64,000 bases of DNA from NCBI RefSeq assembly GCF_023238445.1, contig NZ_CP096658.1, positions 682,001-746,000 of the forward strand. The letters run 5' to 3'. Shown piece after piece: positions 1-64,000 of this stretch. The position numbers were made by a program, and so were the translations under genes. The notes below the pieces were generated by a model. It saw nothing but the letters and a program-made list of their open reading frames with translations. It did no database searches and had not been told where the DNA came from. Each line of letters opens with the position of its first letter. Position 1 is the stretch's first letter. This DNA is from Halorussus gelatinilyticus. Its GTDB lineage: Archaea > Halobacteriota > Halobacteria > Halobacteriales > Haladaptataceae.

Positions 1-95
1 ACCGTGACGAAGAAACTCAGCACGGCGAAGACCAACATCACGACTGCCGCGACGATACTACCTACTAGTGCGCCAAACGAATCGAGAATTCCCAT
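1..95 (-). CDS. Partial small membrane protein (N-terminal 31 residues)
   Basis: The reading frame begins at an ATG at 95 and runs off the left edge of the window. The visible residues start MGILDSFGALVGS and continue as one long hydrophobic stretch, a single predicted membrane helix. A good Shine-Dalgarno sequence (AAGGAG on the minus strand, about 104-109) precedes the start, and AT-rich sequence at about 116-146 could hold the promoter. The family cannot be identified from 31 residues. It is likely one of the small haloarchaeal membrane proteins, and function is unknown. Confidence 0.6.
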   Translation of the reverse strand, partial: MGILDSFGALVGSIVAAVVMLVFAVLSFFVT

Positions 96-156
96 TCGAT
101 TTACTCCTTCTCTTGGAGGGATAAACTGTACACGTATATTATTTGGGTGATAGTCG

Positions 157-174
157 TCCGCAATTTATTGCGGA
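157..174. promoter_or_regulatory. Perfect 7+7 palindrome upstream of the first gene
   Basis: TCCGCAA and TTGCGGA are separated by TTTA. The palindrome lies about 70 bp upstream of the minus-strand start at 95, just beyond the AT-rich promoter region at 116-146, where a regulator could bind. It could also be a hairpin in the 3' trailer of the phosphatase gene that ends at 294. No T-run follows it. Confidence 0.35.
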
Positions 175-293
175 TTTCCGACACTTGGGCCGACTTCCGG
201 GGCGTCCCGAAAGCCCCTCGGTCGTGACTGGAGTCGGGCGCGGGACGTGCGGTGCGAACCGAACGGGACGAGCGGGGTGACGGAAGGCGGAGA

Positions 294-2138
294 CTACGAC
301 CCGCTACCTGCGCTCCGTTCGCCCTCGCCGGGGTCGTAGAGCCAGACCATGTTGTTCTCGTGGAACTCGCTGTCCTCGCCGATGACGACCCGGCCGTTCC
401 CGGTCACGAGCAGGTTGTCGGGGTTGGCGATGGCGTTCTCGGGGTCCACCTGCGCCCGCATCGGGTCGGTCCCGAACAGGGTCGCGCCCGAGGCGTCGGA
501 GTTAGCGGACTCCTCCTCCTCGCGGGTCGGATTGAACGCGCAGTCCCGACAGACCGTGCTGGCCGAGTCCGGGCGGGCGTCGTAGGGACACCCGCCGCAG
601 ATGTTGGCGCTCGGGCCGCCGGTCACGACCGGTTCCATCCGGCTCACGTCGAAGTTCTCGCGGAGTTCCATGCGATAGACCGCGCCGTAGTCGTTGCCCT
701 GCAGCCGGATGGTCCCCTCGCCGTCGGCCATCGTCTCGTTGACCTCCGACATCGCGACGTAGAGGTAGTCGCCGGGTTCCGCTCGGCCCGCCTGCGGGAA
801 CTTGACGGTGATGCCCTCCATCTTCCGGAACTCGTCGGTCGCGCCCTTCGCGGCCGCGGCCTTCCGGGATTCGAGGAAGGCGACCCGGTCGTCGGGGGCG
901 TTCCCCTTGGCCCACTGCTGGACCTGCTCGTCGGTGATGTAGTCGGCGTCCGTACTCTCGTCCTGTCCGTCGTACTCGGCTATCCACGACGCGATTTGCT
1001 CCTCGTCGCCGTGGGCCAACTCGACCCATTCGAGGTCGAAGGCGACGTTCGCGGGGTCGTTGCCCCGACCGGGCTTGGCTCTGGCGGCGTACAGCGTGCC
1101 CGACGAGAGGTCGCCCGCAGAGTCCGCCACGAACTTGAACAGGACCGTCCCGGTCCCGTCGTCGCTCATGTAGGCGGTCTTCCGGTCGGGCATCACCACC
1201 GCGTTCTCGTGGGAGAACCGACCCATGGCGAACCGCTTCTCGGGCGTCGGGTCGCTCGATTTGGGTTCGGTTATCTCGACGACGTAGCCGTACCGATACG
1301 GGTTCCCCCAGTAGCCGAGATACTCGGCCATCCGGCCGTCGCCGTTGCCGTAGGTCTCCTGCTCGGGGTCGTACCACACGTCGGCGGGCGGTTCGTACTC
1401 CTCGGAGGACAGCGGCGTGCCCCACGGCGAGACGGTGCCGAAGCAGTTGGTCCACGTCCCCTCGACCGGCCGGAAGTCAACGTTCATCGCGTCGGTGACC
1501 TGCCACGCGGCGGCCCCCGGTCGCCCCCGGCGCTCGACCCGCATCCGGGTCACGAGTCCGGGCGACCGCTCCCAGTTGGTGAACAGGTAGCCCGCCCGGT
1601 CGCCGTCGCGGACGAAGCCGTTGAAGTCGGGCCACATCCCGTCGGTCATCGGTTCGCCCGTCGCGGAGTAGACCACGCCGAAGCCGTCGCCGGAGTTGGG
1701 TACCCGGTCTCCGCCGTTCATCAGCGGCTGGTAGCTCCCGACGGCGGTCCGGACGCGCTCGCGTTCGATTCGGCTGTCCGGCATCTGCACGCTCTCGAAA
1801 TCCGAGGGTAACTCGTCGATTCTGGCCCCGACGAGCGCGCCCACCGTGCCCTCGTCGTAGGGTAGCACGTTGTTCTCGTCGGGGTGCTGGACGTTGAAGA
1901 ACAGTTCCCCGTCGGTCGTCAGAAAGAGGCCGGTTATCTCCGCGCCGAGCGCCGTGGTCGCGAGTCGGTTCAGCGTCGGCCCCGACTCGGCGTCGCTCTC
2001 GCCGCCGCCCTGCCCGCTCCCCTCTCCGTCGCTCCCGCCGCCCTCCTGTGCGTTCGCGGTGGCGGTACTCGCCCGACCCCCCAGCGCGAGCGTCGCGAGT
2101 ATCGCCACCGTGTCGCGTCGGTCGTAACCTGTGCGCAT
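294..2138 (-). CDS. phoX: PhoX-family (DUF839) alkaline phosphatase, secreted
   Basis: This 614-residue protein matches the PhoX/DUF839 family, large Ca/Fe-dependent phosphatases that release phosphate from organic esters outside the cell. The N-terminus (YDRRDTVAILATLALGG) carries a twin-arginine signal, followed by a Gly/Ser-rich linker. The mature part has the family's repeated beta-propeller segments, for example GLFLTTDGELFFNVQHPDE near residue 70. It ends with the typical PDNLLV..GRVVIGEDS.F..N..W.YDP block. A Cys-rich patch (CGGCPYD...CRDCAF) near residue 530 may be structural. The promoter probably lies in the 135-bp gap before the next gene, where CCTAATCC sits about 35 bp upstream of the ATG. 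Family confidence is high; the exact substrate is unknown. Confidence 0.85.
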   Translation of the reverse strand: MRTGYDRRDTVAILATLALGGRASTATANAQEGGGSDGEGSGQGGGESDAESGPTLNRLATTALGAEITGLFLTTDGELFFNVQHPDENNVLPYDEGTVGALVGARIDELPSDFESVQMPDSRIERERVRTAVGSYQPLMNGGDRVPNSGDGFGVVYSATGEPMTDGMWPDFNGFVRDGDRAGYLFTNWERSPGLVTRMRVERRGRPGAAAWQVTDAMNVDFRPVEGTWTNCFGTVSPWGTPLSSEEYEPPADVWYDPEQETYGNGDGRMAEYLGYWGNPYRYGYVVEITEPKSSDPTPEKRFAMGRFSHENAVVMPDRKTAYMSDDGTGTVLFKFVADSAGDLSSGTLYAARAKPGRGNDPANVAFDLEWVELAHGDEEQIASWIAEYDGQDESTDADYITDEQVQQWAKGNAPDDRVAFLESRKAAAAKGATDEFRKMEGITVKFPQAGRAEPGDYLYVAMSEVNETMADGEGTIRLQGNDYGAVYRMELRENFDVSRMEPVVTGGPSANICGGCPYDARPDSASTVCRDCAFNPTREEEESANSDASGATLFGTDPMRAQVDPENAIANPDNLLVTGNGRVVIGEDSEFHENNMVWLYDPGEGERSAGSGS

Positions 2139-2273
2139 GAGTAACGCGCACCACGGTCGGCGGGATTAGGCTTCCGGATGAGTGTCGGCTCTCTCGCGTA
2201 ACAACGAACGCAGGACAGTTCCGAGACACGACGAGCCGATTACGGGTCAACCGGTGGGACGCGGACTCCGGGT

Positions 2274-3779
2274 TCATCCCCGGTGGACGATGGCCACGTC
2301 GCAGTCCAAGTCGTGGATGCGCTCGAACGTCGGCGGCGAGACGAACCGCGAGGCCGCCGACCGGTCGGTGCTCGCGCCCATGATGGTCAGGTCGTAGTAG
2401 GCGTCGTTGGCCGCGAGGAACGACTCGATGGACGACCGCGACACTCTGGTCTCGAACGACCCCTCGAAGGCCTCCACGAGGTTCGCCAGCGTCGTCTCGG
2501 CCGCGCGACGCTCGTCCTCGCGGTCGATGCAGGTGCAGACGCTGACCCGGCCCGACCCGCCGCCGACCCGGCGGGCGAACTCTATCATCGCGTGGGCGGT
2601 GTCGCCCGCGCGCCGGACCGGAACCAGCACGCGCTTCCAGCGCTCGCGCGACTCGTCGGTCGGGCGGAACGCCACGGCGTCCAGGTCGCTCCGGAAGAGG
2701 CCGCGGACGAACGGCGAGAGACCGCCGTTCTGCTCCTCGTAGGGCGCGACCACGAGGTCGCAGTTGGTCTCGCGGGCGGTCTTCAGGACGGTCCGCGAGC
2801 GGTCGGTGCCGTCGCCGACCACGACCACCTCGCAGGGGACGCCGACCTTCGTCTCGATGCGCCGGGCCTCCGCTTCGAGGCGCTGGGCGGACTCGTCGGC
2901 GACCTGCACCTCCTCGGTCTCGGTGTCCTCGTCGTCGGCCAGCGCGGGGTCGACCAGTCGCGTGTCGGTCCCGTCGGCCGGCACGGTCATCGTGCGCTCG
3001 GCCTCCTCGACGGCCGCCTCGTCCACCACGTCGAGCAGGACGACCTTCCCGGCGTCGTGGGCCGCGGCGAGTCGCGCGGCGAACATCGCCGTCGGGCGGT
3101 CGCCCTCGCTCCCCATCGGGACGAGGACGTGGTCGTCGCCCTTCGTGGACTGGTAGAGGTAGCGCGACCGGCGCTCGTAGAACTGCTCGCGCCAGACGTG
3201 GAACGCGCCGGCGACGATGGCGCTGGCGACGAACACCGACCCGACGTACTGGAGGAAGAAGGCGTGGACCGACTGCACGGAACTGAACGCGGGCGCGATG
3301 AGCGCCAGCAGGGCGGTCGAGAACGCCGACGGCTCCTCGAAGTCCAGCGCCCACGTCAGCCCGCCGGTGAGGAAGATGGCCAGCGCCGCCTCGACCGGCG
3401 AGACCGACAACTGACTCGCGCCGAGGGGGTCCCGGAGCATCGTGTTGACGCCGACCCAGACGGCCAGCGTCCCGCAGAGCGCCCCGGTCGTGAGTCCCCC
3501 GACGAACTTCGTCGGCGAGGCGTAGGTCCCCTCCGGGTCGGCGAACAGCGTGTGCGTGCCCGACGCCAGCGGCGGGAAGAGGACGAACGGCAGGACTTCG
3601 AGCGAGTTCGAGATGGCGGTCACGAGCGCGATGAGGGGCGGAATCAGGAGGAGGACCGAGAGGTGAATCAGGTTCGCGGTGTGCTCTATCCACCGACGGA
3701 ACTCCCGCATCTCCCGGCGCTCGAACCGCCGGACCCGCCGGAGAACGTCGAGATACCGCGCGCGCAGGCCGTCGAGCAT
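2274..3779 (-). CDS. HPP-family membrane protein fused to tandem UspA domains
   Basis: The 501-residue protein has an N-terminal HPP-type membrane domain of about 4-5 helices (residues 40-190). It includes the signature region LPFVLFPPLASGTHTLFADPEG, followed by a two-helix section. The cytoplasmic remainder looks like two UspA modules: residues about 205-345 (GDDHVLVPMGSEGDRPTAM...VVVGDG) and about 365-501 (WKRVLVPVRRAGDTAHAM...DVAIVHRG). HPP proteins have been linked to nitrite transport in plastids and cyanobacteria; a transport role regulated by adenine nucleotide binding to the UspA part is inference. It starts at ATG 3779 and is monocistronic. The 439-bp gap upstream holds repeat copy A. 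Confidence 0.8.
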   Translation of the reverse strand: MLDGLRARYLDVLRRVRRFERREMREFRRWIEHTANLIHLSVLLLIPPLIALVTAISNSLEVLPFVLFPPLASGTHTLFADPEGTYASPTKFVGGLTTGALCGTLAVWVGVNTMLRDPLGASQLSVSPVEAALAIFLTGGLTWALDFEEPSAFSTALLALIAPAFSSVQSVHAFFLQYVGSVFVASAIVAGAFHVWREQFYERRSRYLYQSTKGDDHVLVPMGSEGDRPTAMFAARLAAAHDAGKVVLLDVVDEAAVEEAERTMTVPADGTDTRLVDPALADDEDTETEEVQVADESAQRLEAEARRIETKVGVPCEVVVVGDGTDRSRTVLKTARETNCDLVVAPYEEQNGGLSPFVRGLFRSDLDAVAFRPTDESRERWKRVLVPVRRAGDTAHAMIEFARRVGGGSGRVSVCTCIDREDERRAAETTLANLVEAFEGSFETRVSRSSIESFLAANDAYYDLTIMGASTDRSAASRFVSPPTFERIHDLDCDVAIVHRG

Positions 3780-3851
3780 GGGCTACCCACACGTCGGCCG
3801 CCGCGCTTCAAGTATCTGTTTGCTCGTTCGTGGGGTCGCAGGACGGGGACG

Positions 3852-4143
3852 CGCTCGATTCGACAATCCACCGGAAGACGCTCGGTGACGCAGACCACCG
3901 GAACGTGCTCGGTGACACGAACCGCGGTTTGGGTGGACTGAAAGGGGCCGCCCGCTCGCGGGCCGCAGGCCCGTGGTCGTCTCTGCGGGCACTATCCGAG
4001 GCGAATCGCAGGTGAGCCGAGGATATCCCGCTGAGCGACCGTCACGCGAGCGAAGCGAGTGTGACCTCGGAAGTCGCAGCCCGCGCAGGAGCGAAGCGAC
4101 GAGCAGGACCGTCTTCCGGAGGCGAGCGGGCGGGGGCTTTCTA
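3852..4143 (+). repeat. Structured intergenic element, copy A (with 27-nt tandem repeats)
   Basis: Fills the 439-bp gap between the HPP-UspA and nucleoside phosphorylase genes. It opens with two exact-length 27-nt units (3852-3878, 3879-3905), each beginning GCTCG, and a third partial unit. Then come GGTTTGGGTGGACTGAAAGG and GCCGCCCGCTCGCGG. The segment CCCGCTCGC (3951-3959) can pair with GCGAGCGGG (4122-4130); inside it TATCC (3993-3997) can pair with GGATA (4021-4025). It ends GGGGGCTTTC. Copy B matches it closely, but copy A carries about 95 nt of extra hairpin-rich sequence at about 4040-4120. No convincing ORF is present. It could be a non-coding RNA or a mobile repeat. Confidence 0.7.
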
Positions 4144-4218
4144 CGACTCCCTCTCAACGTGAATTCCCAAAGTGCCAGTTGGTCGTCGAAAATTGCAAAA
4201 CAGACGACGTTCAGGGGC

Positions 4219-4950
4219 TCATTCGGCCAAATCGACCACGGCGTCCAACGTGATCCGAATCGCGCGCTCGACGTTGTTCTTGGCCTTCTCGGGCAGTTCC
4301 TCGTCGTCGGTCTCGCCCTTCTGAGTTCCCTCCACGAGGTTGCCGTCCACGGTGCAGATGGCTCCCGCGCGCATGTCGCGCCGCCGGGTCAGCGAGAAGA
4401 CCGCCGCGGCCTCCATCTCGACCGAGAGGATGTTGGCGTCCTCCCAGTCGGCGACGTACTCCTCGGTCTCGGCGTAGAAGGCGTCGTCGCTGGCGATGGG
4501 ACCGACGTGAACCTCTTCGTCGTTGGCCTCGGCGGAGTCCACGAGCGACGAGAGTACGTCGTAGTCCGGCACCGCTGGGTAGGCAACGTCCTCGTAGCGC
4601 TTGCTGGTGCCCTCGTTCTTCGCCGCGCCGGTGGCGATAATCATGTCGCCGATCTCGATGCCCTCCTGCAGGGCACCCGTGGTGCCGACGCGAATCACGG
4701 TCTCGACGCCGACCTCGTTGAGTTCCTCGACCGCGATTGCGGCGGAGGGACAGCCGATGCCGGTCGAGCAGATGGTGAGGTCGGTGCCCTCGTACGTCGC
4801 GTTGACGACCTTGTACTCGCGGTTCTCGGCGACGACCGCCGAGCTATCGCAGAGGTTCGCGATGCGGTCCACGCGGCCGGGGTCGCCGGGGATGAGCGCG
4901 ATGTCGTTCACGTCGCCCTCTTCGACGAGGAGATGGGGCTGTTTCGCCAT
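4219..4950 (-). CDS. udp: Uridine/purine nucleoside phosphorylase (PNP/UDP family)
   Basis: This 243-residue enzyme splits nucleosides with phosphate, giving a base and (deoxy)ribose-1-phosphate. Family features are the phosphate-binding GDPGRVDRI (residues 22-30), the GIGCPSAAIAVEEL segment, VIRVGTTGAL, and the sugar-binding SVEMEAAAVFSL near residue 170. Length is normal for the NP-I family. The neighbouring gene on the same strand upstream (6021-5113) is a PfkB-type kinase, which fits nucleoside catabolism. Base specificity cannot be told from sequence alone. It starts at ATG 4950, with about 160 nt between the two genes. Confidence 0.85.
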   Translation of the reverse strand: MAKQPHLLVEEGDVNDIALIPGDPGRVDRIANLCDSSAVVAENREYKVVNATYEGTDLTICSTGIGCPSAAIAVEELNEVGVETVIRVGTTGALQEGIEIGDMIIATGAAKNEGTSKRYEDVAYPAVPDYDVLSSLVDSAEANDEEVHVGPIASDDAFYAETEEYVADWEDANILSVEMEAAAVFSLTRRRDMRAGAICTVDGNLVEGTQKGETDDEELPEKAKNNVERAIRITLDAVVDLAE

Positions 4951-5112
4951 GCGCGTGACTTCCGGGGAGAGGGAGAAAAAGCGTGCGGGTTCGCGGTCGG
5001 CGAGCGGGCGTCAGGCGTAGCGGTCGCTCGGTCGGGGAACTCGTCGCGTCGGGTCATCGATACGTCGTCCCACTCGACCGACGCAGTAGTCACTTTCGAC
5101 TACGCAGCGGGT

Positions 5113-6021
5113 TCAGAACTGCCCGTCCAGAAACGCCTCGACCGCCTCGAACGACGGCGCGGTCCGCGCGCCCTCCTCCATCGCGGCCAAGGCACCGCAG
5201 GCGTTGGCGAACTCCAGCGCGCGCTCGTAGTCCGCGTCGGAGGCCAGAACCCCGCCGTCGCGCAGCAGCACCGCGAGAAAGCCCGCGGCGAAGGCGTCGC
5301 CCGCGCCGGTGGTGTCAACGACCTCGGCGTCGAACCCCGGATGGTCGAACGACGCGCTCGGGGTGTCCACTTGCGCGCCGTCCTCGCCGTGCTTGATGAC
5401 GACGACGCGACCGTGGAGTTCCGACGAGGGGTGTTCGAGGTCGCTGTCGAGCAACGCTCGGGCCTCGCGGTCGTTGAGGAAGACCACGTCGGAGTAGGCC
5501 AGCGCCTCGCCGAAGTCCCGCTCGGCGAGGCGTCTGCCGGGGTCGAAACTCACGCTGACGCCCGCGTCGGTCGCGGTCCGGGCCAGCGTGGCGGCGGTGT
5601 CGGGGCGCTGGCTGGTCAGGTGGAGGTGGTCGGCACCGGCGACGAACTGAAGGTCCACGTCGTCGGGTCCGACCGCCTCGTTCGCGCCCTCGTTGCCCAG
5701 TACCATCACCTCACCGTCGTCGTCCACGATGAGGTACTTCGTCGTCGTCTCGCGGTCTTCGACCCCCAGCAGGTGCGAGCAGTCCACGCCCGCGGCCCGC
5801 AACTCCCGGCGGACGAACTCGCCGGTCTCGTCGGTGCCGACGCTCCCGACGAGTCCCGCGTCGAACTCCATGCCCGCCAGCGCGACGGCGACGTTGGCGG
5901 CGCTCCCGCCGCCCGACCGACACTGGGAGTCGATGCGGGCCTCGCCGTCGGGCATCGGGAGGGCGTCCACGCGCAACGTCACGTCCCAGTTGACGTGTCC
6001 GGCGGTGACTATCTCGACCAT
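5113..6021 (-). CDS. PfkB-family sugar kinase, candidate ribose-1-phosphate kinase
   Basis: The 302-residue protein has the two PfkB signatures: SGGGSAANVAVALAGM near residue 37 and DTTGAGDAFAAGFLA with the catalytic Asp near residue 245. It phosphorylates a sugar or nucleoside using a nucleotide donor. Adjacency to a nucleoside phosphorylase suggests the haloarchaeal non-carboxylating pentose bisphosphate pathway, where ribose-1-phosphate is converted to ribose-1,5-bisphosphate. That is an inference; ribokinase, ketohexokinase or nucleoside kinase remain possible. No isomerase, HAD phosphatase or aldolase of that pathway is adjacent, although deoC lies at 52913. A TTAAAA box lies at 6103-6108. 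Confidence 0.75.
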   Translation of the reverse strand: MVEIVTAGHVNWDVTLRVDALPMPDGEARIDSQCRSGGGSAANVAVALAGMEFDAGLVGSVGTDETGEFVRRELRAAGVDCSHLLGVEDRETTTKYLIVDDDGEVMVLGNEGANEAVGPDDVDLQFVAGADHLHLTSQRPDTAATLARTATDAGVSVSFDPGRRLAERDFGEALAYSDVVFLNDREARALLDSDLEHPSSELHGRVVVIKHGEDGAQVDTPSASFDHPGFDAEVVDTTGAGDAFAAGFLAVLLRDGGVLASDADYERALEFANACGALAAMEEGARTAPSFEAVEAFLDGQF

Positions 6022-6102
6022 GGCTGGTGACCGAGAGGACTGTTCGGAGATTCGAGATGAGAACGTTCGAGCGACATACCGTGACCGTACGCACTCCGCC
6101 GA

Positions 6103-6108
6103 TTAAAA
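6103..6108 (-). promoter_or_regulatory. TATA box of the PfkB-family kinase gene
   Basis: CATTTTAATC on the minus strand, about 85 bp upstream of the ATG at 6021, is a typical archaeal TATA box in GC-rich surroundings. It predicts a transcript start near 6078 and a leader of about 55 nt. Confidence 0.5.
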
Positions 6109-6255
6109 TGCTGGTGGGATTCTCGGACCGAAACGCGGGAGACCGGTGAACGGTGGTTCGGGTCGATGTCGGGGTCGCCATCGGTCGGGATTCGGCCGGG
6201 ATAGCGAAGCCAGCGACTGCCGATGCCACGGTCACGAAATCCGAAACTCCCGCGC

Positions 6256-7062
6256 TCAGCCCGTCGCCATGAACAGGAGCAGGTTGTGCGCGCCCGGACC
6301 CAAGCCGACCGCGGCGACCGCGCCCAGCAACAGGAACCCCTCGCGGGGGTCCTCGCGGACGAAATCCGCGAACAGAATCACCACGGCCTCCGCGATGGCG
6401 AGTTTCACGAGGACGAACAGCCACCCGACGCCGAGGAGGTCGGCGGTCGGGAGCGAGGCCGCCACGTCGAGGACCGCGCGCGAGACCGGCGTTCGCTCGC
6501 CGAACCCGAGCAGGTCCACGCCCACGGCCGTCGAGACCGCGTCGAGCGAGTGGCCGAACAGCGCCAGCGCGCCCGTCGCGCCCGTCGCCGCGGTCACGCT
6601 CGGGCGCGACCATCTGGTCGCGGCCCAGAGCGTCCCGGCGAGCAGGAGCGCCAGCGCGAGACCGACCAGCGGCCAGAACAGCCGGAGTCCGGTCTCGGCC
6701 CCGCGAGCGAGCGCGTAGGCCACGACCGCGCTCGCGGCCAGCACCCCGACCGCGACCACCGGGCGCTCGGGGTCGGTCGAGGCGTGAATCCCGGCGAACC
6801 AGACGACCCCGGCGACGACGAACGTCGAGAGGTAGACCGAGGGCGTGCCCAGCAGGGGCGCGACGACGCCGGGCACCCAGTCGAGGACGAACAGCACGTG
6901 GAGGCTCGACCCCACGACGACCCACGGCGCGAGCGCGAGGACGATGCGGTCGGAGACGTGCGGGTCCGACCGGGCGAGCGCCCCGCCGACCAGCGCCACC
7001 GCCGCCAGCTGCCCCACGAGATACGGGAGCGGCGGGAGCGCGAACCCCTCTGGAAGCACCAT
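6256..7062 (-). CDS. DUF63 family polytopic membrane protein
   Basis: The 268-residue protein begins MVLPEGFALPPLPYLVGQL, as DUF63 proteins from archaea usually do, so the ATG at 7062 was chosen over an in-frame start 66 nt upstream. About seven hydrophobic helices follow. The loops include the family-like GHSLDAVSTAVGVD segment near residue 178 and the FADFVREDPREGFLLLGAVAAVGLGPG ending. Family function is unknown. It is divergent from the lipoprotein gene at 7155 with a 92-bp shared promoter region. Confidence 0.8.
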   Translation of the reverse strand: MVLPEGFALPPLPYLVGQLAAVALVGGALARSDPHVSDRIVLALAPWVVVGSSLHVLFVLDWVPGVVAPLLGTPSVYLSTFVVAGVVWFAGIHASTDPERPVVAVGVLAASAVVAYALARGAETGLRLFWPLVGLALALLLAGTLWAATRWSRPSVTAATGATGALALFGHSLDAVSTAVGVDLLGFGERTPVSRAVLDVAASLPTADLLGVGWLFVLVKLAIAEAVVILFADFVREDPREGFLLLGAVAAVGLGPGAHNLLLFMATG

Positions 7063-7154
7063 GCCCGATACGGCGGAGCGCTGGGCCGAAAGGCTTGCGA
7101 TACGCGCGACGTCCGCGACAGAAGACACTTATCGGGACCGGAAGAATCGCCGCT

Positions 7155-8081
7155 ATGCGACGACGCGCCCTCCTCGCCTGCTCCGGGACCGCGCTCGCCG
7201 GTCTCGCCGGCTGTCTCTCCGGCTCGTCCGGTGACCCGACGACCGGCACTGACGAGAGCCGGACCGAGACGACGGCCGAAACGACCAGCGAGACCGCCGA
7301 GACCACGACCGAAACCGCGCCCACCGCGACCGTCTCGGTCACACTCGACGCGCTCCAGCCAGGGCTCGTGACGATGAACTCGCCCGACTCCATCGGCGTC
7401 CACCCGACCGACGGCCAGTACCTCTACCTCGACGTGACGACCGAGGCCGGCGCGCCGCCGGCCCGCGAGGACTTCTCGTTCCGGTTCGCCGGGAGCGAGC
7501 ACGCGCCGGTCTCGATGGGCTGGCCGCTCCGGACGTGGCGCGTCCGGAGCGGCCGGACCGAGACCTACGACCGGACCGCCGGGCGGGGACTGCTCCTGTT
7601 CGAACTCCCCGCGTCGGCCGACGAGACCGACGCCGACGGCACGACCGCCGGGACCGACGCCGCCTTGACGTGGCCGGGCGGCGAGTGGCGACCCGACGAG
7701 AGCGTCCGGCGGCGACTCGCCGCGCCGGACCCGTCGTTCTCGGTCTCGGCCGAGATTCCCGAGACTGTCCCCGTCTCCGACTCGCCGACGGTTAGAGCCA
7801 CCGTGAAAAACGAGAGCGACGTGCCGGGGCGGTTCGTCGCCGGACTGAACCGCGCCGGGCCGATGGTCGCACACACGCCGGTCGAGCGCGTCTCCGTCCC
7901 CGTCCCCGCGGGCGAGTCGAAGGACTGGACGTTCACCGACACGTCCATCATGGCCGACGAAGTGGACAGATTCGCCGACGACGAGAAGCCCGACATGACC
8001 TACTACCTGAGTTGGGCCGACGAGAGCGCGAGTCGAGACGTTCGGTACGTTCAGGCCGCTCGCACGACCGACACGGCGTAG
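7155..8081 (+). CDS. Tat-exported lipoprotein, function unknown
   Basis: The 308-residue protein starts MRRRALLACSGTALAGLAGC, a compact Arg-rich signal ending in the LAGC lipobox, so a lipid-anchored protein outside the membrane is expected. A Thr/Glu-rich linker (residues 25-55) leads to two beta-rich segments without recognisable catalytic motifs. The second (SAEIPETVPVSDSPTVRATVKNE) resembles the CARDB/DUF11-like Ig folds common in haloarchaeal surface proteins. The start at 7155 is fixed by the signal peptide. Its last 31 bp overlap the convergent gene 8051-8629. Confidence 0.75.
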   Translation: MRRRALLACSGTALAGLAGCLSGSSGDPTTGTDESRTETTAETTSETAETTTETAPTATVSVTLDALQPGLVTMNSPDSIGVHPTDGQYLYLDVTTEAGAPPAREDFSFRFAGSEHAPVSMGWPLRTWRVRSGRTETYDRTAGRGLLLFELPASADETDADGTTAGTDAALTWPGGEWRPDESVRRRLAAPDPSFSVSAEIPETVPVSDSPTVRATVKNESDVPGRFVAGLNRAGPMVAHTPVERVSVPVPAGESKDWTFTDTSIMADEVDRFADDEKPDMTYYLSWADESASRDVRYVQAARTTDTA

Positions 8082-8629
8082 CGGGTCGCGTCGCTCGGCA
8101 CGTCCACCTCCAACTCCATCCGGCCCTCGGTCCCGGCCGCCAAGTCGAACGCGGGACCGCTGGCCGACTCCAGCTCCTCGCCGTCTTCGTCGTAGAACCG
8201 GACTATCGGTTCTACCTCGGCGTCCTCGCCGCTGTTGGCCACCGTGACCGTCAGCGTCACCTCGCCGACCGGGAGCGGTCGTCGAACCTCTCCCCGTTCG
8301 GCTTCCGGTTCCTCGTGCTGGTAGACGCCCGAGTCCACGACGAGGAGGCCCTCGTCGCTCGACGAGAGCGACTCCCGGTAGATGTGGAGTCGGTTGCGAG
8401 CGGACCGGACCGCGCGGGTCGCCTCCTCGTCGTCCAGCAACTCCTCGACGCGGAGCAGTTGGTTGTCTATCTCGTCCACGACGCCCTCGCGGTCGGCCCG
8501 GTCGCGCTCGCCGAAGGCGTCGAGGCGGTCGCGCACCGTCTCGAAGTCCTCGGTCACGTCGGCGTCGGCCGCGTCGCGCGCGCGTCGCAGGTCGTCTCGG
8601 ATGTCGATAATCGGTGGTATCGAAGCCAC
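8051..8629 (-). CDS. Conserved haloarchaeal protein: helical N-terminus plus Ig-like C-terminus
   Basis: The 192-residue soluble protein has an acidic, mainly helical first half (residues 1-95, likely coiled coil, e.g. DEIDNQLLRVEELLDDEEATR). The second half is a beta sandwich (residues 105-190, VGEVTLTVTVANSGEDAEVEP) resembling CARDB/FxLYD folds. There is no signal peptide and there are no catalytic motifs. It overlaps the tail of the lipoprotein gene by 31 bp in convergent orientation. I do not recognise a named family. Confidence 0.65.
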   Translation of the reverse strand: MASIPPIIDIRDDLRRARDAADADVTEDFETVRDRLDAFGERDRADREGVVDEIDNQLLRVEELLDDEEATRAVRSARNRLHIYRESLSSSDEGLLVVDSGVYQHEEPEAERGEVRRPLPVGEVTLTVTVANSGEDAEVEPIVRFYDEDGEELESASGPAFDLAAGTEGRMELEVDVPSDATRYAVSVVRAA

Positions 8630-8723
8630 GGTTTCCCCCGACGCGACTCCGAGCGCGACGGGGAAGTGTTCTCCGGCCGCCGCGGGACGCCACCGGGACG
8701 ACAGCGGGGCGGCACCGGGCGAG

Positions 8724-8731
8724 TTTATATA
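8724..8731 (+). promoter_or_regulatory. TATA box of the SPW-repeat gene
   Basis: TTTATATA lies in a GC-rich setting about 55 bp upstream of the ATG at 8782. Expected initiation is near 8756, giving a leader of about 25 nt. Confidence 0.6.
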
Positions 8732-8781
8732 CCAACCGCTCTACTTATCGGGTTCAGCATCCAACTTCGGTCGGGGAAATC

Positions 8782-9189
8782 ATGAGCGAAAACACGGCCA
8801 CGAACCGCAACGGTAGCACGGGGGGATACGTGTCGGCGGCGACGGCACTCGTCGGCGGGTGGATCGTCCTCTCGGCGTTTCTGTACTCACCGCCGGCGGC
8901 CAACTTCTGGAACGACATCATCGTGGGGGCCGCGATAGGCGTCATCGCGGGCTACAACGCGGTCAGGGCCGACGACCGGGAGAGCGTCAACACGGGCGCT
9001 GCCTCGCTGGTCGCGTTGCTCGGTCTCTGGATGGTCGTCGCACCGTTCGTCTTCGAGACGGCCTTCGAGGGCGCGTTCTGGAGCGACGTGGTGAGCGGCG
9101 CGCTGGTCGCCGTCCTTGCAGGATACAACGTCTACCAGTCCAGAGGAACCGAGCGCCGGACGCGGACCGCCGAGGCCGAGACCCGGTAG
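8782..9189 (+). CDS. SPW-repeat membrane protein
   Basis: The 135-residue protein contains two SPW-type repeats. Residues about 20-60 read LVGGWIVLSAFLYSP..ANFWNDIIVGAAIGVIAGYNAVR, and residues about 75-120 read LLGLWMVVAPFVF......FWSDVVSGALVAVLAGYN. Each repeat is a pair of membrane helices with conserved Trp and Ser/Pro near the turn, giving four helices. The start at 8782 follows a clear TATA box at 8724. The role of SPW proteins is not established. Confidence 0.8.
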   Translation: MSENTATNRNGSTGGYVSAATALVGGWIVLSAFLYSPPAANFWNDIIVGAAIGVIAGYNAVRADDRESVNTGAASLVALLGLWMVVAPFVFETAFEGAFWSDVVSGALVAVLAGYNVYQSRGTERRTRTAEAETR

Positions 9190-9281
9190 TCGGTCTCGAA
9201 TCGGAGTCGTCTCAGTTCCGAGACCCGAGGAGACCATTCGCCGGTCAGTGAACGGCGGAGAACGGTGTCGCGCGTCGGGGG

Positions 9282-9677
9282 CTACTCGAACAGTCGGCGG
9301 ACGCCGTCGAGCAGTCCGCCGCCCGTCCCGTCCGCCGACTCTTCGCCGACGCGGACGGTCTCGGCGTCCCCCTCGCGCCCGAGTTCGACGGCTCGCTCGA
9401 CGAGTCGCTCCGGCTCCGACACCGCCGTGCCGACCGGCGCGACGACCGTCGGGAGGTCCTCGAATCGGTCGGTGTCCACCCGGACGTCGGCGGCGACGAC
9501 GGCGGCGGCGGCCCGGTCGAGGTCGCGCTCGCCGAGTTCGTTCTCGGTGCCCATCGCGGCGTGGACCTCGACCTCGATGTCGTGTCCGGCGTCGGTCGCG
9601 GCCCGAGCCAGCGACTCCGCGCCCATCTGGCTGTGGGCGATTCCGGTCGGACACGCGGTGACGGCGACGAGCCTCAT
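9282..9677 (-). CDS. ptfB: Fructose-specific PTS enzyme IIB
   Basis: The 131-residue protein accepts phosphate from EIIA on a cysteine and passes it to fructose during uptake. The active-site loop is intact: TACPTGIAHSQMGAE with Cys9. The C-terminal 30 residues beyond the usual IIB fold are low complexity (GEESADGTGGG), then LLDGVRRLFE. It is the last gene of the PTS operon; its ATG overlaps the ptsI stop (ATGA, 9674-9677). In Haloferax volcanii the homologous operon continues into a class II aldolase gene, which is absent here. Confidence 0.9.
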   Translation of the reverse strand: MRLVAVTACPTGIAHSQMGAESLARAATDAGHDIEVEVHAAMGTENELGERDLDRAAAAVVAADVRVDTDRFEDLPTVVAPVGTAVSEPERLVERAVELGREGDAETVRVGEESADGTGGGLLDGVRRLFE

Positions 9678-11308
9678 GGAGCCTCCTTGAGCAGCGAGTC
9701 CACTTCACTCTTCGTACTCGCCGCGGTCGCGCGCTCGGCGAGGGCCGCCGCCTCGCTCCGGTCGATGCCGTCGAGTCGGCGCTTCGTCGCGGGCACGGCG
9801 TCGGGCGCGACGCTGAGTTCGGTCACGCCGAACCCGACGAGGAGCGCGGCGAACGCCGGGTCGGCCGCCGCCTCGCCGCAGCACCGCACGGGAACGCCCG
9901 CGTCGGTCGCCGCGGCGACCGCCCGCCCGATGGCCCGAACCACGGCGGGTTCGGTGACGGCGGGGTCGGCGTCGCGGGTCGTCCCGAGGACGTGGCGCGA
10001 GAGGTCGTTGGTGCCCAGCGAGAGGGACGCGACCCGCGACGCCAGTTCGGGGGCGAGTTCGACCGCGGCGGGCGTCTCCACCATCACTCCGAGGGCGGGC
10101 CGCTCGTGGGGAACGCCGGCGGCCGCGAGTTCGTCGGTGGCGGCGTCGAGGTGGTCGCGCACCGCCGCCACCTCGTCGAGTCGGGTGACGTGGGGGAGGA
10201 CCGCCGTGAGTTCGCCCGCGCCGCGGGCCGCCGCCCGACAGAGCGCGCGGAGCTGCTCGCGGTGGCGGTCGGGGGTCGCCAGCGACCCCGCGACGCCGCG
10301 GGGGACGTCGCCCTCGGCGTCGGGGAGCGGCTTGTCGCCGCCGAAGTCGAACGTGCGTATCGCGACCTCGGCGTCCGGGAATCGGTCGAGCGCCGCGACG
10401 TACGCCTCGGTCTGGGCGTCCTCGTCGGGAACGCCGTCGGACCGCAGCGCGAGGAACTCGCTGCGGAACAGGCCGACGCCGTCCGCGCCCCGCTCCCGAG
10501 CGACCGCCGACTCCCGTCCGGACCCGACGTTCGCCGTCACCGCGAGCGGCGTCCCCGACGCCGTGCCGACCGCGTCGGCGACGACCGCCTCGGCCGGTCC
10601 CGCGCCGGTCACGGCGCTCGGGTCGAGCGTGAGTAAACCCGCGACCGCGTCCAACCCGACGCGGGCACCCGATTCGACGGTCCGAAGCTCCTCGCTGAGG
10701 TCCACCACGACCGGCACGCCTTGCGACCGGAGGACGATGGCCGCGTGGCCGGTTCGACTCCCCTCGGCGGTCGCCACGCCGGCAACGTCGTCGGCGGCGA
10801 GTCGGACCGCCGTACCGGGGTCGAGTCGGTCGGCCAGCACGACCGCGCCGTCCGGGAGGTCGCCGACGGAACGGGGGGACTCGCCGCGGAGCGCGCGGAG
10901 GAACCGCCCCCGAAGGTCGCGGAGGTCGTCGGCTCGCGCCGCCGTCTTCCCACCGGTCTCCTCGAAGGACTCTATCCAGTCTTCGAGCGCGCGGGCGACC
11001 GCCCGCTCGGCCGCGTCGCCGTCGTCGATGGCGTCCTCGACCCGTTCCTCGAACGCGGGGTCGAAGAGGAACGTCTCGTGGGTGGCCAGCACCTCCTCGG
11101 CGGCTTTCCCGACGGCGACGGCCGCCCGGTCGCGCTCGTCGCGCAGTTCCTCGACGGTCCGAGCGCGGGCGCGCTCGAACCGGTCGCGCTCCGCGTCGGG
11201 AGAACTGGGAGACCCGTCGCGCTCCGGGGACTCGTCGGGGCGCGCCAGCCAAACGGCTTGCCCCGTCACCGCGCCCGTCCCGACGCCGACGCCCCGGAGG
11301 TCGGTCAC
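9674..11308 (-). CDS. ptsI: PTS enzyme I (PEP-protein phosphotransferase)
   Basis: The 544-residue cytoplasmic enzyme takes phosphate from phosphoenolpyruvate and gives it to HPr. Domain order is normal: an N-terminal helical/phosphohistidine part, the active-site loop EGSRTGHAAIVLRSQGVPVV with His188 (equivalent to His189 of E. coli EI), then the PEP-binding barrel with GVGLFRSEFLAL, VMVETPAA, SLGTNDLSRHVLG and CCGEAAADP. It is slightly shorter than bacterial EI (about 570). The start codon is GTG at 11308, overlapping the ptsH stop as GTGA. Confidence 0.92.
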   Translation of the reverse strand: MTDLRGVGVGTGAVTGQAVWLARPDESPERDGSPSSPDAERDRFERARARTVEELRDERDRAAVAVGKAAEEVLATHETFLFDPAFEERVEDAIDDGDAAERAVARALEDWIESFEETGGKTAARADDLRDLRGRFLRALRGESPRSVGDLPDGAVVLADRLDPGTAVRLAADDVAGVATAEGSRTGHAAIVLRSQGVPVVVDLSEELRTVESGARVGLDAVAGLLTLDPSAVTGAGPAEAVVADAVGTASGTPLAVTANVGSGRESAVARERGADGVGLFRSEFLALRSDGVPDEDAQTEAYVAALDRFPDAEVAIRTFDFGGDKPLPDAEGDVPRGVAGSLATPDRHREQLRALCRAAARGAGELTAVLPHVTRLDEVAAVRDHLDAATDELAAAGVPHERPALGVMVETPAAVELAPELASRVASLSLGTNDLSRHVLGTTRDADPAVTEPAVVRAIGRAVAAATDAGVPVRCCGEAAADPAFAALLVGFGVTELSVAPDAVPATKRRLDGIDRSEAAALAERATAASTKSEVDSLLKEAP

Positions 11309-11568
11309 GGGTCGCCCTCCTCGGCGAGGACGGCGGCGACCGCCGCGACGGCGCGGTCGGCGTCGTCGCCCGCCGCCCGGACGGTCACGGACTCGCCCGA
11401 CCGGACGCCGAGCGCCGTGAGTTCGAGCGCGCTCGCGGCCCGCGCGGTCTCACCGTCGTATTCGACGGTCACTGAGGCGTCGAAGTCGGCGGCGGACTCC
11501 GCGACCGCCCGCGCGGGTCTGGCGTGGAGACCGGTCTCCCGCGCGACGGTGACGCGCCGTTCGGTCAC
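11305..11568 (-). CDS. ptsH: HPr phosphocarrier protein
   Basis: The 87-residue carrier relays phosphate from enzyme I to EIIA. The active-site His is at residue 15 in ETGLHARPAR, the canonical position. The Ser46 region reads ASALELTALGV. The GTG start at 11568 overlaps the ptfA stop as GTGA (11565-11568), and its own stop overlaps ptsI in the same way, so translation is probably coupled. This makes the GTG the best start even though no ATG is available. Confidence 0.9.
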   Translation of the reverse strand: MTERRVTVARETGLHARPARAVAESAADFDASVTVEYDGETARAASALELTALGVRSGESVTVRAAGDDADRAVAAVAAVLAEEGDP

Positions 11569-12029
11569 GCTACCGCCTCCCGAATCGCGGCGACGACGGC
11601 CCGCTCCGAGTCGGCCTCGGCGAGTCGGCTCCGGAACGTCGGGTCCGCGAGCGCCCGCGAGAGCCGACTCAGCGCTTCGAGGTGGTCGGCGGCGGCGTCG
11701 GCGGGCGCGAGCAGACAGAACAGGAGCGTCGCCGGGTCGCCGTCCGGCGCGCCGAAATCGACGCCGCGCTCGGACCGGGCGAACGCGACGGTCGGGCGGG
11801 CGACCGCGTCGGTCCGGGCGTGGGGGAGCGCGACGCCGTTGCCGAGTCCGGTCGGCGACGCGGCCTCCCGCTCCAGCAGCGCGTCGCGGGCCGCTTCGCG
11901 GTCGGTGACGCGACCCGCCGCCGTCGCGAGGTCGAGCAGGAACTCGATGCACGCCCGGCGCTCGGCGGGCGGTTCCTCCAGCGTGACGAGCGCGGGAGCG
12001 ACGAAATCCTCGGCGTTCATGGCGGTCAC
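11565..12029 (-). CDS. ptfA: Fructose-specific PTS enzyme IIA
   Basis: The 154-residue protein is a fructose-type EIIA domain: helix-rich start, GLGNGVALPHARTDAV with the phosphorylated His (residue 70 from the GTG), and the C-terminal LSRLSRALADPTFRSRLAEA. It receives phosphate from HPr and hands it to PtfB. The start is either GTG 12029, which overlaps the ptfC stop as GTGA, or ATG 12020. The overlap pattern used throughout this operon favours GTG. Confidence 0.88.
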   Translation of the reverse strand: MTAMNAEDFVAPALVTLEEPPAERRACIEFLLDLATAAGRVTDREAARDALLEREAASPTGLGNGVALPHARTDAVARPTVAFARSERGVDFGAPDGDPATLLFCLLAPADAAADHLEALSRLSRALADPTFRSRLAEADSERAVVAAIREAVA

Positions 12030-13126
12030 TCGCCCTGCGGAGTTGGCGGCGTATCAATCTTCGGTCGTCGAACCGTGGCGGTCGCGGCGGTGGTTGCCGC
12101 GCCGAGCGCGATGCACCCGAGGAACGCCAGCGGGTCGTTGGCGAGCGGGACGACGAGGATGCCGCCGTGGGGCGCGGGCATGGTGACGCCCAGCCCCATC
12201 GACGCGGCACCGCCGACCGCGCTCCCGAGGACGCAGGCCGGCGAGGAGCGACCCGGCCCCTGCGTCGTGTAGGCCAGCGCGCCCTCGGTGATGAACGACA
12301 GCCCCGCGATGGCCGCCGCCCGCGACTGGTTCCCGTCCACGTCGGGGTAGCGACTCGGCGCGAGCAGGTGAGAGGCGGCCATCCCGAGCGGCGGGACCAT
12401 CCCGGCGACCATGACCGCGGCCATCGGTCGGAAGAGGAGTTCGGGGAGGAGACCGACGGCGAAGACGTACGCGACCTTGTTGACGGGGCCGCCGAGGTCG
12501 GCCGCCATCATCGCGCCGAGGGTCGCACCGACGACGAGGAGCACGGGGAGCGAGGCACCCCGGAGGAGGAACTCGACGTAGTTCATCGTCAGCGCGAGCG
12601 GGACGCCGAGGGTCAGCACGACCGGCGCGAGGACCGCGGTGACGCCGACGGGGACGACGAGGACCGAGAGGAGCGGGCGAATCTCCGGCGGCGCGTCCCA
12701 CGACTTGGCCCGTTGGGTCACGACGCCGACCAGCAGGCCGACGATGAGGGCCCCGAGGTAGCCCGCCTGCGCGTCGCCGGTGTTCACGCCCACCAGTTCG
12801 CCGGTCTGCTGGAGGAGGCGCGGGTCCTGGACCAGTGCCGTGAGTGCGAACCCCGGCGCGAGGCCCGGCCGGTCGGCGACCGCGTACGCGACGAACCCGC
12901 CGAGTATCGGGACCATCGCGTTCAGCGCGATGGACCCGACCGTCACGGAGTACCACGGGAGCGTGCCGATGTCGCCCCCGATGGCCGTCGAACCGCCGAG
13001 CGTGTAGCCGACCGCCTGAAAGACGCCGGCTATCGTGACGAAGGGAATCATGTAGGTGACGCCGGTCATCAGGTCCGCCCTGACGGACCGGAGCGTCCCC
13101 CGCTTCCCCGTCGGTCCACCGTCCAT
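12026..13126 (-). CDS. ptfC: Fructose-specific PTS permease, enzyme IIC
   Basis: The 366-residue membrane protein brings fructose through the membrane while it is phosphorylated at C1 by PtfB. About nine to ten hydrophobic segments are visible. Family motifs include DLMTGVTYMIPFVTIAG near residue 18, GFVAYAVADRPGLAPGF near residue 85, GDAQAGYLGALIVGLLVG, and the substrate-site region GLSFITEGALAYTT near residue 285. The ATG at 13126 begins MDGGPTGKRG; the open frame extends upstream but contains only non-coding sequence. It is the first gene of ptfC-ptfA-ptsH-ptsI-ptfB. Confidence 0.9.
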   Translation of the reverse strand: MDGGPTGKRGTLRSVRADLMTGVTYMIPFVTIAGVFQAVGYTLGGSTAIGGDIGTLPWYSVTVGSIALNAMVPILGGFVAYAVADRPGLAPGFALTALVQDPRLLQQTGELVGVNTGDAQAGYLGALIVGLLVGVVTQRAKSWDAPPEIRPLLSVLVVPVGVTAVLAPVVLTLGVPLALTMNYVEFLLRGASLPVLLVVGATLGAMMAADLGGPVNKVAYVFAVGLLPELLFRPMAAVMVAGMVPPLGMAASHLLAPSRYPDVDGNQSRAAAIAGLSFITEGALAYTTQGPGRSSPACVLGSAVGGAASMGLGVTMPAPHGGILVVPLANDPLAFLGCIALGAATTAATATVRRPKIDTPPTPQGE

Positions 13127-13200
13127 GGTATTGTCCCCCACGTATGACCGAACGGCCAAAGTGTTTTTGAATTCGTTCGTTTTTGTTCGTTTCTCTGCGG
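13127..13200 (-). promoter_or_regulatory. Promoter/operator region of the fructose PTS operon
   Basis: On the minus strand this gap contains an AT-rich block at 13158-13192 with repeated CGAAC/AAAACGAA elements (GAAACGAACAAAAACGAACG), then GAATTCAAAAACAC. The glpR leader shows a related AAAACGAA at about 14918. Because GlpR controls fructose genes in Haloferax, this is a candidate GlpR operator. That is inference from context and similarity between the two sites. Confidence 0.45.
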
Positions 13201-14109
13201 TCAGAGCGACCGTAGGCGGTTCGAACTGGCCTCCTCGGCCACCGCCGACAGCGACGGCACCGTTGTCCCCGGCACCTCGACCACGCGGCCAGCCACCTCG
13301 ACGCCGTACCGGAGCGTCTCGCCGAGCGGCAGTCCGTCGGCCGAGGCCTTCAGCACGCCCGCGAGAAGTGCGTCGCCCGCACCGGCGGTGTCCACCACGT
13401 CGGTCTCGGGAGGCTCGACGTAGAAGCCGTCGTCGTCCGTGACGAGAATCGCTCCGTCGGGGCCGAGCGAGGCCACCACGCGCCGGAAGCCGCGCGACTG
13501 GAGTTCGCGGGCCGCCGCGCGACACTCCTCGACGGTCCCGGTCGGCATGCCGGTGGCGGTCGCCAGTTCGGCGCGATTGGGCTTGCACCACGCGTACGGC
13601 ACTTCGAGCCGGTCGAGCAGGCCGCCCTCGACGTCCACGGCGGTGTCCCAGTCGCCCGCGTCCGCGATTCGGTCGATGGTCGCGGGGCCGAGACCCGGCG
13701 GGAGGCTCCCGGCGACGACCACCGTCTCGGGGTCGTAGTCGGCTATCTTCTCGATGATGGCGCGCTCGCTCCGGCGCTTGACCGGATGGCCCGACTGGTT
13801 TATCTTGTACTCGCCGTCCTCCGAGAGTATGGTCGTGTTCAGCCGCGTACAGCCGGACATCTCCACGAAGTCGTGGGGGACCTTCGTCCGGGAGAGCTGT
13901 CGTTCCACGAAGTCGCCGAACAGGCCGCCCACCAGCCCGCTCGTCACCGTCTCCGCGTCCAACGCTTCGAGGTACTTCGAGACGTTGATGCCCTTGCCCC
14001 CGGCGTCGTACTGGTCGAGCGTCGTCCGGTTGACCGCGTCCGCCTCCAGCGGGCCGTCGAGCTTGATGGTGTGGTCTACGGCCGGGTTCAGCGTGACCGT
14101 CAGTATCAT
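13201..14109 (-). CDS. pfkB: 1-phosphofructokinase
   Basis: The 302-residue PfkB-family enzyme converts fructose-1-phosphate, the product of the PTS, to fructose-1,6-bisphosphate. Features are the N-terminal ILTVTLNPAVDHTIKLDG, YDAGGKGINVSKYLEALD with the substrate Lys region near residue 36, AGSLPPGL, KPNRAEL, and the catalytic DTAGAGDALLAGVL near residue 240. Length and N-terminus are those of FruK. Its ATG overlaps the glpR stop (ATGA 14106-14109), so glpR and pfkB form one unit just upstream of the PTS genes. Confidence 0.92.
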   Translation of the reverse strand: MILTVTLNPAVDHTIKLDGPLEADAVNRTTLDQYDAGGKGINVSKYLEALDAETVTSGLVGGLFGDFVERQLSRTKVPHDFVEMSGCTRLNTTILSEDGEYKINQSGHPVKRRSERAIIEKIADYDPETVVVAGSLPPGLGPATIDRIADAGDWDTAVDVEGGLLDRLEVPYAWCKPNRAELATATGMPTGTVEECRAAARELQSRGFRRVVASLGPDGAILVTDDDGFYVEPPETDVVDTAGAGDALLAGVLKASADGLPLGETLRYGVEVAGRVVEVPGTTVPSLSAVAEEASSNRLRSL

Positions 14110-14873
14110 TTACCAACTCCATCGACCACGTCCACGGAGGCCGCCTCGAACGCTTCGAGCATCTCGCCGTCGAGTTCGGCGTCGGTGATGACCAGATCGA
14201 CCGTCTCGACGTCGGCGAACTGCACGAAGCTCTTGCGGCCGAACTTCGTCTCGTCGGCCACCAGCACGACGCGCTGTGCCTTCTCGCACATCAACTGTTT
14301 CATCCGGGCCTCGGCCTCGTTCGGCGTTGTGAGACCCGCGTCGGGATCGACGGCGTTCGTCCCGAGGAACACCTGGTCGAAGTTCGTCCGCTCCAGAAAC
14401 GACTCGCCGGTCGGACCGACGAGTGCCCGCGTCTGCTGGCGGAGCGTGCCGCCGGTCAGCTTCACGTCCCGGCCGTTGTCGGCGAACTCCAGCGCCAGCA
14501 TCGGCGAGTTCGTCGCCGCGATGAACCCCACGTCGTCTGGGGCCTGCTTTGCGACCTCCATGGTCGTCGTCCCCGAGTCGAAGAAGACCACTTGGTCGTC
14601 GTGGACCTCCCGACTCGCGCGCGACGCGATGGCCCGCTTGGCCTCCAGGTTCTGGACGCCGCGCTGACTGTAGGACTGTTCGCTGGCGACGGTCCTGACC
14701 GGGAGCGCGCCGCCGTGGGACCGCTCGACGAGGCCCTCGTCTTCGAGGTCGCGGAGGTCCCGCCGGATGGTCGCCTTCGAGACGTCGAGCATCTCGGCGA
14801 GCTCGGAGACGGAACAGCCGTCCCGCTCGGTCACGGTGTCGCGGATCTTTCGTTTGCGTTCGGCTGGAAGCAT
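14106..14873 (-). CDS. glpR: GlpR, DeoR-family repressor of sugar metabolism genes
   Basis: The 255-residue regulator has an N-terminal winged helix (MLPAERKRKIRDTVTERDG, then VSELAEMLDVSKATIRRDLRDLEDEGLVER). A DeoR sugar-phosphate sensor domain follows (FFDSGTTTMEVAKQ, LTGGTLRQQTRALVG, DLVITDAE). In Haloferax volcanii the homologue represses fructose and glucose enzymes; here it is cotranscribed with fructose-1-phosphate kinase, which fits an inducer such as fructose-1-phosphate (inference). Upstream sequence contains an AAAACGAA element shared with the ptfC promoter. Confidence 0.9.
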   Translation of the reverse strand: MLPAERKRKIRDTVTERDGCSVSELAEMLDVSKATIRRDLRDLEDEGLVERSHGGALPVRTVASEQSYSQRGVQNLEAKRAIASRASREVHDDQVVFFDSGTTTMEVAKQAPDDVGFIAATNSPMLALEFADNGRDVKLTGGTLRQQTRALVGPTGESFLERTNFDQVFLGTNAVDPDAGLTTPNEAEARMKQLMCEKAQRVVLVADETKFGRKSFVQFADVETVDLVITDAELDGEMLEAFEAASVDVVDGVGK

Positions 14874-14941
14874 GCGTGGGCGTGTTCGCTATCCGCGTGG
14901 AGGTGTTCGGGACCCTTTTCGTTTTCGCTCGGACGCGTTCG

Positions 14942-15106
14942 TTACTCGACCAGCAGCACGAACGCGAACGCGACGATACCGCCGATGCCGGCCACGGTCG
15001 CACCGCCGTACACGCCGCTGGCGTAGTTCACGATGGCGAGCGCCGTCAGACAGCCGCCGAGTCCCGAGAGGGCCACCGTCGGTCCGCTCGCGTTCACGGT
15101 CCTCAC
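14942..15106 (-). CDS. 54-residue two-helix membrane peptide at the end of the sugar ABC operon
   Basis: A short frame begins at GTG 15106, overlapping the ATPase stop codon as GTGA (15103-15106), and ends at TAA 14942. The product (VRTVNASGPTVALSGLGG, then ALAIVNYASGVYGGATVAG, ending AFAFVLLVE) consists of two hydrophobic helices. GC-rich third codon positions and the same overlap type as neighbouring genes support translation. It may be an accessory subunit of the transporter; that is inference from position only. Confidence 0.6.
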   Translation of the reverse strand: MRTVNASGPTVALSGLGGCLTALAIVNYASGVYGGATVAGIGGIVAFAFVLLVE

Positions 15107-16245
15107 GCCCCGCTACCGCCCGCGACGGTCGCGGACTTCGAATCGACCGCCGGTTCGTCGTCGGCCGAGAAGTCGAGGCACTCGCCGGTCGCCGCGTCGA
15201 AGTAGTGGACCGACTCGCGGTCGAACTCGACGCTCACGCGGTCGTCGGACGTGACGGCGACGCCGGGGTCCACGGAGGCCTTGATGGTCTGGTCCCCGAG
15301 GGCGAGTTCGAGAACCGTCTTCTCGCCCTGCGGTTCGACGACGTTCACCGTCACGGGGATGCCGTCGGGCCGGAGCGTCACGTCCTCCGGCCGGACGCCG
15401 AGGACGACGCGCTCGCCGTCGTAGCCGTCGAGGGCGTCGTGGTACTCGGTCGGGACCTCGTGCTCTATCGGACCGACGTCGAGGCGGAACTCGCCGTCCT
15501 CGCGTCGCAGGTCGCCTTCGAGGAAGTTCATCGATGGGCTCCCGAGGAAGTCCGCGACGAACATGTTGCGCGGGTTCTCGTAGACGAACGTCGGCGGCCC
15601 CACCTGCTGAATCTCTCCGGCGTCCATCACCGCGATCTGGTCGCCGAGCGTCATCGCCTCGACCTGGTCGTGGGTGACGTAGACCGTCGTGGTCGAGAGC
15701 TTGTCGTGGAGCTTGTTGAGTTCCGCGCGCATCTGAATTCGGAGCTTGGCGTCCAGATTCGAGAGGGGTTCGTCCATCAGGAACACGTCCGGTTCCCGGA
15801 CGATTGCGCGACCCAACGCGACGCGCTGTTGCTGGCCGCCCGACAGCTCCGAGGGGCGACGGTCGAGCAACTCCTCTATCTGGAGGAGTTCGGCCGCATC
15901 CGCGACGCGCTCCTCGATGACCTCGTCGTCGGTCCCCTGCTGTTCGAGACCGAATCGCATGTTGCCCTCGACCGACTTGTGGGGGTAGAGCGCGTAGTTC
16001 TGGAACACCATGGCGATGTCGCGCTCGTAGGCCCGCCGGTCGTTGACTATCTCGTCGCCGATTTCGATGGTGCCGTCGGTCGCCCGCTCCAGTCCGGCGA
16101 TGAGCCGGAGCGTCGTCGTCTTGCCACAGCCCGACGGTCCCACGAGGACCGTGAAGCTCTCGTCGGGGATGTCCAGCGAGACGCCGTCCACCGCGACCAC
16201 GTCCTCGAACTGCTTGACGAGGTCCGTGAGCGTTACTTCAGCCAT
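15103..16245 (-). CDS. tsgD: Sugar ABC transporter ATP-binding protein (UgpC/MalK type)
   Basis: The 380-residue ATPase powers uptake through the two permeases encoded upstream. Walker A is GPSGCGKTTTLRLIAG near residue 36, the signature is LSGGQQQRVALGRA, Walker B is DVFLMDEPLSNLD, and the switch His lies in VYVTHDQVEAM. The C-terminal third is the TOBE/MalK-type regulatory domain (VVLGVRPEDVTLRPDG). The ATG at 16245 (MAEVTLTDLVKQF) fits the family better than an in-frame GTG 9 nt upstream. A 14-codon micro-ORF joins the permease stop to this start. Confidence 0.9.
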   Translation of the reverse strand: MAEVTLTDLVKQFEDVVAVDGVSLDIPDESFTVLVGPSGCGKTTTLRLIAGLERATDGTIEIGDEIVNDRRAYERDIAMVFQNYALYPHKSVEGNMRFGLEQQGTDDEVIEERVADAAELLQIEELLDRRPSELSGGQQQRVALGRAIVREPDVFLMDEPLSNLDAKLRIQMRAELNKLHDKLSTTTVYVTHDQVEAMTLGDQIAVMDAGEIQQVGPPTFVYENPRNMFVADFLGSPSMNFLEGDLRREDGEFRLDVGPIEHEVPTEYHDALDGYDGERVVLGVRPEDVTLRPDGIPVTVNVVEPQGEKTVLELALGDQTIKASVDPGVAVTSDDRVSVEFDRESVHYFDAATGECLDFSADDEPAVDSKSATVAGGSGA

Positions 16246-16278
16246 CGATACCACCGTCGTCCGTCGTGTGTTCCGAAC

Positions 16279-17199
16279 TCATTCTTTCACCGCTCCCTGT
16301 GTCAGTCCGCTGACGATGTACCGCTGGAAGAACAGGCCGAACAGGATGCCGGGGAGCGCGGCGATCATCCCGCCGGCCGCGAGGTGCGCCCAGTCCACGA
16401 AGTCGTCTGCGACGAACAGGCTCACTGCGATGGGTAGCGTCTGAGCCTGCTCCGAGGAGGTGAGGACGAGCGCGAAGACGAACTCGTTCCACGAGAAGAT
16501 GAACGCCAGAATCGCCGTCGCGGCGATTCCGGGCTTGGCGACCGGGAGGATGACCTTCACGAACCCCTCCCAGGTCGAACAGCCGTCCACCTTCGCCTGC
16601 TCGTCTAAGCTCTCGGGCACGCCGTCGAAGTAGTTCTTCATTATCCACACCGCGAACGGCAGGTTGAAGAACGTGTACGTCAGGATGAGTGCTATCTTCG
16701 TGTCGTAGAGGCTCCCGGTCAACCCGCCGATAATCGGCGGATTCGACATGATCGAGAAGAACGGCACGATGAGCGCGATGGGCGGAATCATCCGCGCCGC
16801 GACGATGCTGAGCAGCAGCGACTTGTTGCCCATGAAGTCGTACCGCGAGAACGTGTACCCCGACAGCGTCCCCAGCGTCACCACGATGACCGTGGTGGTG
16901 CTGGCGACCACGAGGCTGTTGAACGTGTACAGCTCGAACGGCCGGTTATTGAAGATGTCCACGTAGTTCTGAATCGTCGCCTCGTGGGGGTAGAACGTGA
17001 TCGGGAGGTTCAGCACCTCCGCGGTGGGTTTGAAGCTCGTGATGAGGATGTAGTAGATGGGGAACCACACCACGAACACGTACACCCCGAGCAGGCCGTA
17101 GGCCGCCAGTCGCTCGCGCACCACGCTCGGCCACTCGTTGTCCGTGTCGAGGCCCAGACTCTCCGTCAGTCGGGCGTACGGTGACGTTTTCGTGCTCAT
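16279..17199 (-). CDS. tsgC: Sugar ABC transporter permease (MalG type)
   Basis: The 306-residue inner-membrane subunit has six predicted helices. The EAA loop that docks the ATPase reads ESLDEQAKVDGCSTWEGFVK near residue 215. The N-terminal cytoplasmic tail of about 30 residues precedes the first helix (LLGVYVFVVWFPIYYIL). The ATG at 17199 overlaps the stop of the upstream permease (ATGA). Carbohydrate specificity is not readable; TsgC in Haloferax belongs to glucose transport. Confidence 0.88.
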   Translation of the reverse strand: MSTKTSPYARLTESLGLDTDNEWPSVVRERLAAYGLLGVYVFVVWFPIYYILITSFKPTAEVLNLPITFYPHEATIQNYVDIFNNRPFELYTFNSLVVASTTTVIVVTLGTLSGYTFSRYDFMGNKSLLLSIVAARMIPPIALIVPFFSIMSNPPIIGGLTGSLYDTKIALILTYTFFNLPFAVWIMKNYFDGVPESLDEQAKVDGCSTWEGFVKVILPVAKPGIAATAILAFIFSWNEFVFALVLTSSEQAQTLPIAVSLFVADDFVDWAHLAAGGMIAALPGILFGLFFQRYIVSGLTQGAVKE

Positions 17200-18119
17200 G
17201 ATTCGTAGGGAGTTTCTCCGAATAGCTTGTACAGCACCGCGACGATACCGAACGTGACCGCGAGCATCACGACGCCGAGCGCTGCGCCCTCACCGGGCTT
17301 GTTGAACACCATCGCGGTCCGGTAGAGCCACGAGGCCCAGACCTCGGTCTGCGTACCGGGGCCGCCTTGAGTCATGACCCAGACGAGGTCGAGCGCGCGG
17401 ATGTCGAAGATGATGCGGATGGTCAGTGCGACTAGTATCGACGGCTTGAGGAACGGGTAAGTGACGTTCCGGAACCGCGACCAGCGACTCGCGCCGTCCA
17501 CTTCCGCGGCGTCGTACAACTGTTCGGGGACGTTCTGGAGTCCCGCGAGCAGGATGATGATGATGAACGGCGTGAACACCCACACGTCAGCGATAATGAG
17601 CGCCATCATCGCCAGCGTCCCATCTGAGAGGAACGCAATCTTGCTGTCGATGATGCCCGTCTGCATCAGAACGCCGTTGATCGCTCCGTACTGGGCCTGA
17701 AACATCCACCGCCACATCAGCCCGCTCATCACGTACGGCAGAATCCACGGCACGATTACCGCCGTCCGCAACCACCCCCGGCCTTTCAGGTCTTTGTTCA
17801 GGAGGATGGCGATGCCGAGCCCTAACAGGAACGAGATGGTGACGCTGAACCCCACGTAGATGAGGGTGTTCTTCGTGAACGAGACGAAACTGGGGTTCAA
17901 CAGCGCCCCGCCGTCGCCGAACAGAAGCCGCCGGAAGTTCCGGAGGCCGACGAACTGCTTCTGCCCCGTGATGGGATGGGTGAAAAACAGGCTCGACCAG
18001 AGGAGCTTCGCCGTCGGGTAGACGATGATACCCGCTATCCAGAGGACGGTCGGCCCCACCGTGAGCGGGACGAACAGCTTGTCCAGCCGTCGTCGTAGGG
18101 AATACTGTGATTCAGTCAT
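17196..18119 (-). CDS. tsgB: Sugar ABC transporter permease (MalF type)
   Basis: The 307-residue membrane subunit has six helices. Its EAA motif is NVPEQLYDAAEVDGASRWSR near residue 200, and the conserved TLIYVGFSVTISFLLGLGIA segment lies near residue 95. It pairs with the downstream MalG-type permease to form the channel. The binding-protein gene lies 30 bp upstream on the same strand. Confidence 0.88.
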   Translation of the reverse strand: MTESQYSLRRRLDKLFVPLTVGPTVLWIAGIIVYPTAKLLWSSLFFTHPITGQKQFVGLRNFRRLLFGDGGALLNPSFVSFTKNTLIYVGFSVTISFLLGLGIAILLNKDLKGRGWLRTAVIVPWILPYVMSGLMWRWMFQAQYGAINGVLMQTGIIDSKIAFLSDGTLAMMALIIADVWVFTPFIIIILLAGLQNVPEQLYDAAEVDGASRWSRFRNVTYPFLKPSILVALTIRIIFDIRALDLVWVMTQGGPGTQTEVWASWLYRTAMVFNKPGEGAALGVVMLAVTFGIVAVLYKLFGETPYES

Positions 18120-18149
18120 CGTGTCGTATGAGGAAACGGGTGACGGCGT

Positions 18150-19496
18150 TCACAGGACGCCGATGTCCTGATAGAGACCGACGATGTTGTCGCGCGCGGT
18201 TTGAAGCGCCTTCTTCGGGTCCTTGTTTCCGAGGAGCGCGGGCGTAATCTGGTTCGAGAGGAAGTTGTCAACCTGCGGCTGGGCGAGGTACGTCTCGCTC
18301 TTGGCGTGTTCGAGGTTGAACTTCATGTCCTCCACGAGGTCGGCGGGGTACTTCTCCTTGACTTCGGAGGAGTCGTACACCTCGGGAACGACCGAGGGGT
18401 TGCCCTCGACGACCATGTCCGTCTTGGAGGATTCGGTCGTGGACATGAACCTCGCGAACTCCTTGGCGGCCTTCTTGCGCTTGGAGAACGCCGAGACAGC
18501 GACGCCGTTGGCGTCCTGGAACGTGGCGCGGGAGGACGGACCCTTCGGGGGCTTGGCGCTCCCGAGGCGGCTCTCGTCCCAGCCGTCGGAGCCGAGAACG
18601 CGCGACCCCAGCGGCGTCCACGATTCGACGGTCGCCAGATTCCCGGCGATGAACGTGTCGCCGACGCCGCCCTCGCCCATGCTCGAAGTCCCGTCGGGGA
18701 TGAGCCCCTGCTCGCGGAGCGGGACGAGGAAGTCGTTGAACACCTTCGTCCCCGTCTCGACGAAGGTCGGCTGGTTGCTGTCGTTGAACAGCTGGCTCCC
18801 CGCCTGGTAGAGGAACTGCTTGAACATGAACACGTCCTTGTTCGCCCACGTGAACCCGAACGCCGACCGGTTGCCCGAGCCGAGGTCCGGACCCATCTTC
18901 AGGATGTCGTCCCACGTGTCCGGCGGCGCGTCGTAGCCCGCCTGAGACAGCACCTTCTTGTCGTAGAGGTAGCTGCCCCACTTGCCCAACTGCGGAGCCA
19001 TGTACGTCTTGCCGTCGAAGGTGACGAGGCTGCGCAGGCTCTCGGGGAACTTGTTCATGTGAGCGTTCGAGAGGCCGAGCGGTTCGATCCAGCCCGCGTT
19101 CACGAAGTCGGCGAGCCACCACGTCGGCCCGTTGAACGCGTCTATCTGGCTGCTCTGATTGCGCCAGTTAGTGGTGAGGCTCGTCTTGAGGTTGCTCCAC
19201 GGGACCTCGTTGACCTCGACCGTGATGCCGGTCTCGTCCTCGAAGCGCTTGATGTTCTTCTCCGTACCGGGGTCCGAACTCAGCCCGCCGGAGTTGTAGA
19301 ACACGATCTTGTCGGCCATCTCCCCGCCGGACATGGTGGTGCCGACGGTCGTGCCCTCCGAGCCGCCCGACCCTGTGGTCGTCGTATCGTTCGAAGTGTC
19401 GCCGCCACCGCCGCTACAGCCTGCGAGCGCGGCAACGCCGCTCGCGCCCGCGGTAGCGATGAATCGCCGTCTCGTCCGTGAACGGTTGTCAGCCAT
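18150..19496 (-). CDS. tsgA: Sugar ABC transporter substrate-binding lipoprotein
   Basis: The 448-residue family-1 solute-binding protein starts MADNRSRTRRRFIATAGASG and has an ALAGC lipobox near residue 25, so it is Tat-exported and lipid-anchored. A Thr/Ser/Gly linker precedes the bilobal domain (IVFYNSGGLSSDPGTEK...FEDETGITVEVNEVPW). The signal peptide fixes the start at ATG 19496. It is the first gene of the operon; the promoter region carries three TCAATCA sites spaced exactly 10 bp apart. Confidence 0.88.
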   Translation of the reverse strand: MADNRSRTRRRFIATAGASGVAALAGCSGGGGDTSNDTTTTGSGGSEGTTVGTTMSGGEMADKIVFYNSGGLSSDPGTEKNIKRFEDETGITVEVNEVPWSNLKTSLTTNWRNQSSQIDAFNGPTWWLADFVNAGWIEPLGLSNAHMNKFPESLRSLVTFDGKTYMAPQLGKWGSYLYDKKVLSQAGYDAPPDTWDDILKMGPDLGSGNRSAFGFTWANKDVFMFKQFLYQAGSQLFNDSNQPTFVETGTKVFNDFLVPLREQGLIPDGTSSMGEGGVGDTFIAGNLATVESWTPLGSRVLGSDGWDESRLGSAKPPKGPSSRATFQDANGVAVSAFSKRKKAAKEFARFMSTTESSKTDMVVEGNPSVVPEVYDSSEVKEKYPADLVEDMKFNLEHAKSETYLAQPQVDNFLSNQITPALLGNKDPKKALQTARDNIVGLYQDIGVL

Positions 19497-19525
19497 GGAC
19501 GTTCCTACCAATAAATAGTGGGAAC

Positions 19526-19531
19526 TTAAAC
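19526..19531 (-). promoter_or_regulatory. TATA box of the sugar ABC operon
   Basis: AAGTTTAAGT on the minus strand, about 30 bp upstream of the binding-protein ATG at 19496, fits an archaeal TATA box with an almost leaderless transcript. It lies immediately downstream of the phased TCAATCA sites. Confidence 0.5.
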
Positions 19532-19542
19532 TTTGCGCAGAC

Positions 19543-19569
19543 TCAATCAGATTCAATCAATATCAATCA
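19543..19569. promoter_or_regulatory. Three TCAATCA sites at 10-bp spacing upstream of the ABC operon
   Basis: TCAATCA occurs at 19543-19549, 19553-19559 and 19563-19569, one helical turn apart, directly upstream of the TATA box. A regulator binding one face of the helix, probably an activator given the position, is the simplest reading. No known haloarchaeal consensus is claimed. Confidence 0.5.
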
Positions 19570-19757
19570 CGGCCTCCGGCCGAACCCGTCCAGATACATG
19601 CAATATGGCGAACTATTTTCCCGTATCCGACGTTCGGTGCTCGAAGTGAGCAGAAACGAACACGCGCCGACGGGGAAACCGGCGACCGACGGATTCGCCC
19701 GCCCGACACCGCTCCGAACGGTCGGGATTTTTGCGCCCCGCCGGCGAATCCCGTCCC

Positions 19758-20333
19758 ATGACGGACGACTCCGCGACAGACGACCCGCTCGCGTGGGAGA
19801 CCCTCGACTCGGCGGTCGCCTACTCGTGTCCCGGCTTCGACGTGCGAAACGAGGACGTCCGACTCCCGGACGGCACCGAGACCGACTTCGACTACCTCGA
19901 CGAGGCTCCGAGCGTCGTCGTCCTCCCGTTCACGCCCGACGGCGAAGTCGTCGTCATCGAGGAGTGGCGACAGGCCGTCCGACGGGTCAACCGGAGCCTC
20001 CCGGTCGGCGGGATGGAACCAGAAGACGAGGACCGCGCCGCGGCGGCCCGCCGGGAACTCCGGGAGGAGACCGGCCACGAGGCCGACTCCGTCGAGTTCC
20101 TGACCAGCGTCGAACCGGCGAACGGCGTGGCGAACTCGCTGTTACACTTCTTCGTGGCCCGCGGGTGTACCCCGACCGCCGAACAGGAACTCAACCACAA
20201 CGAGTCGATTCGCGTGGATACGACGACGCTGGACGAGTTGCGTGAGCACGTCGCCGAGCGAGAGATTCGGGACGGGCGGACGACGCTCGGATTGCTGTAC
20301 TACGAGGCGTTCGGGACCGAGACGGACGAATAA
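19758..20333 (+). CDS. Nudix hydrolase, ADP-ribose pyrophosphatase-like
   Basis: The 191-residue protein has a complete Nudix box beginning at GGMEPEDEDRAAAARRELRE and ending ETGHE (Gx5Ex7REUxEExGU), near residue 85. The surrounding sequence (VVVLPFTPDGEVVVIEEWRQAVRRVNRSLPVGG) resembles ADP-ribose and nucleoside-diphosphate-sugar pyrophosphatases. Start at ATG 19758 (MTDDSATDDPLAW) fits the acidic haloarchaeal N-terminus. The exact substrate is uncertain. Confidence 0.8.
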   Translation: MTDDSATDDPLAWETLDSAVAYSCPGFDVRNEDVRLPDGTETDFDYLDEAPSVVVLPFTPDGEVVVIEEWRQAVRRVNRSLPVGGMEPEDEDRAAAARRELREETGHEADSVEFLTSVEPANGVANSLLHFFVARGCTPTAEQELNHNESIRVDTTTLDELREHVAEREIRDGRTTLGLLYYEAFGTETDE

Positions 20334-20392
20334 GGAAACGGGCGAACTAGGCGGTTGTTTTGTGGATTTGGAGTTCGACGGTAAACGAAGAG

Positions 20393-20592
20393 AGCTAGCG
20401 TCAGGACGAAAATGAAGAGAACTAGCTTCAGGCTTGAGCCAATCATACCGCTAACCGCAACCGCACCGCAAGCGTGGGCCTCAGACCTCCCCAACCGATT
20501 CCGTCACTCGTCCCCTTCGGGGACTCGTTCGGTCATCCCTCGCGCGTGTGGGCGCGACCTCACACCGCGAGGTCGCGCCAGCACGCGCCGGG
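20393..20592. repeat. CTAGC-core palindromic repeat, copy R1 (half element)
   Basis: Occupies most of the 340-bp gap before tgtA. The core (AGCTAGCG at 20393, CTAGCTTCAGGCTTG at 20422-20436) is the reverse complement of the core in copies R2 and R4. It continues with AACCGCAACCGCACCGC, CAGACCTCCCCAACC and a hairpin (GGCGCGACCTC 20551-20561 with GAGGTCGCGCC 20569-20579), ending in GCGCCAGCACGCGCCGGG, like the right end of R3. The left arm is missing. Confidence 0.65.
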
Positions 20593-20673
20593 CCGAAGGT
20601 GCGCCTCGCACGACCCCCCGACCGACGCCCGAGAACGGAACCCTTACCCGCTTGCTGAGGCAATAGCGCGCCA

Positions 20674-22146
20674 ATGAGAGACAACTTCGAGATTCGCGAC
20701 CAGGACGCGCTGGGTCGCATCGGGGAACTGGAAGTCCCCCGCGCCGGCGTGACCGTCGAGACGCCCGCGCTCCTGCCGGTCGTCAACCCCCACGTCCGGA
20801 CCGTCGAACCCGCCCGGATGCAGTCGGAGTTCGGTGCCGATATTCTCATCACGAACTCCTACATCTTCTACGGGAGCGACGACTACCGCGAGGCGGCCCT
20901 CGATAGGGGACTCCACGACGTGCTGGACTTCGACGGAGCCATCATGACCGACTCGGGGTCGTTCCAGTTGGCCGAGTACGGCGAAATCGACGTGACGACG
21001 CCCGAGATTCTCCGGTTCCAGCACGACGTGGGGAGCGACATCGGGACGCCGGTGGACATCCCGACGCCGCCCGACGCCCCGCGAGAGCAGGCCGAAGACG
21101 AGTTGGCGACCACGCAGGAGCGCCTCGAAGTCGCCGAGGGCGTGGACGTTGGCGAGATGCTCGTCAACGCGCCCGTGCAGGGTTCGACCTACCCGAACCT
21201 CCGCGAGGAGGCGGGTCGCCACGCCGAGGCGACCCAACTGGACGTGTTCCCGGTCGGTGCCGTGGTCCCGCTGATGAACGACTACCGGTACGCCGAGATG
21301 GTGGACGTGGTGGCCGGCGCGAAGCGCGGGTTAGGCGCGGCCGCGCCGGTCCACCTCTTCGGCGCGGGCCACCCGATGATGTTCGCGCTCGCGGTGGCGA
21401 TGGGCTGTGACCTCTTCGACTCGGCGGCGTACGCGCTCTACGCCCGCGACGACCGGTACCTGACGGTCCGGGGCACCGAGCAGTTGGACGACTTGGACTA
21501 CTTCCCCTGCTCGTGTCCGGTCTGCGCCGCCCACACCCCCGCGGAGTTGCGAGGGTTCGACGACCGCGACCGCGAGGAGTTGCTGGCCGAACACAACCTC
21601 CACGTCACGTTCCGAGAGATTCGGACGGTCAAGCAGGCGCTCCGGTCGGGGAACCTGCTGGAACTGGTCGAGACCCGCGCTCGCGCCCACCCCGCGATGC
21701 TCGACGGCTACCGCGCGCTGGTCGGCCACGCCGACCAACTGGAGCGCGAGGATTCCACGTCGAAGGGAGCCTTCTTCTACCTCTCCGGCGAGAGCGCGCG
21801 CCGACCCGAGGTCGTCCGCCACCAGAACCGCCTCGAACGCCTCGCGCTCTCGCCCGGCGACGAGGTGCTGCTGTCGGAGGGCGGAGCGAGCGACCGCTAC
21901 GACGAGTCGTGGCGCGTCGTGGCCCCGTTCGGTCCGTTCCCGCGGGACCTCTCGGAGACCTACCCCCTGACCGCCGAGGTCCCCGAGCGCATGGACGCCG
22001 AGGGGTACCGGTCGGCCGCCGAGGGCGTCGATCGCCTCGTCGCGGCGAACCCCGAAGTCGAGTTCACGCTGGCCCACCACGACTGGCCCGAGAGCGCGCT
22101 GGCGGCGGTGCCCGAGCGCGTGGACGTGGCGGACCTCTCGGAGTAG
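20674..22146 (+). CDS. tgtA: Archaeal tRNA-guanine(15) transglycosylase (archaeosine TGT)
   Basis: The 490-residue enzyme replaces guanine-15 in tRNA with preQ0, the first tRNA-level step of archaeosine synthesis. Signatures are the catalytic [11 protein letters not shown] near residue 90, [15 protein letters not shown], and the zinc site [11 protein letters not shown] near residue 280. The C-terminal part is a shortened archaeal extension without an obvious PUA domain, which instead occurs in ArcS (23444). The start ATG at 20674 follows repeat R1. Confidence 0.92.
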
Positions 22147-22147
22147 G

Positions 22148-22552
22148 TTACTCTGAGCGAGCGTACCGCCAGATTTCCGCCGCCGCGAGACCGACTATCC
22201 CGCCGAGGAGGAAGCTCTGAATCGGCACCGTCGGCAGGTCGAACGAGAACAGCGACGTCCACACGAGGACCGCGAAGGCGACGATGACCGCGCCCCGACC
22301 GCGGTAGCCGATGGACTCGAACCACGACCCGACGCGCCGGCCGAGGTCGCTCGCCGCGACCGGACCCGCCGCCACCGCCCACGAGACGACGCCGAGAAGC
22401 AGTAGCATCCACGAGACCGTTCCGTCCTCGTACAGTTGGAGCGCAGGCGGGACCGTGACGAGCGCCACGAGACCCAGCGTCCACTTCAGCGACCGTTTTC
22501 GAGACCGGTCGTCGCGGTCGGCGTCGGCGTTCACGTTCCGTAGCGTTCCCAT
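22148..22552 (-). CDS. Small polytopic membrane protein, function unknown
   Basis: The 134-residue protein from ATG 22552 (MGTLRNVNADADRDDRSRKR) has a charged N-terminus and three or four hydrophobic helices, ending SFLLGGIVGLAAAEIWRYARSE. A longer in-frame start 114 nt upstream gives unlikely sequence. It is convergent with tgtA (stops almost touch) and divergent from the HTH-10 regulator at 22656. I do not recognise a family. Confidence 0.6.
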   Translation of the reverse strand: MGTLRNVNADADRDDRSRKRSLKWTLGLVALVTVPPALQLYEDGTVSWMLLLLGVVSWAVAAGPVAASDLGRRVGSWFESIGYRGRGAVIVAFAVLVWTSLFSFDLPTVPIQSFLLGGIVGLAAAEIWRYARSE

Positions 22553-22655
22553 CGGGGAGGTAACAGTTTCGATGCACTCCCGCCACGGACCGCCACCCGA
22601 CATTGGCAAGCAATCGGCTACAAGCCATATTAGGAGGTCTCTCGTACGACCCGAC

Positions 22656-23339
22656 ATGAGTACCATCGCGCAGCTCGGGGTTCCGGCCGAGGAGTTCGCG
22701 CTCCGGGGAACGCTGTCGCGGGTCCCCGACGTGACCGTCGAGGCCGAGCGCGTCGTCGCCCACGACGAAGAGCGCGTGATGCCGTTCGTCTGGGCCGCGG
22801 GCGACGACTTGGCGGCGTTCGAGGACGCGCTCGCCGAGGATCCCTCCGTCGAGAACGAGCGACGGCTGACCGACTTGCCGGACGGCCGATTCTACCGGAT
22901 GGAGTGGGTCGAGTCGGTCGAGGTCCTGCTCCACTCGATGACCGAACACGGGGCCGCGGTGCTGAAGGCCCGCGGGCAGGACGGCCGGTGGCACCTCCGC
23001 ATCCTCTTCTCGGACCGGGCGGCGGTCTCTCAGACCCACGAGTTCTGCCGGGACCGCGATTTGGGGGCGGACGTCGAGCAGATTCACGAACTCGACAGCA
23101 GGGACGGCGGCGGTCGGCACGGCCTGACCGCCGAGCAGTACGAGGCGGTCACGGCCGCGCTCGAAACCGGTTACTACGAGGTGCCCCGCGGTGCCTCGGC
23201 GCGGGACGTGGCCGACGAACTCGACATCTCCCATCAGGCGCTCTCCGAGCGGTTGCGCCGGGGCCACGGCAACCTCGTCGCCAACGCGCTGACGGTGGAC
23301 GCCGTGCGCGACGGCGAGGACGGGCCTGTCACGCAGTGA
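22656..23339 (+). CDS. HTH-10 (bacterio-opsin activator-type) transcription regulator
   Basis: The 227-residue protein has the C-terminal HTH-10 domain: LTAEQYEAVTAALETGYYEVPRGA, then SARDVADELDISHQALSERLRRGHGNLVANAL (residues about 158-210). The N-terminal domain is the sensor-like region usually found in these proteins without PAS/GAF motifs (VEAERVVAHDEERVMPFVWAAG). The start ATG at 22656 is preceded by GACCCGAC and an AT-containing GCCATATTAG about 30 bp upstream, a likely promoter. Targets are unknown. Confidence 0.85.
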   Translation: MSTIAQLGVPAEEFALRGTLSRVPDVTVEAERVVAHDEERVMPFVWAAGDDLAAFEDALAEDPSVENERRLTDLPDGRFYRMEWVESVEVLLHSMTEHGAAVLKARGQDGRWHLRILFSDRAAVSQTHEFCRDRDLGADVEQIHELDSRDGGGRHGLTAEQYEAVTAALETGYYEVPRGASARDVADELDISHQALSERLRRGHGNLVANALTVDAVRDGEDGPVTQ

Positions 23340-23355
23340 CCGAGCGGTCGCCCCA

Positions 23356-23402
23356 CGACTGCTCCGGTCCGCTCCGCGACTGCTCCGCTCTACTCCGCGA
23401 CC
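23356..23402. repeat. 21-bp tandem repeat (2.2 copies) upstream of arcS
   Basis: CGACTGCTCCG at 23356-23366 recurs at 23377-23387, each followed by a diverged TCCG/CTCCG half, then CGACC. The period is 21 bp, two helical turns. It lies 42-88 bp upstream of the arcS start, in the only gap between the HTH-10 gene and arcS. Confidence 0.5.
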
Positions 23403-23443
23403 GTCTCGCAAGATAGTTGCCCCTCGACCCCCGAACCGGAGGT

Positions 23444-25195
23444 ATGACCGACTACTTCGAGGTCCACGAGCGCGACGGCGCGGCCCGCGTCGCCGAGTTG
23501 CGGCTCGCGGACTCGGTGACGACGCCCGCCATCGCCGACGACTTCCTCCGCGACGCCGGAAGCCTCTGGACCGGAGACCGAGAGGTTCCCGAGGGGAGCG
23601 ACGACGAACTCACGATTCTCCCCCATCGGGGGTTCCCGAGCGGGACCGACGAGGAAGTGATGGACTCGTTCGCGGTCGAGTACCCCGACGTGGACTACCC
23701 GAGCGCGGCCGTCGTCGCGCCCGAGACGGCCGACGACTTCGGGACGGACGCCTACGTCCTCTCTGGCGCGCGGGGGTTCGTCGGCCACGGCGCGGGGTTC
23801 CGCGAGGCCATCGTCCGGACCCGCGAAGCGATTCCGGCCGACGGCGCGCTCTACCTGCCGGGCGTCGCCACGCCCGCGAACGTCGCCACGCTGGTCTACG
23901 CGGGCGTGGACCTCGTGGATACCGACGCCGCAGTCGTCGCCGGGACCGAGGGCAAGTATCTCACCTCGGAGGGCACCCACTACCTCGACGACCTCTCGGA
24001 ACTGCCCTGCGCCTGTCCGGCCTGCCAGCAACCGCTCTCGGAGTTCACTCGGCAGGACTGCGCCGACCACAACGAGAACGCCCTGAAGGCCGAACTCGGC
24101 GTCGTCCGCGAGCGAATCCGGGCCGGGCGACTCCGCGACTACATCGAGGGACAGGCCCGCCACGAGCAGTGGCTCACCGCCGCGTTCCGGGAGTTCGACC
24201 AGCAGTGGAGCTACCTCGAAGAGCGCACGCCGCTCATCCGGGACAGCGAGCTCTCGGCCGCGACCGAGGACACTCTCCAGCGGGTCGAAATCAAGCGGTT
24301 CGCCGACCGCGTGACGACTCGCTACCGGAGCCGATTCGACAACCCGCTCGTGCTGGTGCCCTGCTCGGCCGCCAAACCCTACAGCGAGTCCCAGAGCCAC
24401 GGTCAGTTCCACGACGCCATCCAGTTCCGGGGCCACACCGTCTCGATGACCTCGCCAATCGGCGTCGTCCCGCAGGAACTCGAGCTGACCTACCCAGCCC
24501 AGCACTACGACTCGGTGGTCACGGGCCGGTGGTCCGAGGACGAGAAGCAGTTCGTCGCCGAGGTCCTGCGCCGCTACCTCGAACGGAACGACTACCCGCG
24601 CGTCATCGCCCACGTCCCGCCGGAAGGCTACCGCGACGTCTGCGAGCGCGTCGAGGCGGAACTCGGCATGGGCTTCGAGTACACCGTCGAAGACCACCCG
24701 ACGACGACCGAATCGCTCGGCAACCTCATGCGGACCCTCGACGGCGAACTCAAGTACGGCAAGCGCGAGCGCCAGCACAACACGGTCCGGGCCATCGCGG
24801 ACTACCAGTTCGGGCCGGGCGCCGGCGACGCCCTGTTCGACGAGATTCGGACCGAGGCGCGCTACCCCAAGTTGCGCGTCCACGACGCCGACGGCGAGCA
24901 GTTGGCCGCGATGGTGCCCCAGTACGGCGTCCTCTCGTTCACCCTCGCGGGCGCTCGCCGGTGGGTCGAGTCCGACGCCCCGACCAAGCGCGTGGAAATC
25001 GACAGCTTCGCGCCCCACGGAAGCGTCCTCGCGCCGGGCGTCGTGGACGCCGACGACGACGTGCGCGTCGGCGACGAGGTGGTCGTCGAAGGCCCGAAGG
25101 CGTTCGCCGTCGGCCGCGCCGAGATGTCCGGCCCCGAGATGGCCGAGAGCACGCGCGGCATCGCCACGACGGTCCGGCACGTCGAGGAGAAGTAG
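23444..25195 (+). CDS. arcS: Archaeosine synthase ArcS (TgtA2)
   Basis: The 583-residue protein modifies preQ0 at tRNA position 15 on the way to archaeosine. The N-terminal half is TGT-like but lacks the catalytic DSGSFQ motif; the zinc-like CACPACQQPLSEF is kept near residue 190. The ArcS-specific block PCSAAKPYSESQSH lies near residue 305. A C-terminal PUA domain follows (VDADDDVRVGDEVVVEGPKAFAVGRAEMSG). The ATG at 23444 follows a GGAGGT ribosome-binding site. RaSEA, its partner, is at 35232. Confidence 0.92.
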   Translation: MTDYFEVHERDGAARVAELRLADSVTTPAIADDFLRDAGSLWTGDREVPEGSDDELTILPHRGFPSGTDEEVMDSFAVEYPDVDYPSAAVVAPETADDFGTDAYVLSGARGFVGHGAGFREAIVRTREAIPADGALYLPGVATPANVATLVYAGVDLVDTDAAVVAGTEGKYLTSEGTHYLDDLSELPCACPACQQPLSEFTRQDCADHNENALKAELGVVRERIRAGRLRDYIEGQARHEQWLTAAFREFDQQWSYLEERTPLIRDSELSAATEDTLQRVEIKRFADRVTTRYRSRFDNPLVLVPCSAAKPYSESQSHGQFHDAIQFRGHTVSMTSPIGVVPQELELTYPAQHYDSVVTGRWSEDEKQFVAEVLRRYLERNDYPRVIAHVPPEGYRDVCERVEAELGMGFEYTVEDHPTTTESLGNLMRTLDGELKYGKRERQHNTVRAIADYQFGPGAGDALFDEIRTEARYPKLRVHDADGEQLAAMVPQYGVLSFTLAGARRWVESDAPTKRVEIDSFAPHGSVLAPGVVDADDDVRVGDEVVVEGPKAFAVGRAEMSGPEMAESTRGIATTVRHVEEK

Positions 25196-25418
25196 CGCGT
25201 TCAGAGCGTCAGCGTCGCGTCGTCATCCCGAAGAACGCCATCTCGTCGCCCTCGTGACTGGCGACGCTCGCGGACACGTTCGGACCAGCGTTCCCCTACG
25301 CGCCCCGCCGCGCGACGACGCCTTTAGTCGAAGGGAGCGCCTCCGGTTTCGTACTCGGTGCGTACGCTCGCGTATCGCCGCAATAACCATGAGCGTTCGC
25401 GGCGTACTCGTCTGCGAC

Positions 25419-26219
25419 ATGGCGACACCGCAACTGGAGTTCGACAGCGACGTGGCGAGTCGCATCTACCGGTACGTAGAGCGCCACGGGTCGGCCACGC
25501 GCGAGGAGGTCCGGGACGCGATTCGGGTCTCCGAGAGCGCCGAATCCAAGCCCGCGCGGTCGGGGACCGAACCGTCGGTCCGACTGCCGGTCGCGGAGTT
25601 CAACGACCGCGTGGACGAACTGAAAGCCGAGGGCCATCTCACCGAGCGCGACGGTAAACTCGCGGTCGAACCCGACGCCGAGAGTCGGACCCACGAGAGC
25701 GACGACTTCGAGTACGAGGTCCGGCCCGCCCGCGAGAGCGACCGCGAGTCGGTCGCCGCACTCATCCGCGAGGTGGCCGACGAGGGAGGCATCGTCGTGG
25801 ACGAGCGCGTGGCCGACGCGATAGAGCGCGACGGCGCGCTGATTCGACGCAACGAGCGGGAGTCCCGGATGGTGTTCGTCGCCGAGCGAATCGGCGACGA
25901 CGCGTCGCGGGAAATCGTCGGCTGGGTGTCCCTGCAGGGCTTCGAACTCCCGGCGCGGGAACACACCGCCGAGTTGACCGTCGGCGTCGCGTCCGAGTAC
26001 CGCGAGCGGGGCATCGGGGGCACCTTGCTGGAACGCGGGATGGCGTGGGCCGACTCCGAGGACTGCGTCAAGGTCTACCAGAGCCTCCCGGCGACCAACG
26101 AGGACGCCCTCGAACTGCTGGACGACCACGGGTGGACCCGCGAGGCGACCCGCGCAGACCACTACAAGGTCGAGGGCGACCTCGTGGACGAAGTGCAGAT
26201 GGCCAAGCGGTTGGACTGA
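25419..26219 (+). CDS. GNAT acetyltransferase with N-terminal winged-helix domain
   Basis: The 266-residue protein has a putative winged helix (residues 1-90, SRIYRYVERHGSATREEVRDAI ... HLTERDGKLAVE). A GNAT domain follows (residues 98-250), with the acetyl-CoA loop GVASEYRERGIGGTLLERGMAWA near residue 195. Fusion of a DNA-binding-like module to an acetyltransferase suggests a regulatory modifier, but no target can be named. An alternative ATG at 25389 adds ten residues. A strong hairpin follows the stop (26220-26246). Confidence 0.75.
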   Translation: MATPQLEFDSDVASRIYRYVERHGSATREEVRDAIRVSESAESKPARSGTEPSVRLPVAEFNDRVDELKAEGHLTERDGKLAVEPDAESRTHESDDFEYEVRPARESDRESVAALIREVADEGGIVVDERVADAIERDGALIRRNERESRMVFVAERIGDDASREIVGWVSLQGFELPAREHTAELTVGVASEYRERGIGGTLLERGMAWADSEDCVKVYQSLPATNEDALELLDDHGWTREATRADHYKVEGDLVDEVQMAKRLD

Positions 26220-26246
26220 CGGCGCGCTCGCGGCGCGAGCGCGCCG
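26220..26246. terminator. GC-rich hairpin between convergent genes
   Basis: GGCGCGCTCGC (26221-26231) and GCGAGCGCGCC (26235-26245) form an 11-bp stem with a GGC loop, extended by one C-G pair. It fills the 32-bp space between two convergent stop codons and so could end transcripts from both sides. No T-run follows. Confidence 0.5.
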
Positions 26247-26251
26247 CGAAC

Positions 26252-27475
26252 TCATCGCTCCGCAAATACGCCGACCACGAGTCCCGCGAACGCGAGCGCG
26301 CCGACGAGTGCGCTCGCGCGGCCCGCGAGGACTGCGATTTTCCATCCTCCGAGCGCACCGCCGAGTTCCGCGAGCAGGCCGCCCGCGAGGAGTACGACCG
26401 AGGCGAGCGCGGTCCGGTCCGACGCGCCGGGGAACGTCCCGACCGTCGGCGGGTAGAACTGGTAGGTCGCGCCGACTATCGTCAGCCCCAGAAATCCGAG
26501 GACGTTGAGTCGGAAGTGAGTCGCGGTCAGTTCGGGGGCGACCGCGAGGTGGCCGACGGCGAAGCCGACGCCGAGCGCGACGCCGCAGACGCCCGCCGCG
26601 GTTCCGGCGAGGACGGCGTAGAACCCGACCCGGCGGCGCTCGGAGCGCGCGAACAGGACGGCGTAGGCCAGCGCGAACCCGACCACCGCGAGCGCTTCGA
26701 GCGCGGCCCCGACGCCGAACAGCGGCGGGCGGTAGAGTCCCGCGGCGAGGACCGCGGGACCGACCGCGCCCGCGGCGAGGACGACGCCGACCAGCGGTGT
26801 GGGCGGCGAGGCGACCAGAAATCGGGGGAACAACCGGAATCCCACGGCGAATATCAGGAGCGCGGCGGTGCCCGCTGCGAGCAGGTGGGCGGTGCGGGCC
26901 GGGCCGAGCGTGGCGAAACCGGGGAGTCCGAGCGCGGAACGCTCGGCGACGGTGGCGTAGCTCCCGACGACGAGGTACGCGAGGACGACCGGCACGAAGG
27001 CGTTGGACAGGCGGTCCACCCCGCGGCGGTGGGCGTTGGCGTCGCTCGTGCCGGTCTCGCGGCCGGTCGGGTTGGTTCGGAGGGTCCACCCGAGCGCCGC
27101 CGCGAAGACCGCGACGCCCGCGAACCACGAGAGCGCGCCGAGGACGCCGACGAGTCCGGGAACTCCGCCGAGGGGTGCGAGTGCCAGTCCGACCGCGCCG
27201 ACGACGGTCAGCGGGAGGTGGACCGCCGGCGCGCGGGGGAGCGCGAGCGACCGGTCGAAGTACGACGGGACCAGCGAGTAGGCCTTCCCGAAGACGGTGT
27301 GGAGGACGAACCCGTAGACGGCGAGGGTGACCTGCGTCCGGCCCGGGACCGCCGGCACCGTCCCGGCGAGCGCGCCGGAGGCGTCCGCGAGCGCGACGAC
27401 CTGCCACGCGACGAGGAAGACGGCGCTCGCGGCGACGAACCGCCGTGACCACCGCGTCACGACACCGGCACTCAT
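26252..27475 (-). CDS. NnrS / heme-copper-oxidase-subunit-I-like 12-helix membrane protein
   Basis: The 407-residue protein has about 12 hydrophobic helices. Conserved His residues sit in contexts like those of NnrS and oxidase subunit I: YGFVLHTVFGKAYSLVPSYF near residue 55, HLLAAGTAALLIFAVGFRLF near residue 195, and HFRLNVLGFLGLTIVGATYQ near residue 320, followed by FYPP. This suggests a heme- or copper-binding protein in nitric oxide or respiratory metabolism. No CuB or Tyr-His crosslink can be assigned, so it is unlikely to be a full oxidase. Its ATG lies one base after the stop of the upstream MoaD-like gene, so the two form an operon. Confidence 0.6.
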   Translation of the reverse strand: MSAGVVTRWSRRFVAASAVFLVAWQVVALADASGALAGTVPAVPGRTQVTLAVYGFVLHTVFGKAYSLVPSYFDRSLALPRAPAVHLPLTVVGAVGLALAPLGGVPGLVGVLGALSWFAGVAVFAAALGWTLRTNPTGRETGTSDANAHRRGVDRLSNAFVPVVLAYLVVGSYATVAERSALGLPGFATLGPARTAHLLAAGTAALLIFAVGFRLFPRFLVASPPTPLVGVVLAAGAVGPAVLAAGLYRPPLFGVGAALEALAVVGFALAYAVLFARSERRRVGFYAVLAGTAAGVCGVALGVGFAVGHLAVAPELTATHFRLNVLGFLGLTIVGATYQFYPPTVGTFPGASDRTALASVVLLAGGLLAELGGALGGWKIAVLAGRASALVGALAFAGLVVGVFAER

Positions 27476-27476
27476 C

Positions 27477-27911
27477 TCAGCAACAGAAGATGAACGGGTA
27501 GCACAGTCCCACGCGGTCGCCGTCGCGCAGTCGGGTGTCGAGACCCGCGAGGTGTTCGTTGAACTGGCCGTTGACCAGCACGCGGGCGTAGGTCCGGGTC
27601 TGCTCGCCCTCGGGGTTCTTGCGCCACGTACCGGGGAGCTCCTCGGGCGGGTCGGCCCACCCGCGCGTGGTCGCCTCGTCCTCGGTCTCGGCCAGTAGCA
27701 GGTCTTTCACGTCGTATCGCGCGAAGAAGGCGTCGAGGAACGCCCGGAGCGTCTCGCCCTCGAAGGCGAACTCCAGTTTCGACTCGCCGGTGGCGGTCCG
27801 GACGTGGCCGGTGCAGCGGACCTCGACGGTGGTTTCGCGGTCTTCGGCGCTCTCGACGGTGGTTCCGCGCTCGTCGGCGGTCGCCTCGGCGGTCCGTGCG
27901 TCGCTCTGCAT
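27477..27911 (-). CDS. MoaD/ThiS-like ubiquitin-fold protein ending in Cys-Cys
   Basis: The 144-residue protein from ATG 27911 has a variable N-terminus. A MoaD-like beta-grasp follows (TVEVRCTGHVRTATGESKLE, then FAFEGETLRAFLDAFFARYDVKD ... YARVLVNGQFNEHLAGLDTRLRDGDRVGL). Sulfur carriers and SAMPs end in Gly-Gly; this protein ends PFIFCC. It therefore cannot use the usual diglycine adenylation and may bind a metal or heme partner. It is cotranscribed with the NnrS-like gene (1-nt gap). Confidence 0.65.
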   Translation of the reverse strand: MQSDARTAEATADERGTTVESAEDRETTVEVRCTGHVRTATGESKLEFAFEGETLRAFLDAFFARYDVKDLLLAETEDEATTRGWADPPEELPGTWRKNPEGEQTRTYARVLVNGQFNEHLAGLDTRLRDGDRVGLCYPFIFCC

Positions 27912-28035
27912 GGGCGACCGTACGCGCTCCGGCGTGGAATAGTCCGGTGCGAACGTGTTCGGCTCGGTGAGACGGACCAAGCACTCCTCGTCTGGCGACC
28001 GTAGCTATTTCACCCACGAAGCCCAACGCGCCGAC

Positions 28036-28416
28036 ATGGACGAACTCTCGCTGACGATTCCCGACGCCATCGTCGAGTCGCTCCCCGCAGACGGCGACGA
28101 CGCCGCCCGCGACATGGAGCGGGCGGTCGAAGGGTGGGAGCGCCGACTCAACCGCGTCATCGCCGAGGAGGACGACGAGGCCGCCGCGAGCGCGGTCGTG
28201 GACGCGCTCGAACGCTTCGAGAACCGCTGGGAGCAGTACGACGACTTCGTGGCCGAGTTACGGGCGTGGGGCCAGTCGCCCATCTACGCGATGGCGTGGC
28301 GCGACCTGATGGGCGCGCTGATGCGCCAACTGTACGACCACGAGGGCCTCGGCGAGCGCATCGACCGCGAGCGCCACGCGCGCCTCGTCAGCGACGGTAT
28401 CCGACCCGGCCGATGA
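28036..28416 (+). CDS. Conserved haloarchaeal protein, 126 residues
   Basis: An acidic helical protein (MDELSLTIPDAIVESLPADG ... RRLNRVIAEEDDEAAASAVVDALERFENRWEQYDDF) with Trp-rich helices and no known motif. It has no membrane segment. Its stop overlaps the next gene's ATG (ATGA, 28413-28416), so both are probably translated together. I do not recognise the family. Confidence 0.65.
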   Translation: MDELSLTIPDAIVESLPADGDDAARDMERAVEGWERRLNRVIAEEDDEAAASAVVDALERFENRWEQYDDFVAELRAWGQSPIYAMAWRDLMGALMRQLYDHEGLGERIDRERHARLVSDGIRPGR

Positions 28417-28955
28417 GGACAGCAAGCGACGAGCGCACCCACGCCATGACCGACGACGATACCGACCCGCTCGACCGGGTGCGACGCGCGAAAACCCGCC
28501 AGCAGCGCGGACGCTGGCTCGACGGCGGCGCGGTCGCGGCCGGGGCGCTCGTCGCGGTCGTCCCGCAGGCCGGTCCCGCGCTGGCGTTCGCCGTCGGCGT
28601 CCCCGAGTCGGTCGTGACCGCGTTCGCGGCGGCGACGCTCCTCACGGTCCCGCTCGGAGCCTACGTCGCGGGCTACCTCGGCGGCACTGGCGAGGGGTCG
28701 GGCGCGCGCCACGGTCTCGCGGCCGTCGCCGGCGGGACGCTCGCCGCGGCGTTCGCGGGCCTGCTCCTCGCGGGCGAGGGAGTCGTCGCGTTCGGCGGCG
28801 TCCCCGCGTCGGTCGCACTCGTCGCGGCCACGGCGCTCGGGTCGGTCGTCGGCGCGCTCGTCGGAAGCGTCGGCGGTCGTCGGAAGCGTCGAGACCTGCG
28901 AGGCGGGTCGCCGGAGCGCGAGCGCGAACCGCCGCGCCGCGAGCGCGACGCATGA
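28413..28955 (+). CDS. Small membrane protein, function unknown
   Basis: The 180-residue protein has a charged cytoplasmic N-terminus, about four helices of Ala/Gly/Val-rich sequence (residues 40-150), and a highly basic-acidic tail (GGRRKRRDLRGGSPERERE). ATG 28413 overlaps the upstream stop; a second ATG at 28446 (MTDDDTDPLD) is equally plausible. The family is unknown. Its stop in turn overlaps an 11-codon micro-ORF. Confidence 0.6.
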   Translation: MRTASDERTHAMTDDDTDPLDRVRRAKTRQQRGRWLDGGAVAAGALVAVVPQAGPALAFAVGVPESVVTAFAAATLLTVPLGAYVAGYLGGTGEGSGARHGLAAVAGGTLAAAFAGLLLAGEGVVAFGGVPASVALVAATALGSVVGALVGSVGGRRKRRDLRGGSPEREREPPRRERDA

Positions 28956-28987
28956 GAACTTATGGCCGCGTGGTCCGAAGGGCGTGA
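28952..28987 (+). other. 11-codon micro-ORF bridging to the MoaD gene
   Basis: ATG 28952 overlaps the preceding stop as ATGA; the frame encodes MRTYGRVVRRA and stops at 28985-28987, one base before the ATG of the MoaD gene (28989). It could relay ribosomes across the gap. The AACTTATGG inside it may instead be a promoter box for the next gene. Confidence 0.35.
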
Positions 28988-28988
28988 T

Positions 28989-29300
28989 ATGACTCTCGAA
29001 CTCCGCTTTTTCGCCAACTTCCGAGAGGCGGTCGGCCAGAAGACCGTCGAACGCGAGTACCCCGACGACGCCACCGTCGGCGAGGTCCTCGCGGACCTGA
29101 CCGACGAGTACGGTCTCGACCTCTTCGAGGACGGCGACCTGCGGCCCCAGATGTCCGTCATGAAGAACGGCACGGACGTGGTCCACATCGACGGCGTGGA
29201 CACACCCCTCGCGGACGGCGACACGCTGAGCGTCTTCCCGCCGGTCGCGGGCGGTGCCCGACCGCGAACCTGCTCGCGGGTCGCCGAGAGAAAGCGATGA
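28989..29300 (+). CDS. MoaD/SAMP1-like ubiquitin-fold protein with a tail after Gly-Gly
   Basis: The 103-residue protein is a beta-grasp sulfur carrier or small archaeal modifier: MTLELRFFANFREAVGQKTV at the start, DATVGEVLADLTDEYGLDLF, and LADGDTLSVFPPVAGG at 74-89. In MoaD and SAMP1 the diglycine is the C-terminus; here 14 residues (ARPRTCSRVAERKR) follow. Either the tail is cut off, as with pro-ubiquitin, or the protein acts differently. The next gene overlaps its stop (ATGA, 29297-29300). Confidence 0.8.
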   Translation: MTLELRFFANFREAVGQKTVEREYPDDATVGEVLADLTDEYGLDLFEDGDLRPQMSVMKNGTDVVHIDGVDTPLADGDTLSVFPPVAGGARPRTCSRVAERKR

Positions 29301-29569
29301 CGCGCGTCGAGAAATCCTTCCGGGGAATCTCCGAGCGCCTCGCGCGACGTTACCTCTCGAACCTCGGCGGCGAAATCGAGGGCGGCGACCCGGAGGGCGA
29401 CGGCGACGTAATCGCCGACGAGTGGCGCGCGAGCGTCTCGTCGGAGAAAGTCCAAATCGGAGCGTCGATGACGCTGACGGAGGTCACGGTCGTCTTCGAG
29501 GGCGAGGAGGGCGTTCTCGACGGGCTAATCGAGAAGTTCTCCCAAAAAGCGATGCGAGCGGGCGGATGA
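29297..29569 (+). CDS. MoaD-partner protein (DUF1952-like), ends in Gly-Gly
   Basis: The 90-residue protein (MTRVEKSFRGISERLARRYL ... VQIGASMTLTEVTVVFEGEEGVLDGLIEKFSQKAMRAGG) resembles the small domain that follows a MoaD-like domain in a Thermus protein. The resemblance is from memory and needs a profile search. It overlaps the MoaD gene by 4 nt, so the two proteins are likely produced together. It ends in GG, unlike its neighbour, so it could itself be an activated modifier. Confidence 0.65.
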   Translation: MTRVEKSFRGISERLARRYLSNLGGEIEGGDPEGDGDVIADEWRASVSSEKVQIGASMTLTEVTVVFEGEEGVLDGLIEKFSQKAMRAGG

Positions 29570-29604
29570 CTCCGAATCGAACCGACGAGCGCGAGCGACC
29601 ATGA
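29566..29604 (+). other. 12-codon micro-ORF with ATGA overlaps at both ends
   Basis: ATG 29566 overlaps the upstream stop (29567-29569), and the micro-ORF stop TGA at 29602-29604 overlaps the next gene's ATG at 29601. The product would be MTPNRTDERERP. This is a compact termination-reinitiation bridge. Confidence 0.4.
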
Positions 29605-29960
29605 CCGCCGACAACCCCATCGAAGGACAGGTGCTCGTCCTCACCGCCGCGAAGGCCAGCGTCGGCGGCGACCGGGTACCCGACCTCGTAGCCGAGGCCC
29701 GGCGCGCGGTCGAACCGCGGGCCGACGACCTGCGGCGAAACTACGAGCGCGTCCACGCCGACGACGTGCGAGAGATATTCCTCGCGCCCGACGGCTTCTG
29801 GGCCGAGGTGGGCGACGACCGGGGTTGGTCGCGGCGCGCTCACGAGGCGGTGGCCCGCGCGCACGCCGAGCAACTGCTCCGGGTCGGCAAGCGCGAGGAC
29901 CGCCGCGAGGAGTTCGAGACCGCCTTAGAACTGCGCGAGGCCGTCGTCGTCGGGATTTAG
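29601..29960 (+). CDS. Conserved haloarchaeal protein, 119 residues
   Basis: A soluble charged protein (MTADNPIEGQVLVLTAAKAS ... AEVGDDRGWSRRAHEAVARAHAEQLLRVG) without known motifs. It is the last gene of the 28036-29960 cluster. It ends convergently with metB; the stop regions overlap by 4 bp. Function unknown. Confidence 0.65.
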   Translation: MTADNPIEGQVLVLTAAKASVGGDRVPDLVAEARRAVEPRADDLRRNYERVHADDVREIFLAPDGFWAEVGDDRGWSRRAHEAVARAHAEQLLRVGKREDRREEFETALELREAVVVGI

Positions 29961-31255
29961 TCGTCGCCGACGGCGGTCTCCGTCGCCTCGTCGGTCGCCG
30001 ATTCCCCGTTCGACGCCGCGTCCGCCACAGCCTCGAAGCCCCGCTCCAAGTCCGCGAGCAGGTCCTTCGGGTGTTCGACGCCGACCGAGACCCGGAGTAG
30101 GCCGTCCGTAATCCCCAACTCGGCGCGCTCCTCGGCCGGAAGCGGCGAGTGGGTCATGCTCGCGGGATGCTCTATCAGGCTCTCGACGCCGCCGAGACTC
30201 ACCGCGAGCGTGAACTCGTCGAGCGCCGCGACGAAGTGTTCGACCGCGTCGAGGCCGCCGTCCAACTCGAAGGAGAGGACCCCGCCGTGCCCGTCCATCT
30301 GGTCGTCCGCGAGGTCGTGCTGGGGGTGCGATTCCAGACCGGGGTAGCGGACCGCCGCGACCCGGTCGTGGGATTCGAGGTAGGCCGCGACCTCCGCGGC
30401 GTTGGTCTCGTGCTGGCGCATCCTGAGCGGCAGGGTCTTCATCCCGCGCAGGACCATGTAGGCGTCGAACGGAGCCATCACGTTGCCCATCCCGACCTGC
30501 TGGAGGAAGCCGATCTCCTGCGCGTAGTCGTCGTCCGAGAGGACCGCCACGCCGCCCAGCGAGTCGCTGTGACCGTTGATGTACTTCGTCGTGCTGTGGA
30601 CCACCACGTCCGCGCCGAGTTCCAGCGGGCGCTGGAAGTACGGTCCCATGAAGGTGTTGTCCACGCCGAGCAGGGCGTCGCACTCGTCGGCAATCGCGGC
30701 CATCTCCTCGATGTCACAGAGCCTGAGAAGCGGGTTCGTCGGCGTCTCCATCCACAGCAGGGCGGTCTCGTCGGTCGCGGCGGCGCGGACTTCCTCGGGG
30801 TCGGTCGCGTCCACGAAATCGACGGCGACGTTCAGTTTGTCGCGGAACAGTTCCTTGAGCATCGTGTTGGTGCCGCCGTAGAGGTCCTCGAAGGCGACCA
30901 CGTGGTCGCCCGGTTCGACCGCGGCCATGACGGTCGAGACGATGGCGCTCGTGCCCGAGGCGAACGCCATCGCGTGGTCGCCGCCCTCCAGCGCCGCGAC
31001 GCGCTTCTCGACGGCGTGGCGGGTCGGGTTCGAGAGCCGCGTGTAGAGAAACTCGTCTTCGTCGGGGTCCAAGTCCTCCAGGGCGGTGTCCATGTCGATG
31101 CCATCGACCGCGTACGTGGACGCGAGGTGAATCGGCGAGGTCACGTCGCCCACCCCGCCGGAGAGGTCGGGTTCCTCGCCGTAGGTCACGGAGAGAGTTT
31201 CGAACCGCTTGTCGCCCCGGCCGTCGTCAGCCCCAGTCGGTTTTCCGGAAGACAT
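29957..31255 (-). CDS. metB: Cystathionine gamma-synthase / Cys-Met metabolism PLP enzyme
   Basis: The 432-residue PLP enzyme has the family blocks YTRLSNPTRHAVEKRVAALEG, FASGTSAIVSTVMAAV, VDNTFMGPYFQRPLELGADV, and the PLP lysine in VVHSTTKYINGHSDSLGG. The ending SLGGVESLIEHPASMTHSPL is characteristic of cystathionine gamma-synthases and O-acetylhomoserine lyases. Which acyl-homoserine it uses is not clear. ATG 31255 (MSSGKPTGADDGRGD) is better than a TTG six bases upstream. The C-terminal acidic tail of about 20 residues is not conserved. Confidence 0.88.
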   Translation of the reverse strand: MSSGKPTGADDGRGDKRFETLSVTYGEEPDLSGGVGDVTSPIHLASTYAVDGIDMDTALEDLDPDEDEFLYTRLSNPTRHAVEKRVAALEGGDHAMAFASGTSAIVSTVMAAVEPGDHVVAFEDLYGGTNTMLKELFRDKLNVAVDFVDATDPEEVRAAATDETALLWMETPTNPLLRLCDIEEMAAIADECDALLGVDNTFMGPYFQRPLELGADVVVHSTTKYINGHSDSLGGVAVLSDDDYAQEIGFLQQVGMGNVMAPFDAYMVLRGMKTLPLRMRQHETNAAEVAAYLESHDRVAAVRYPGLESHPQHDLADDQMDGHGGVLSFELDGGLDAVEHFVAALDEFTLAVSLGGVESLIEHPASMTHSPLPAEERAELGITDGLLRVSVGVEHPKDLLADLERGFEAVADAASNGESATDEATETAVGDD

Positions 31256-31425
31256 ACACAACCATCGAAGCTCCGACGGAGAGCTATTTCATTCCTTCGA
31301 CTGTGTAATGCGCCGAAAGAATGTATTCTCGTGAAAGATTACCACGGCGAATACCGGCAGAAATTGCCACCCCGCCCGAGGAAAATTTCATTAGCGAGCA
31401 ATACTGGAGGGAAGGGGATTCGGTC

Positions 31426-31453
31426 CCGGCGCGCTCGCACGCGAGCGCGCCGG
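31426..31453. terminator. Perfect 13-bp GC hairpin in the gap between metB and the GNAT gene
   Basis: CCGGCGCGCTCGC (31426-31438) and GCGAGCGCGCCGG (31441-31453) are separated by two bases, with CGGTC and GACCG outside. It lies about 100 bp after the stop of the GNAT gene (31557) and about 170 bp before metB in a 301-bp gap that otherwise holds only an AT-rich stretch. It may terminate the GNAT transcript. Confidence 0.45.
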
Positions 31454-31556
31454 AGTGCGACCGGACGGTACGACTGGCGGGGGCGGCCGGACGATAGGAC
31501 TGTGAGCGATGTTCGGACGGCACGAATGTAAAGTAGATTATATATCCAGTGTCGAG

Positions 31557-32054
31557 TTACGATGCTTTCGCGTACACGTTCTCGGTCCGGGTCGGCCCGT
31601 CGAGTCGCGTCTCGGCCTCGCCGACCTTCTCGAAGCCCCGGTCCTCGTAGAAGGCGTTGCCCATCTCGTTGTCGGCCAGCACCATCGCCTGCACGCGGTC
31701 GGCGCCCATCTCGGTGAGGCGGTCCTCCATCGCGTCCAGTAACGCGGTCCCGATTCCCTCGTGCCAGCGGTCCGGGTGGACGTAGAGGCGGAGCAGGTCG
31801 CCCTCGTCTCCGTCCGTCGCGCCGTGCGCGAACCCGACGATCTCGTCCGCCCCGCTCCGGTCGTCCACCGCGACCAGACAGGCCTGCTCGTCGTCGCCGA
31901 CGATTCGGGTCATCGTCTCGTCGGCGTACCACGCCGAAACGGCGTCCTCCACGACGGACTCGGGGAGTACGTCGGCGTACGCGTTCAGCCACGATTCGCG
32001 CGCGACCGACCGGACGGTCGGGATATCGTCGGGCGTCGCTTCGCGGATGTCCAT
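31557..32054 (-). CDS. GNAT family N-acetyltransferase
   Basis: The 165-residue protein has a complete GNAT fold: MDIREATPDDIPTVRSVARE at the start, LLRLYVHPDRWHEGIGTALL as the acetyl-CoA loop near residue 90, and VLADNEMGNAFYEDRGFEKV near residue 130. The layout resembles ribosomal-protein or amino-acid acetyltransferases; substrate unknown. It is a single gene with its own upstream sequence. Confidence 0.8.
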   Translation of the reverse strand: MDIREATPDDIPTVRSVARESWLNAYADVLPESVVEDAVSAWYADETMTRIVGDDEQACLVAVDDRSGADEIVGFAHGATDGDEGDLLRLYVHPDRWHEGIGTALLDAMEDRLTEMGADRVQAMVLADNEMGNAFYEDRGFEKVGEAETRLDGPTRTENVYAKAS

Positions 32055-32153
32055 GACAAACGTTATCTTGCGACAAGAATAGCCGTAGCGGTCGGATTCG
32101 CACCGCTACGTCACTGAACGATGAGAGAAAACGGACCGACGGAACGGGCGAGT

Positions 32154-34085
32154 TCAGTCGTCGCCGGAGGCCGCCGCACCGCCCGAACTCACGCCGGTTC
32201 CGGGACCGATGTCGATGCCCAACTCCTCCAGTTTCTCGTCGGGGACCACGCCGTCCTCCCAGCCGCGGACCTCGTAGTACTCGTCTTTGAGTTGGTCGAG
32301 TTCCACGAGTTGGCCCTCCGAGCCGCCTTGACCCGGAATCGCCTTCGGGTCCCCCTCCACGAACCGGGCCGGCAGGTCGTCGTCGCTCCCGTCGAAGCCG
32401 ACGAGGTTGTTGTAGTAGCGTTCGAGGTTGTAGATGCGCTCGCCCGCCTCCATCAGTTCGTCCTCGGAGAAGTCCAGTCCCGTCATGCCGTTGAACTGGA
32501 GGACGTACTCCTCGATGCCCTCCGCGAAGGCGTTGAACTTGCAGATGTCGAACGAGTCGCTGATGGCGTGGAGGTCCTGGAACGTCGCGCAGAGTTCGCC
32601 CTTCCCCTCGGGTTCGCTGGGGTCCACTTTGGTCGGGATGCCGAGAATCTCGGCCGACGGGGTGTACCCCCGGAGGTGGCAGGCACCGCGGTTCGAGGTC
32701 GCGTAGCCGATCGCCATCCCCTTCATCGCCCGCGGGTCGTAGGCCGCCATCGTCTGGCCCTTCACGTCGAGACTCATGTCGGGGTCGCCGAACTCGGCGG
32801 CCGCCCTGCCCGCGCCTTCCGCGAGCGAGTCCGCGAGGTCGTCCTCGCGGTGGGCGATGCGCTCTATCATCTCTATCATCGTGTCGGCGTCGCCCCAGTC
32901 GAGGCCCTCCTCGATGTGACCCTTCTCGGTCGCCTCCATCGCCATCGCCATCGTGTTACCCACGTCGATGGTATCGACGCCCATGTCGTTACAGCGGTCT
33001 ATCATCATCGCGACCTTGTCGCGGTCGTCGCTCATCGAGTTCGGACCGAGCGCCCACGCCGACTCGTACTCGTAGGACTCCATCCGGATGTTGTGGTCCT
33101 CGCCCTTGTGGTGGACGTCCACCTCGACTTCCTTCTTGCACGCGACGGGACAGGAGTGACAGGTCGGTTCGTCCACGAGGATGTTCTCCCGGACGTTCTC
33201 GCCAGAGACCTTCTCGGCGTCGATGTTCGGTTCGGAGGGGTCCTCCTCGGCCTCGCTGCTGGTCGAGGTGTTCCTCGCGTTGCGCGTGGGGAGGCCGTCC
33301 ATCTCCTCGGTCAGGTTCATCAGGACGTTGGTGCCGTACATCGACAGGCCGCCCTCGTTCGGGGCGGTCACGTCGGACTCCTGAATCACCTGCATCGCCT
33401 GCTTGTGGCCCTCTTGGAAGGTCTCTTGGTCGGCCGGCTTGGGCATCTTGGTCGAGGACTTGACGACGACGGCCTTGAGGTTCTTCGACCCCATCACCGC
33501 GCCGGTGCCGCCCCGGCCGGAAGCCCGGTCGTCCTCGTTCATGATGCAGGCGTACCGGACCTGATTCTCGCCGCCCGGTCCGATGGCCATCACCGAGAGG
33601 TTCTTGCCGACCTGTCCGTCCACCTCGTCGCCCAACTCCTCGACGGTGTCGTGGACGCCCCAGCCCCAGACGTGGGAGGCGTCACGCAGTTCGACCTCGC
33701 CGTCCTCGACGACGGCGTAGACGGGGTCCTCGGCCTCGCCCTCGAACAGCAGGCCGTCGAATCCGGCCCATTTGAGTCGCGCGCCCGACCAGCCGCCGTG
33801 GTGGGAGTCGGTGACGGTGTTCGTGAGCGGCGACTTCGTAACCACCGCGATGCGACCGCTCATTACGGTCTGGGTCCCCGTCAGCGGGCCGTTCATGAAC
33901 GCCAGCAGGTTGTCCGGGCCGAGCGGGTCCACGTCCGGTCCTTGGTCGAAGACGTACTTCACGCCGAGGCCGCGCGCCCCGATGTACTTCCGGGCGTCCT
34001 CGTCGTCGATGCTCTCGTAGTCTACCCCCTCCTCGCTCAGGTCGATTCGGGCGACGTTGTCTTGGTATCCGCCGAGGTCGGTCAT
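32154..34085 (-). CDS. aor: Aldehyde:ferredoxin oxidoreductase (tungsten/molybdopterin enzyme)
   Basis: The 643-residue enzyme oxidises aldehydes to acids, passing electrons to ferredoxin. It carries a bis-pterin metal site and one 4Fe-4S cluster. Cluster ligands are CHSCPVACKKE near residue 315 and DICKFNAF near residue 520. Pterin-binding stretches include GARGLGVKYVFDQ, SGRIAVVTKSPLTNTVTDS and ASGRGGTGAVMGSKNLKAVV. A Gly/Ser-rich tail of about 15 residues extends beyond usual AORs. MoaD-type genes for pterin sulfuration lie 3-5 kb away. It starts at ATG 34085 and has its own promoter region containing an inverted repeat. Confidence 0.92.
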   Translation of the reverse strand: MTDLGGYQDNVARIDLSEEGVDYESIDDEDARKYIGARGLGVKYVFDQGPDVDPLGPDNLLAFMNGPLTGTQTVMSGRIAVVTKSPLTNTVTDSHHGGWSGARLKWAGFDGLLFEGEAEDPVYAVVEDGEVELRDASHVWGWGVHDTVEELGDEVDGQVGKNLSVMAIGPGGENQVRYACIMNEDDRASGRGGTGAVMGSKNLKAVVVKSSTKMPKPADQETFQEGHKQAMQVIQESDVTAPNEGGLSMYGTNVLMNLTEEMDGLPTRNARNTSTSSEAEEDPSEPNIDAEKVSGENVRENILVDEPTCHSCPVACKKEVEVDVHHKGEDHNIRMESYEYESAWALGPNSMSDDRDKVAMMIDRCNDMGVDTIDVGNTMAMAMEATEKGHIEEGLDWGDADTMIEMIERIAHREDDLADSLAEGAGRAAAEFGDPDMSLDVKGQTMAAYDPRAMKGMAIGYATSNRGACHLRGYTPSAEILGIPTKVDPSEPEGKGELCATFQDLHAISDSFDICKFNAFAEGIEEYVLQFNGMTGLDFSEDELMEAGERIYNLERYYNNLVGFDGSDDDLPARFVEGDPKAIPGQGGSEGQLVELDQLKDEYYEVRGWEDGVVPDEKLEELGIDIGPGTGVSSGGAAASGDD

Positions 34086-34141
34086 AGTAACGGTGTATCA
34101 TTGTATTGGGCCGCAAACGTGTTAGTGATTGCCTTGAACGC

Positions 34142-34159
34142 GTAACCGGTATCGGTTAC
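34142..34159. promoter_or_regulatory. Inverted repeat upstream of the AOR gene
   Basis: GTAACCG (34142-34148) and CGGTTAC (34153-34159) flank GTAT. It lies 57-74 bp upstream of the AOR start and covers the stop codon of the 37-residue ORF. It could be an operator for AOR or a weak terminator of the small gene. Confidence 0.35.
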
Positions 34160-34269
34160 GAACCCCGCCCCGACGACCCGTCGGACTCGTCGTCCGAGCG
34201 CAGACGCCGGTAGAGTTCGAGAACCGCCTCGACCAGCGAGAGGCCGACTTCGAGTATCGCACCCAGCAT
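34156..34269 (-). CDS. 37-residue amphipathic peptide upstream of AOR
   Basis: ATG 34269 to TAA 34156 encodes MLGAILEVGLSLVEAVLELYRRLRS followed by an acidic Ser/Gly tail. The first 23 residues form an amphipathic or membrane-skimming helix. Third codon positions are GC-rich as in real genes, and a TAGTTATGTT box lies just upstream. It is 70 bp ahead of AOR on the same strand. It may be a real small protein; no homologue is recognised. Confidence 0.4.
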   Translation of the reverse strand: MLGAILEVGLSLVEAVLELYRRLRSDDESDGSSGRGS

Positions 34270-34393
34270 GTAACATAACTATGACGTGGCCGAATGTAAG
34301 CGGCGGTGTCGGTCACGGGGTCGGAGTCCGAACCGGTACGCGACGACTCGCCGACCGGTGGTTTTTAGCGCGACACGTCGCAATCCTCGGCCG

Positions 34394-34828
34394 ATGGAAC
34401 TGGACGCGCTCCGTCCGCCGACGTGGCTCCGCTGGCTCGCGGTCGCGGTGGTCGCCGGCGGCATCTTCTACGCCTCGGTCCTCGACTCGCCGTCGTCGGG
34501 CCTCCCGTCGCTCGGTCCGCTCGGCGTGTTCGGCATCGACAAGTGGCTCCACGCGCTCGCGTACGCGGCGCTCGCCGGGGCGCTGGCGGGCGCGCTCGCT
34601 CCCGGCCGCAGTCCCGCGGTCACGGCCGCGCTCGCGGCCCTGCTCTCGGTCGGCTACGGCGTCGGCATCGAGTTCGTGCAGGCCCCGCTCGCGCGCCGAC
34701 ATTTCTCGGTCGCGGACATGCTCGCCGACGGCGTGGGCGCTGGCGCGGCGGTTCTCGGGTGGCGGCTTCTGGTGAACTTCGCGGGCGGGTCTCGGGAGCG
34801 CGAGAAATCGTCGGACGTGGATTCGTAG
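34394..34828 (+). CDS. VanZ-like membrane protein
   Basis: The 144-residue protein has four helices and the VanZ-type motifs: FYASVLDSPSSGLPSLGPLG, DKWLHALAYAALAGAL near residue 50, and GIEFVQAPLARRHFSVADMLADGVGA near residue 95. The acidic pair in the third and fourth helices is present. Function of archaeal members is not established. The start ATG at 34394 lies about 30 bp after a TTTTTAG box (about 34361). Confidence 0.8.
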   Translation: MELDALRPPTWLRWLAVAVVAGGIFYASVLDSPSSGLPSLGPLGVFGIDKWLHALAYAALAGALAGALAPGRSPAVTAALAALLSVGYGVGIEFVQAPLARRHFSVADMLADGVGAGAAVLGWRLLVNFAGGSREREKSSDVDS

Positions 34829-34870
34829 GTCCGGGCCGAGACTCGTGGAATTCGATACTCGTAGTAGATT

Positions 34871-35112
34871 ACTCCGGCGTGCGCGAGCAACGCGCGCGAG
34901 GGACGACCGAACGCAGTGAGGGAGGAGGTTGGGGAGGACGAGGCCTGATGCGGAGCGGTGCTGTGCGGTATGATTTGCTCAAGCCTGAAGCTAGCTCTGC
35001 GTTTCAGTCGAGGACGCGGTAGCTACTGCCGACAAAAAGGAGGCAACCGCACCGCGTCCGCACAGCACCTCAGACCTCCCCAGCCTCCTGCGTTGCTCGT
35101 GCGCGCCGGAGT
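34871..35112. repeat. CTAGC-core palindromic repeat, copy R2 (full element)
   Basis: A 242-bp element between the VanZ-like gene and raSEA with terminal inverted repeats ACTCCGGCG (34871-34879) and CGCCGGAGT (35104-35112). The arms pair imperfectly further in: GCGCGAGCAACG with CGTTGCTCGTGC, GGAGGTTGGGGAGG with CCTCCCCAGCCTCC, GGTGCTGTGCGG with CCGCACAGCACC. The centre carries both core types: CAAGCCTGAAGCTAGC (34980-34995) and TAGCTACTGCCGACAA (35020-35035). No target-site duplication is visible. Confidence 0.7.
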
Positions 35113-35231
35113 CGAAGTGTCCCCTTGTCGAGCGAGTCAGCGGCTTCTTCGAATCGGATGCAGTAGGAGTCACGACCCCTTTCGCGTCGGACCCGAAGCC
35201 GATTTACGCGCCCGAACGCTACCCACGCCCA

Positions 35232-36317
35232 ATGAGCAAGCCGACGCCCGACGTCTACGAGCAGGGGCGAGGGATGGACGCCCACAACAAGGTGATGCGC
35301 GAGATTCGCGCCGAGAAGGACGAGACCTACGACCCCCACGAACCCACGCGGGTCTGGATAGACGAGGACCGGACGCCCGGCGGGGTCTATCAGAGCCTCA
35401 CCATCATCCTCAACACCGGCGGGTGTCGGTGGGCGCGCGCCGGCGGATGTACGATGTGCGGCTACGTCGCCGAGTCTGTCGAGGGCGGCTCCGTGGCTCA
35501 CGAGGCGCTGATGGACCAGATTCGGGTCTGTCTCGACCACGAGCAGGAGCAAATCGAGGCGGGCGAGGCCGACGGCGAGTCGGGCCTCATCAAAATCTAC
35601 ACCTCCGGGTCGTTCCTCGACGAACGCGAGGTCGGCGCCGAGACGCGGCAGGCCATCGCCGAGACGTTTTCGGACCGCGATCGCATCGTGGTCGAGAGTC
35701 TGCCGGACTTCGTGGAGCAGGAGAAAATCGAGGACTTCACCGCGCAGGGCCTCGATACGGACGTGGCCATTGGTCTCGAAACCGCGACCGACCGCGTGCG
35801 CCACGACTGCGTGAACAAGTACTTCGACTTCGAGGACTACGTCGAGGCGAGCGAACACGCCGAGGCCGCCGGCGCGGGAATCAAGGCCTACCTGCTGATG
35901 AAGCCGCCGTTCCTCAGCGAGTCGGAGGCCATCGAGGACATGAAGTCCTCCGTTCGCAGGTGCGCCGAGTACGCCCACACAGTCTCGATGAACCCGACGA
36001 ACGTCCAGCGCTACACGATGGTAGACCAGTTGTACTTCCGGGACGGCTACCGCCCGCCGTGGCTCTGGTCGGTCGCCGAGGTGCTCGAATCGACCGCGGA
36101 CGCCGACGCCATCGTGGTCTCGGACCCGGTGGGCCACGGTTCGGACCGCGGCCCGCACAACTGCGGCGAGTGCGACGACCGCGTGCAGAAGGCCATCAAA
36201 GACTTCGACCTCCGGCAGGACCCCTCGGTCTTCGAGGAAGTGTCCTGCGAGTGCGAGGCGACGTGGGAGGCCGTCGTGGAGCGCGAGAAGAGCTTCAGTC
36301 TGCCGCTCGCGCGGTAA
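35232..36317 (+). CDS. raSEA: Archaeosine biosynthesis radical SAM enzyme RaSEA
   Basis: The 361-residue radical SAM enzyme works with ArcS to convert the lysine adduct of preQ0-15 in tRNA to archaeosine. The cluster cysteines are C65, C73 and C76 in GGCRWARAGGCTMCGY, the long CX7CX2C spacing typical of this group. Other blocks are YTSGSFLDEREV, GLETATDRVRHDCVNK, and a C-terminal Cys-rich NCGECDDRV...CECEATW. Together with tgtA and arcS it completes the tRNA-level archaeosine steps within this window. Confidence 0.9.
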   Translation: MSKPTPDVYEQGRGMDAHNKVMREIRAEKDETYDPHEPTRVWIDEDRTPGGVYQSLTIILNTGGCRWARAGGCTMCGYVAESVEGGSVAHEALMDQIRVCLDHEQEQIEAGEADGESGLIKIYTSGSFLDEREVGAETRQAIAETFSDRDRIVVESLPDFVEQEKIEDFTAQGLDTDVAIGLETATDRVRHDCVNKYFDFEDYVEASEHAEAAGAGIKAYLLMKPPFLSESEAIEDMKSSVRRCAEYAHTVSMNPTNVQRYTMVDQLYFRDGYRPPWLWSVAEVLESTADADAIVVSDPVGHGSDRGPHNCGECDDRVQKAIKDFDLRQDPSVFEEVSCECEATWEAVVEREKSFSLPLAR

Positions 36318-36382
36318 GCGTCGGTTTCGGACCCGTCTCGGTCTCTCTGTTTTCTCCGGGTTCGACTAACTCGACTATCAAT

Positions 36383-36466
36383 CCCGGCGCGCGCTGGCGC
36401 GGTCACGGTGCTGTGGCGGTACCGTGTAGTTGCGGTGACTCCTGTGTTCAAGCCTGAAGCTAGCTT
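36383..36466. repeat. CTAGC-core palindromic repeat, copy R4 (shortened)
   Basis: An 84-bp fragment just downstream of raSEA. It starts with CCCGGCGCGCGCTGGCGCGG, the reverse complement of the R3 right end, then GGTGCTGTGGCGGT and TTGCGGTGACTCC, and ends in the core CAAGCCTGAAGCTAGC (36449-36464), identical to R2. The opposite arm is absent. It sits in the 227-bp gap between raSEA and the lipoprotein genes. Confidence 0.6.
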
Positions 36467-36544
36467 CCCGCCGTTCTCGTCGGTCGATTCTCGCCGTCAC
36501 TGCCGGTTAGTCGGCTCTCACGTTCCCGCTCAATCTATCAATTA

Positions 36545-37066
36545 CTACCATAGCCCGCCACCACAGCCTTCAGTGGTCTGGATACTCGCCACCTCGAACT
36601 TCCCGTCTCGAATCACCACGTCGGTCGCCGTGGCGTTGCAGTCGAACCGCGACTCAGGGTACTCGACCGTCTTCGTCCGGTCGCCGACGGAGACTCGAAT
36701 CGCGTAGTCGCGCTTCTCGCGCAGGTCGATGGCGAGGTTCGCGCCGGCGGCGAGGTCGTAGCGCTCCCGAAACCACGGCTCCGCGCCGGCGCTCCCGCCG
36801 ATTTCGATACTAACCGTTCGCTTCTCGCCGGTCTCGTTCCAGACCCAGACCTGTTCGTCTCGGTCGCCCTCGTCGCCGACGACGAGCGTCGCGCGGGTCG
36901 AATCGGCGTGGAGGCTCGGAACGGCGGGCTGGAGCCGGGCCGGAGCTGGCCCGGACGCTTCCCGGACCTCGGGCGGCCCGCCGCCGAACGGGAGCGACGA
37001 GAGGCACCCCGAGAGCGACGCCGCCAGCCCCGACCCGCCGACCGAGAGGAGGGCGCGGCGATTCAT
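36545..37066 (-). CDS. Lipoprotein with beta-rich domain, paralogue of the upstream pseudogene
   Basis: The 173-residue protein starts MNRRALLSVGGSGLAASLSGC, a Tat-type lipoprotein signal with lipobox LSGC. The mature part has VWVWNETGEKRTVSIEI, VSVGDRTKTVEYPESRFDCN and a C-terminal Cys (TTEGCGGG) that may pair with the DCN cysteine. Function unknown. Its ATG overlaps the stop of the upstream, damaged paralogue (ATGA, 37063-37066). Confidence 0.7.
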   Translation of the reverse strand: MNRRALLSVGGSGLAASLSGCLSSLPFGGGPPEVREASGPAPARLQPAVPSLHADSTRATLVVGDEGDRDEQVWVWNETGEKRTVSIEIGGSAGAEPWFRERYDLAAGANLAIDLREKRDYAIRVSVGDRTKTVEYPESRFDCNATATDVVIRDGKFEVASIQTTEGCGGGLW

Positions 37067-37636
37067 GCCGACTCCGAGGCGGTCGTCGTGCAGGCCATGG
37101 AAGTCGAGACCGTCCCGGTCTCGATTGCGTCCGAGCGGACCTGCACGTCGGTCCCGGTCGCGTTGCACCAGAAGCGGTCCGGTTCGACGGTGACGCTCGC
37201 CACGCGGTCGCCGACGCTGACCGACACATCGTAGGTCCGCCGCTCGCGGAACACGACCGCGAGGGGCGCTCCGGCCGGAAACTCGGACTCGACGCGGCGG
37301 AGTTCCGTGCCGCTGGTCGCGACCGCGACCGAGATAGTCGTCGGCTCGCCGGTCAGGTTCCAGACCCAGACGTGGGGCGTCTGGTAGAAATCGCCGGGCG
37401 AAGCGGGGCGGTCGCCGACGACCAGCCCGCGAAACGGCTCGTAGGTATCCGACTCGATGGTCGGCGAGCGCGGCGGTCGTTTCGGGCGTCGAGGTCGCGG
37501 GCGTCGTCGATTCGGTCGTCGTCCCGGTGTCGGTGGGCGTTCCGTCGGACGGGCCGCCGCCGGAGCCGAGATAGCCGGCGACGCCGAGGAGCGTCGCACC
37601 GGCGCAGGTCCGCAAGAACGCGCGTCTGGAGAGCAT
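37063..37636 (-). pseudogene. Frameshifted lipoprotein gene with mutated lipobox
   Basis: ATG 37636 begins MLSRRAFLRTCAGATLLGVA with a Thr-rich linker in one frame. The mature domain (TIESDTYEPFRGLVVGDRPA ... PHVWVWNLTGEPTTISVAV ... RFWCNATGTDVQ) continues in another frame from about 37470. The two halves align in order with the intact paralogue downstream, so one extra base (or two missing) near 37450-37480 has broken it. The lipobox position is Tyr (VAGY, codon TAT) instead of Cys (TGT). A sequencing error could explain the shift but not both changes. Confidence 0.7.
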
Positions 37637-37761
37637 GGCGGGGTGATGGTCGTCGGCCGACTAGTGTCTTCTGTCGCACCGAGGGAGGCGTACGGTCCAT
37701 GTGCCCGACGACGTTCCCGAACGAACGCGCGTCGAGAACGGGAGGAAGGCGACATTGACGA

Positions 37762-37846
37762 CCACCGCCCGCTCGCGGTCACGCGAGCGAAGCGAGTGTA
37801 ACCGCGAGCGGGCGGCCCTTCCAGTCCCCTTAAAACGTCACCGAGC
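37762..37846 (-). repeat. Structured intergenic element, copy C (short, inverted)
   Basis: On the minus strand: GCTCGGTGAC, then GGGGACTGGAAGGGCCGCCC, GCTCGCGG, a loop with the CACTCGCTTCGCTCGCGTG segment, and CCGCGAGCGGGCGG closing a 12-bp stem. It matches copies A and B at the GGACTG block and the outer stem but lacks the inner TATCC/GGATA module and one tandem unit. It lies in the 471-bp gap between the pseudogene and the gene at 38108; the rest of the gap shows no gene. Confidence 0.6.
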
Positions 37847-38107
37847 GCGCCTCGATGAAAAGTCAGATAAACAACTATAACGAGAGGCCGAAGCGCCCGT
37901 AGGCGCGTCGAAACGAACACAACCGCGGGCAGGCGACGGAAACGAGCCATTCAATCGCGGTTGCGAACGGCTAAGCCCCACCTACCCGCCGAATACCCGC
38001 CGGATAACAAAGTCCTCGCTCGCCTTCCGTCGTCGTGGGGGTGGCACACTGGGACGGCATCCGGCGACCGGGGAGTTCGTCGGGTCGCCGTCCGGTGTGT
38101 CGGACAC

Positions 38108-38233
38108 ATGTCCGAGGGATGGGGCGACTACGAAACTATCTTCTGTTCGAACGGCTGGATAGAGATTCGGAACAGCGACGAGACCGACGACCAGTGGATA
38201 GCCAGCGACACGCCGATCTCCATCGAACGATGA
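38108..38233 (+). CDS. 41-residue conserved-looking acidic protein
   Basis: ATG 38108 gives MSEGWGDYETIFCSNGWIEI, then RNSDETDDQWIASDTPISIER, a small acidic protein with three Trp and one Cys. The composition is typical of haloarchaeal small proteins, and the stop overlaps the next gene's ATG (ATGA 38230-38233), which supports translation. The frame is open further upstream but that part has no coding character. Function unknown. Confidence 0.6.
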   Translation: MSEGWGDYETIFCSNGWIEIRNSDETDDQWIASDTPISIER

Positions 38234-38442
38234 CGGTCGGCACGCCACTGACGGGCGGCGCGAGTCCGATGCTGGGGGTGTCGGGCGCGTCGGTCGTCGC
38301 CGGAGACCCGCTGGCGGTTCCCGCCGGACCGGTCTCGGCGTGGTCGGTCGCGGCCGTCGTCGCGTGGTTCGTCGTCGTGATACTCGTCTGGTTACTGTTC
38401 TACGCCTACGGTCGCGGCAATCGCAGGGCGTCGCGGCCCTGA
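38230..38442 (+). CDS. 70-residue single-pass membrane protein
   Basis: The product has a Gly/Ala/Pro-rich N-terminus (MTVGTPLTGGASPMLGVSGA), one strong helix (WSVAAVVAWFVVVILVWLLF) and a basic tail (YAYGRGNRRASRP), so the C-terminus should face the cytoplasm. It is coupled to the preceding 41-residue gene by an ATGA overlap. It ends exactly one base before the convergent purQ stop. Function unknown. Confidence 0.6.
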   Translation: MTVGTPLTGGASPMLGVSGASVVAGDPLAVPAGPVSAWSVAAVVAWFVVVILVWLLFYAYGRGNRRASRP

Positions 38443-39120
38443 CTACGCTTCGAACCCGCGCAGGATGCCCTGTCCGTCGGTTCCGCCGACGTCGGGGAGA
38501 GAGATGCGCTCGGGGTGCGGCATCAGCACCGCCACGGATTCCGACTCGCCGAGGACGCCCGCAACGTTCTCCTTCGAGCCGTTGGGGTTGGCCGCGTCGG
38601 TGACGTTCCCGTCCTCGTCGCAGTACCGGAGGAGGACGCGGTTCTCGTCGTTCAGTTCCGCCAGATGCTCGTCGGTCACCTCGAAGCGACCCTCGCCGTG
38701 CGCGATGGGCAACTCGATGACCTCGCCCTCCTCGTAGTCGGCGGTCCACGGCGTGTCGGCGTTCTCGACCCGGACGTGGACGCGCTCGCACTGGAACCGC
38801 GCGGAGGCGTTGGTCGTGAACGCGCCGGGAGTCAGGCGCGACTCGGAGCCGATTTGCGCGCCGTTGCAGACGCCGAGGACGGGCACGCCCCGCTCGGCCG
38901 CCTCCCGAACCTCGGCCATGATGGGGCTGTTCGCCGCGATAGCGCCCGCCCGGAGGTAGTCGCCGTAGGAGAACCCGCCGGGGAGCACGACGCCCGAGGG
39001 GTTCTCGGGCAGGCCGTCCTCGTGCCAGACGAGTTCGGCGTCGATGTCGAGGTGGTCGAGCGCGCGCCGGGCGTCCCGGTCGCAGTTGCTCCCGCCGAAC
39101 TGGATTATTGCGACCGTCAT
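38443..39120 (-). CDS. purQ: Phosphoribosylformylglycinamidine synthase, glutaminase subunit
   Basis: The 225-residue class I glutamine amidotransferase supplies ammonia to PurL in the fourth step of purine synthesis. Features are PGGFSYGDYLRAGAIA near residue 47, the catalytic Cys85 in VLGVCNGAQIGSESRL, and the C-terminal LMPHPERI with the catalytic His and Glu. ATG 39120 overlaps the purS stop (ATGA). purL is not in this window. Confidence 0.93.
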   Translation of the reverse strand: MTVAIIQFGGSNCDRDARRALDHLDIDAELVWHEDGLPENPSGVVLPGGFSYGDYLRAGAIAANSPIMAEVREAAERGVPVLGVCNGAQIGSESRLTPGAFTTNASARFQCERVHVRVENADTPWTADYEEGEVIELPIAHGEGRFEVTDEHLAELNDENRVLLRYCDEDGNVTDAANPNGSKENVAGVLGESESVAVLMPHPERISLPDVGGTDGQGILRGFEA

Positions 39121-39368
39121 CGCTGTTCGACTTCGACCTCGTAGTCGTGGATGGTCGGATTCGCCAGCAGGCGCTCGGCCATCTCGTCGGCGCGCTCGGC
39201 GGCCGAGTCCGCGGATTCGGCGTCCAAGTCGAGTTCGAACTGGTCGGCAGAGCGCAGGTGGTCTAACTCGAAGCCGAGTCGCTCCAGCGCCTGTTTGGTC
39301 GTCTCTGCCTCGGGGTCGAGGACGCCCTCCTTCAGGCGGACCGTGACCGTGGCGGTGTAGGCAGTCAT
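39117..39368 (-). CDS. purS: Phosphoribosylformylglycinamidine synthase subunit PurS
   Basis: The 83-residue protein (MTAYTATVTVRLKEGVLDPE ... ALERLGFELDHLRSADQFELDLDAES) is the small scaffold subunit that joins PurQ and PurL. The start at 39368 gives the usual family length; an ATG at 39389 would add seven residues. It is translationally coupled to purQ and divergent from purU. Confidence 0.9.
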   Translation of the reverse strand: MTAYTATVTVRLKEGVLDPEAETTKQALERLGFELDHLRSADQFELDLDAESADSAAERADEMAERLLANPTIHDYEVEVEQR

Positions 39369-39522
39369 CGGTTCGAGATGGTCGTTCATGCTCAAAAGCC
39401 CTTTCGGAATCCGCGGTCGTTTCACAAACGTGCATACATTCGGCAATCTTGCACCGAAGCGTCCCCTTTTGGTGTCGAGTCCCCTCAACACCTGCATCTA
39501 TGTCCCCCGCGAAGGTGGTACG

Positions 39523-40563
39523 ATGACCCGGAGCGAACTCACCGAAATCACCGTCGTCGGCGACGACGACACCGGACTCGTCGCCCGCGTCACGACCTTG
39601 CTGTTCGAGCGCGGAATCAACATCGAGGACCTCGATCAGGCGGTCCGCGACGACCTCTTCCGGATGACGATGCACGTGGACGCCACCGAGTTGGAGGGGA
39701 CCCGCGAGGACCTCCGCGCGGACCTCGACGAACTCGGCGACGACCTCGGGGTGGACGTGCGCGTGCGGTTCCCCGACGACCGCGAGACCAAGCGCATCGC
39801 GGTGCTGGTCACGAAGGAGAGCCACTGTCTCGAACGGCTCTGCGAGGTCGCGGCCGAGGGCGACCTCGACGCCGAGATTTCGGTCGTCGTCGGTAACCAC
39901 CCCGACCTCCAACCGGTCGCCACCGAGTACGGCATCCCGTTCCACGACGTCGGCGACGAGGAGGGCAACGCCGACGAGGACGAACTGCTGGACCTCCTCG
40001 GGGAGTACGACATCGACCTCGTGGTGCTGGCCCGCTACATGCGTATCCTCGGCCCGAACGTCGTCTTCCGGTACGAGGGCCGCATCATCAACGTCCACCC
40101 GAGCCTCCTGCCCGCGTTCCCCGGCGCGAAGGCCTACCGGCAGGCCAAGGAGGCCGGCGTCCGGCTGGCGGGCGTGACCGCCCACTACGTCACGACCGAC
40201 TTGGACCAAGGTCCCATCGTCGCCCAGCGCGCGTTCAACGTGCCCGACGGCGCGAGCGTCGAGACGCTGAAAGAGCGCGGCCAACCACTCGAAGCCGACG
40301 TGCTGCTCGAAGCGGTCCGCCTCCACCTCAACGACGACGTGAGCGTCCACCGCGGCCGGACCGAACTCCGGGACGACGCCGCGGAAGTGGCGACCGCCGA
40401 GGCGGACGGCGGGACCGACGACGCGGAAGTGGCGACCGCCGAGGCGGACGGCGGGACCGACGACGCGGCCTACCAACTCGGGATGCCCGCCGAACTCGAC
40501 CGCGCGACCCCCGACGAACCGACCGACGAGCGACCGGTCGCGCCGCCCCGGTCCGACGACTGA
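39523..40563 (+). CDS. purU: Formyltetrahydrofolate deformylase / formyltransferase (PurU-PurN type)
   Basis: The 346-residue protein has an N-terminal ACT domain (residues 1-80, ITVVGDDDTGLVARVTTLLF). A formyl-transferase domain follows (residues 90-275) with the catalytic Asn/His in IINVHPSLLPAFPG and Asp in THYVTTDLDQGPI-like sequence (AHYVTTDLDQGP). It releases formate from 10-formyl-tetrahydrofolate or moves it in purine synthesis; the purS-purQ neighbour supports a purine role. The C-terminal 60 residues are low-complexity acidic, with a 14-residue unit duplicated exactly. Confidence 0.85.
   Translation: MTRSELTEITVVGDDDTGLVARVTTLLFERGINIEDLDQAVRDDLFRMTMHVDATELEGTREDLRADLDELGDDLGVDVRVRFPDDRETKRIAVLVTKESHCLERLCEVAAEGDLDAEISVVVGNHPDLQPVATEYGIPFHDVGDEEGNADEDELLDLLGEYDIDLVVLARYMRILGPNVVFRYEGRIINVHPSLLPAFPGAKAYRQAKEAGVRLAGVTAHYVTTDLDQGPIVAQRAFNVPDGASVETLKERGQPLEADVLLEAVRLHLNDDVSVHRGRTELRDDAAEVATAEADGGTDDAEVATAEADGGTDDAAYQLGMPAELDRATPDEPTDERPVAPPRSDD
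40381..40464 (+). repeat. Exact 42-bp tandem duplication inside purU
   Basis: Two identical 42-nt units (40381-40422 and 40423-40464) encode AEVATAEADGGTDD twice. They lie in the acidic C-terminal linker beyond the catalytic domain, so the reading frame and enzyme core are unaffected. Confidence 0.85.
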
Positions 40564-40723
40564 CGGCGCTTCGTGGCGAGCGGTCGGCCGCCGCGCGCTT
40601 CTCTCCGATTCCGTCTCTCGGTGCTGTCTTCCATTCTGTCCCCCGATTTCCCGGCCGGTAACGCGACGATGCGCGCGCTTAGTCGCCGGATAACAAAGAC
40701 GGTCCGCCGTAAACTCCGGGACG

Positions 40724-42142
40724 ATGCGTTTTCGGGACGCCGTTAGAGTGTTGTTCGTCGGTATCGTCGTCGCGTCGTCGTTCGTGGTCGCCTCCGGCTA
40801 CATGTCCGCCGAAGCCTCGTCGTCGTCGGTGGACGGGCGACCGGCGTTCGACGCGGCCCCGCGGGAGGGAATCACGGTGGTCGCCACCGACTCGAACACC
40901 TGGATGGGGAAGGCCGGAGACGGGCCGCGAGCGCGCGCCGAACTCGTCGCGTTCGCGCCCAACGGGAGCGTGATGTACTACAACGACACGCACACCCGCT
41001 ACTGGGACGTGGACCCCGTGAAGGGCACGGAGACCACCGTCGAGTACGTCGCGGCCGACCACCTCAACGCCTCGGAGTGCCACGCGACCGAACCCTGCAC
41101 CCGGAACGTGGTCGAGCGCGTCAACCTCACGACCGGCGAGACGACCCGCCTCTACGGGCGAATCACCCCCGGCAAGCACTCGACGCGGTGGCACGACGCC
41201 GACCGACTCGACGAGGACAGTCTGGTCATCGCCGACATCGCGCAGGACCGCGTGTACGTCGTCAACACGACCAGCGGTCTCGTGGAGTGGTCGTGGGACG
41301 CCCAGACCAACTACTCGACGGCCAGCGGCGGGCCGTACCCCGAGGACTGGACCCACCTCAACGACGTGGAAGTCCTCGCGAACGGCACCATCATGGCGAG
41401 CCTGCGCAATCAGGACCAAGTGATCTTCCTCGACCGCCAGACCGGTCTCGTCGAGAACCGGACGCTGGGCGAGGACGGCAAGCACGGCATCATCTACGAA
41501 CAGCACAACCCCGACTACATCAGCGCCTCGAACGGCGGTCCCGCGGTTCTCATCGGCGACTCGGAGAACAACCGCGTCGTGGAGTACCAGCGCAAGAACG
41601 GCGAGTGGGTCCGCTCGTGGAAGTGGCAGGACGCCCGGATGCAGTGGCCCCGCGACGCCGACCGCCTGCCGAACGGCCACACGCTCATCACCGACTCGAA
41701 CGGCAACCGCGTCTTCGAGGTCAACCAGCAGGGCGAAGTCGTCTGGAGCGTGGACGTGGCGTTCCCCTACGAGTCCGAGCGACTGAACACCGGCGACGAG
41801 AGTACGGGCGGTCCCTCGGCGGCGAAGGCGAACCTCGGCGGGGGAAGCGGCGGGAGTGGCAGTAGCGGCGAGGCGAGTACGGGCGACTCCGGCGGACAGG
41901 TCGCGGCCGACCGCGAGCAACCGGGCGTGCTGGACCGCGCGTGGGCCGTCGTCCGGGGCCTGCTCCCCGGCCGGACCGCGAACGGCCTGATGTACGTCAC
42001 GCCGGTCTGGATGGGCGGCCCGGAGGTGCTGGCGCTCGCGGCCATCGTGTTGACCCTGTTGGTGTGGTTGGTCTGTGAGGCCTACTGGTCGTCGTGGAGA
42101 GCGTCGTTCAGCAAACCGGTCTCGATTTCGCGGCGGGAGTAG
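40724..42142 (+). CDS. Arylsulfotransferase (ASST)-like beta-propeller membrane protein
   Basis: The 472-residue protein has an N-terminal signal anchor (VRVLFVGIVVASSFVVASGY). An extracytoplasmic propeller follows with ASST/PQQ-like repeats (WHDADRLDEDSLVIADIAQD, WTHLNDVEVLANGTIMASLR, GIIYEQHNPDYISASNGGPA, WPRDADRLPNGHTLITDSNG). A Gly/Ser linker leads to a C-terminal helix (VLALAAIVLTLLVWLVCEAY). The conserved His residues of the repeats are kept, but true sulfotransferase activity is unproven in archaea. A GGATAAC box lies about 32 bp before the ATG. Confidence 0.75.
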   Translation: MRFRDAVRVLFVGIVVASSFVVASGYMSAEASSSSVDGRPAFDAAPREGITVVATDSNTWMGKAGDGPRARAELVAFAPNGSVMYYNDTHTRYWDVDPVKGTETTVEYVAADHLNASECHATEPCTRNVVERVNLTTGETTRLYGRITPGKHSTRWHDADRLDEDSLVIADIAQDRVYVVNTTSGLVEWSWDAQTNYSTASGGPYPEDWTHLNDVEVLANGTIMASLRNQDQVIFLDRQTGLVENRTLGEDGKHGIIYEQHNPDYISASNGGPAVLIGDSENNRVVEYQRKNGEWVRSWKWQDARMQWPRDADRLPNGHTLITDSNGNRVFEVNQQGEVVWSVDVAFPYESERLNTGDESTGGPSAAKANLGGGSGGSGSSGEASTGDSGGQVAADREQPGVLDRAWAVVRGLLPGRTANGLMYVTPVWMGGPEVLALAAIVLTLLVWLVCEAYWSSWRASFSKPVSISRRE

Positions 42143-42181
42143 CCGGGGCTGAATTCTCTTTTGGACGAGTCTTCTTTTCGA

Positions 42182-42492
42182 TTCTCGGCGCGCGAGCGAC
42201 GTGCGTGAGGGACGACCGAACGGAGTGAGGGAGTGACCGAGGAGGTTGGGGAGGACGAGGTGGCGGTGCTGTGCGGGGCGGTATGATAGGAGTCGGCAGT
42301 AGCTAGCTTCTCTATTCTTTTCCGGACGTGCGCTAGCTACTGCCGACAACGAGGAGTTGACCGCAACCGCACCGCCACCGCCCCGCAACAGCCTCACACC
42401 TCCCCAGCCTCCTGCGTTGCTCGCTTCGCTGCGCTACTCGTCCCTCGCACAGTGATGGCGCGACACGAGGTCGCGCCAGCGCGCGCCGAGAA
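42182..42492. repeat. CTAGC-core palindromic repeat, copy R3 (full element, best palindrome)
   Basis: A 311-bp element filling most of the 425-bp gap between the ASST-like gene and purC. Termini are perfect 13-bp inverted repeats TTCTCGGCGCGCG (42182-42194) and CGCGCGCCGAGAA (42480-42492). The centre is a perfect 16-bp inverted repeat, GTCGGCAGTAGCTAGC (42292-42307) and GCTAGCTACTGCCGAC (42332-42347), with a 24-nt loop. Between them, GAGGTTGGGGAGG pairs with CCTCCCCAGCCTC and GGTGCTGTGCGGGGCGG with CCGCCCCGCAACAGC. No ORF is evident. Confidence 0.75.
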
Positions 42493-42567
42493 GGAAGTCA
42501 CGGAACGCACGCTCGGATAGAAAATCGAGAGAGCGCCTGAAACCGAAGTCGAGCAGAGCAGAATTAT

Positions 42568-43593
42568 TCAGAGATTCCGAACCACAGCCACAGCGTCCTC
42601 CAGCGACGGCGCGTCGAACAGCTCGCGGCCGACGTAGGCGTTGGTTCCCGCAGCGTAGAGGTCTCGCGCGGCCTCGATAACCCCGTCGTCCAGCGGTTCG
42701 GGCGACGCCTCGCACAGCGACTTCCAGTCGGCCACGTTCCGCTCCTTGGCCTCGCGTTTGGCCGCTTCGACCGCCTCGACCCACTCCGGTTGGGTGCGCT
42801 TGTGGTACTGGCGGACGAACTCCTTGCTGACCTGCTGGCCGTGGAAGGTGAAGCGGTTCTCGTCGAAGGTGCCCACCACGTCGGCGACCCGGACCTCGCC
42901 GTCGAAGTAACAACACTCGATTTTGCCGTCCTCGTGGACCAGTTCGGCCTCGGCGGCCCGCTCGGTCACGACGCGATTGACCTCGCGCGCGACCGATTCG
43001 AGTTCCTCGATGTCCGCGAGTCCGGCGATGCGGTCGGCCTCGCTACGCGAGAGGTAGCGGTCGCCCTCCTCGTACTTCGTGGAGAACTCCACGATGGGTT
43101 CCTCCAACTGGACGACGCCCTCGGGCCACTCCGCGAAGTCGAGGCCGTGGTCGGCGGGGTCGGTCCGTCTCCGGAGGCTCGACCCCACGGGGACGCTGTT
43201 CCGGAAGACGACTTCGAGCGGAATCAGGTAGTTGTCGCCCGCCGCCTCGTGGTAGGCTTCGTAGTCGTAGTCGCGGCCCTCGTGGGGCAGGTCGGGGACT
43301 TGGGTCAACTCGATGGCCATCTCGGTCGGCGGGTCCTCCGTCTCGGCCAACGCGACGATTTCGTCGGTGTCGGGGTCTATCACTCCCCGGTAGTGCGTCG
43401 GCACGCCCTCGTCTTCGAGCGACTCGAAGTTGAACGCGCCCATCGCACAGAGGCTCGCGCCCTTGTCGGGAATCTCGTCGGGCATCTTCCCCCAGTCGAA
43501 CACCGAGTAGTCGTCGGTGAAGACGAACGACCCGCGCCCGAGCGTGGTCGCCGTGGGTTCGCGCTCGACGCGGAACTCCTTGACGCTCGTCAC
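42568..43593 (-). CDS. purC: SAICAR synthetase (PurC)
   Basis: The 341-residue enzyme joins aspartate to CAIR in purine synthesis. Family features are [20 protein letters not shown] near residue 20, [30 protein letters not shown] with the substrate-binding Arg residues, and [18 protein letters not shown]. The haloarchaeal form is longer than the bacterial one (about 240). GTG 43593 was chosen because it overlaps the stop of a 24-codon leader ORF (GTGA) and gives the expected M-TSVKEF start; a GTG at 43602 is possible. Confidence 0.9.
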
Positions 43594-43664
43594 CGTAACC
43601 ACCTCGCGCCCGACGCTCGACTCGTGGTCGCCTCCTCGTCGCCGTCCCCGTCGGTGTCAGCCAT
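43590..43664 (-). other. 24-codon leader ORF overlapping the purC start
   Basis: ATG 43664 encodes [20 protein letters not shown], then RWLR, and stops at TGA 43590-43592, overlapping the purC GTG as GTGA. Its acidic start looks like a normal haloarchaeal N-terminus. It may couple or regulate purC translation, or be the relic of a longer N-terminus in another frame. Confidence 0.45.
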
Positions 43665-43825
43665 GTGCGAGGGGTGGCCGCGACCGGACTAAGGCGTTTC
43701 CATTCCCGTGCGCACTTCCGGCGATTCGAGGCTCGAAGTATGCACCTTCGCGCATCGGATCGTGAGTTCGGCGTGCCGACTATCGACGTTCCTGCGGGAG
43801 CGCGAGGGGCCGCAGACTGCTCGGA

Positions 43826-44034
43826 TGCTCGATTCGACAGTCCGTCGGCGAACGCTCGAATCGACAAACCAGCAGCGAACGCTCGGTCAGCCGAACCACT
43901 CGTTTGGGTGGACTGAAAGGGGCCGCCCGCTCGCGGGCCTCTGGCCCGAGGTCGACTCTGCGGGCCACTATCCGAGACGAGCGTAGCGAGTCGAGGATAT
44001 CCCGCAGAGCGACCGCGAGCGGGCGGGGGCTTTC
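43826..44034 (+). repeat. Structured intergenic element, copy B (most compact)
   Basis: In the 480-bp gap between purC and cofH. Two 27-nt units beginning GCTCGATTCGACAGTCC and GCTCGAATCGACAAACC (43826-43852, 43853-43879) and a partial third lead to GTTTGGGTGGACTGAAAGG. Then nested stems: CCCGCTCGC with GCGAGCGGG, GGTCG with CGACC, CTCTGCGGG with CCCGCAGAG, TATCC with GGATA. It ends GGGGGCTTTC. The pairing suggests a folded RNA. No convincing protein is encoded; the remainder of the gap shows nothing else except the cofH promoter. Confidence 0.7.
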
Positions 44035-44113
44035 TCCATCGCCCCTCGGTGTTCTCGGCGGTCACGCTCACAAAGAACACAAGTCACGTTTCGACTCTGC
44101 CGTAACCCGTCAG

Positions 44114-44120
44114 TTTTTAT
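44114..44120 (+). promoter_or_regulatory. TATA box of cofH
   Basis: TTTTTAT about 28 bp upstream of the ATG at 44145, in GC-rich surroundings, predicts a nearly leaderless transcript. Confidence 0.5.
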
Positions 44121-44144
44121 CACTCGCAACCCTCGTAGCGCGTG

Positions 44145-45536
44145 ATGGTAGACGCGGCCCGGACGAACGTTCCGCGAGGGGAGTTCGACTTCGACTGCGT
44201 GCCCGAGACCGACCAGTCGTTCGAGAACGCACTGGCGAAAGCCAGCGACGGCGAGCGCCTGACGGTCGCCGACGGCATCGAGCTCATGACCACCGGGTCC
44301 GACCGGGAGGGTATCGACCTCGAACGGAAAGAGGCGGTACTGGAGGCCGCGGACCGCCGCCGGGCCGAGATGGTCGGCGACGAGGTCACCTTCGTCGCCA
44401 ACCTGAACAACAACGTCACGACCGCGTGCAACACCGGGTGCCTGTTCTGCAACTTCAAGGACACCGCCCAGCAGTTCGAGGAGGGAAGCGAGGAGACCCA
44501 CGACGGCTTCACCAAGACGCCCGCCGAGTCCCGCGAAATCGTCGAGTCGGCCCGCGAGACGGGAATATACGAGGTCACGTCGGTCAGCGGCTTACACCCC
44601 GGTCTCGCGCTGGACGACGAACACCTCGAAATCCTCGACGCGAGCGACCGGGGCGACCTGAACTACAAGCCGCCGGCGGCCTACGAGACCGACCCCGGCA
44701 CCTACGTCGCCCAGATGGAGGCGATGAACGTCGAGGGGATTCACCTCCACTCGATGACGCCCGAGGAGGCCTACCACGCCCGGCGGGGGACCGACTGGTC
44801 CTACGAAGAGGTCTACGGCCGCCTCGCGGACGCCGGACTCGACAGCGTGCCCGGCACCGCGGCCGAGATTCTGGTGGACGAGGTTCGGGGCGTCATCTGC
44901 CCCGGCAAAATCGGGAGCGACGAGTGGGTCGAAGCGATGGAGGCCGCCGCGGAAGTCGGTCTCGACACGACCGCGACGATCATGTACGGCCACGTCGAGA
45001 ACGAGGCCCACCGCGTGATGCACCTGAAACGCATACGAGACCTACAGGACCGGACCGACAACATCACCGAGTTCGTGCCCCTGTCCTTCGTCCACCCGAA
45101 CACGCCCCTCGCGGAACGGGGAATGATCGACTCGGGCGCGACGACCCACGAGGACGAACTGATGATAGCCGTCTCCCGACTCTTCCTCGACAACGTCGAG
45201 AACGTCCAGTCGTCGTGGGTGAAGTACGGCGACGAGCAGGGGCTGAAGATGCTCTCCTGCGGCGCGAACGACTTCATGGGCACGATTCTCAGCGAGGAGA
45301 TAACGAAGCGGGCGGGCGGGAAGTTCGGCGAGGCCCGGTCGTTCGCGGAGTACGTCGAGATGATAACCGCCATCGGTCGGACGCCCGTCGAGCGTTCGAC
45401 CGACTACCGCCAGACCCGAGTCATCGACTCCGCGGACCCGCCGTTCGGCCCGGAGTTAGGTCCGGCCGCGGACGGGACGCCGCTGGTCTCCGACACCGAG
45501 GGCCGCGCCGCGAGCGAGACGGTGGCGGACGACTGA
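44145..45536 (+). CDS. cofH: FO synthase subunit 2 (CofH, radical SAM)
   Basis: The 463-residue enzyme transfers the tyrosine-derived hydroxybenzyl group to the diaminouracil substrate in synthesis of FO, the chromophore of coenzyme F420. The cluster motif is CNTGCLFCNF (C95, C99, C102). The SGLHPGL, GIHLHSMTPEEAYH and PGTAAEILVDEVRGVICPGK blocks are typical of CofH. The C-terminal tail is about 40 residues longer than in methanogens. ATG 44145 was chosen over a GTG three bases upstream. It acts with CofG, encoded convergently at 46121. Confidence 0.92.
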   Translation: MVDAARTNVPRGEFDFDCVPETDQSFENALAKASDGERLTVADGIELMTTGSDREGIDLERKEAVLEAADRRRAEMVGDEVTFVANLNNNVTTACNTGCLFCNFKDTAQQFEEGSEETHDGFTKTPAESREIVESARETGIYEVTSVSGLHPGLALDDEHLEILDASDRGDLNYKPPAAYETDPGTYVAQMEAMNVEGIHLHSMTPEEAYHARRGTDWSYEEVYGRLADAGLDSVPGTAAEILVDEVRGVICPGKIGSDEWVEAMEAAAEVGLDTTATIMYGHVENEAHRVMHLKRIRDLQDRTDNITEFVPLSFVHPNTPLAERGMIDSGATTHEDELMIAVSRLFLDNVENVQSSWVKYGDEQGLKMLSCGANDFMGTILSEEITKRAGGKFGEARSFAEYVEMITAIGRTPVERSTDYRQTRVIDSADPPFGPELGPAADGTPLVSDTEGRAASETVADD

Positions 45537-45561
45537 GCGGGAAGCGAGGAAGACGAGCGCC

Positions 45562-46119
45562 ATGATGAACACCACTCACACCGCGATGGGGCTCACGCTG
45601 GCGGCCCCGCTGGTTCTCGTCGCGCCCGAACTCGCGCCGGTCGCGGCGCTGGCCGGACTCGCCGGGGGCGTCTTCCCGGACCTCGACCTGCTGTCGGGCC
45701 AGCACCGCCGGACGCTCCACTTTCCGGTGTACTACGGCGTCGCCGGAGTCGCGGCGAGCGGCGCCGCGCTCCTCGCGCCGACCGAGTGGACGGTCGCGGC
45801 CGCGTTCTTCCTGCTGTCGGCCGCGCTCCACTGCGTGACCGACGCCGCGGGCGGCGGACTCGAACTCCGGCCGTGGGAGGCGACCGACGACCGCGGCGTC
45901 TACGTCCACCCCGCGGGCAGGTGGATTCGGCCGCGGCGCTGGGTTCGCTACGACGGCGCGCCCGAGGACCTCCTGCTGACGGCGGTCTTCTCGATACCGG
46001 GGCTCCTGCTTTTCGACGGTCTGGTGCGGGCACTGACCGTCGTCGGTCTCGCGGCGTCCGTGGTCTACGTCGCGGTCAGAAAACGCCTGCCGGAGGTCGA
46101 GACGCGGTATCTGCGGTGA
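45562..46119 (+). CDS. YdjM/DUF457-type membrane-bound metal-dependent hydrolase
   Basis: The 185-residue membrane protein has the family's ligand pattern: TTHTAMGLTLAA at the N-terminus, GGVFPDLDLLSGQHRRTLHF near residue 36, and HCVTDAAGGGLELRPWE near residue 93. About five helices are present. Members are predicted zinc hydrolases, some near lipid or DNA-damage genes; the substrate is unknown. It follows cofH by 25 bp on the same strand and ends one base from the convergent cofG stop. Confidence 0.75.
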   Translation: MMNTTHTAMGLTLAAPLVLVAPELAPVAALAGLAGGVFPDLDLLSGQHRRTLHFPVYYGVAGVAASGAALLAPTEWTVAAAFFLLSAALHCVTDAAGGGLELRPWEATDDRGVYVHPAGRWIRPRRWVRYDGAPEDLLLTAVFSIPGLLLFDGLVRALTVVGLAASVVYVAVRKRLPEVETRYLR

Positions 46120-46120
46120 G

Positions 46121-47248
46121 CTATCGGGCGTCCAGTACCCGACGGTATCGCTCGCCCGCCTCGTCGTCGGTCGCCATCGCTCGCTGAATCGTCCCCGAGA
46201 CCCACTCGTTGCCGTCGGGCTCGCCGCCCAGTTCGTCCGGGAGGTAACGCCGGTACACCGGCAGTCGCTCGCGGAGGGGCACCCCGGCCTCGTCGGCGAT
46301 GTCCTCCAACTCCTGCAAGGCGGGCCACTTGTACTCGGGATTGATGTGGTCGTCGGTCACGGGCGAGACGCCGCCCAAGTCGTCCACCCCGCAGTCCAGC
46401 AACTCGCGCGTCGGCGAGAGGTTGGGCGGGACCTGCACCGACACCTCCTCGGGGAGGCAGTCGCGGGCCATCGCCACGACTCGGCGCATCGTCTTGACGG
46501 AGGGGCGGTCGTAGTTCGACCGCTCGTTCGGGACGACGTTCTGGACGATGACCTCTTGGACGTGGCCGTACCGCTCGTGTAACTCCCGGATGGCCAGCAG
46601 GCTCTCGGCCCGGTCGCGCCACTCCTCGCCGATGCCGACGAGGATTCCGGTGGTGAACGGCACGCCCAACTCGCCCGCGGTCCGGATGGTGTGGAGGCGC
46701 TGGCCGGGGTTCTTCACGCGGGGGCCGGCGTGGGCGTCCACGTCGGCGGTGGTCTCGAGCATCACGCCCATCGAGGCGTTCACGTCCGCGACGGTCTCCA
46801 TCTGCTCGCGGGTCTGGTCGCCGGGGTTGCTGTGAGGGAGCAGGCCCTCGTCCAGCGCGATTTCGCAGACCTCCCGGAGGTACTCGTGGATGGAGTCGTG
46901 GCCCCACTCGTCGAGTTGGGCGTGAATCCGGTCGTAGCGGTCGTCCGGGTCGTCGCCGAAGGTGAAGAGGGCCTCGGTGCATCCGGCGTCCGCGCCGGTC
47001 CGGACGATGTCCCGGACCTCCTCGGGCGAGAGCAGGCTGGCCTCGCCCGGCGGGTCGAAGTAGGTGCAGTAGGTGCAGGTGTACCGACACGCGGTCGTGA
47101 GCGGGACGAAGACGTTCTTCGCGAAGGTGAGTTCGTCGGCGGCTTCGACGTCGTCGGGGGTGACGTCGAGCAGTCGCTCTACGTCCGCGTCGCGGAGAGA
47201 GAGGTCGAAGTCGTACTCGCTCGTTCCCGGAATCTCGGCACCTGCCAT
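46121..47248 (-). CDS. cofG: FO synthase subunit 1 (CofG, radical SAM)
   Basis: The 374-residue enzyme completes FO with CofH. The cluster motif is CRYTCTYCTYF (C54, C58, C61). Other features are SPEEVRDIVRTGADAGCTEA, FTFGDDPDDRY, LLPHSNPGDQTREQM and the C-terminal WGGVSPVT-like DLGGVSPVTDDHINPE. ATG 47248 (MAGAEIPGTSEYDFD) was chosen; the in-frame codon nine residues upstream is TTG. Confidence 0.92.
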   Translation of the reverse strand: MAGAEIPGTSEYDFDLSLRDADVERLLDVTPDDVEAADELTFAKNVFVPLTTACRYTCTYCTYFDPPGEASLLSPEEVRDIVRTGADAGCTEALFTFGDDPDDRYDRIHAQLDEWGHDSIHEYLREVCEIALDEGLLPHSNPGDQTREQMETVADVNASMGVMLETTADVDAHAGPRVKNPGQRLHTIRTAGELGVPFTTGILVGIGEEWRDRAESLLAIRELHERYGHVQEVIVQNVVPNERSNYDRPSVKTMRRVVAMARDCLPEEVSVQVPPNLSPTRELLDCGVDDLGGVSPVTDDHINPEYKWPALQELEDIADEAGVPLRERLPVYRRYLPDELGGEPDGNEWVSGTIQRAMATDDEAGERYRRVLDAR

Positions 47249-47337
47249 CGGTCTGGGTTCTCGCTTCGGGGGCAAAACGCTTGTTCTCTCGGCGATACGC
47301 GTTTTTCACTCGCCTCGCAAACCCGCGCTTTACCTGA

Positions 47338-47466
47338 CTAAGTGAACCGACCGGTTACCAATGGCTCCGTCAGCTACGACTATCGTCACCGTCCGACGGT
47401 CTCGAATCGAAGTTCCGGACCCTCCTGCTCGTGACGCTGATGAACGCCCGCGGTATCTACGAGTAG
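47338..47466 (+). pseudogene. Possible 3' gene remnant
   Basis: Between cofG and cofC, an open plus-strand frame without any start codon ends at TAG 47464. Its last part, FRTLLLVTLMNARGIYE, has nearly all G/C third positions and reads like the end of a real protein. It may be the tail of a lost gene, perhaps of a transposable element. No family is recognised. Confidence 0.25.
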
Positions 47467-47473
47467 TCTGTTG

Positions 47474-48160
47474 CTACGGGCGGGACGGCGCTTCGCCGCG
47501 CTCGACGGTCGTCCGGCCCGCCTCGTCGGCGAGGGCGAACCCGGCGCGGCGGAGCCACGACCGGGCGCGACTCGTCTCACGAGGGTCTCCGCTCGCCGCG
47601 CCGTCCGGTGTTCGCTCTCCCGCGGCGCTTCCGCCGTGAATCAGCACCTCCGCCAAGTCCCCGCGCTCGTCCACGTCGGTCGCCAGTCGGTGGGAGTCCA
47701 CCACCGTCGCGTCCGCGCCGACCTCTCGCGCGGCGGCCCGGTGGTCGAGATACGACGTGCCGTGGTAGTCCACGCGGAAGTCGTCGGCGCGCGCGACCAG
47801 TGCGTTCGTCCCGCCGCCGCGGCCCGGCGCGAGGACGACCTCGCCCTCGGCGTCGAAGAGGCGGGCGAGCGCGTCGGGCGTCGCCAGCGCGAGGTCGGCC
47901 ATCACGACCGCGACCGGGTCGTCGGTCGCCGCGAGGACGGCGTTGACCGCCCCGGTCAGCGGTCGTGGGTCCACGACGACCGGCGCGTCGGTCTCGACCG
48001 GTTCGGTGGCGAGAATCTCGGGGTCGCGGCCGGTCGCGCGAACCGCGGCGAGGACGTCGGCCAGCATCGCCTCGGCGAACGCCGACCGCTCGTCGGCCGA
48101 CAGCGCGTCTGCTAACCGGGTCTTCGGCTCCGCGGCGGCGTACGGGACGACGACTCGCAT
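47474..48160 (-). CDS. cofC: 2-phospho-L-lactate guanylyltransferase (CofC)
   Basis: The 228-residue enzyme activates the phospho-lactate (or PEP) side chain with GTP for F420 synthesis. Features: [20 protein letters not shown] (nucleotide-binding start), [38 protein letters not shown], and [20 protein letters not shown] with SYLDHR near residue 140. The first residues match the MobA-like fold. Together with cofG and cofH this is a F420 cluster; cofD and cofE are not in the window. Confidence 0.9.
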
Positions 48161-48252
48161 GCTCGATTGCCAACTCGCTCGTCCTCCCTTAAGAGGCTAC
48201 GGAATGGCGGCCGGAGTCGTCGCGTCCGGGCGGTAGCGGAATCGGTGCGGCT

Positions 48253-48275
48253 GAGCGGCGGCGGAGCCGCCGCTC
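48253..48275. terminator. GC hairpin upstream of cofC
   Basis: GAGCGGCGGC (48253-48262) and GCCGCCGCTC (48266-48275) with a GGA loop, followed on the plus strand by an AT-rich stretch at 48282-48320. The AT-rich part contains a possible cofC promoter (CATAAATGC on the minus strand). Confidence 0.4.
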
Positions 48276-48365
48276 GGCCGCATTTATGCTTTTGTAAACA
48301 ATCTATACCTATCTCGAAGAAATGTGTGTGCGCCTCAGAGAAACGTGAATCGTTCTTTCGGGCAG

Positions 48366-48393
48366 GGCGGGCGCTCGCTGGCGAGCGCCCGCC
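48366..48393. terminator. Perfect 13-bp GC hairpin after the secreted-protein gene
   Basis: GGCGGGCGCTCGC (48366-48378) and GCGAGCGCCCGCC (48381-48393) with a 2-nt spacer. It lies about 90 bp beyond the stop of the gene at 48483. Its GCGCTCGC/GCGAGCGC core is shared with hairpins at 26220 and 31426. Confidence 0.45.
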
Positions 48394-48410
48394 GACAGCG
48401 CGAGTCCCAC

Positions 48411-48442
48411 CGACGGCGCGCCCGACGTCGGGCGCGCCGTCG
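48411..48442. terminator. Perfect 32-bp palindrome after the secreted-protein gene
   Basis: CGACGGCGCGCCCGAC followed directly by its exact reverse complement, with no loop. It lies 41 bp beyond the stop codon at 48483. It could act as a terminator, a cruciform or a protein-binding site. The rest of the 322-bp gap 48161-48482 holds only the other two hairpins and an AT-rich stretch. Confidence 0.5.
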
Positions 48443-48482
48443 ATTTCGATTCCCCGAGCCACCCCGTCTAACGGTCCGAACG

Positions 48483-49274
48483 TCAGCGAAGCTTGTCGTA
48501 GTCGTCCTGCTGGTTCGAGCGGTACCAGAGGACGCCGCCGACCACGACGACCAGCGCGAGCAGTCCCGCGCCGCCGTACAGCAGCATCTGGGTCTGCTGG
48601 TTCGACTGCTGGGAACTCTCGGCCTTCTTCTCGGCCTCGTTTGCGAAGTCGGCCGCGTTGTCGAAGTTCTCGGCGTCGAACGCCGAGACGGCGTTGTCGA
48701 GCGTGTCCTCGGCACCCGAGACGCTCGCACCGGAGCTCTCGGCCGCGTCGATGGCGTCCTGTGCCGAGGCGATGGCGTCGCGGGCCTCTTGGCTCTCCTG
48801 AGTGTACGGTCGGAACGTCCACGGGTCGGCGATGGGTTCGCTACTGCCGCCCTCGCGGACCTGGTGGAGTTCGGCCAGCGTCAGTTTCTGCGCGGGGTCG
48901 TAGGTGAAGTTCGTCACTTCGGGCACGGTCCCCTTGACGATGACTTTGACCTCGTAGGCGTCGCTCTTCTTCAGCGCGTGGTCGAACGACTGGCCGTCGT
49001 AGGACTTCTGGCCTATCTTCGACCCGCCCTGGTCGTACAGTTGGACGGTCCACGTCACGTCTTTCAGTTCGGTCGTCCCGTTCAGCGTCCACGTGTCGTA
49101 CTCGCTGAACGGCTTGGTGATCGTGAACGTCGATGTCACGTCCTCGCCGACCTGCTTCTTGTCGGGCGCGCCGCTGGCCGACGCCGACATCGCCGCGGCG
49201 GGACCGACCGCCGAGACGACCAGCGTGGTGGCGAACAACAGCGCGAGTAGTTTAGAACAGTGGTTCGAGTTCAT
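48483..49274 (-). CDS. Secreted membrane-anchored protein coupled to CetZ
   Basis: The 263-residue protein has a signal peptide (SKLLALLFATTLVVSAVGPA, cut near residue 29), a beta-rich domain (residues 40-125), an Ala/Asp/Glu-rich coiled-coil region (residues 150-220, e.g. ARDAIASAQDAIDAAESSGA), one C-terminal helix (LLYGGAGLLALVVVVGGVLW) and a short cytoplasmic tail. Its ATG at 49274 lies 23 nt inside the 3' end of cetZ, so the two are cotranscribed and probably translationally coupled. A role outside the membrane linked to the CetZ cytoskeleton is inference. Confidence 0.75.
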   Translation of the reverse strand: MNSNHCSKLLALLFATTLVVSAVGPAAAMSASASGAPDKKQVGEDVTSTFTITKPFSEYDTWTLNGTTELKDVTWTVQLYDQGGSKIGQKSYDGQSFDHALKKSDAYEVKVIVKGTVPEVTNFTYDPAQKLTLAELHQVREGGSSEPIADPWTFRPYTQESQEARDAIASAQDAIDAAESSGASVSGAEDTLDNAVSAFDAENFDNAADFANEAEKKAESSQQSNQQTQMLLYGGAGLLALVVVVGGVLWYRSNQQDDYDKLR

Positions 49275-50433
49275 CGTCGTCGTCCTCCACGAGTTCTTCC
49301 AAGTTCTCCTCGCTCTCCTCCTGAATCTCGTCGATGTTCTCTTGGGCCTCGATGGCGACCTCCTGTAGCTCCTTGATTCGCGGGACGTTGTTCACGCCCG
49401 AGAGGAGCACGACGCTGGCGACGTACTGGGAGTCGGCGACCGGATAGTCGCCGCCGCGGACTTCCATCGAACCGGTCTGCTCTTCGAGCCACTTCCGCCC
49501 GCGCTCTATGCCTTTCCGGTTGAGGTGCTGAGGCGGACCGCTCAGGACGAGCAGTGCGCGCTCGGTGCCCTCGATTTCGCAGGGCAGGGTGAGCCGACCG
49601 AGCGCCGCCTTCCTGACGAGGCTCGTAATTCGGTTGGTGGTGTTGGCAGTGTCGGTCTGGCCGTCCTCTTCACCGCCCGTGAACCGCGAGAGGAGACCGC
49701 TGGACGACTGGTCGTTCTCGACCTCTTCGGCGGCGTAGCCGATGGTCGAGACGCCGCCCCCGGCGAGCGTGTTGATAATCTCGCTGGAGTCCACGACGCT
49801 TTCTGCCACCTCGTCGTCGCCGGTGACTTCGCCCGCGCCGAACAGGATGCCGAACCGGCGAACTATCTCCTCGTTTATCTCGGCGTAGCCGCCCTCGATG
49901 GACTCGCCGGACTGTCGCCACGCGTCGTTGTCGAACACCATCAGGTTGTCCACTTCGCGGACGAACGTCTGGAACGATCGCGCGGCGTTCAGCGTGTAGA
50001 TACCCCCTTCGTCGCCTCCTGGCAGGATACCGAGTCCGTACACCGGTTCGGTGTAGATGCGCTTGAGGTGCTTCGCCAGCACCGGGGCGCCGCCCGACCC
50101 GGTGCCGCCACCCATCCCCGCGACGATGAGGAACGCATCGACTTCGTGGACGGGGATGTTGTCGATGGCTCCCTGAACCTCGTCGATGTCTTCCTCGGCG
50201 ATTTCCGCGCCGAGTTCGTTGTCCGCTCCGACTCCGTGACCTTTCACTCGGGATTGACCAATGAGGACGCGATTGTCCTTGGGGACCTCGCTGAGGCCCA
50301 TCAAGTCGGCCTTCGCAGAGTTCACTGCGACTGCCGACCGAACGATATCGCTTCCAGTTCGCTGGTCGTATTCCAGGAACTTGTCCACGATTTTCCCACC
50401 GGCCTGCCCGAAACCAATCATTGCAAGCTTCAT
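49252..50433 (-). CDS. cetZ: CetZ, archaeal tubulin-like GTPase
   Basis: The 393-residue protein is a tubulin/FtsZ superfamily member of the CetZ group, which controls haloarchaeal cell shape. The start MKLAMIGFGQAGGKIVDKFL and the tubulin signature AGMGGGTGSGGAPVLAKHLK near residue 108 are CetZ-type. It keeps the T7-loop-like NDAWRQSGESIEGGYAEINE and has an acidic tail DDDDELEPLF. ATG 50433 is the only start matching the family. Which CetZ subgroup it belongs to needs a tree. Confidence 0.93.
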   Translation of the reverse strand: MKLAMIGFGQAGGKIVDKFLEYDQRTGSDIVRSAVAVNSAKADLMGLSEVPKDNRVLIGQSRVKGHGVGADNELGAEIAEEDIDEVQGAIDNIPVHEVDAFLIVAGMGGGTGSGGAPVLAKHLKRIYTEPVYGLGILPGGDEGGIYTLNAARSFQTFVREVDNLMVFDNDAWRQSGESIEGGYAEINEEIVRRFGILFGAGEVTGDDEVAESVVDSSEIINTLAGGGVSTIGYAAEEVENDQSSSGLLSRFTGGEEDGQTDTANTTNRITSLVRKAALGRLTLPCEIEGTERALLVLSGPPQHLNRKGIERGRKWLEEQTGSMEVRGGDYPVADSQYVASVVLLSGVNNVPRIKELQEVAIEAQENIDEIQEESEENLEELVEDDDDELEPLF

Positions 50434-50593
50434 TTTCCGGACCGTGCTCCGTTGGGAGAAACACAACCACGAAGGGGTCATAATCCTTTTGGTCCGCTTC
50501 ACGATACCCGGAAATGGCACGTTACACCGAATCGCACGACGATAATCGGCTGTTTACCGGTCGCTAGAACCACCACCAGATTCCGAACATGTC

Positions 50594-50682
50594 CTTTTAA
50601 GTTTATTGCCCGTCGGATACGTCGGGCGACCGAGCGGTCACCCCATCCGACGCGCGTCTGACCGGTGTCAGACGCTGTTTTC
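50594..50682 (+). ncRNA. Candidate small RNA with promoter and terminator
   Basis: In the gap between cetZ and the epimerase-like gene, a TTTTAAGTTTATT box (50595-50607) is followed by foldable sequence: CGTCGGAT (50614-50621) can pair with ATCCGACG (50646-50653), and GACCG with CGGTC inside. A terminator-like hairpin follows: GCGTCTGAC (50654-50662) and GTCAGACGC (50667-50675), then TGTTTT. The T-run is only on the plus strand, while both flanking genes are on the minus strand. Confidence 0.35.
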
Positions 50683-50700
50683 GCCGATTACTCGCCGAGA

Positions 50701-51588
50701 CTATCGGCCAGAGATTCCGAGGTACTCCCCGAGCGTCGTCAAATCGGCCTCCTCGACGCCGAACGCGCCGATGTCGTTGTTCGAGACCGTGTTGTCGAAC
50801 TGCAGCGAGCGGTACTGGTCGCTCCCGAACGGGACGAACGGAATCGGGTCGGCCATCGTCAGGCCGACGCGCGCGAGCGGCATCGGTAGCGGCAGAATCG
50901 TCACCGACTTCCCGTCCGCGCGGTAGGCGAGGCGCGTCACGTCCGCGAGCGTCAGCACCTCCGGACCGCCGATTTCGTAGGTCTCGCCGTCGTGGTCCTC
51001 TGCGACGCTCGCGGCGAGCATCGGCGCGAGGTCCCCGACCCAGATGGGTTGGAAGCGCGTGCGACCGCCGCCGGGAAGGGCCGTGACGTAGGGCGTCGTC
51101 AGGACCTTCGTGAACGAGACGAACTCCCCGCCCTCGCCGAAGACGACCGAGGGTCGGAAGACGGTCGCGGCCAGTTCGGAGTCCTCGACGACCCGCTCGG
51201 CCTGTCCCTTCGAGCGCAGGTACTCGGTCGTCGCGTTCGGGTCCGCGCCGAGCGCGCTCATCTGGACGATCTTCCGGACGCCGTGGTCTTCGGCGGCCTC
51301 CACGACGCTCCGGGTCCCGCCGAGGTGGACCTCCGTGTGGGAGGTGCCGCCCGAGGGCTTGAACAGCGGCGAGAGCGCGACGAGGTTCACCACCACGTCT
51401 TGGCCCTCGAACGCGCCCTCGATGGAGTCGTACGCGGTCACGTCGCCGCGGGCGCGTTCGACGCCCGTCGGAAGGTCGGCCTCGTCGGGGTCGCGCGACA
51501 GCACGGTCACGTCGTGACCCTCGCCGTCCAGTTCGCGCGCGAGATTCGTCCCGATGAACCCGGTTCCTCCCGCTACGAGAATGTTCAT
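50701..51588 (-). CDS. NAD(P)-binding epimerase-like protein (NDUFA9-like)
   Basis: The 295-residue protein has a Rossmann start MNILVAGGTGFIGTNLAREL, DVVVNLVALSPLFKPSGG, and YLRSKGQAERVVEDSELAAT with the Tyr-x3-Lys-like pair, then VFRPSVVFGEGGEFV. This is the atypical SDR group that includes the NDUFA9 subunit of complex I and NAD-dependent epimerases. The substrate is unknown. It reads away from tmk (51725), and the promoter is in the 136-bp gap between them. Confidence 0.8.
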   Translation of the reverse strand: MNILVAGGTGFIGTNLARELDGEGHDVTVLSRDPDEADLPTGVERARGDVTAYDSIEGAFEGQDVVVNLVALSPLFKPSGGTSHTEVHLGGTRSVVEAAEDHGVRKIVQMSALGADPNATTEYLRSKGQAERVVEDSELAATVFRPSVVFGEGGEFVSFTKVLTTPYVTALPGGGRTRFQPIWVGDLAPMLAASVAEDHDGETYEIGGPEVLTLADVTRLAYRADGKSVTILPLPMPLARVGLTMADPIPFVPFGSDQYRSLQFDNTVSNNDIGAFGVEEADLTTLGEYLGISGR

Positions 51589-51724
51589 ATCGGGGATAAG
51601 TACCGTCCGAAAGTAAAACTAACTGCCGTGGCCGGCGTTTCCGCGAGTCCACTCGCGGCGTTGCGGCGTCGCAACGTCGCGGCGACTCGCAGGGCTTTAT
51701 ACCGAGCCGAGACCACCATCCGGT

Positions 51725-52318
51725 ATGCTCGTCACGCTGGAGGGTCTCGACGGGAGCGGCAAGACGACCGTCTGGGAGGTCCTACGCGAGGAGTTCCCCG
51801 AGTTCGTCTTCACCCGCGAACCCACCGACACGTGGTACGGCGAGGCGGTGAACCGCTCGGTCGAGGACGACGACGCCGACCCGCTGGCGGAACTGTTCCT
51901 CTACACCGCCGACCACGCCGCCCACCTCTCGGAGACGGTCCGACCCGCGCTCGCCGACGGGAAGGTCGTCGTCTCGGACCGCTACTCCGACTCGCGGTAC
52001 GCCTATCAGGCCGTCAGCATCGAAGGAGAGGTCAAGCGCCCGCTGGAGTACGTCCGCGGGGTCCACCAGCCGTGGACTCGGCCGCCGGACGCGACGCTCT
52101 ACTTCGACGTGGACCCCGAGACGGGCGCGGCCCGGAGCGGTGCGACCAACAAGTTCGAGCAGGCCGCGTTCCTGAGTCAGGTCCAATCGAACTACGAGCG
52201 CCTGCTCAGCGCCGAACCGGGGCGGTTCGTCCGCATCGACGCCTCTCAGTCGCCCGAGGAGGTCATCGACTCGGCGGTGGACGTGATGGAGCGCCTCCTC
52301 GCGGACCGCGACGAATAG
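51725..52318 (+). CDS. tmk: Thymidylate kinase
   Basis: The 197-residue enzyme makes dTDP from dTMP. It has the P-loop [16 protein letters not shown] at residue 6, the DR(Y/F) motif [16 protein letters not shown] near residue 85, and [12 protein letters not shown]-like substrate binding ([15 protein letters not shown]). The LID region is [16 protein letters not shown]. Length is normal. Confidence 0.92.
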
Positions 52319-52348
52319 CCTTTGACGCTCGGTGACGTAGCACGCGCT

Positions 52349-52798
52349 ATGGCAGACGAGGACGCCGGTCGGAGCCGCCCCCGAGAGAACGCCCGCGAGC
52401 GCGGCCGACGGGACCGCGACGACGAGACGGGGTTTCGCTTCTCGCTCCCGCCGATGGTGCTCCCGGAGATGAAACTGCCCGAGCGCATCCGCCTCGTTTT
52501 TCCGGTCCCGGACCCGCCGGAGAAGGTCTCACGGCCGACCCGAGTCCGGGTTTCGTGGGTCCTGCTGGCGGTCGTCCTCGCGGACGCGCTCGACGCCGCA
52601 CTCATCCTCGCGGCGGGTCCCGAGACGCTGGTCTGGGCGCGCGCGGCGGTCGGCGTCCTCGCCGCCGGGGTCCTCGTCGGAGGTCCCGGACTGCTCTACG
52701 CGTGGGAACTGCTGGCGATTCTGGGCGCTCTGGGGTCGCTCTCGCTCGCGCCCACGCTGACCGTGCTGGTTCTCGCGCGAATCGTGCTCTCGCAGTGA
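52349..52798 (+). CDS. Small membrane protein, function unknown
   Basis: The 149-residue protein has a charged Arg/Asp-rich N-terminus (residues 1-50), PMVLPEMKLPERIRLVFPVP, and three to four helices (VSWVLLAVVLADALDAALIL, WARAAVGVLAAGVLVGGPGL, LLAILGALGSLSLAPTLTVL). It follows tmk by 30 bp. The ATG at 52349 was chosen because the frame upstream begins with TTG. Family not recognised. Confidence 0.65.
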   Translation: MADEDAGRSRPRENARERGRRDRDDETGFRFSLPPMVLPEMKLPERIRLVFPVPDPPEKVSRPTRVRVSWVLLAVVLADALDAALILAAGPETLVWARAAVGVLAAGVLVGGPGLLYAWELLAILGALGSLSLAPTLTVLVLARIVLSQ

Positions 52799-52912
52799 AT
52801 CGGTTCGGGGTTTCGGGGCGTCGCGTGACTCTCCGACGGTCGCCTCGGGTGCGCTCGTGACTCGTCTCGCGGATAATCGCCTTTTTGTCGCCGCGAGGTA
52901 TCACTTACGAGC

Positions 52913-53554
52913 ATGAACGACGCAGAACTCGCCGCGAAGATAGACCACACCGTCCTCGGACCGGAGACGACCCTCGCCGACGTGGAGGAAGTCCTCGACG
53001 CGGCCGCCGAGTACGGGATGAACGCCTGCATCCCGCCGTGCTACGTCGCTGAGGCCGACGAGTACGCCCCCGACACCACCCTCGCCACGGTCATCGGCTT
53101 CCCGCACGGCCAGAACGCCACCGCGGCCAAGCGCGAGGAGGGCGTCCTCGCCTACGAGGACGGCGCGGACGAGTTGGACGTGGTCATCAACATCGGCCGA
53201 CTGAAGGCCGGAGACCGCGAGGCGGTCCGCGAGGACATCGAGGAGGTCGTCGCCGCGGTCCCGATTCCCGTGAAGGTCATCATCGAGACCGCACTGCTCA
53301 CCGACGACGAGAAGCGCGCCGCCTGCGAGGCCGCGAGGGACGCTGACGCCGCGTTCGTCAAGACCTCGACCGGGTTCGCCGACGGCGGCGCGGAAGTCGA
53401 GGACGTGGAACTCATGAGCGAGTACCTGCCGGTGAAAGCCAGCGGCGGCGTCGGGAACTACGAGCAGGCCGAGGCGATGTTCGACGCCGGGGCCGAGCGC
53501 ATCGGCGCGAGTTCGGGCGTCGAAATGGTGGAGGATTTCCGGCGGAACTACTGA
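52913..53554 (+). CDS. deoC: Deoxyribose-phosphate aldolase
   Basis: The 213-residue class I aldolase splits 2-deoxyribose-5-phosphate into acetaldehyde and glyceraldehyde-3-phosphate. The Schiff-base lysine is Lys150 in [11 protein letters not shown]; the second Lys/Asp pair occurs in [12 protein letters not shown] and [13 protein letters not shown]. The N-terminus [12 protein letters not shown] is canonical. It fits the same nucleoside catabolism as the phosphorylase at 4219, though 48 kb away. A CTTTTTGTCG box lies about 35 bp upstream. Confidence 0.92.
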
Positions 53555-53607
53555 CGCGGTGGACCCGCTCCCGTCGGACTACGGTTCTTCGAGCGCGAGA
53601 TGAATCG

Positions 53608-54717
53608 TCAGTCGTCCGCGGGACGTTCGTCCGCGACGGAGTCCACCCGGTCGGCGGAACGCTCCCCGTCCGCCGATTCCGCGGTGTCCCACTGGAGCGT
53701 GACCGTCCAGCGGCGCTCGTCGCCGTCGGCGGTCCGGGACTCGACCAGTTCCACGTCGCCGTCCGGGCGCGGGCGCTCTCGGCCGCCGTCGCCGGCGGCC
53801 GGGCGCATCCCGTCGTGGCGACCGGCGAGTTCGGTCCGGAGGTCCGCGAGGTAGTCGGCGAGTTCGTCGCGGTCCAGCGTCTCCTCGCGCCGGGTTTCGT
53901 GGCTGGTCGCCCCGCGGCCCACGCCGCCGGGTTTCCCCGAGGAGTGGTCGCCGACCACGGTGTTGATGACCGCGCCGAGCAGCAGGACCAGTCCGGAGAA
54001 GTAGAGGTACGTCACCACGAGGACGACGCTCCCGAAGAAGCCCCCCGAACCGGGGTCCTTGAACGCGAGGTACACCTGAAAGACGCCCTGTAGCGCGGCC
54101 CATCCGACCGCCGAGACCACTGCGCCGGGCAGCACGTCGTCGAGTCCGACCTCGGTGTCGGGGAACCGGTAGTACATCGGGAGGAAGGCGACGACGAGTC
54201 CCGCGGCGAGCGCGAGCGGCGTCAGGACGCCGACGTACGGAATCGTGTCCGAGAAGCGAGCGAACGCGGTCGTGAGGCCGATGGTCGAGACGACGGCGAC
54301 GAGCAACGCGACGAAGACCACGACGCCGTCCTTCATCTGGTCGGGCAGGGAGTTTCGGCTCTCGGTCTCGTAAATCTCCGAGAAGGCGGTGTCGAGGCCT
54401 CGGAATATCTTGAGCGTCCCCCAGACGAGGACGACGAGGCCGACGAACGACGCCCCGGCGACCGACGACTCGCCTCGGAATATCTGCCGGACCACGTCGG
54501 CTATCGGGCCGGGGAGCCAGTTCCCGGCGACGGCGACGATTCGGGCTTCGAGGCCGCCCCCGAACACCGAGACGACCAGGAGGAGCAACAGGAGCGTCGG
54601 CGCGAGCGAGACGAAGGCGTTGTACGCGATGCCCGCCGCCATGAACGTCACGTTCTTCTCCGAGAAGTCCTCGTACACCCGCTTCGCGACGGTCCGTCCG
54701 CGCGCGATCCTCCCCAT
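53608..54717 (-). CDS. YihY/BrkB-family membrane protein
   Basis: The 369-residue protein shows the family hallmarks: VYEDFSEKNVTFMAAGIAYN at the start, AFVSLAPTLLLLLLVVSVFG, the central LKIFRGLDTAFSEIYETE near residue 115, and VFLPMYYRFPDTEVGLDDVL-like sequence near residue 190. Six helices are predicted. The 120-residue acidic cytoplasmic C-terminus is specific to halophiles. ATG 54717 (MGRIARGRTVAKRVYEDFS) was chosen. Family function is unclear. Confidence 0.85.
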   Translation of the reverse strand: MGRIARGRTVAKRVYEDFSEKNVTFMAAGIAYNAFVSLAPTLLLLLLVVSVFGGGLEARIVAVAGNWLPGPIADVVRQIFRGESSVAGASFVGLVVLVWGTLKIFRGLDTAFSEIYETESRNSLPDQMKDGVVVFVALLVAVVSTIGLTTAFARFSDTIPYVGVLTPLALAAGLVVAFLPMYYRFPDTEVGLDDVLPGAVVSAVGWAALQGVFQVYLAFKDPGSGGFFGSVVLVVTYLYFSGLVLLLGAVINTVVGDHSSGKPGGVGRGATSHETRREETLDRDELADYLADLRTELAGRHDGMRPAAGDGGRERPRPDGDVELVESRTADGDERRWTVTLQWDTAESADGERSADRVDSVADERPADD

Positions 54718-54783
54718 GGTCGAACTCCGAGCGTCGGCCAAAAAACTCGCACGGCCGGTCGTCACGCGAGCGAAAAAAGGACC

Positions 54784-55554
54784 TCAGTCGTCGTCGCCCG
54801 AGGGCGACCCCTGACTCTGCTGTGGCGACATGCTCGACGCGCCGCTCCGGGCGGTCCCCGCCCAGCGGTTCATGTTGTTGGCGATGTAGTCCTTGCTCCC
54901 CCAACCGAATCCGACGCCGATGGCGAGCGCGAGGCCCGCGGCGAGTCCCCACGCCAGCGCCTGCGCGAAGATGTACAGCAGTTGGACGTCGATGCCCATC
55001 GTGTCGAGACCGATGACGACCGCGGTGAAGTACAGGAACATCCGGACGCCCGTGGCGAACCACTTCGCGTAGGCCGTCTGCGTGGCGGCGCGAGTGCGCT
55101 CGATGGCGTCGCCGATGAAGTCCGAGACGATGAACCCGCCGATGATGACCAGCAGTCCGGCGACGAACGCCGGGAGGTACGACACCGCGGTCGCTATCCA
55201 CTCGGAGAGGATGGGGATGGCGAGCGTGTTCGCGGCCGCGAGGATGGCCAGCGCGTAGACGAACCACGCCGTGACCTTCCCGAGGAAGTTCGACAGCGCG
55301 TCGCGCGAACCGCCCATCATCCGACCGATGGGCGTGTCCTGCGCGCTCCTGTCGAGTCCCGCCCTGTCCGCGACGCCGGCCACGACCTTTCCGAGCGCCT
55401 TGCCGACGACCCACCCGATGAGCAGGATGACGATAGCGCCGACGAGTCGCGGGAGCGCGGCGATAATCTCCGAGAAGGCGTTGCCGAGCCAGCCGGGGAT
55501 GTTTCCAAACAGTTCTCCGCCGTCCGCTTGTAGCAGTACGTTCGATGCGTGCAT
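54784..55554 (-). CDS. Mechanosensitive-channel-like protein with TM-helix repeats
   Basis: The 256-residue protein has TM-helix repeats found in small mechanosensitive-type channels: IIAALPRLVGAIVILLIGWV near residue 30, then KALGKVVAGVADRAGLD, and a second unit WIATAVSYLPAFVAGLLVII followed by GDAIERTRAA. The end GWGSKDYIANNMNRWAGTA recalls the start of the MscS beta domain, but that domain itself is missing. A Ser/Gln tail follows. A hairpin sits just upstream of the start codon (55562-55580). Confidence 0.75.
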   Translation of the reverse strand: MHASNVLLQADGGELFGNIPGWLGNAFSEIIAALPRLVGAIVILLIGWVVGKALGKVVAGVADRAGLDRSAQDTPIGRMMGGSRDALSNFLGKVTAWFVYALAILAAANTLAIPILSEWIATAVSYLPAFVAGLLVIIGGFIVSDFIGDAIERTRAATQTAYAKWFATGVRMFLYFTAVVIGLDTMGIDVQLLYIFAQALAWGLAAGLALAIGVGFGWGSKDYIANNMNRWAGTARSGASSMSPQQSQGSPSGDDD

Positions 55555-55561
55555 AGGTTCT

Positions 55562-55580
55562 CACCGGAGTAGTTCCGGTG
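55562..55580 (-). promoter_or_regulatory. Hairpin directly before the channel-like gene start
   Basis: CACCGGA (55562-55568) and TCCGGTG (55574-55580) with a 5-nt loop lie 8 nt upstream of the ATG at 55554 in the mRNA. The stem could hide the translation start or bind a regulator. No Shine-Dalgarno sequence is visible between it and the ATG. Confidence 0.4.
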
Positions 55581-56033
55581 CCAGAGCGGTGGGGCTTTGC
55601 GTAGTTTGTTCTTGGCCGCATACCGATTTCGGACGCTCGGCCGCGCCGCGCCGTTTTCAGAGCCTTAGCGGCGGGATTCTGAGAGCATGTGAGAATCTAG
55701 TCCGTTCGCGCGAGCGGGCGGAGCGAGCGGTGAAACGAGACGAAACTGACGCGCGACCGAGAACTCGGCGGAATAAATCGGCCGAACGAAACGCGGCCGC
55801 CGGGAAATCGACCGACGAGGCGTCGGTTCGACCGGGACGGCGGAGCGTCGTTACCACCTCGGGATTCCGGAACGAACGTCGAACACGTCGCGCCGCGGCG
55901 AAACCCGCCGCATCGCCGGCAAACGTGTCCGGATTCGAGCACGTGAAACGGACGTTTTCTACCGCGGGCCGGCACGCGAGAGAATCTGACTGGAGCGGCC
56001 GAGCGACTCGGACCGACGTCGTCGGAGCGCGAG
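55581..56033. other. 453-bp stretch without a recognisable gene
   Basis: Lies between the channel-like gene (minus, starting 55554) and the calcium/sodium exchanger gene (minus, ending 56034). Possible frames have poor codon bias. A short inverted pair (GATTCT...AGAATC, about 55674-55697) is the only local structure noticed. It presumably holds the channel gene promoter and the exchanger's 3' end. Confidence 0.5.
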
Positions 56034-57038
56034 CTACCCGATGAGCGTCGTCACGCCGGCGGTCTCCAAGAGCAACCACCCGACGAAGGCGACGTAGGCG
56101 ACCAACAGCGCGTAGGCCTCGCCGCGGGTGAGTTCGAGGTCGGTCCGGGCGAGCGCGAAGAAGAGGACGGTCGCGGCGACCAGCGCCGCCATCATCGGGA
56201 CCGCGACGCCGAAGTCCACCGGGGTCGCGCCCGCGACGAGGACGCCCGCGGGGAGCGCCACCAGCAGGTCGAAGACGTTGCTCCCGAGGACGTTGGCGAG
56301 GCTAGTCACGGCCTCGCCCTTCTGGGAGGAGCGCACGCTGACGAACGTGTCGGGGAGGCTGGTGACCACGGCGACGACCGTCAGCCCCCAGAAGAAGCTC
56401 GGGATGCCGAGTATCTCCTCGAAGTCGAGGACCGCCGTCACGAGTCCCTCGACGCCGACGACGATGACGACGAGGCTCACCGCGAGCGTCGCCCAGAGCC
56501 GCACCGGGTTCGCGTCGATGGAGCGCGCCTCGCGCAGGTCGCGCGTGTCGAGGTACTGGATGAAAAGGTAGAGCGCGTAGAGTCCGACCAGCAGGAGCGC
56601 GAGCGGTCGGGTGAGCGTCCCGCCGAGTCCGTCTCCCTCGGTCGGGAAGTAGATGACCGCGAACGAGAAGACGACCATCGTGGCCGCGACCGCGACCATG
56701 TAGAACTGGGTCTCCTTGAACACGACCGCCCGGTCGGATTCGAGGTTCTCCGAGCCGGCGAGCGTCGCCACCGCCGGGATGACGAGGATGTTGAACACCG
56801 CGGAGCCGACGATGGCCGCCGCGCCGAGTTCGAAGTCGCCGTGGACGAAGGTGGCGAGGACGGTACTCGACAGTTCGGGGAAACTCGACCCGACCGCGGC
56901 GACGACCGCGCCCTGCACGATGGCGGGCAGGCCGTAGTAGGCCGCCAACTTCTCGGCGGCGTCTTCGAGCCAGACGCTCCCCTTCCAGATGACGGCGGTC
57001 GAGACGACGGCGACGACGAGCGAGAGCGCGAGCGACAC
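56034..57038 (-). CDS. CaCA-family calcium/sodium:cation antiporter
   Basis: The 334-residue protein has two inverted alpha repeats: QGAVVAAVGSSFPELSSTVL near residue 40 and WGLTVVAVVTSLPDTFVSVR near residue 215, each with the ion-binding Ser/Glu or Ser/Asp. Repeated GSAVFNILVIP and GSNVFDLLVALP segments follow them. About 10-11 helices are present. Homologues begin close to the first helix, so GTG 57038 is preferred; TTG 57065 would add nine residues. Ca or Na export from the cell is expected. Confidence 0.85.
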   Translation of the reverse strand: MSLALSLVVAVVSTAVIWKGSVWLEDAAEKLAAYYGLPAIVQGAVVAAVGSSFPELSSTVLATFVHGDFELGAAAIVGSAVFNILVIPAVATLAGSENLESDRAVVFKETQFYMVAVAATMVVFSFAVIYFPTEGDGLGGTLTRPLALLLVGLYALYLFIQYLDTRDLREARSIDANPVRLWATLAVSLVVIVVGVEGLVTAVLDFEEILGIPSFFWGLTVVAVVTSLPDTFVSVRSSQKGEAVTSLANVLGSNVFDLLVALPAGVLVAGATPVDFGVAVPMMAALVAATVLFFALARTDLELTRGEAYALLVAYVAFVGWLLLETAGVTTLIG

Positions 57039-57194
57039 GCCCCGAACGTAAACCTCGGCGGACAAGTCGATTGTGGGGCTACGGTCGGACGCGGACGCTC
57101 GTCCCGAGCAGGTAGACGGCGTCCACCCCGCGGGTGAAGTAGGGGGAACGATTCGTCGCGTTTTTGCCCGCGTAGCCGAAACGCATCACAACGA

Positions 57195-58445
57195 ATGGCC
57201 CGGTATCACATCGAGACCTACGGTTGCACGTCGAACCGGGGCGAGAGCCGCCAGATAGAGCGGCGGCTCCGCGACGCGGGCCACCACCGCGTCGAAGGCG
57301 CAGAGGAGGCCGACGTTGCAATTCTCAACACCTGCACGGTCGTCGAGAAGACCGAGCGCAACATGCTCCGGCGGGCCGAGGAGTTGGAGGACGAGACGGC
57401 CGACCTCATCGTCACCGGTTGCATGGCCCTGGCGCAGGGCGAGGAGTTCCGCGACGCGGGCGTGAACGCCGACGTCCTCCACTGGGACGAGGTGCCCGAG
57501 GCGGTCACGAACGGCGAGTGCCCGACGACGACGCCCGACGCCGAGCCGATTCTCGACGGCGTCATCGGCATCCTGCCCATCGCCCGCGGGTGCATGTCCG
57601 ACTGCTCGTACTGCATCACCAAGCAGGCGACCGGCAAAATCGACTCGCCGCCGGTCGAAGAGAACGTCGAGAAGGCTCGCGCGCTCGTCCACGCCGGCGC
57701 GAAGGAGATTCGGATTACCGGACAGGACACCGGCGTCTACGGCTGGGAAAAGGGCGAACGCAAGTTGCACGAACTGCTGGACCGCATCTGCGATATCGAG
57801 GGCGACTTCCGGGTCCGCGTCGGGATGGCGAACCCGAAGGGCGTCCACGGCATCCGCGAGGAACTGGCCGAGGTGTTCGCCGCGAACGAGAAGCTCTACA
57901 ACTTCATCCACGCGCCGGTCCAGTCAGGGTCCGACGACGTGCTGGGCGACATGCGCCGCCAGCATCAGGTCGAGGAGTACGTCGAAATCGTCGAGACCTT
58001 CGACGAGTATCTGGACTACTGGACGCTCTCGACCGACTTCATCGTCGGGTTCCCGACCGAGGAACCCGAGGACCACGCCCAGAGCGTGGCGCTGCTGCGC
58101 GAGACCCGCCCCGAGAAGATCAACGTCACGCGGTTCTCGAAGCGCCCCGGCACCGACGCCGCCGACATGAAGGGACTGGGTGGACAGGTCAAGAAGGACC
58201 GCTCGAAGGAGATGACCGACGTGAAGATGGAAGTCGTCGCGGAGGCCTACGACGCGATGGTCGGCGAGACCCACGAGGTGCTGGCGGTCGAGGAGGGCAC
58301 CGGCGACTCCGTGAAGTGCTACGACGAGGCCTACCGGCAGGTCATCGTCCAGAACGCGCCCGACCACGCCGTCGAAGTCGGCGACTTCGTGGACGTCGAG
58401 ATTACCGGCCACCAGACGGTGTACGCCTTCGGCGACCCGGTCTGA
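57195..58445 (+). CDS. mtaB: tRNA threonylcarbamoyladenosine methylthiotransferase (MtaB/CDKAL1 type)
   Basis: The 416-residue radical SAM enzyme adds a methylthio group to t6A37 in tRNA. Three N-terminal cysteines (C11 in YGCTSN, C47 in NTCTV, C76 in TGCMA) bind the auxiliary cluster; C133, C137 and C140 in RGCMSDCSYCITK bind the SAM cluster. The C-terminal TRAM domain covers about residues 345-416. It joins tgtA, arcS and raSEA as a tRNA-modification gene in the window. Confidence 0.92.
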   Translation: MARYHIETYGCTSNRGESRQIERRLRDAGHHRVEGAEEADVAILNTCTVVEKTERNMLRRAEELEDETADLIVTGCMALAQGEEFRDAGVNADVLHWDEVPEAVTNGECPTTTPDAEPILDGVIGILPIARGCMSDCSYCITKQATGKIDSPPVEENVEKARALVHAGAKEIRITGQDTGVYGWEKGERKLHELLDRICDIEGDFRVRVGMANPKGVHGIREELAEVFAANEKLYNFIHAPVQSGSDDVLGDMRRQHQVEEYVEIVETFDEYLDYWTLSTDFIVGFPTEEPEDHAQSVALLRETRPEKINVTRFSKRPGTDAADMKGLGGQVKKDRSKEMTDVKMEVVAEAYDAMVGETHEVLAVEEGTGDSVKCYDEAYRQVIVQNAPDHAVEVGDFVDVEITGHQTVYAFGDPV

Positions 58446-58455
58446 CTCGCTTCTC

Positions 58456-59382
58456 TCACGGCTTCGGCGCGTCGTCTTCGACCCACTCGTCTATCGATTC
58501 GTCGTCCTTCCACTCGCCGAGTTCCTTCGGGTCCACGTGGACGAACACGTCGTCTACCTCCCCCAACTCGCGAATGGACTGCACGATGTCGGTCTCGATG
58601 TCGTGGGCCTCGAACAGCGTCCGGTCGCCCTCGACCTCGATGTGGAGGCTCACGTCGATTTCGGGGCCGACGTAGTGGGCGATGACGTCGTGGGCACCCT
58701 CCACGTCGGGGTGGTCCAGCGCCCGACGGATGATCTCCGCGCGCAGGTCCTCGGGCGGCGCGCTCCCGACGAGGTAGTCCACGTTGTCCTGCACGATTTC
58801 GTACCCCGTGTAGAGGATGCCGACCGAGACGACGCCCGCCGCGATGGGGTCCAAGACCGGCAGGCCGACGGTCCCGCCCAGCACGCCGACCAGCGCCGCG
58901 CTCGCGGTCAGGATGTCGTTGCGGTTGTCGAGCGCGGTGGCTGTCAGCGCGGGCGAACGGGTCTCGTCGGCGACGCGCAGGCAGTACCGGTAGAGACCGA
59001 ACTTCACGACGGCGGTGACGACCAGCACGACCACGGCGGCCGGGGAGGTGACGGCGCCCCCGACTGCCCCGGAGAGGACCGCGGTGGTCGCCTGCCAGAG
59101 GACGCCGATGCCCGCCGCGAAGATCCCGAGCGCGATGAACAGCGAGACGAACGGTTCGATGCGCTCGTGGCCGTGCGGGTGGCTGAAGTCGGGCGGTCGG
59201 GTCGTCAGGTAGAGTCCCGCGAGGACGACGACGCTGTAGGCGACGTCGGCGAGGCTGTTGACCGCCTCGGAGCCGACCGCGAGGCTCCCGGTCGTCCACC
59301 AGACCAGTCCCTTGGCGGCGACCAGCAGGACGTTGACCGCGAGGACGACCGCGCCGACGCGGCGGATGGTCCGCTCGCTCAT
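58456..59382 (-). CDS. Cation diffusion facilitator (CDF) transporter
   Basis: The 308-residue protein exports divalent metals in exchange for protons. It has six helices with metal-site residues in GSEAVNSLADVAYSVVVLAG and ALDNRNDILTASAALVGVLG, and HPHGHERIEPF after helix 2. A C-terminal cytoplasmic domain (residues 205-300) carries His residues (ALDHPDVEGAHDVIAHYVGP). In the first site Asn/Asp replaces the usual HxxxD, so zinc specificity is uncertain (Mn or Fe possible). It is convergent with mtaB. Confidence 0.85.
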   Translation of the reverse strand: MSERTIRRVGAVVLAVNVLLVAAKGLVWWTTGSLAVGSEAVNSLADVAYSVVVLAGLYLTTRPPDFSHPHGHERIEPFVSLFIALGIFAAGIGVLWQATTAVLSGAVGGAVTSPAAVVVLVVTAVVKFGLYRYCLRVADETRSPALTATALDNRNDILTASAALVGVLGGTVGLPVLDPIAAGVVSVGILYTGYEIVQDNVDYLVGSAPPEDLRAEIIRRALDHPDVEGAHDVIAHYVGPEIDVSLHIEVEGDRTLFEAHDIETDIVQSIRELGEVDDVFVHVDPKELGEWKDDESIDEWVEDDAPKP

Positions 59383-59438
59383 CGGGTAGGGGTTGGGCCT
59401 CCCGAAAGAAGGGAGTATCGTTCTCCCGGACGCGGCGG

Positions 59439-59984
59439 TCAGAACCCGAAGCGAACCGCGCGCTCGTCGTCCTCGGGAACCTCCGCGCCCTCCTGTTCGG
59501 CGAACGCCTCGCGCACGCGGTCGTAGGTCTCGTCCATCGCCTCTACGATGACCTTCGTGTCCGAAACGACGGGCATGAAGTTGGTGTCGCCCTCCCACCG
59601 CGGGACGACGTGGGTGTGGAGGTGGTCGTCGATGGACCCGCCCGCGCCCTCCCCGAGATTGAGGCCGGCGTTGAAGCCGGTCGGCGAGAGCGCGTCGTCG
59701 AGCGCGTCGAAGGTTCGCTGTTTGAGTCGGGCGTGGTCCAGCAGGATTTCCTCGGAGAGGTCCCGGTAGTTCCCGGTGTGGTCGCGGGGAATCACCATCG
59801 CGTGGCCCGGATTGTAGGGGTAGTTGTTGAAGACGACGAAGGCGTGGTCGCTCCGCGCGACGACGAGGTTCTCGCGGTCGTCGTCGCGCTCGGCGAACTC
59901 GCAGAAGACGCAGCCCTCTGTCTCGTCGTCGGCGTCGTCTCGCTCGACCCACTCGATGCGCCACGGTGCGAAGACCTGTTCCAT
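59439..59984 (-). CDS. HIT-family hydrolase / Ap4A phosphorylase-like
   Basis: The 181-residue protein has the catalytic triad HLHTHVVPR (H121, H123, H125) and a zinc-like Cys pair (GCVFCEF, C25 and C28), as in archaeal and mycobacterial HIT proteins acting on dinucleoside polyphosphates or nucleotidyl compounds. The start MEQVFAPWRIEWVERDDADD matches the group. It is divergent from trkA, sharing a 123-bp promoter region. Confidence 0.85.
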   Translation of the reverse strand: MEQVFAPWRIEWVERDDADDETEGCVFCEFAERDDDRENLVVARSDHAFVVFNNYPYNPGHAMVIPRDHTGNYRDLSEEILLDHARLKQRTFDALDDALSPTGFNAGLNLGEGAGGSIDDHLHTHVVPRWEGDTNFMPVVSDTKVIVEAMDETYDRVREAFAEQEGAEVPEDDERAVRFGF

Positions 59985-60107
59985 ACGGCTTCGAAGGGCG
60001 ACGAGGGTTTAGGCTCCGGCGGTTCGGCGACGCACGAAGCGGTCCGCGCGATTCGGCGCGAACAGAAAGGTATCTTTTCAAGCGTCGGTCTTTTAAGCGG
60101 AACACGA

Positions 60108-60788
60108 ATGTATCTCGTCATCGTCGGAGCGGGCGACATCGGTTCGCAGCTCATCGAGATCGCGACCCAGAACGACAACGACGTGGTCGTCATCGAGAAG
60201 GACCCCGCGAGAGCCGAAGCCGCCGCCTCGCAGTTCGACGCGCTGGTGTTGAACGACGACGCCACCATCATGGACACCTTGGAAGAGGCGGGCGGCGACC
60301 GAGCCGACGCGCTCATCGCCACGACGCAGCACGACGCGACGAACGTCATGGTGAGCCTGCTCGGCAAGGAGTTGGAGATTCCCTCCATCGTCTCGGTGGT
60401 CCACAACCCCGAACACATGAGTCTCTTCCGCCAGATCGGCGTCAACGTGATGGAGAACCCCCAGCGGCTCATCGCCGACTACCTCTACCGGGCGGTCAAG
60501 CGCCCCTCCATCAAGGACTACATGCGCGTCGGCGACCGGGCCGAGGTGTTCGAGATAACCGTCCAAGAGGGCGCCGAGGTCGCTGGCATGACGCTCTCGC
60601 AGGCCGCCGACGAGGGGCTGTTCGGAAACGGCATCCTCGTAGTCGCCATAGAGCGCGACGGGAACGTCCTCACCCCGCGCGGCGACACCGAACTCCGGTC
60701 GGGCGACCTCGTGACCGTCTTCTCGGAGTCGGGCGTCACGCCCGAGACGACCGACATCTTCGGCCACGACGAGGACCACGAGAAATGA
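60108..60788 (+). CDS. trkA: TrkA, NAD-binding regulator of potassium uptake
   Basis: The 226-residue cytoplasmic subunit has one RCK N-lobe (MYLVIVGAGDIGSQLIEIAT, with the Rossmann GxGxxG and the acidic VVVIEKDP) and a TrkA-C lobe (EVFEITVQEGAEVAGMTLSQ ... SGDLVTVFS). It gates TrkH according to nucleotide. A TATCTTTT box lies about 33 bp upstream, consistent with a near-leaderless start at 60108. Its stop overlaps the trkH ATG (ATGA, 60785-60788). Confidence 0.92.
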   Translation: MYLVIVGAGDIGSQLIEIATQNDNDVVVIEKDPARAEAAASQFDALVLNDDATIMDTLEEAGGDRADALIATTQHDATNVMVSLLGKELEIPSIVSVVHNPEHMSLFRQIGVNVMENPQRLIADYLYRAVKRPSIKDYMRVGDRAEVFEITVQEGAEVAGMTLSQAADEGLFGNGILVVAIERDGNVLTPRGDTELRSGDLVTVFSESGVTPETTDIFGHDEDHEK

Positions 60789-62386
60789 CTCGCCGGCGGA
60801 CCGTCCGGGGTGTGCCCGCAGACCTCGCCACCATCCTGCGGGACGTGGGCGCGCTCGTGCTGATGCAGGCCGGACTGATGACGCTCACCGTCGGCGTCGC
60901 CGCCGTGTTCCGCGAGTGGTACGTCGCGCTGGCGTTCCTGCTGGCGGGCGGCGTCACCACGCTGTTCGGCGGCCTCGGCCGCCGGACGTTCGCTGACGCG
61001 CCGGACCCCCAGATGAAACACGGGATGGTCATCGCCGCCGGCGGGTGGTTCGCCACTGCGACGTTCGGGTCGCTCCCGTTCCTGTTCTCGGCCCACCTCG
61101 TCCCGCCGGACGCGATGGCGACGTTCGTCCCGGCGGGCGTGGAGTACGCCCAGTCGAGCCTCGCGTACTTCCGGAACCCGCTTCACGCCTTCTTCGAGAG
61201 CATGTCCGGGTGGACCGGGAGCGGTCTCACGATGGCGGTCCACGAACCGTCGCTACCCCACACCATCCAGTGGTGGCGCTCGCTCATCCAGTGGGTCGGC
61301 GGCGTCGGCGTCATCGTCCTCACGACCGCCATCCTCGCCCGGCCGGGAAGCGGGAGTTACACGCTCTATCAGGCCGAGACCCGCGAGGAGCGCATCCATC
61401 CCAGCATCATCCACACGGTCCAAACGGTCTGGAAGATTTTCGCGGGCTACACCGTCCTCGCAATCGTCGCGCTGTTCCTCGCCATCTACCTGAGCGAACC
61501 GCTCTCGCCCGGCACCGCGTTCTGGCACGCGCTCAACCACGCGATGACGGGTCTCTCGACCGGCGGGTTCAGCGTCACGGACAACTCCATCGCCACCTAC
61601 GACTCGACGCTGGTCGAGACCGTCCTGTTGCCCATCATGACGCTCGGGGCCATCGCGTTCCCCATCCACTACATGATGCTGACCAACCGGGACCCGCGCG
61701 CGCTCTTCGAGGACGTGCAGACGAAGTGGCTGTTCATCCTGTTCGCGGTCGGTGTCCTCGCGCTGACCGTCCAGAATCTGGCGACGCCCCAGTTCGGCGA
61801 GGCCTTCCTCGGGCGGGGCGACGCGTTCCGGGACTCCACCTTCCAGTTCGTGAGCGCGCTGACCTGCACGGGGTTCCAGTCCGCACCCATCGGCGAGTGG
61901 AGCCCCGGCGGGAAACTCATCGTGAGTTTCGCCATGACGCTGGGCGGTGCCGCGGGTTCGACCGTCGGCGGCATCAAGATAATCCGGGGCTACACCATCG
62001 GAAAGGGAATCAGGTGGCAGTTCGCCCGCGTGTTCCTCCCCTCGTCGGCCGTGGTGAACGTCGAAATCGGCGACCGACTGCTCGACCGCGAGGGGATGGA
62101 GCGGGAGTTCAGCGAGGCCGCCATCGTGAGTATGCTCTGGCTACTGATTCTGTTCGCCAGTAGCCTCGTCATGGTGAACGTCGCGGATCCCTCGTTCACC
62201 TACGCGGACGCGCTCTTCGAGGTCGCCAGCGCGCAGGGCAACGTCGGACTCTCGTCGGGCATCACCGGTCCGAGCATGCCAGCGGTCGCCGAAGGGATGT
62301 TCCTCCTCAACATGTGGATCGGCCGCCTCGAAATCATCCCGGTGCTGGTGTTTCTGCGGTCCGCGCTGTACGGTCTCGACCCCTAA
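60785..62386 (+). CDS. trkH: TrkH potassium uptake channel subunit
   Basis: The 533-residue membrane protein imports K+, needed for the haloarchaeal salt-in strategy. Selectivity-filter-like turns appear in order: MSGWTGSGLTM, NHAMTGLSTGGFSV, SALTCTGFQSAP, and VASAQGNVGLSSG. SMTLGGAAGSTVGGIKIIR-like sequence (MTLGGAAGSTVGGIKI) precedes the last pore loop. ATG 60785 (MTRRRTVRGVPADLATILR) is coupled to trkA; sequence upstream in the same frame is noise. Confidence 0.93.
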   Translation: MTRRRTVRGVPADLATILRDVGALVLMQAGLMTLTVGVAAVFREWYVALAFLLAGGVTTLFGGLGRRTFADAPDPQMKHGMVIAAGGWFATATFGSLPFLFSAHLVPPDAMATFVPAGVEYAQSSLAYFRNPLHAFFESMSGWTGSGLTMAVHEPSLPHTIQWWRSLIQWVGGVGVIVLTTAILARPGSGSYTLYQAETREERIHPSIIHTVQTVWKIFAGYTVLAIVALFLAIYLSEPLSPGTAFWHALNHAMTGLSTGGFSVTDNSIATYDSTLVETVLLPIMTLGAIAFPIHYMMLTNRDPRALFEDVQTKWLFILFAVGVLALTVQNLATPQFGEAFLGRGDAFRDSTFQFVSALTCTGFQSAPIGEWSPGGKLIVSFAMTLGGAAGSTVGGIKIIRGYTIGKGIRWQFARVFLPSSAVVNVEIGDRLLDREGMEREFSEAAIVSMLWLLILFASSLVMVNVADPSFTYADALFEVASAQGNVGLSSGITGPSMPAVAEGMFLLNMWIGRLEIIPVLVFLRSALYGLDP

Positions 62387-62527
62387 TCCCACTATATAAA
62401 ATATTCGGCCGTTGCACGCCGTTTTTGTTTCATTACTCCACCTAACGAGTCTATAAACTGTTTCGGCCATTCTCGTTCGTCGTTAGGGGTAAATCACCGT
62501 ACGGCGACGGAATGAACGGTTCGAACT

Positions 62528-62550
62528 CCCCCCAACGGAAGGGGGTTTTT
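62528..62550 (+). terminator. Intrinsic-terminator-like hairpin with T5
   Basis: CCCCC (62529-62533), an AACGGAA loop, GGGGG (62541-62545) and TTTTT (62546-62550). It can end transcripts reading from trkH or from the TATA-like boxes at 62392 and 62452. The T-run is also part of the TATA box of the next gene. Confidence 0.5.
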
Positions 62551-62554
62551 ATGC
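62547..62554 (+). promoter_or_regulatory. TATA box of the zinc-ribbon gene
   Basis: TTTTATGC about 40 bp upstream of the ATG at 62593 overlaps the T-run of the preceding hairpin. Expected initiation is near 62577 with a short leader carrying GAGGAAGG. Confidence 0.5.
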
Positions 62555-62592
62555 ACCTATCAGCGCAAGTAAAGACCGAGAGGAAGGTCACG

Positions 62593-62793
62593 ATGGCTAC
62601 ACAAAATCACAACTTCCAAGCGATAACGGAATCGTGCGACCAGTGCGGACGCGAGACCCCACACGAGGTCTCCGTGCAGATTCGGACCGAGAGCCAGAAG
62701 CGCGAGAACGCCGAGTTCTCGCGGGAGCCCTACCGCGTCACCGAGTGCGAAATCTGTGGCGCGGAGTCCAGCCAGCGGATGAACAACGCGTAG
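62593..62793 (+). CDS. Small haloarchaeal zinc-ribbon protein
   Basis: The 66-residue protein has two CxxC knuckles: ESCDQCGRETPHEV near residue 14 and TECEICGAESSQRM near residue 51, separated by a charged segment (SVQIRTESQKRENAEFSREP). This is a single zinc ribbon. The start MATQNHNFQAITESCDQCGR follows a GAGGAAGG ribosome-binding site. Function is unknown; it is typical of the small zinc proteins of haloarchaea. Confidence 0.8.
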   Translation: MATQNHNFQAITESCDQCGRETPHEVSVQIRTESQKRENAEFSREPYRVTECEICGAESSQRMNNA

Positions 62794-62975
62794 CGGCATC
62801 GATTTCTCCGTCGTTCTACCCGGCGAAGGAGGTCCGTCTCCGGAACAGGGTGTTCCGTACCGAAACAAAAACACGTCGGCACGAGAGGTATCGTCGCGCC
62901 CGGTTTTGTCAACGAGGGTGAATCTCGGGGGGGTGCGCTCGACCCCGTCGAAGTTCTCGGAGGCGTCGCGGAGAT

Positions 62976-63872
62976 CTACTCGGTCGTGACTTCGCAGCCG
63001 TCTTCGGTCACGATGATGGTGTGTTCCTTCTGGCTGACCAGCTTCCCGTCGTCCTCCTTCAGCACCGGGTAGCCGTGGACGATGTCGTTCATCTTGAGTC
63101 GCCGCAGGGCCATCTCGGCGCGGGGAGCGTCGAGCCATCGCTTGGCGAACGGGAGCGTCCGGAACTCCTCGGTGATCTGTTCGAGCGCTTGGCGGGCCTG
63201 CCGGTCACGGACCGACCCCTCGCGTTCCAGCGCGAAAATCTCCTCGTCGTTGCCCTCGGTCACCTTGCCGGTGCCGTCGGTGGCGAACGGTTCGATGGCG
63301 ACCACGTCGCCGACCTCCAACTCGACGCCCTGCGCGACGGCGCGATTGGGGATGTTGGGCGAGACGTGTTGCTGGTACTGGTCGAGACCGTGCCCGGTGA
63401 GGTTGACCACGGGGTTGTAGCCGTAGCCGTCGATGACCGACTCGATTTCCGCGCCGATATCGCCGGTCTCGACGCCGGGTTCCACCATGTCGAGCGCCGC
63501 TTCGAGGGCCTCCTCGCTGGCCTCCTTCAACTCGGGGTTGCCCGACAGGTCCACCGTAATCGCGGTGTCGGCTATCCAGCCATCGACGTGGACGCCGATG
63601 TCGAGGTTGACCATCTCCTCGTCGAACTCGGTGTCGTCGTCGCCGCCCGGCGTCGCGTGGGCGGCCTCCTCGTCCACGCTGATGTTGACCGGGAACGCGG
63701 GTTCGCCACCGAGTTCGCGGATGCGCTCCTCGGCGTACTCGGCGACCTCCAACTGCTTCGCGCCGACCTCGACGCGGTCGGCGGCCTCCCCGCGGACCTG
63801 TGCGAGGATTTCGCCGGCCTCGCGGTGCTTCTCGTACTTCTCGGCTTCGAGGTCCACCTCGGTTTCGCTCAT
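62976..63872 (-). CDS. map: Methionine aminopeptidase, type II
   Basis: The 298-residue enzyme removes initiator methionine. Metal ligands lie in VNLDIGVHVDGWIADTAITV (two Asp), VNLTGHGLDQYQQHVSPNIP (His) and VVAIEPFATDG (Glu), with the final Glu/His region HGYPVLKEDDG...QKEHTIIV. The roughly 60-residue type II insertion (residues 190-250) marks it as archaeal. The start MSETEVDLEAEKYEKHREAG is acidic as usual. Confidence 0.93.
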   Translation of the reverse strand: MSETEVDLEAEKYEKHREAGEILAQVRGEAADRVEVGAKQLEVAEYAEERIRELGGEPAFPVNISVDEEAAHATPGGDDDTEFDEEMVNLDIGVHVDGWIADTAITVDLSGNPELKEASEEALEAALDMVEPGVETGDIGAEIESVIDGYGYNPVVNLTGHGLDQYQQHVSPNIPNRAVAQGVELEVGDVVAIEPFATDGTGKVTEGNDEEIFALEREGSVRDRQARQALEQITEEFRTLPFAKRWLDAPRAEMALRRLKMNDIVHGYPVLKEDDGKLVSQKEHTIIVTEDGCEVTTE

Positions 63873-64000
63873 GGGTTTCCTTTCGCCCGAGTCTCGGAAA
63901 GGGTTTCCGTCTCGCTACGGCGCGAACCGAAGTCGAGGCGGGCTACTGAGGGCGGAGATGGTGCGACCGACACGGGGCGACAGCGGCGGACCGACCGACA

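Follow-up and report, generated by a model that had tools for sequence, protein, structure and literature searches.

The structured intergenic block at positions 43826-44034 of the window, meaning the whole 64,000-nucleotide stretch of Halorussus gelatinilyticus DNA analysed here, raises the question of whether its fold belongs to an RNA or to a DNA repeat. A sequence-only reading had reported the block as present three times, with stems kept while loops differ, and had taken this pattern as a sign of selection on RNA structure. We find that the block is one member of a dispersed structured repeat family, an assignment made with high confidence, whose elements behave less like the gene of a single regulatory RNA than like a repeat that spreads or is shuffled.

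An exact 24-mer, GTTTGGGTGGACTGAAAGGGGCCG, occurs at 3927-3950 and 43902-43925, both on the plus strand; it is found nowhere else in the window, and zero occurrences are expected from shuffles. In both places an outer stem follows and is closed by GGGGGCTTTC. These copies (A and B) match each other over their full length, with the similarity beginning in an upstream arm of CGCTCGGTGACGCAGACCACCGGCGAA-type repeats that precedes most Halorussus copies and nearly all copies in this genome. Copy B carries the four stems as originally described, arranged as a single nested hairpin of -83.7 kcal/mol (z -5.7 versus shuffles). Copy A also folds better than shuffles (z -3.6) and keeps the stems imperfectly, with one mismatch in CTCTGCGGG/CCCGCTGAG. 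The third copy (C) folds better than shuffles as well (z -5.0), but beyond the outer stem and a modified head it has nothing in common with the others: the GGGGCTTTC tail is missing, and a reversed hairpin of another repeat, X, forms its interior. It is a decayed fragment, scoring 37 bits against 112 for copy B, which was in the training set of covariance model R1, and 61 for copy A, which like copy C was outside that set. Thus two of the three reported copies are full-length, and three is a large understatement as a count, because this genome alone has about 30 and the genus has hundreds.

Table 1. Positions of the elements and their parts in the window (bit scores from covariance model R1).
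Feature	Position	Strand	Details
Copy B, complete type I element	43910..44034	+	112.2 bits, E 6e-25; fold z -5.7
Copy B, upstream arm	43826..43901	+	degenerate direct repeats of ~27 nt, form CGCTCGGTGACGCAGACCACCGGCGAA, with a weak dyad (CGGTG..CACCG); read in sequence
Copy B, terminal helix, 5' strand GAAAG	43915..43919	+	partner CTTTC, 44030-44034
Copy B, invariant GGG	43920-43922	+	opposite GGG, 44027-44029; just inside terminal helix
Copy B, outer stem, 5' arm CCGCCCGCTCGCG	43923..43935	+	partner 44014-44026; varies among copies with compensation
Copy B, side hairpin GGGCC-TCT-GGCCC	43935..43947	+	other sequence instead in many copies
Copy B, type I core	43956..44009	+	CTCTGCGGG/CCCGCAGAG stem, internal loop, TATCC/GGATA, apical hairpin
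Copy B, apical hairpin	43976-43992	+	GAC-GA-GC-[GTA]-GC-GA-GTC
Copy A, upstream repeat arm	3852..3926	+	
Copy A, type I element with nested insertion	3935..4141	+	61.4 bits over 3935-4066; tail GGGGGCTTTC to 4141
Copy A, nested repeat X	4041..4119	+	between inner and outer stems; missing from the G399 orthologue
X hairpin 1, GTCACGCGAGCGAAGCGAGTGTGAC	4041-4065	+	
X hairpin 2, CTCGGAAGTCGC..TCTTCCGG			
Copy C, decayed frame	37757..37827	-	37.3 bits, E 9e-7; outer stem CCGCCCGCTCGCG retained, tail gone, core replaced by X hairpin 1 at 37778

The sequence pattern occurs 19-20 times in this genome, where reversed-pattern controls give zero, and with the type I model there are 30 matches at E at most 1e-5 and 33 at E at most 0.01. 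Allowing up to 3 mismatches, the pattern is present in 155 of 392 Halobacteria genomes, with reversed-pattern controls near zero; model matches in a phylum-wide sample are confined to the same order. Type I counts in 18 Halorussus genomes are 0, 1, 6, 9, 10, 28, 30, 41, 50, 51, 57, 63, 71, 91, 98, 102, 102 and at least 150, and the genome with 0 copies is near-complete. The element is also present on a few Halorussus and Haladaptatus plasmids, and Haloarcula carries a homogeneous type I subfamily, once per large plasmid. A viral origin was rejected, with no exact 17-mer match among IMG/VR viral contigs and nothing in phage records.

Against Rfam 15 the window gave nothing at the gathering threshold, and searches at relaxed thresholds gave only chance-level or low-scoring miRNA and snoRNA matches. 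A tRNA/tmRNA scan of the window found none, and searches of the open-access literature by motif letters or repeat terms found no description of the family. The statement that no described family matches has therefore held for Rfam 15 and the open-access literature, and this is a large, apparently undescribed repeat family of haloarchaea. It makes up a large, apparently unannotated share of haloarchaeal intergenic DNA, reaching at least 150 copies per genome and spread very unevenly within the genus; the mechanism of spreading can thus be tested by comparing relatives that have none, one or over 100 copies.

All members share a frame, GGACTGAAAGGGGC-[variable stem]...[stem]GGGGCTTTC, which reads in order GG(A)CTGAAAG, GGG, one arm of a variable-sequence stem (10-14 pairs), the interior, the other arm, GGG and CTTTC. 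The interior can be a type I core (GTCGTCTSAGCGACC-CTATC..GATATG-GTCGCTSAGCGAC), an unrelated type II core (GACGYAAGCAC..hairpin..GNGCNCAGCGAG) or a different set of hairpins, and it can also be empty. No free-standing type I core was found outside a frame, the 13 apparent cases being frames with variant or decayed ends. Upstream of the frames lie either the degenerate ~27-nt repeats (in Halorussus) or another structured module. A structured intergenic repeat, U (GGCGCGCGCTGGCG..hairpin..GCGAGGGATGAGC..hairpin..CAATCGGTTGGGGAGG..GTGGC; loci L172, L188, L217, L260, L061 and others), occurs in 44 copies among the loci examined, of which 28 immediately precede a frame head; when unattached to the frame element it often ends in ..CGGCAGTAGCTAGC. 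Type II cores are occasionally reversed relative to their frame (L053, 2825+; L035, 1546-; L100, near 3451-), and one is nested within a type I stem (L125, 4559+).

Covariation was assessed in type I and type II alignments of copies chosen by exact end sequence and in a second type I set gathered by model from two genomes. Among the 39 pairs of the type I alignment (57 copies), 25 show changes on both sides, and 94.8% of cells are paired; in type II (51 copies), 23 of 24 pairs show double compensatory changes. The covariation score is 0.352 for type I (shuffled mean 0.114, slid at most 0.057), 0.660 for type II (shuffled 0.181, slid at most 0.089) and 0.350 for the model-gathered set (shuffled 0.112). 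The gap is large, and slid controls, unlike shuffles, control for relatedness. In the model-gathered set even the terminal helix covaries (A-U 43, G-C 5, G-U 2). Covariation is thus present by a wide margin in both types and in an independent set, contrary to the stated refutation, and lends strong support to the proposal of a conserved structure. Claims of structured RNA usually rest on covariation alone; here a family with the behaviour of a dispersed DNA repeat shows covariation as strong as that of real RNAs. Two further readouts help to separate DNA from RNA, namely the ratio of G-U to A-C pairs by strand and the balance of GNA and GNRA loops.

When the elements are read on the plus strand, G-U pairs outnumber A-C mismatches by 36:12 and 33:14 in the first sets (A1 and A2) and by 66:12 in the second (A4), or 27:11 without its GU-rich columns. 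Hairpins of the form GA-stem-GNA-stem-GA number 85 on the plus strand and 7 on the minus strand (62 and 6 when dereplicated), compared with one expected from shuffling and a window background of 6 and 6. Because both the G-U pairs and the GNA hairpins are strand-asymmetric, one strand, the plus strand, is what folds. RNA, too, contains GNA loops and tandem G-A pairs. Within the elements, GNA triloops dominate and GNRA tetraloops are near background. The 23S rRNA of this genome, an RNA control of one molecule, shows the opposite, with GNRA dominant on the coding strand. In DNA, mini-hairpins with GNA or GNNA loops on G-C stems are exceptionally stable (PMC4686876). The loop type favours folded single-stranded DNA over RNA, without proving it.

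Nearly every scorable copy (130 of 131) is intergenic. The four possible gene arrangements occur at similar rates (42, 34, 31 and 23, from gene calls based on simple ORF and composition criteria), and orientation relative to neighbouring genes is random; a terminator or leader role is rejected for these reasons. The 150 nt upstream of 167 copies contain no AT-rich, promoter-like zone, and a promoter farther away may exist.

Comparison of related genomes reveals how the elements behave over time. This genome (G000) and that of a sister species (G399) have common flanks at 11 of 30 copies. Six of seven scorable orthologue pairs are less alike (0.39-0.77) than the best within-genome paralogue, and one pair is more alike. 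Two pairs (257/315 and 259/310) have retained the frame and differ in core type. Entire cores have been exchanged or have disappeared at orthologous sites, so that one species has type I where another has type II. Copies within a genome are mostly at most 85% alike, with the exception of recent triplets. In one such case, three copies in G393 are identical over 119 nt at unrelated sites within 7 kb, and their similarity stops about 33 nt before GGATG and 2-4 nt past CTTTC. This triplet shows that recent copying or conversion is real.

The site of copy B lies between two divergent promoters and is occupied in six species, deep branches included, always in the same orientation. Five of these copies have a type I core and one (G400) a type II core, and the outer stem differs with compensation: CCCGCTC/GAGCGGG in G000, CCCGGTC/GACCGGG in G397 and GTCGCTC/GAGCGAC in G400. 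The site is empty in ten species, the closest relatives among them, a patchiness that fits either repeated loss or repeated gain. The constant orientation looks more like long residence than hopping, and counts against the explanation favoured below. In G393 the same intergenic region (L179) carries long runs of CGTCTC and ACGACA hexamers beside the element.

Copy A was said to tolerate a 95-nt insertion between the strands of its outer stem. The insert is real and consists of the second repeat, X, which has two hairpins. The orthologous element in G399, with flanks about 90% identical, is without it, so the insertion is derived and does not reflect looseness of the fold. Elements totalling 21 kb contain X hairpin 1 at 17 places, against 15 places in 897 kb of surrounding loci, a density ~47 times higher inside elements. 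X hairpin 1 thus seeks out these palindromes or survives in them, much as SMR-A of Haloquadratum favours PATE palindromes (PMC3119063). The hairpin is also present at 37778-37802 in the window, within copy C, and GTCACGCGAGCGAAGCGAGTGTGAC is often followed by CTCGGAAGNCGC..GTCTTCCGG.

No transposase is linked to the elements. The Y1 transposase domain (PF01797) is absent from G000, G147 and G393, which hold 30, 91 and 102 copies, and so an IS200-type or RAYT transposase is not required. An autonomous transposon with the same ends was likewise sought and rejected, as none of 213 frames among the loci examined encloses a gene, and the one distant pair of ends proved to be two neighbouring copies. 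The elements have the terminal inverted repeats of a MITE (GAAAG..CTTTC plus the outer stem arms) and lack, among these loci, a MITE's parent transposon. Empty sites are seen, and target-site duplications are unreadable because the flanking intergenic DNA is too diverged at the junctions.

By a modest balance of probability, we favour the view that the element is a non-autonomous dispersed palindrome that acts as folded single-stranded DNA and is homogenised by conversion. The fixed ends (GGACTGAAAGGGGC ... GGGGCTTTC) close the hairpin, and the outer stem can take nearly any sequence provided that it pairs. The space within is empty or is filled by small hairpins or by either of the two folded cores, which are unrelated to each other. 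The plus strand would fold when exposed as single-stranded DNA in replication, repair or plasmid transfer, and host or plasmid factors acting in trans would recognise it by the ends and by the shape of the whole. Copies would spread or be lost, and ectopic conversion, anchored in the ends that all copies share, would overwrite them. More tentatively, and at less than even probability, these may form a class of archaeal elements under selection for the fold of one DNA strand. Recognition would depend on their end sequence and shape, their folded cores would be exchangeable, and an in-trans activity other than an IS200/RAYT transposase would disperse and overwrite the elements across the genome.

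The main rival to this reading as a DNA repeat is a multi-copy family of structured non-coding RNAs, transcribed from the plus strand, bound by protein through conserved internal loops and multiplying as a selfish or regulatory RNA gene family. We consider it unlikely. It accounts for the strong covariation, for the strand-specific tolerance of G-U pairs and for copies that stay at the same site in distant species, and the conserved unpaired residues of the cores (CTAT..ATAT; GACGCAAGCAC..GCGCAGCGAG) would suit an RNA too. A conventional non-coding RNA gene is nevertheless a poor fit, because copy number runs from 0 in one near-complete Halorussus genome to at least 150 in another, orientation is random, no AT-rich box lies in the 150 nt upstream and two unrelated cores are exchanged at one locus. 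The GNA loops in place of GNRA, which are stable in DNA, also speak against it. Of the claim of selection on RNA structure, then, the structure stands and the step to RNA finds no support in the remaining evidence.

Improbable, in our estimate, is that the element arose on plasmids as a signal for single-strand initiation or DNA transfer (an sso or ssDNA promoter-like hairpin) and reached chromosomes when plasmids integrated and recombined. Conjugative Haloarcula plasmids such as pNG500 carry one copy in a non-coding block of 1.2 kb that adjoins a gene of SOSS-B type (ssDNA-binding) and lies near conjugation genes, which suggests that the element may have a role with single-stranded DNA in plasmid biology; folding of one strand agrees with this. 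The block shares a motif, GAGTGCCGGATGGGTGAAAGCCCG..GCCCGGAACACAGGG..CCTCGTTCCGGCGAGGGAGCGC, with the small plasmids pNB101, which has an annotated replication protein, and pHLAJ5II (L324:9441-9935; L325 near 2200-2340; L326 near 2730-2900). The motif looks like a conserved non-coding replication or transfer signal, and the long proteins of both small plasmids appear by eye to contain HUH-like motifs. However, the motif lies next to the element, which is itself absent from the small plasmids, and a shared origin with them was rejected on that basis. Chromosomal copies have no replication or transfer genes nearby, and phage and viral contig collections give no match.

Least probable is that the elements have no function: template-switch (arm-to-arm) correction would keep the quasi-palindromes perfect, gene conversion would homogenise them, and covariation would arise without selection. 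Double changes do far exceed one-sided intermediates (in A2 columns 25/115, GC 27, CG 19, AU 5 and none broken) and whole stems differ between orthologues. The invariant GGG/GGG mismatch and the asymmetric internal loops would not survive arm correction, yet both are fixed, and such correction does not predict the strand asymmetry of G-U pairs and GNA hairpins.

As a non-autonomous dispersed palindromic repeat, the element would be related in kind to REP, ERIC and SMR elements. The attC sites of integrons offer another analogy, being folded single strands that are strand-specific and conserved in shape rather than in stem sequence; the elements described here have no cassette, nearby integrase or GTTRRRY core sites. 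ERIC sequences of enterobacteria are imperfect palindromes of about 127 bp that are likewise intergenic. To our knowledge they have no transposase, which is a further likeness, and no exchange of two cores; they differ from the haloarchaeal elements in sequence and in domain of life.

REP, BIME and REPIN elements with their RAYTs (PMC3733652, PMC3116915, PMC2817692) are also short extragenic palindromes in many copies that vary widely in number among relatives. A REP is defined as a palindrome of 20-40 bp with a GTAG or CGTC tag (PMC3733652), whereas these elements span about 50-300 nt and end in GGACTGAAAG / CTTTC, with neither tag. They differ from REPs further in stems that are free to vary in sequence within a genome, in two exchangeable cores and in their independence of a Y1/RAYT-type transposase. 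SMRs of Haloquadratum walsbyi (PMC3119063) are haloarchaeal elements of about 110 nt that share inverted ends unrelated to known transposons; SMRs show no visible target duplication, and none can be read here. By their descriptions rather than by sequence identity, SMRs are set apart by being >95% identical within a type, where these elements vary widely with compensation, and PATEs by having no terminal inverted repeats and resembling IS605 ends (PMC3119063). As REP-type palindromes sometimes do, some elements form pairs around a spacer: at loci L036, L041, L044, L072, L114 and L144, divergent back-to-back elements flank a common ~40-nt spacer of the ACCCATAGCCGGTTGGTCAACCGGCATGGGT type and recall BIMEs.
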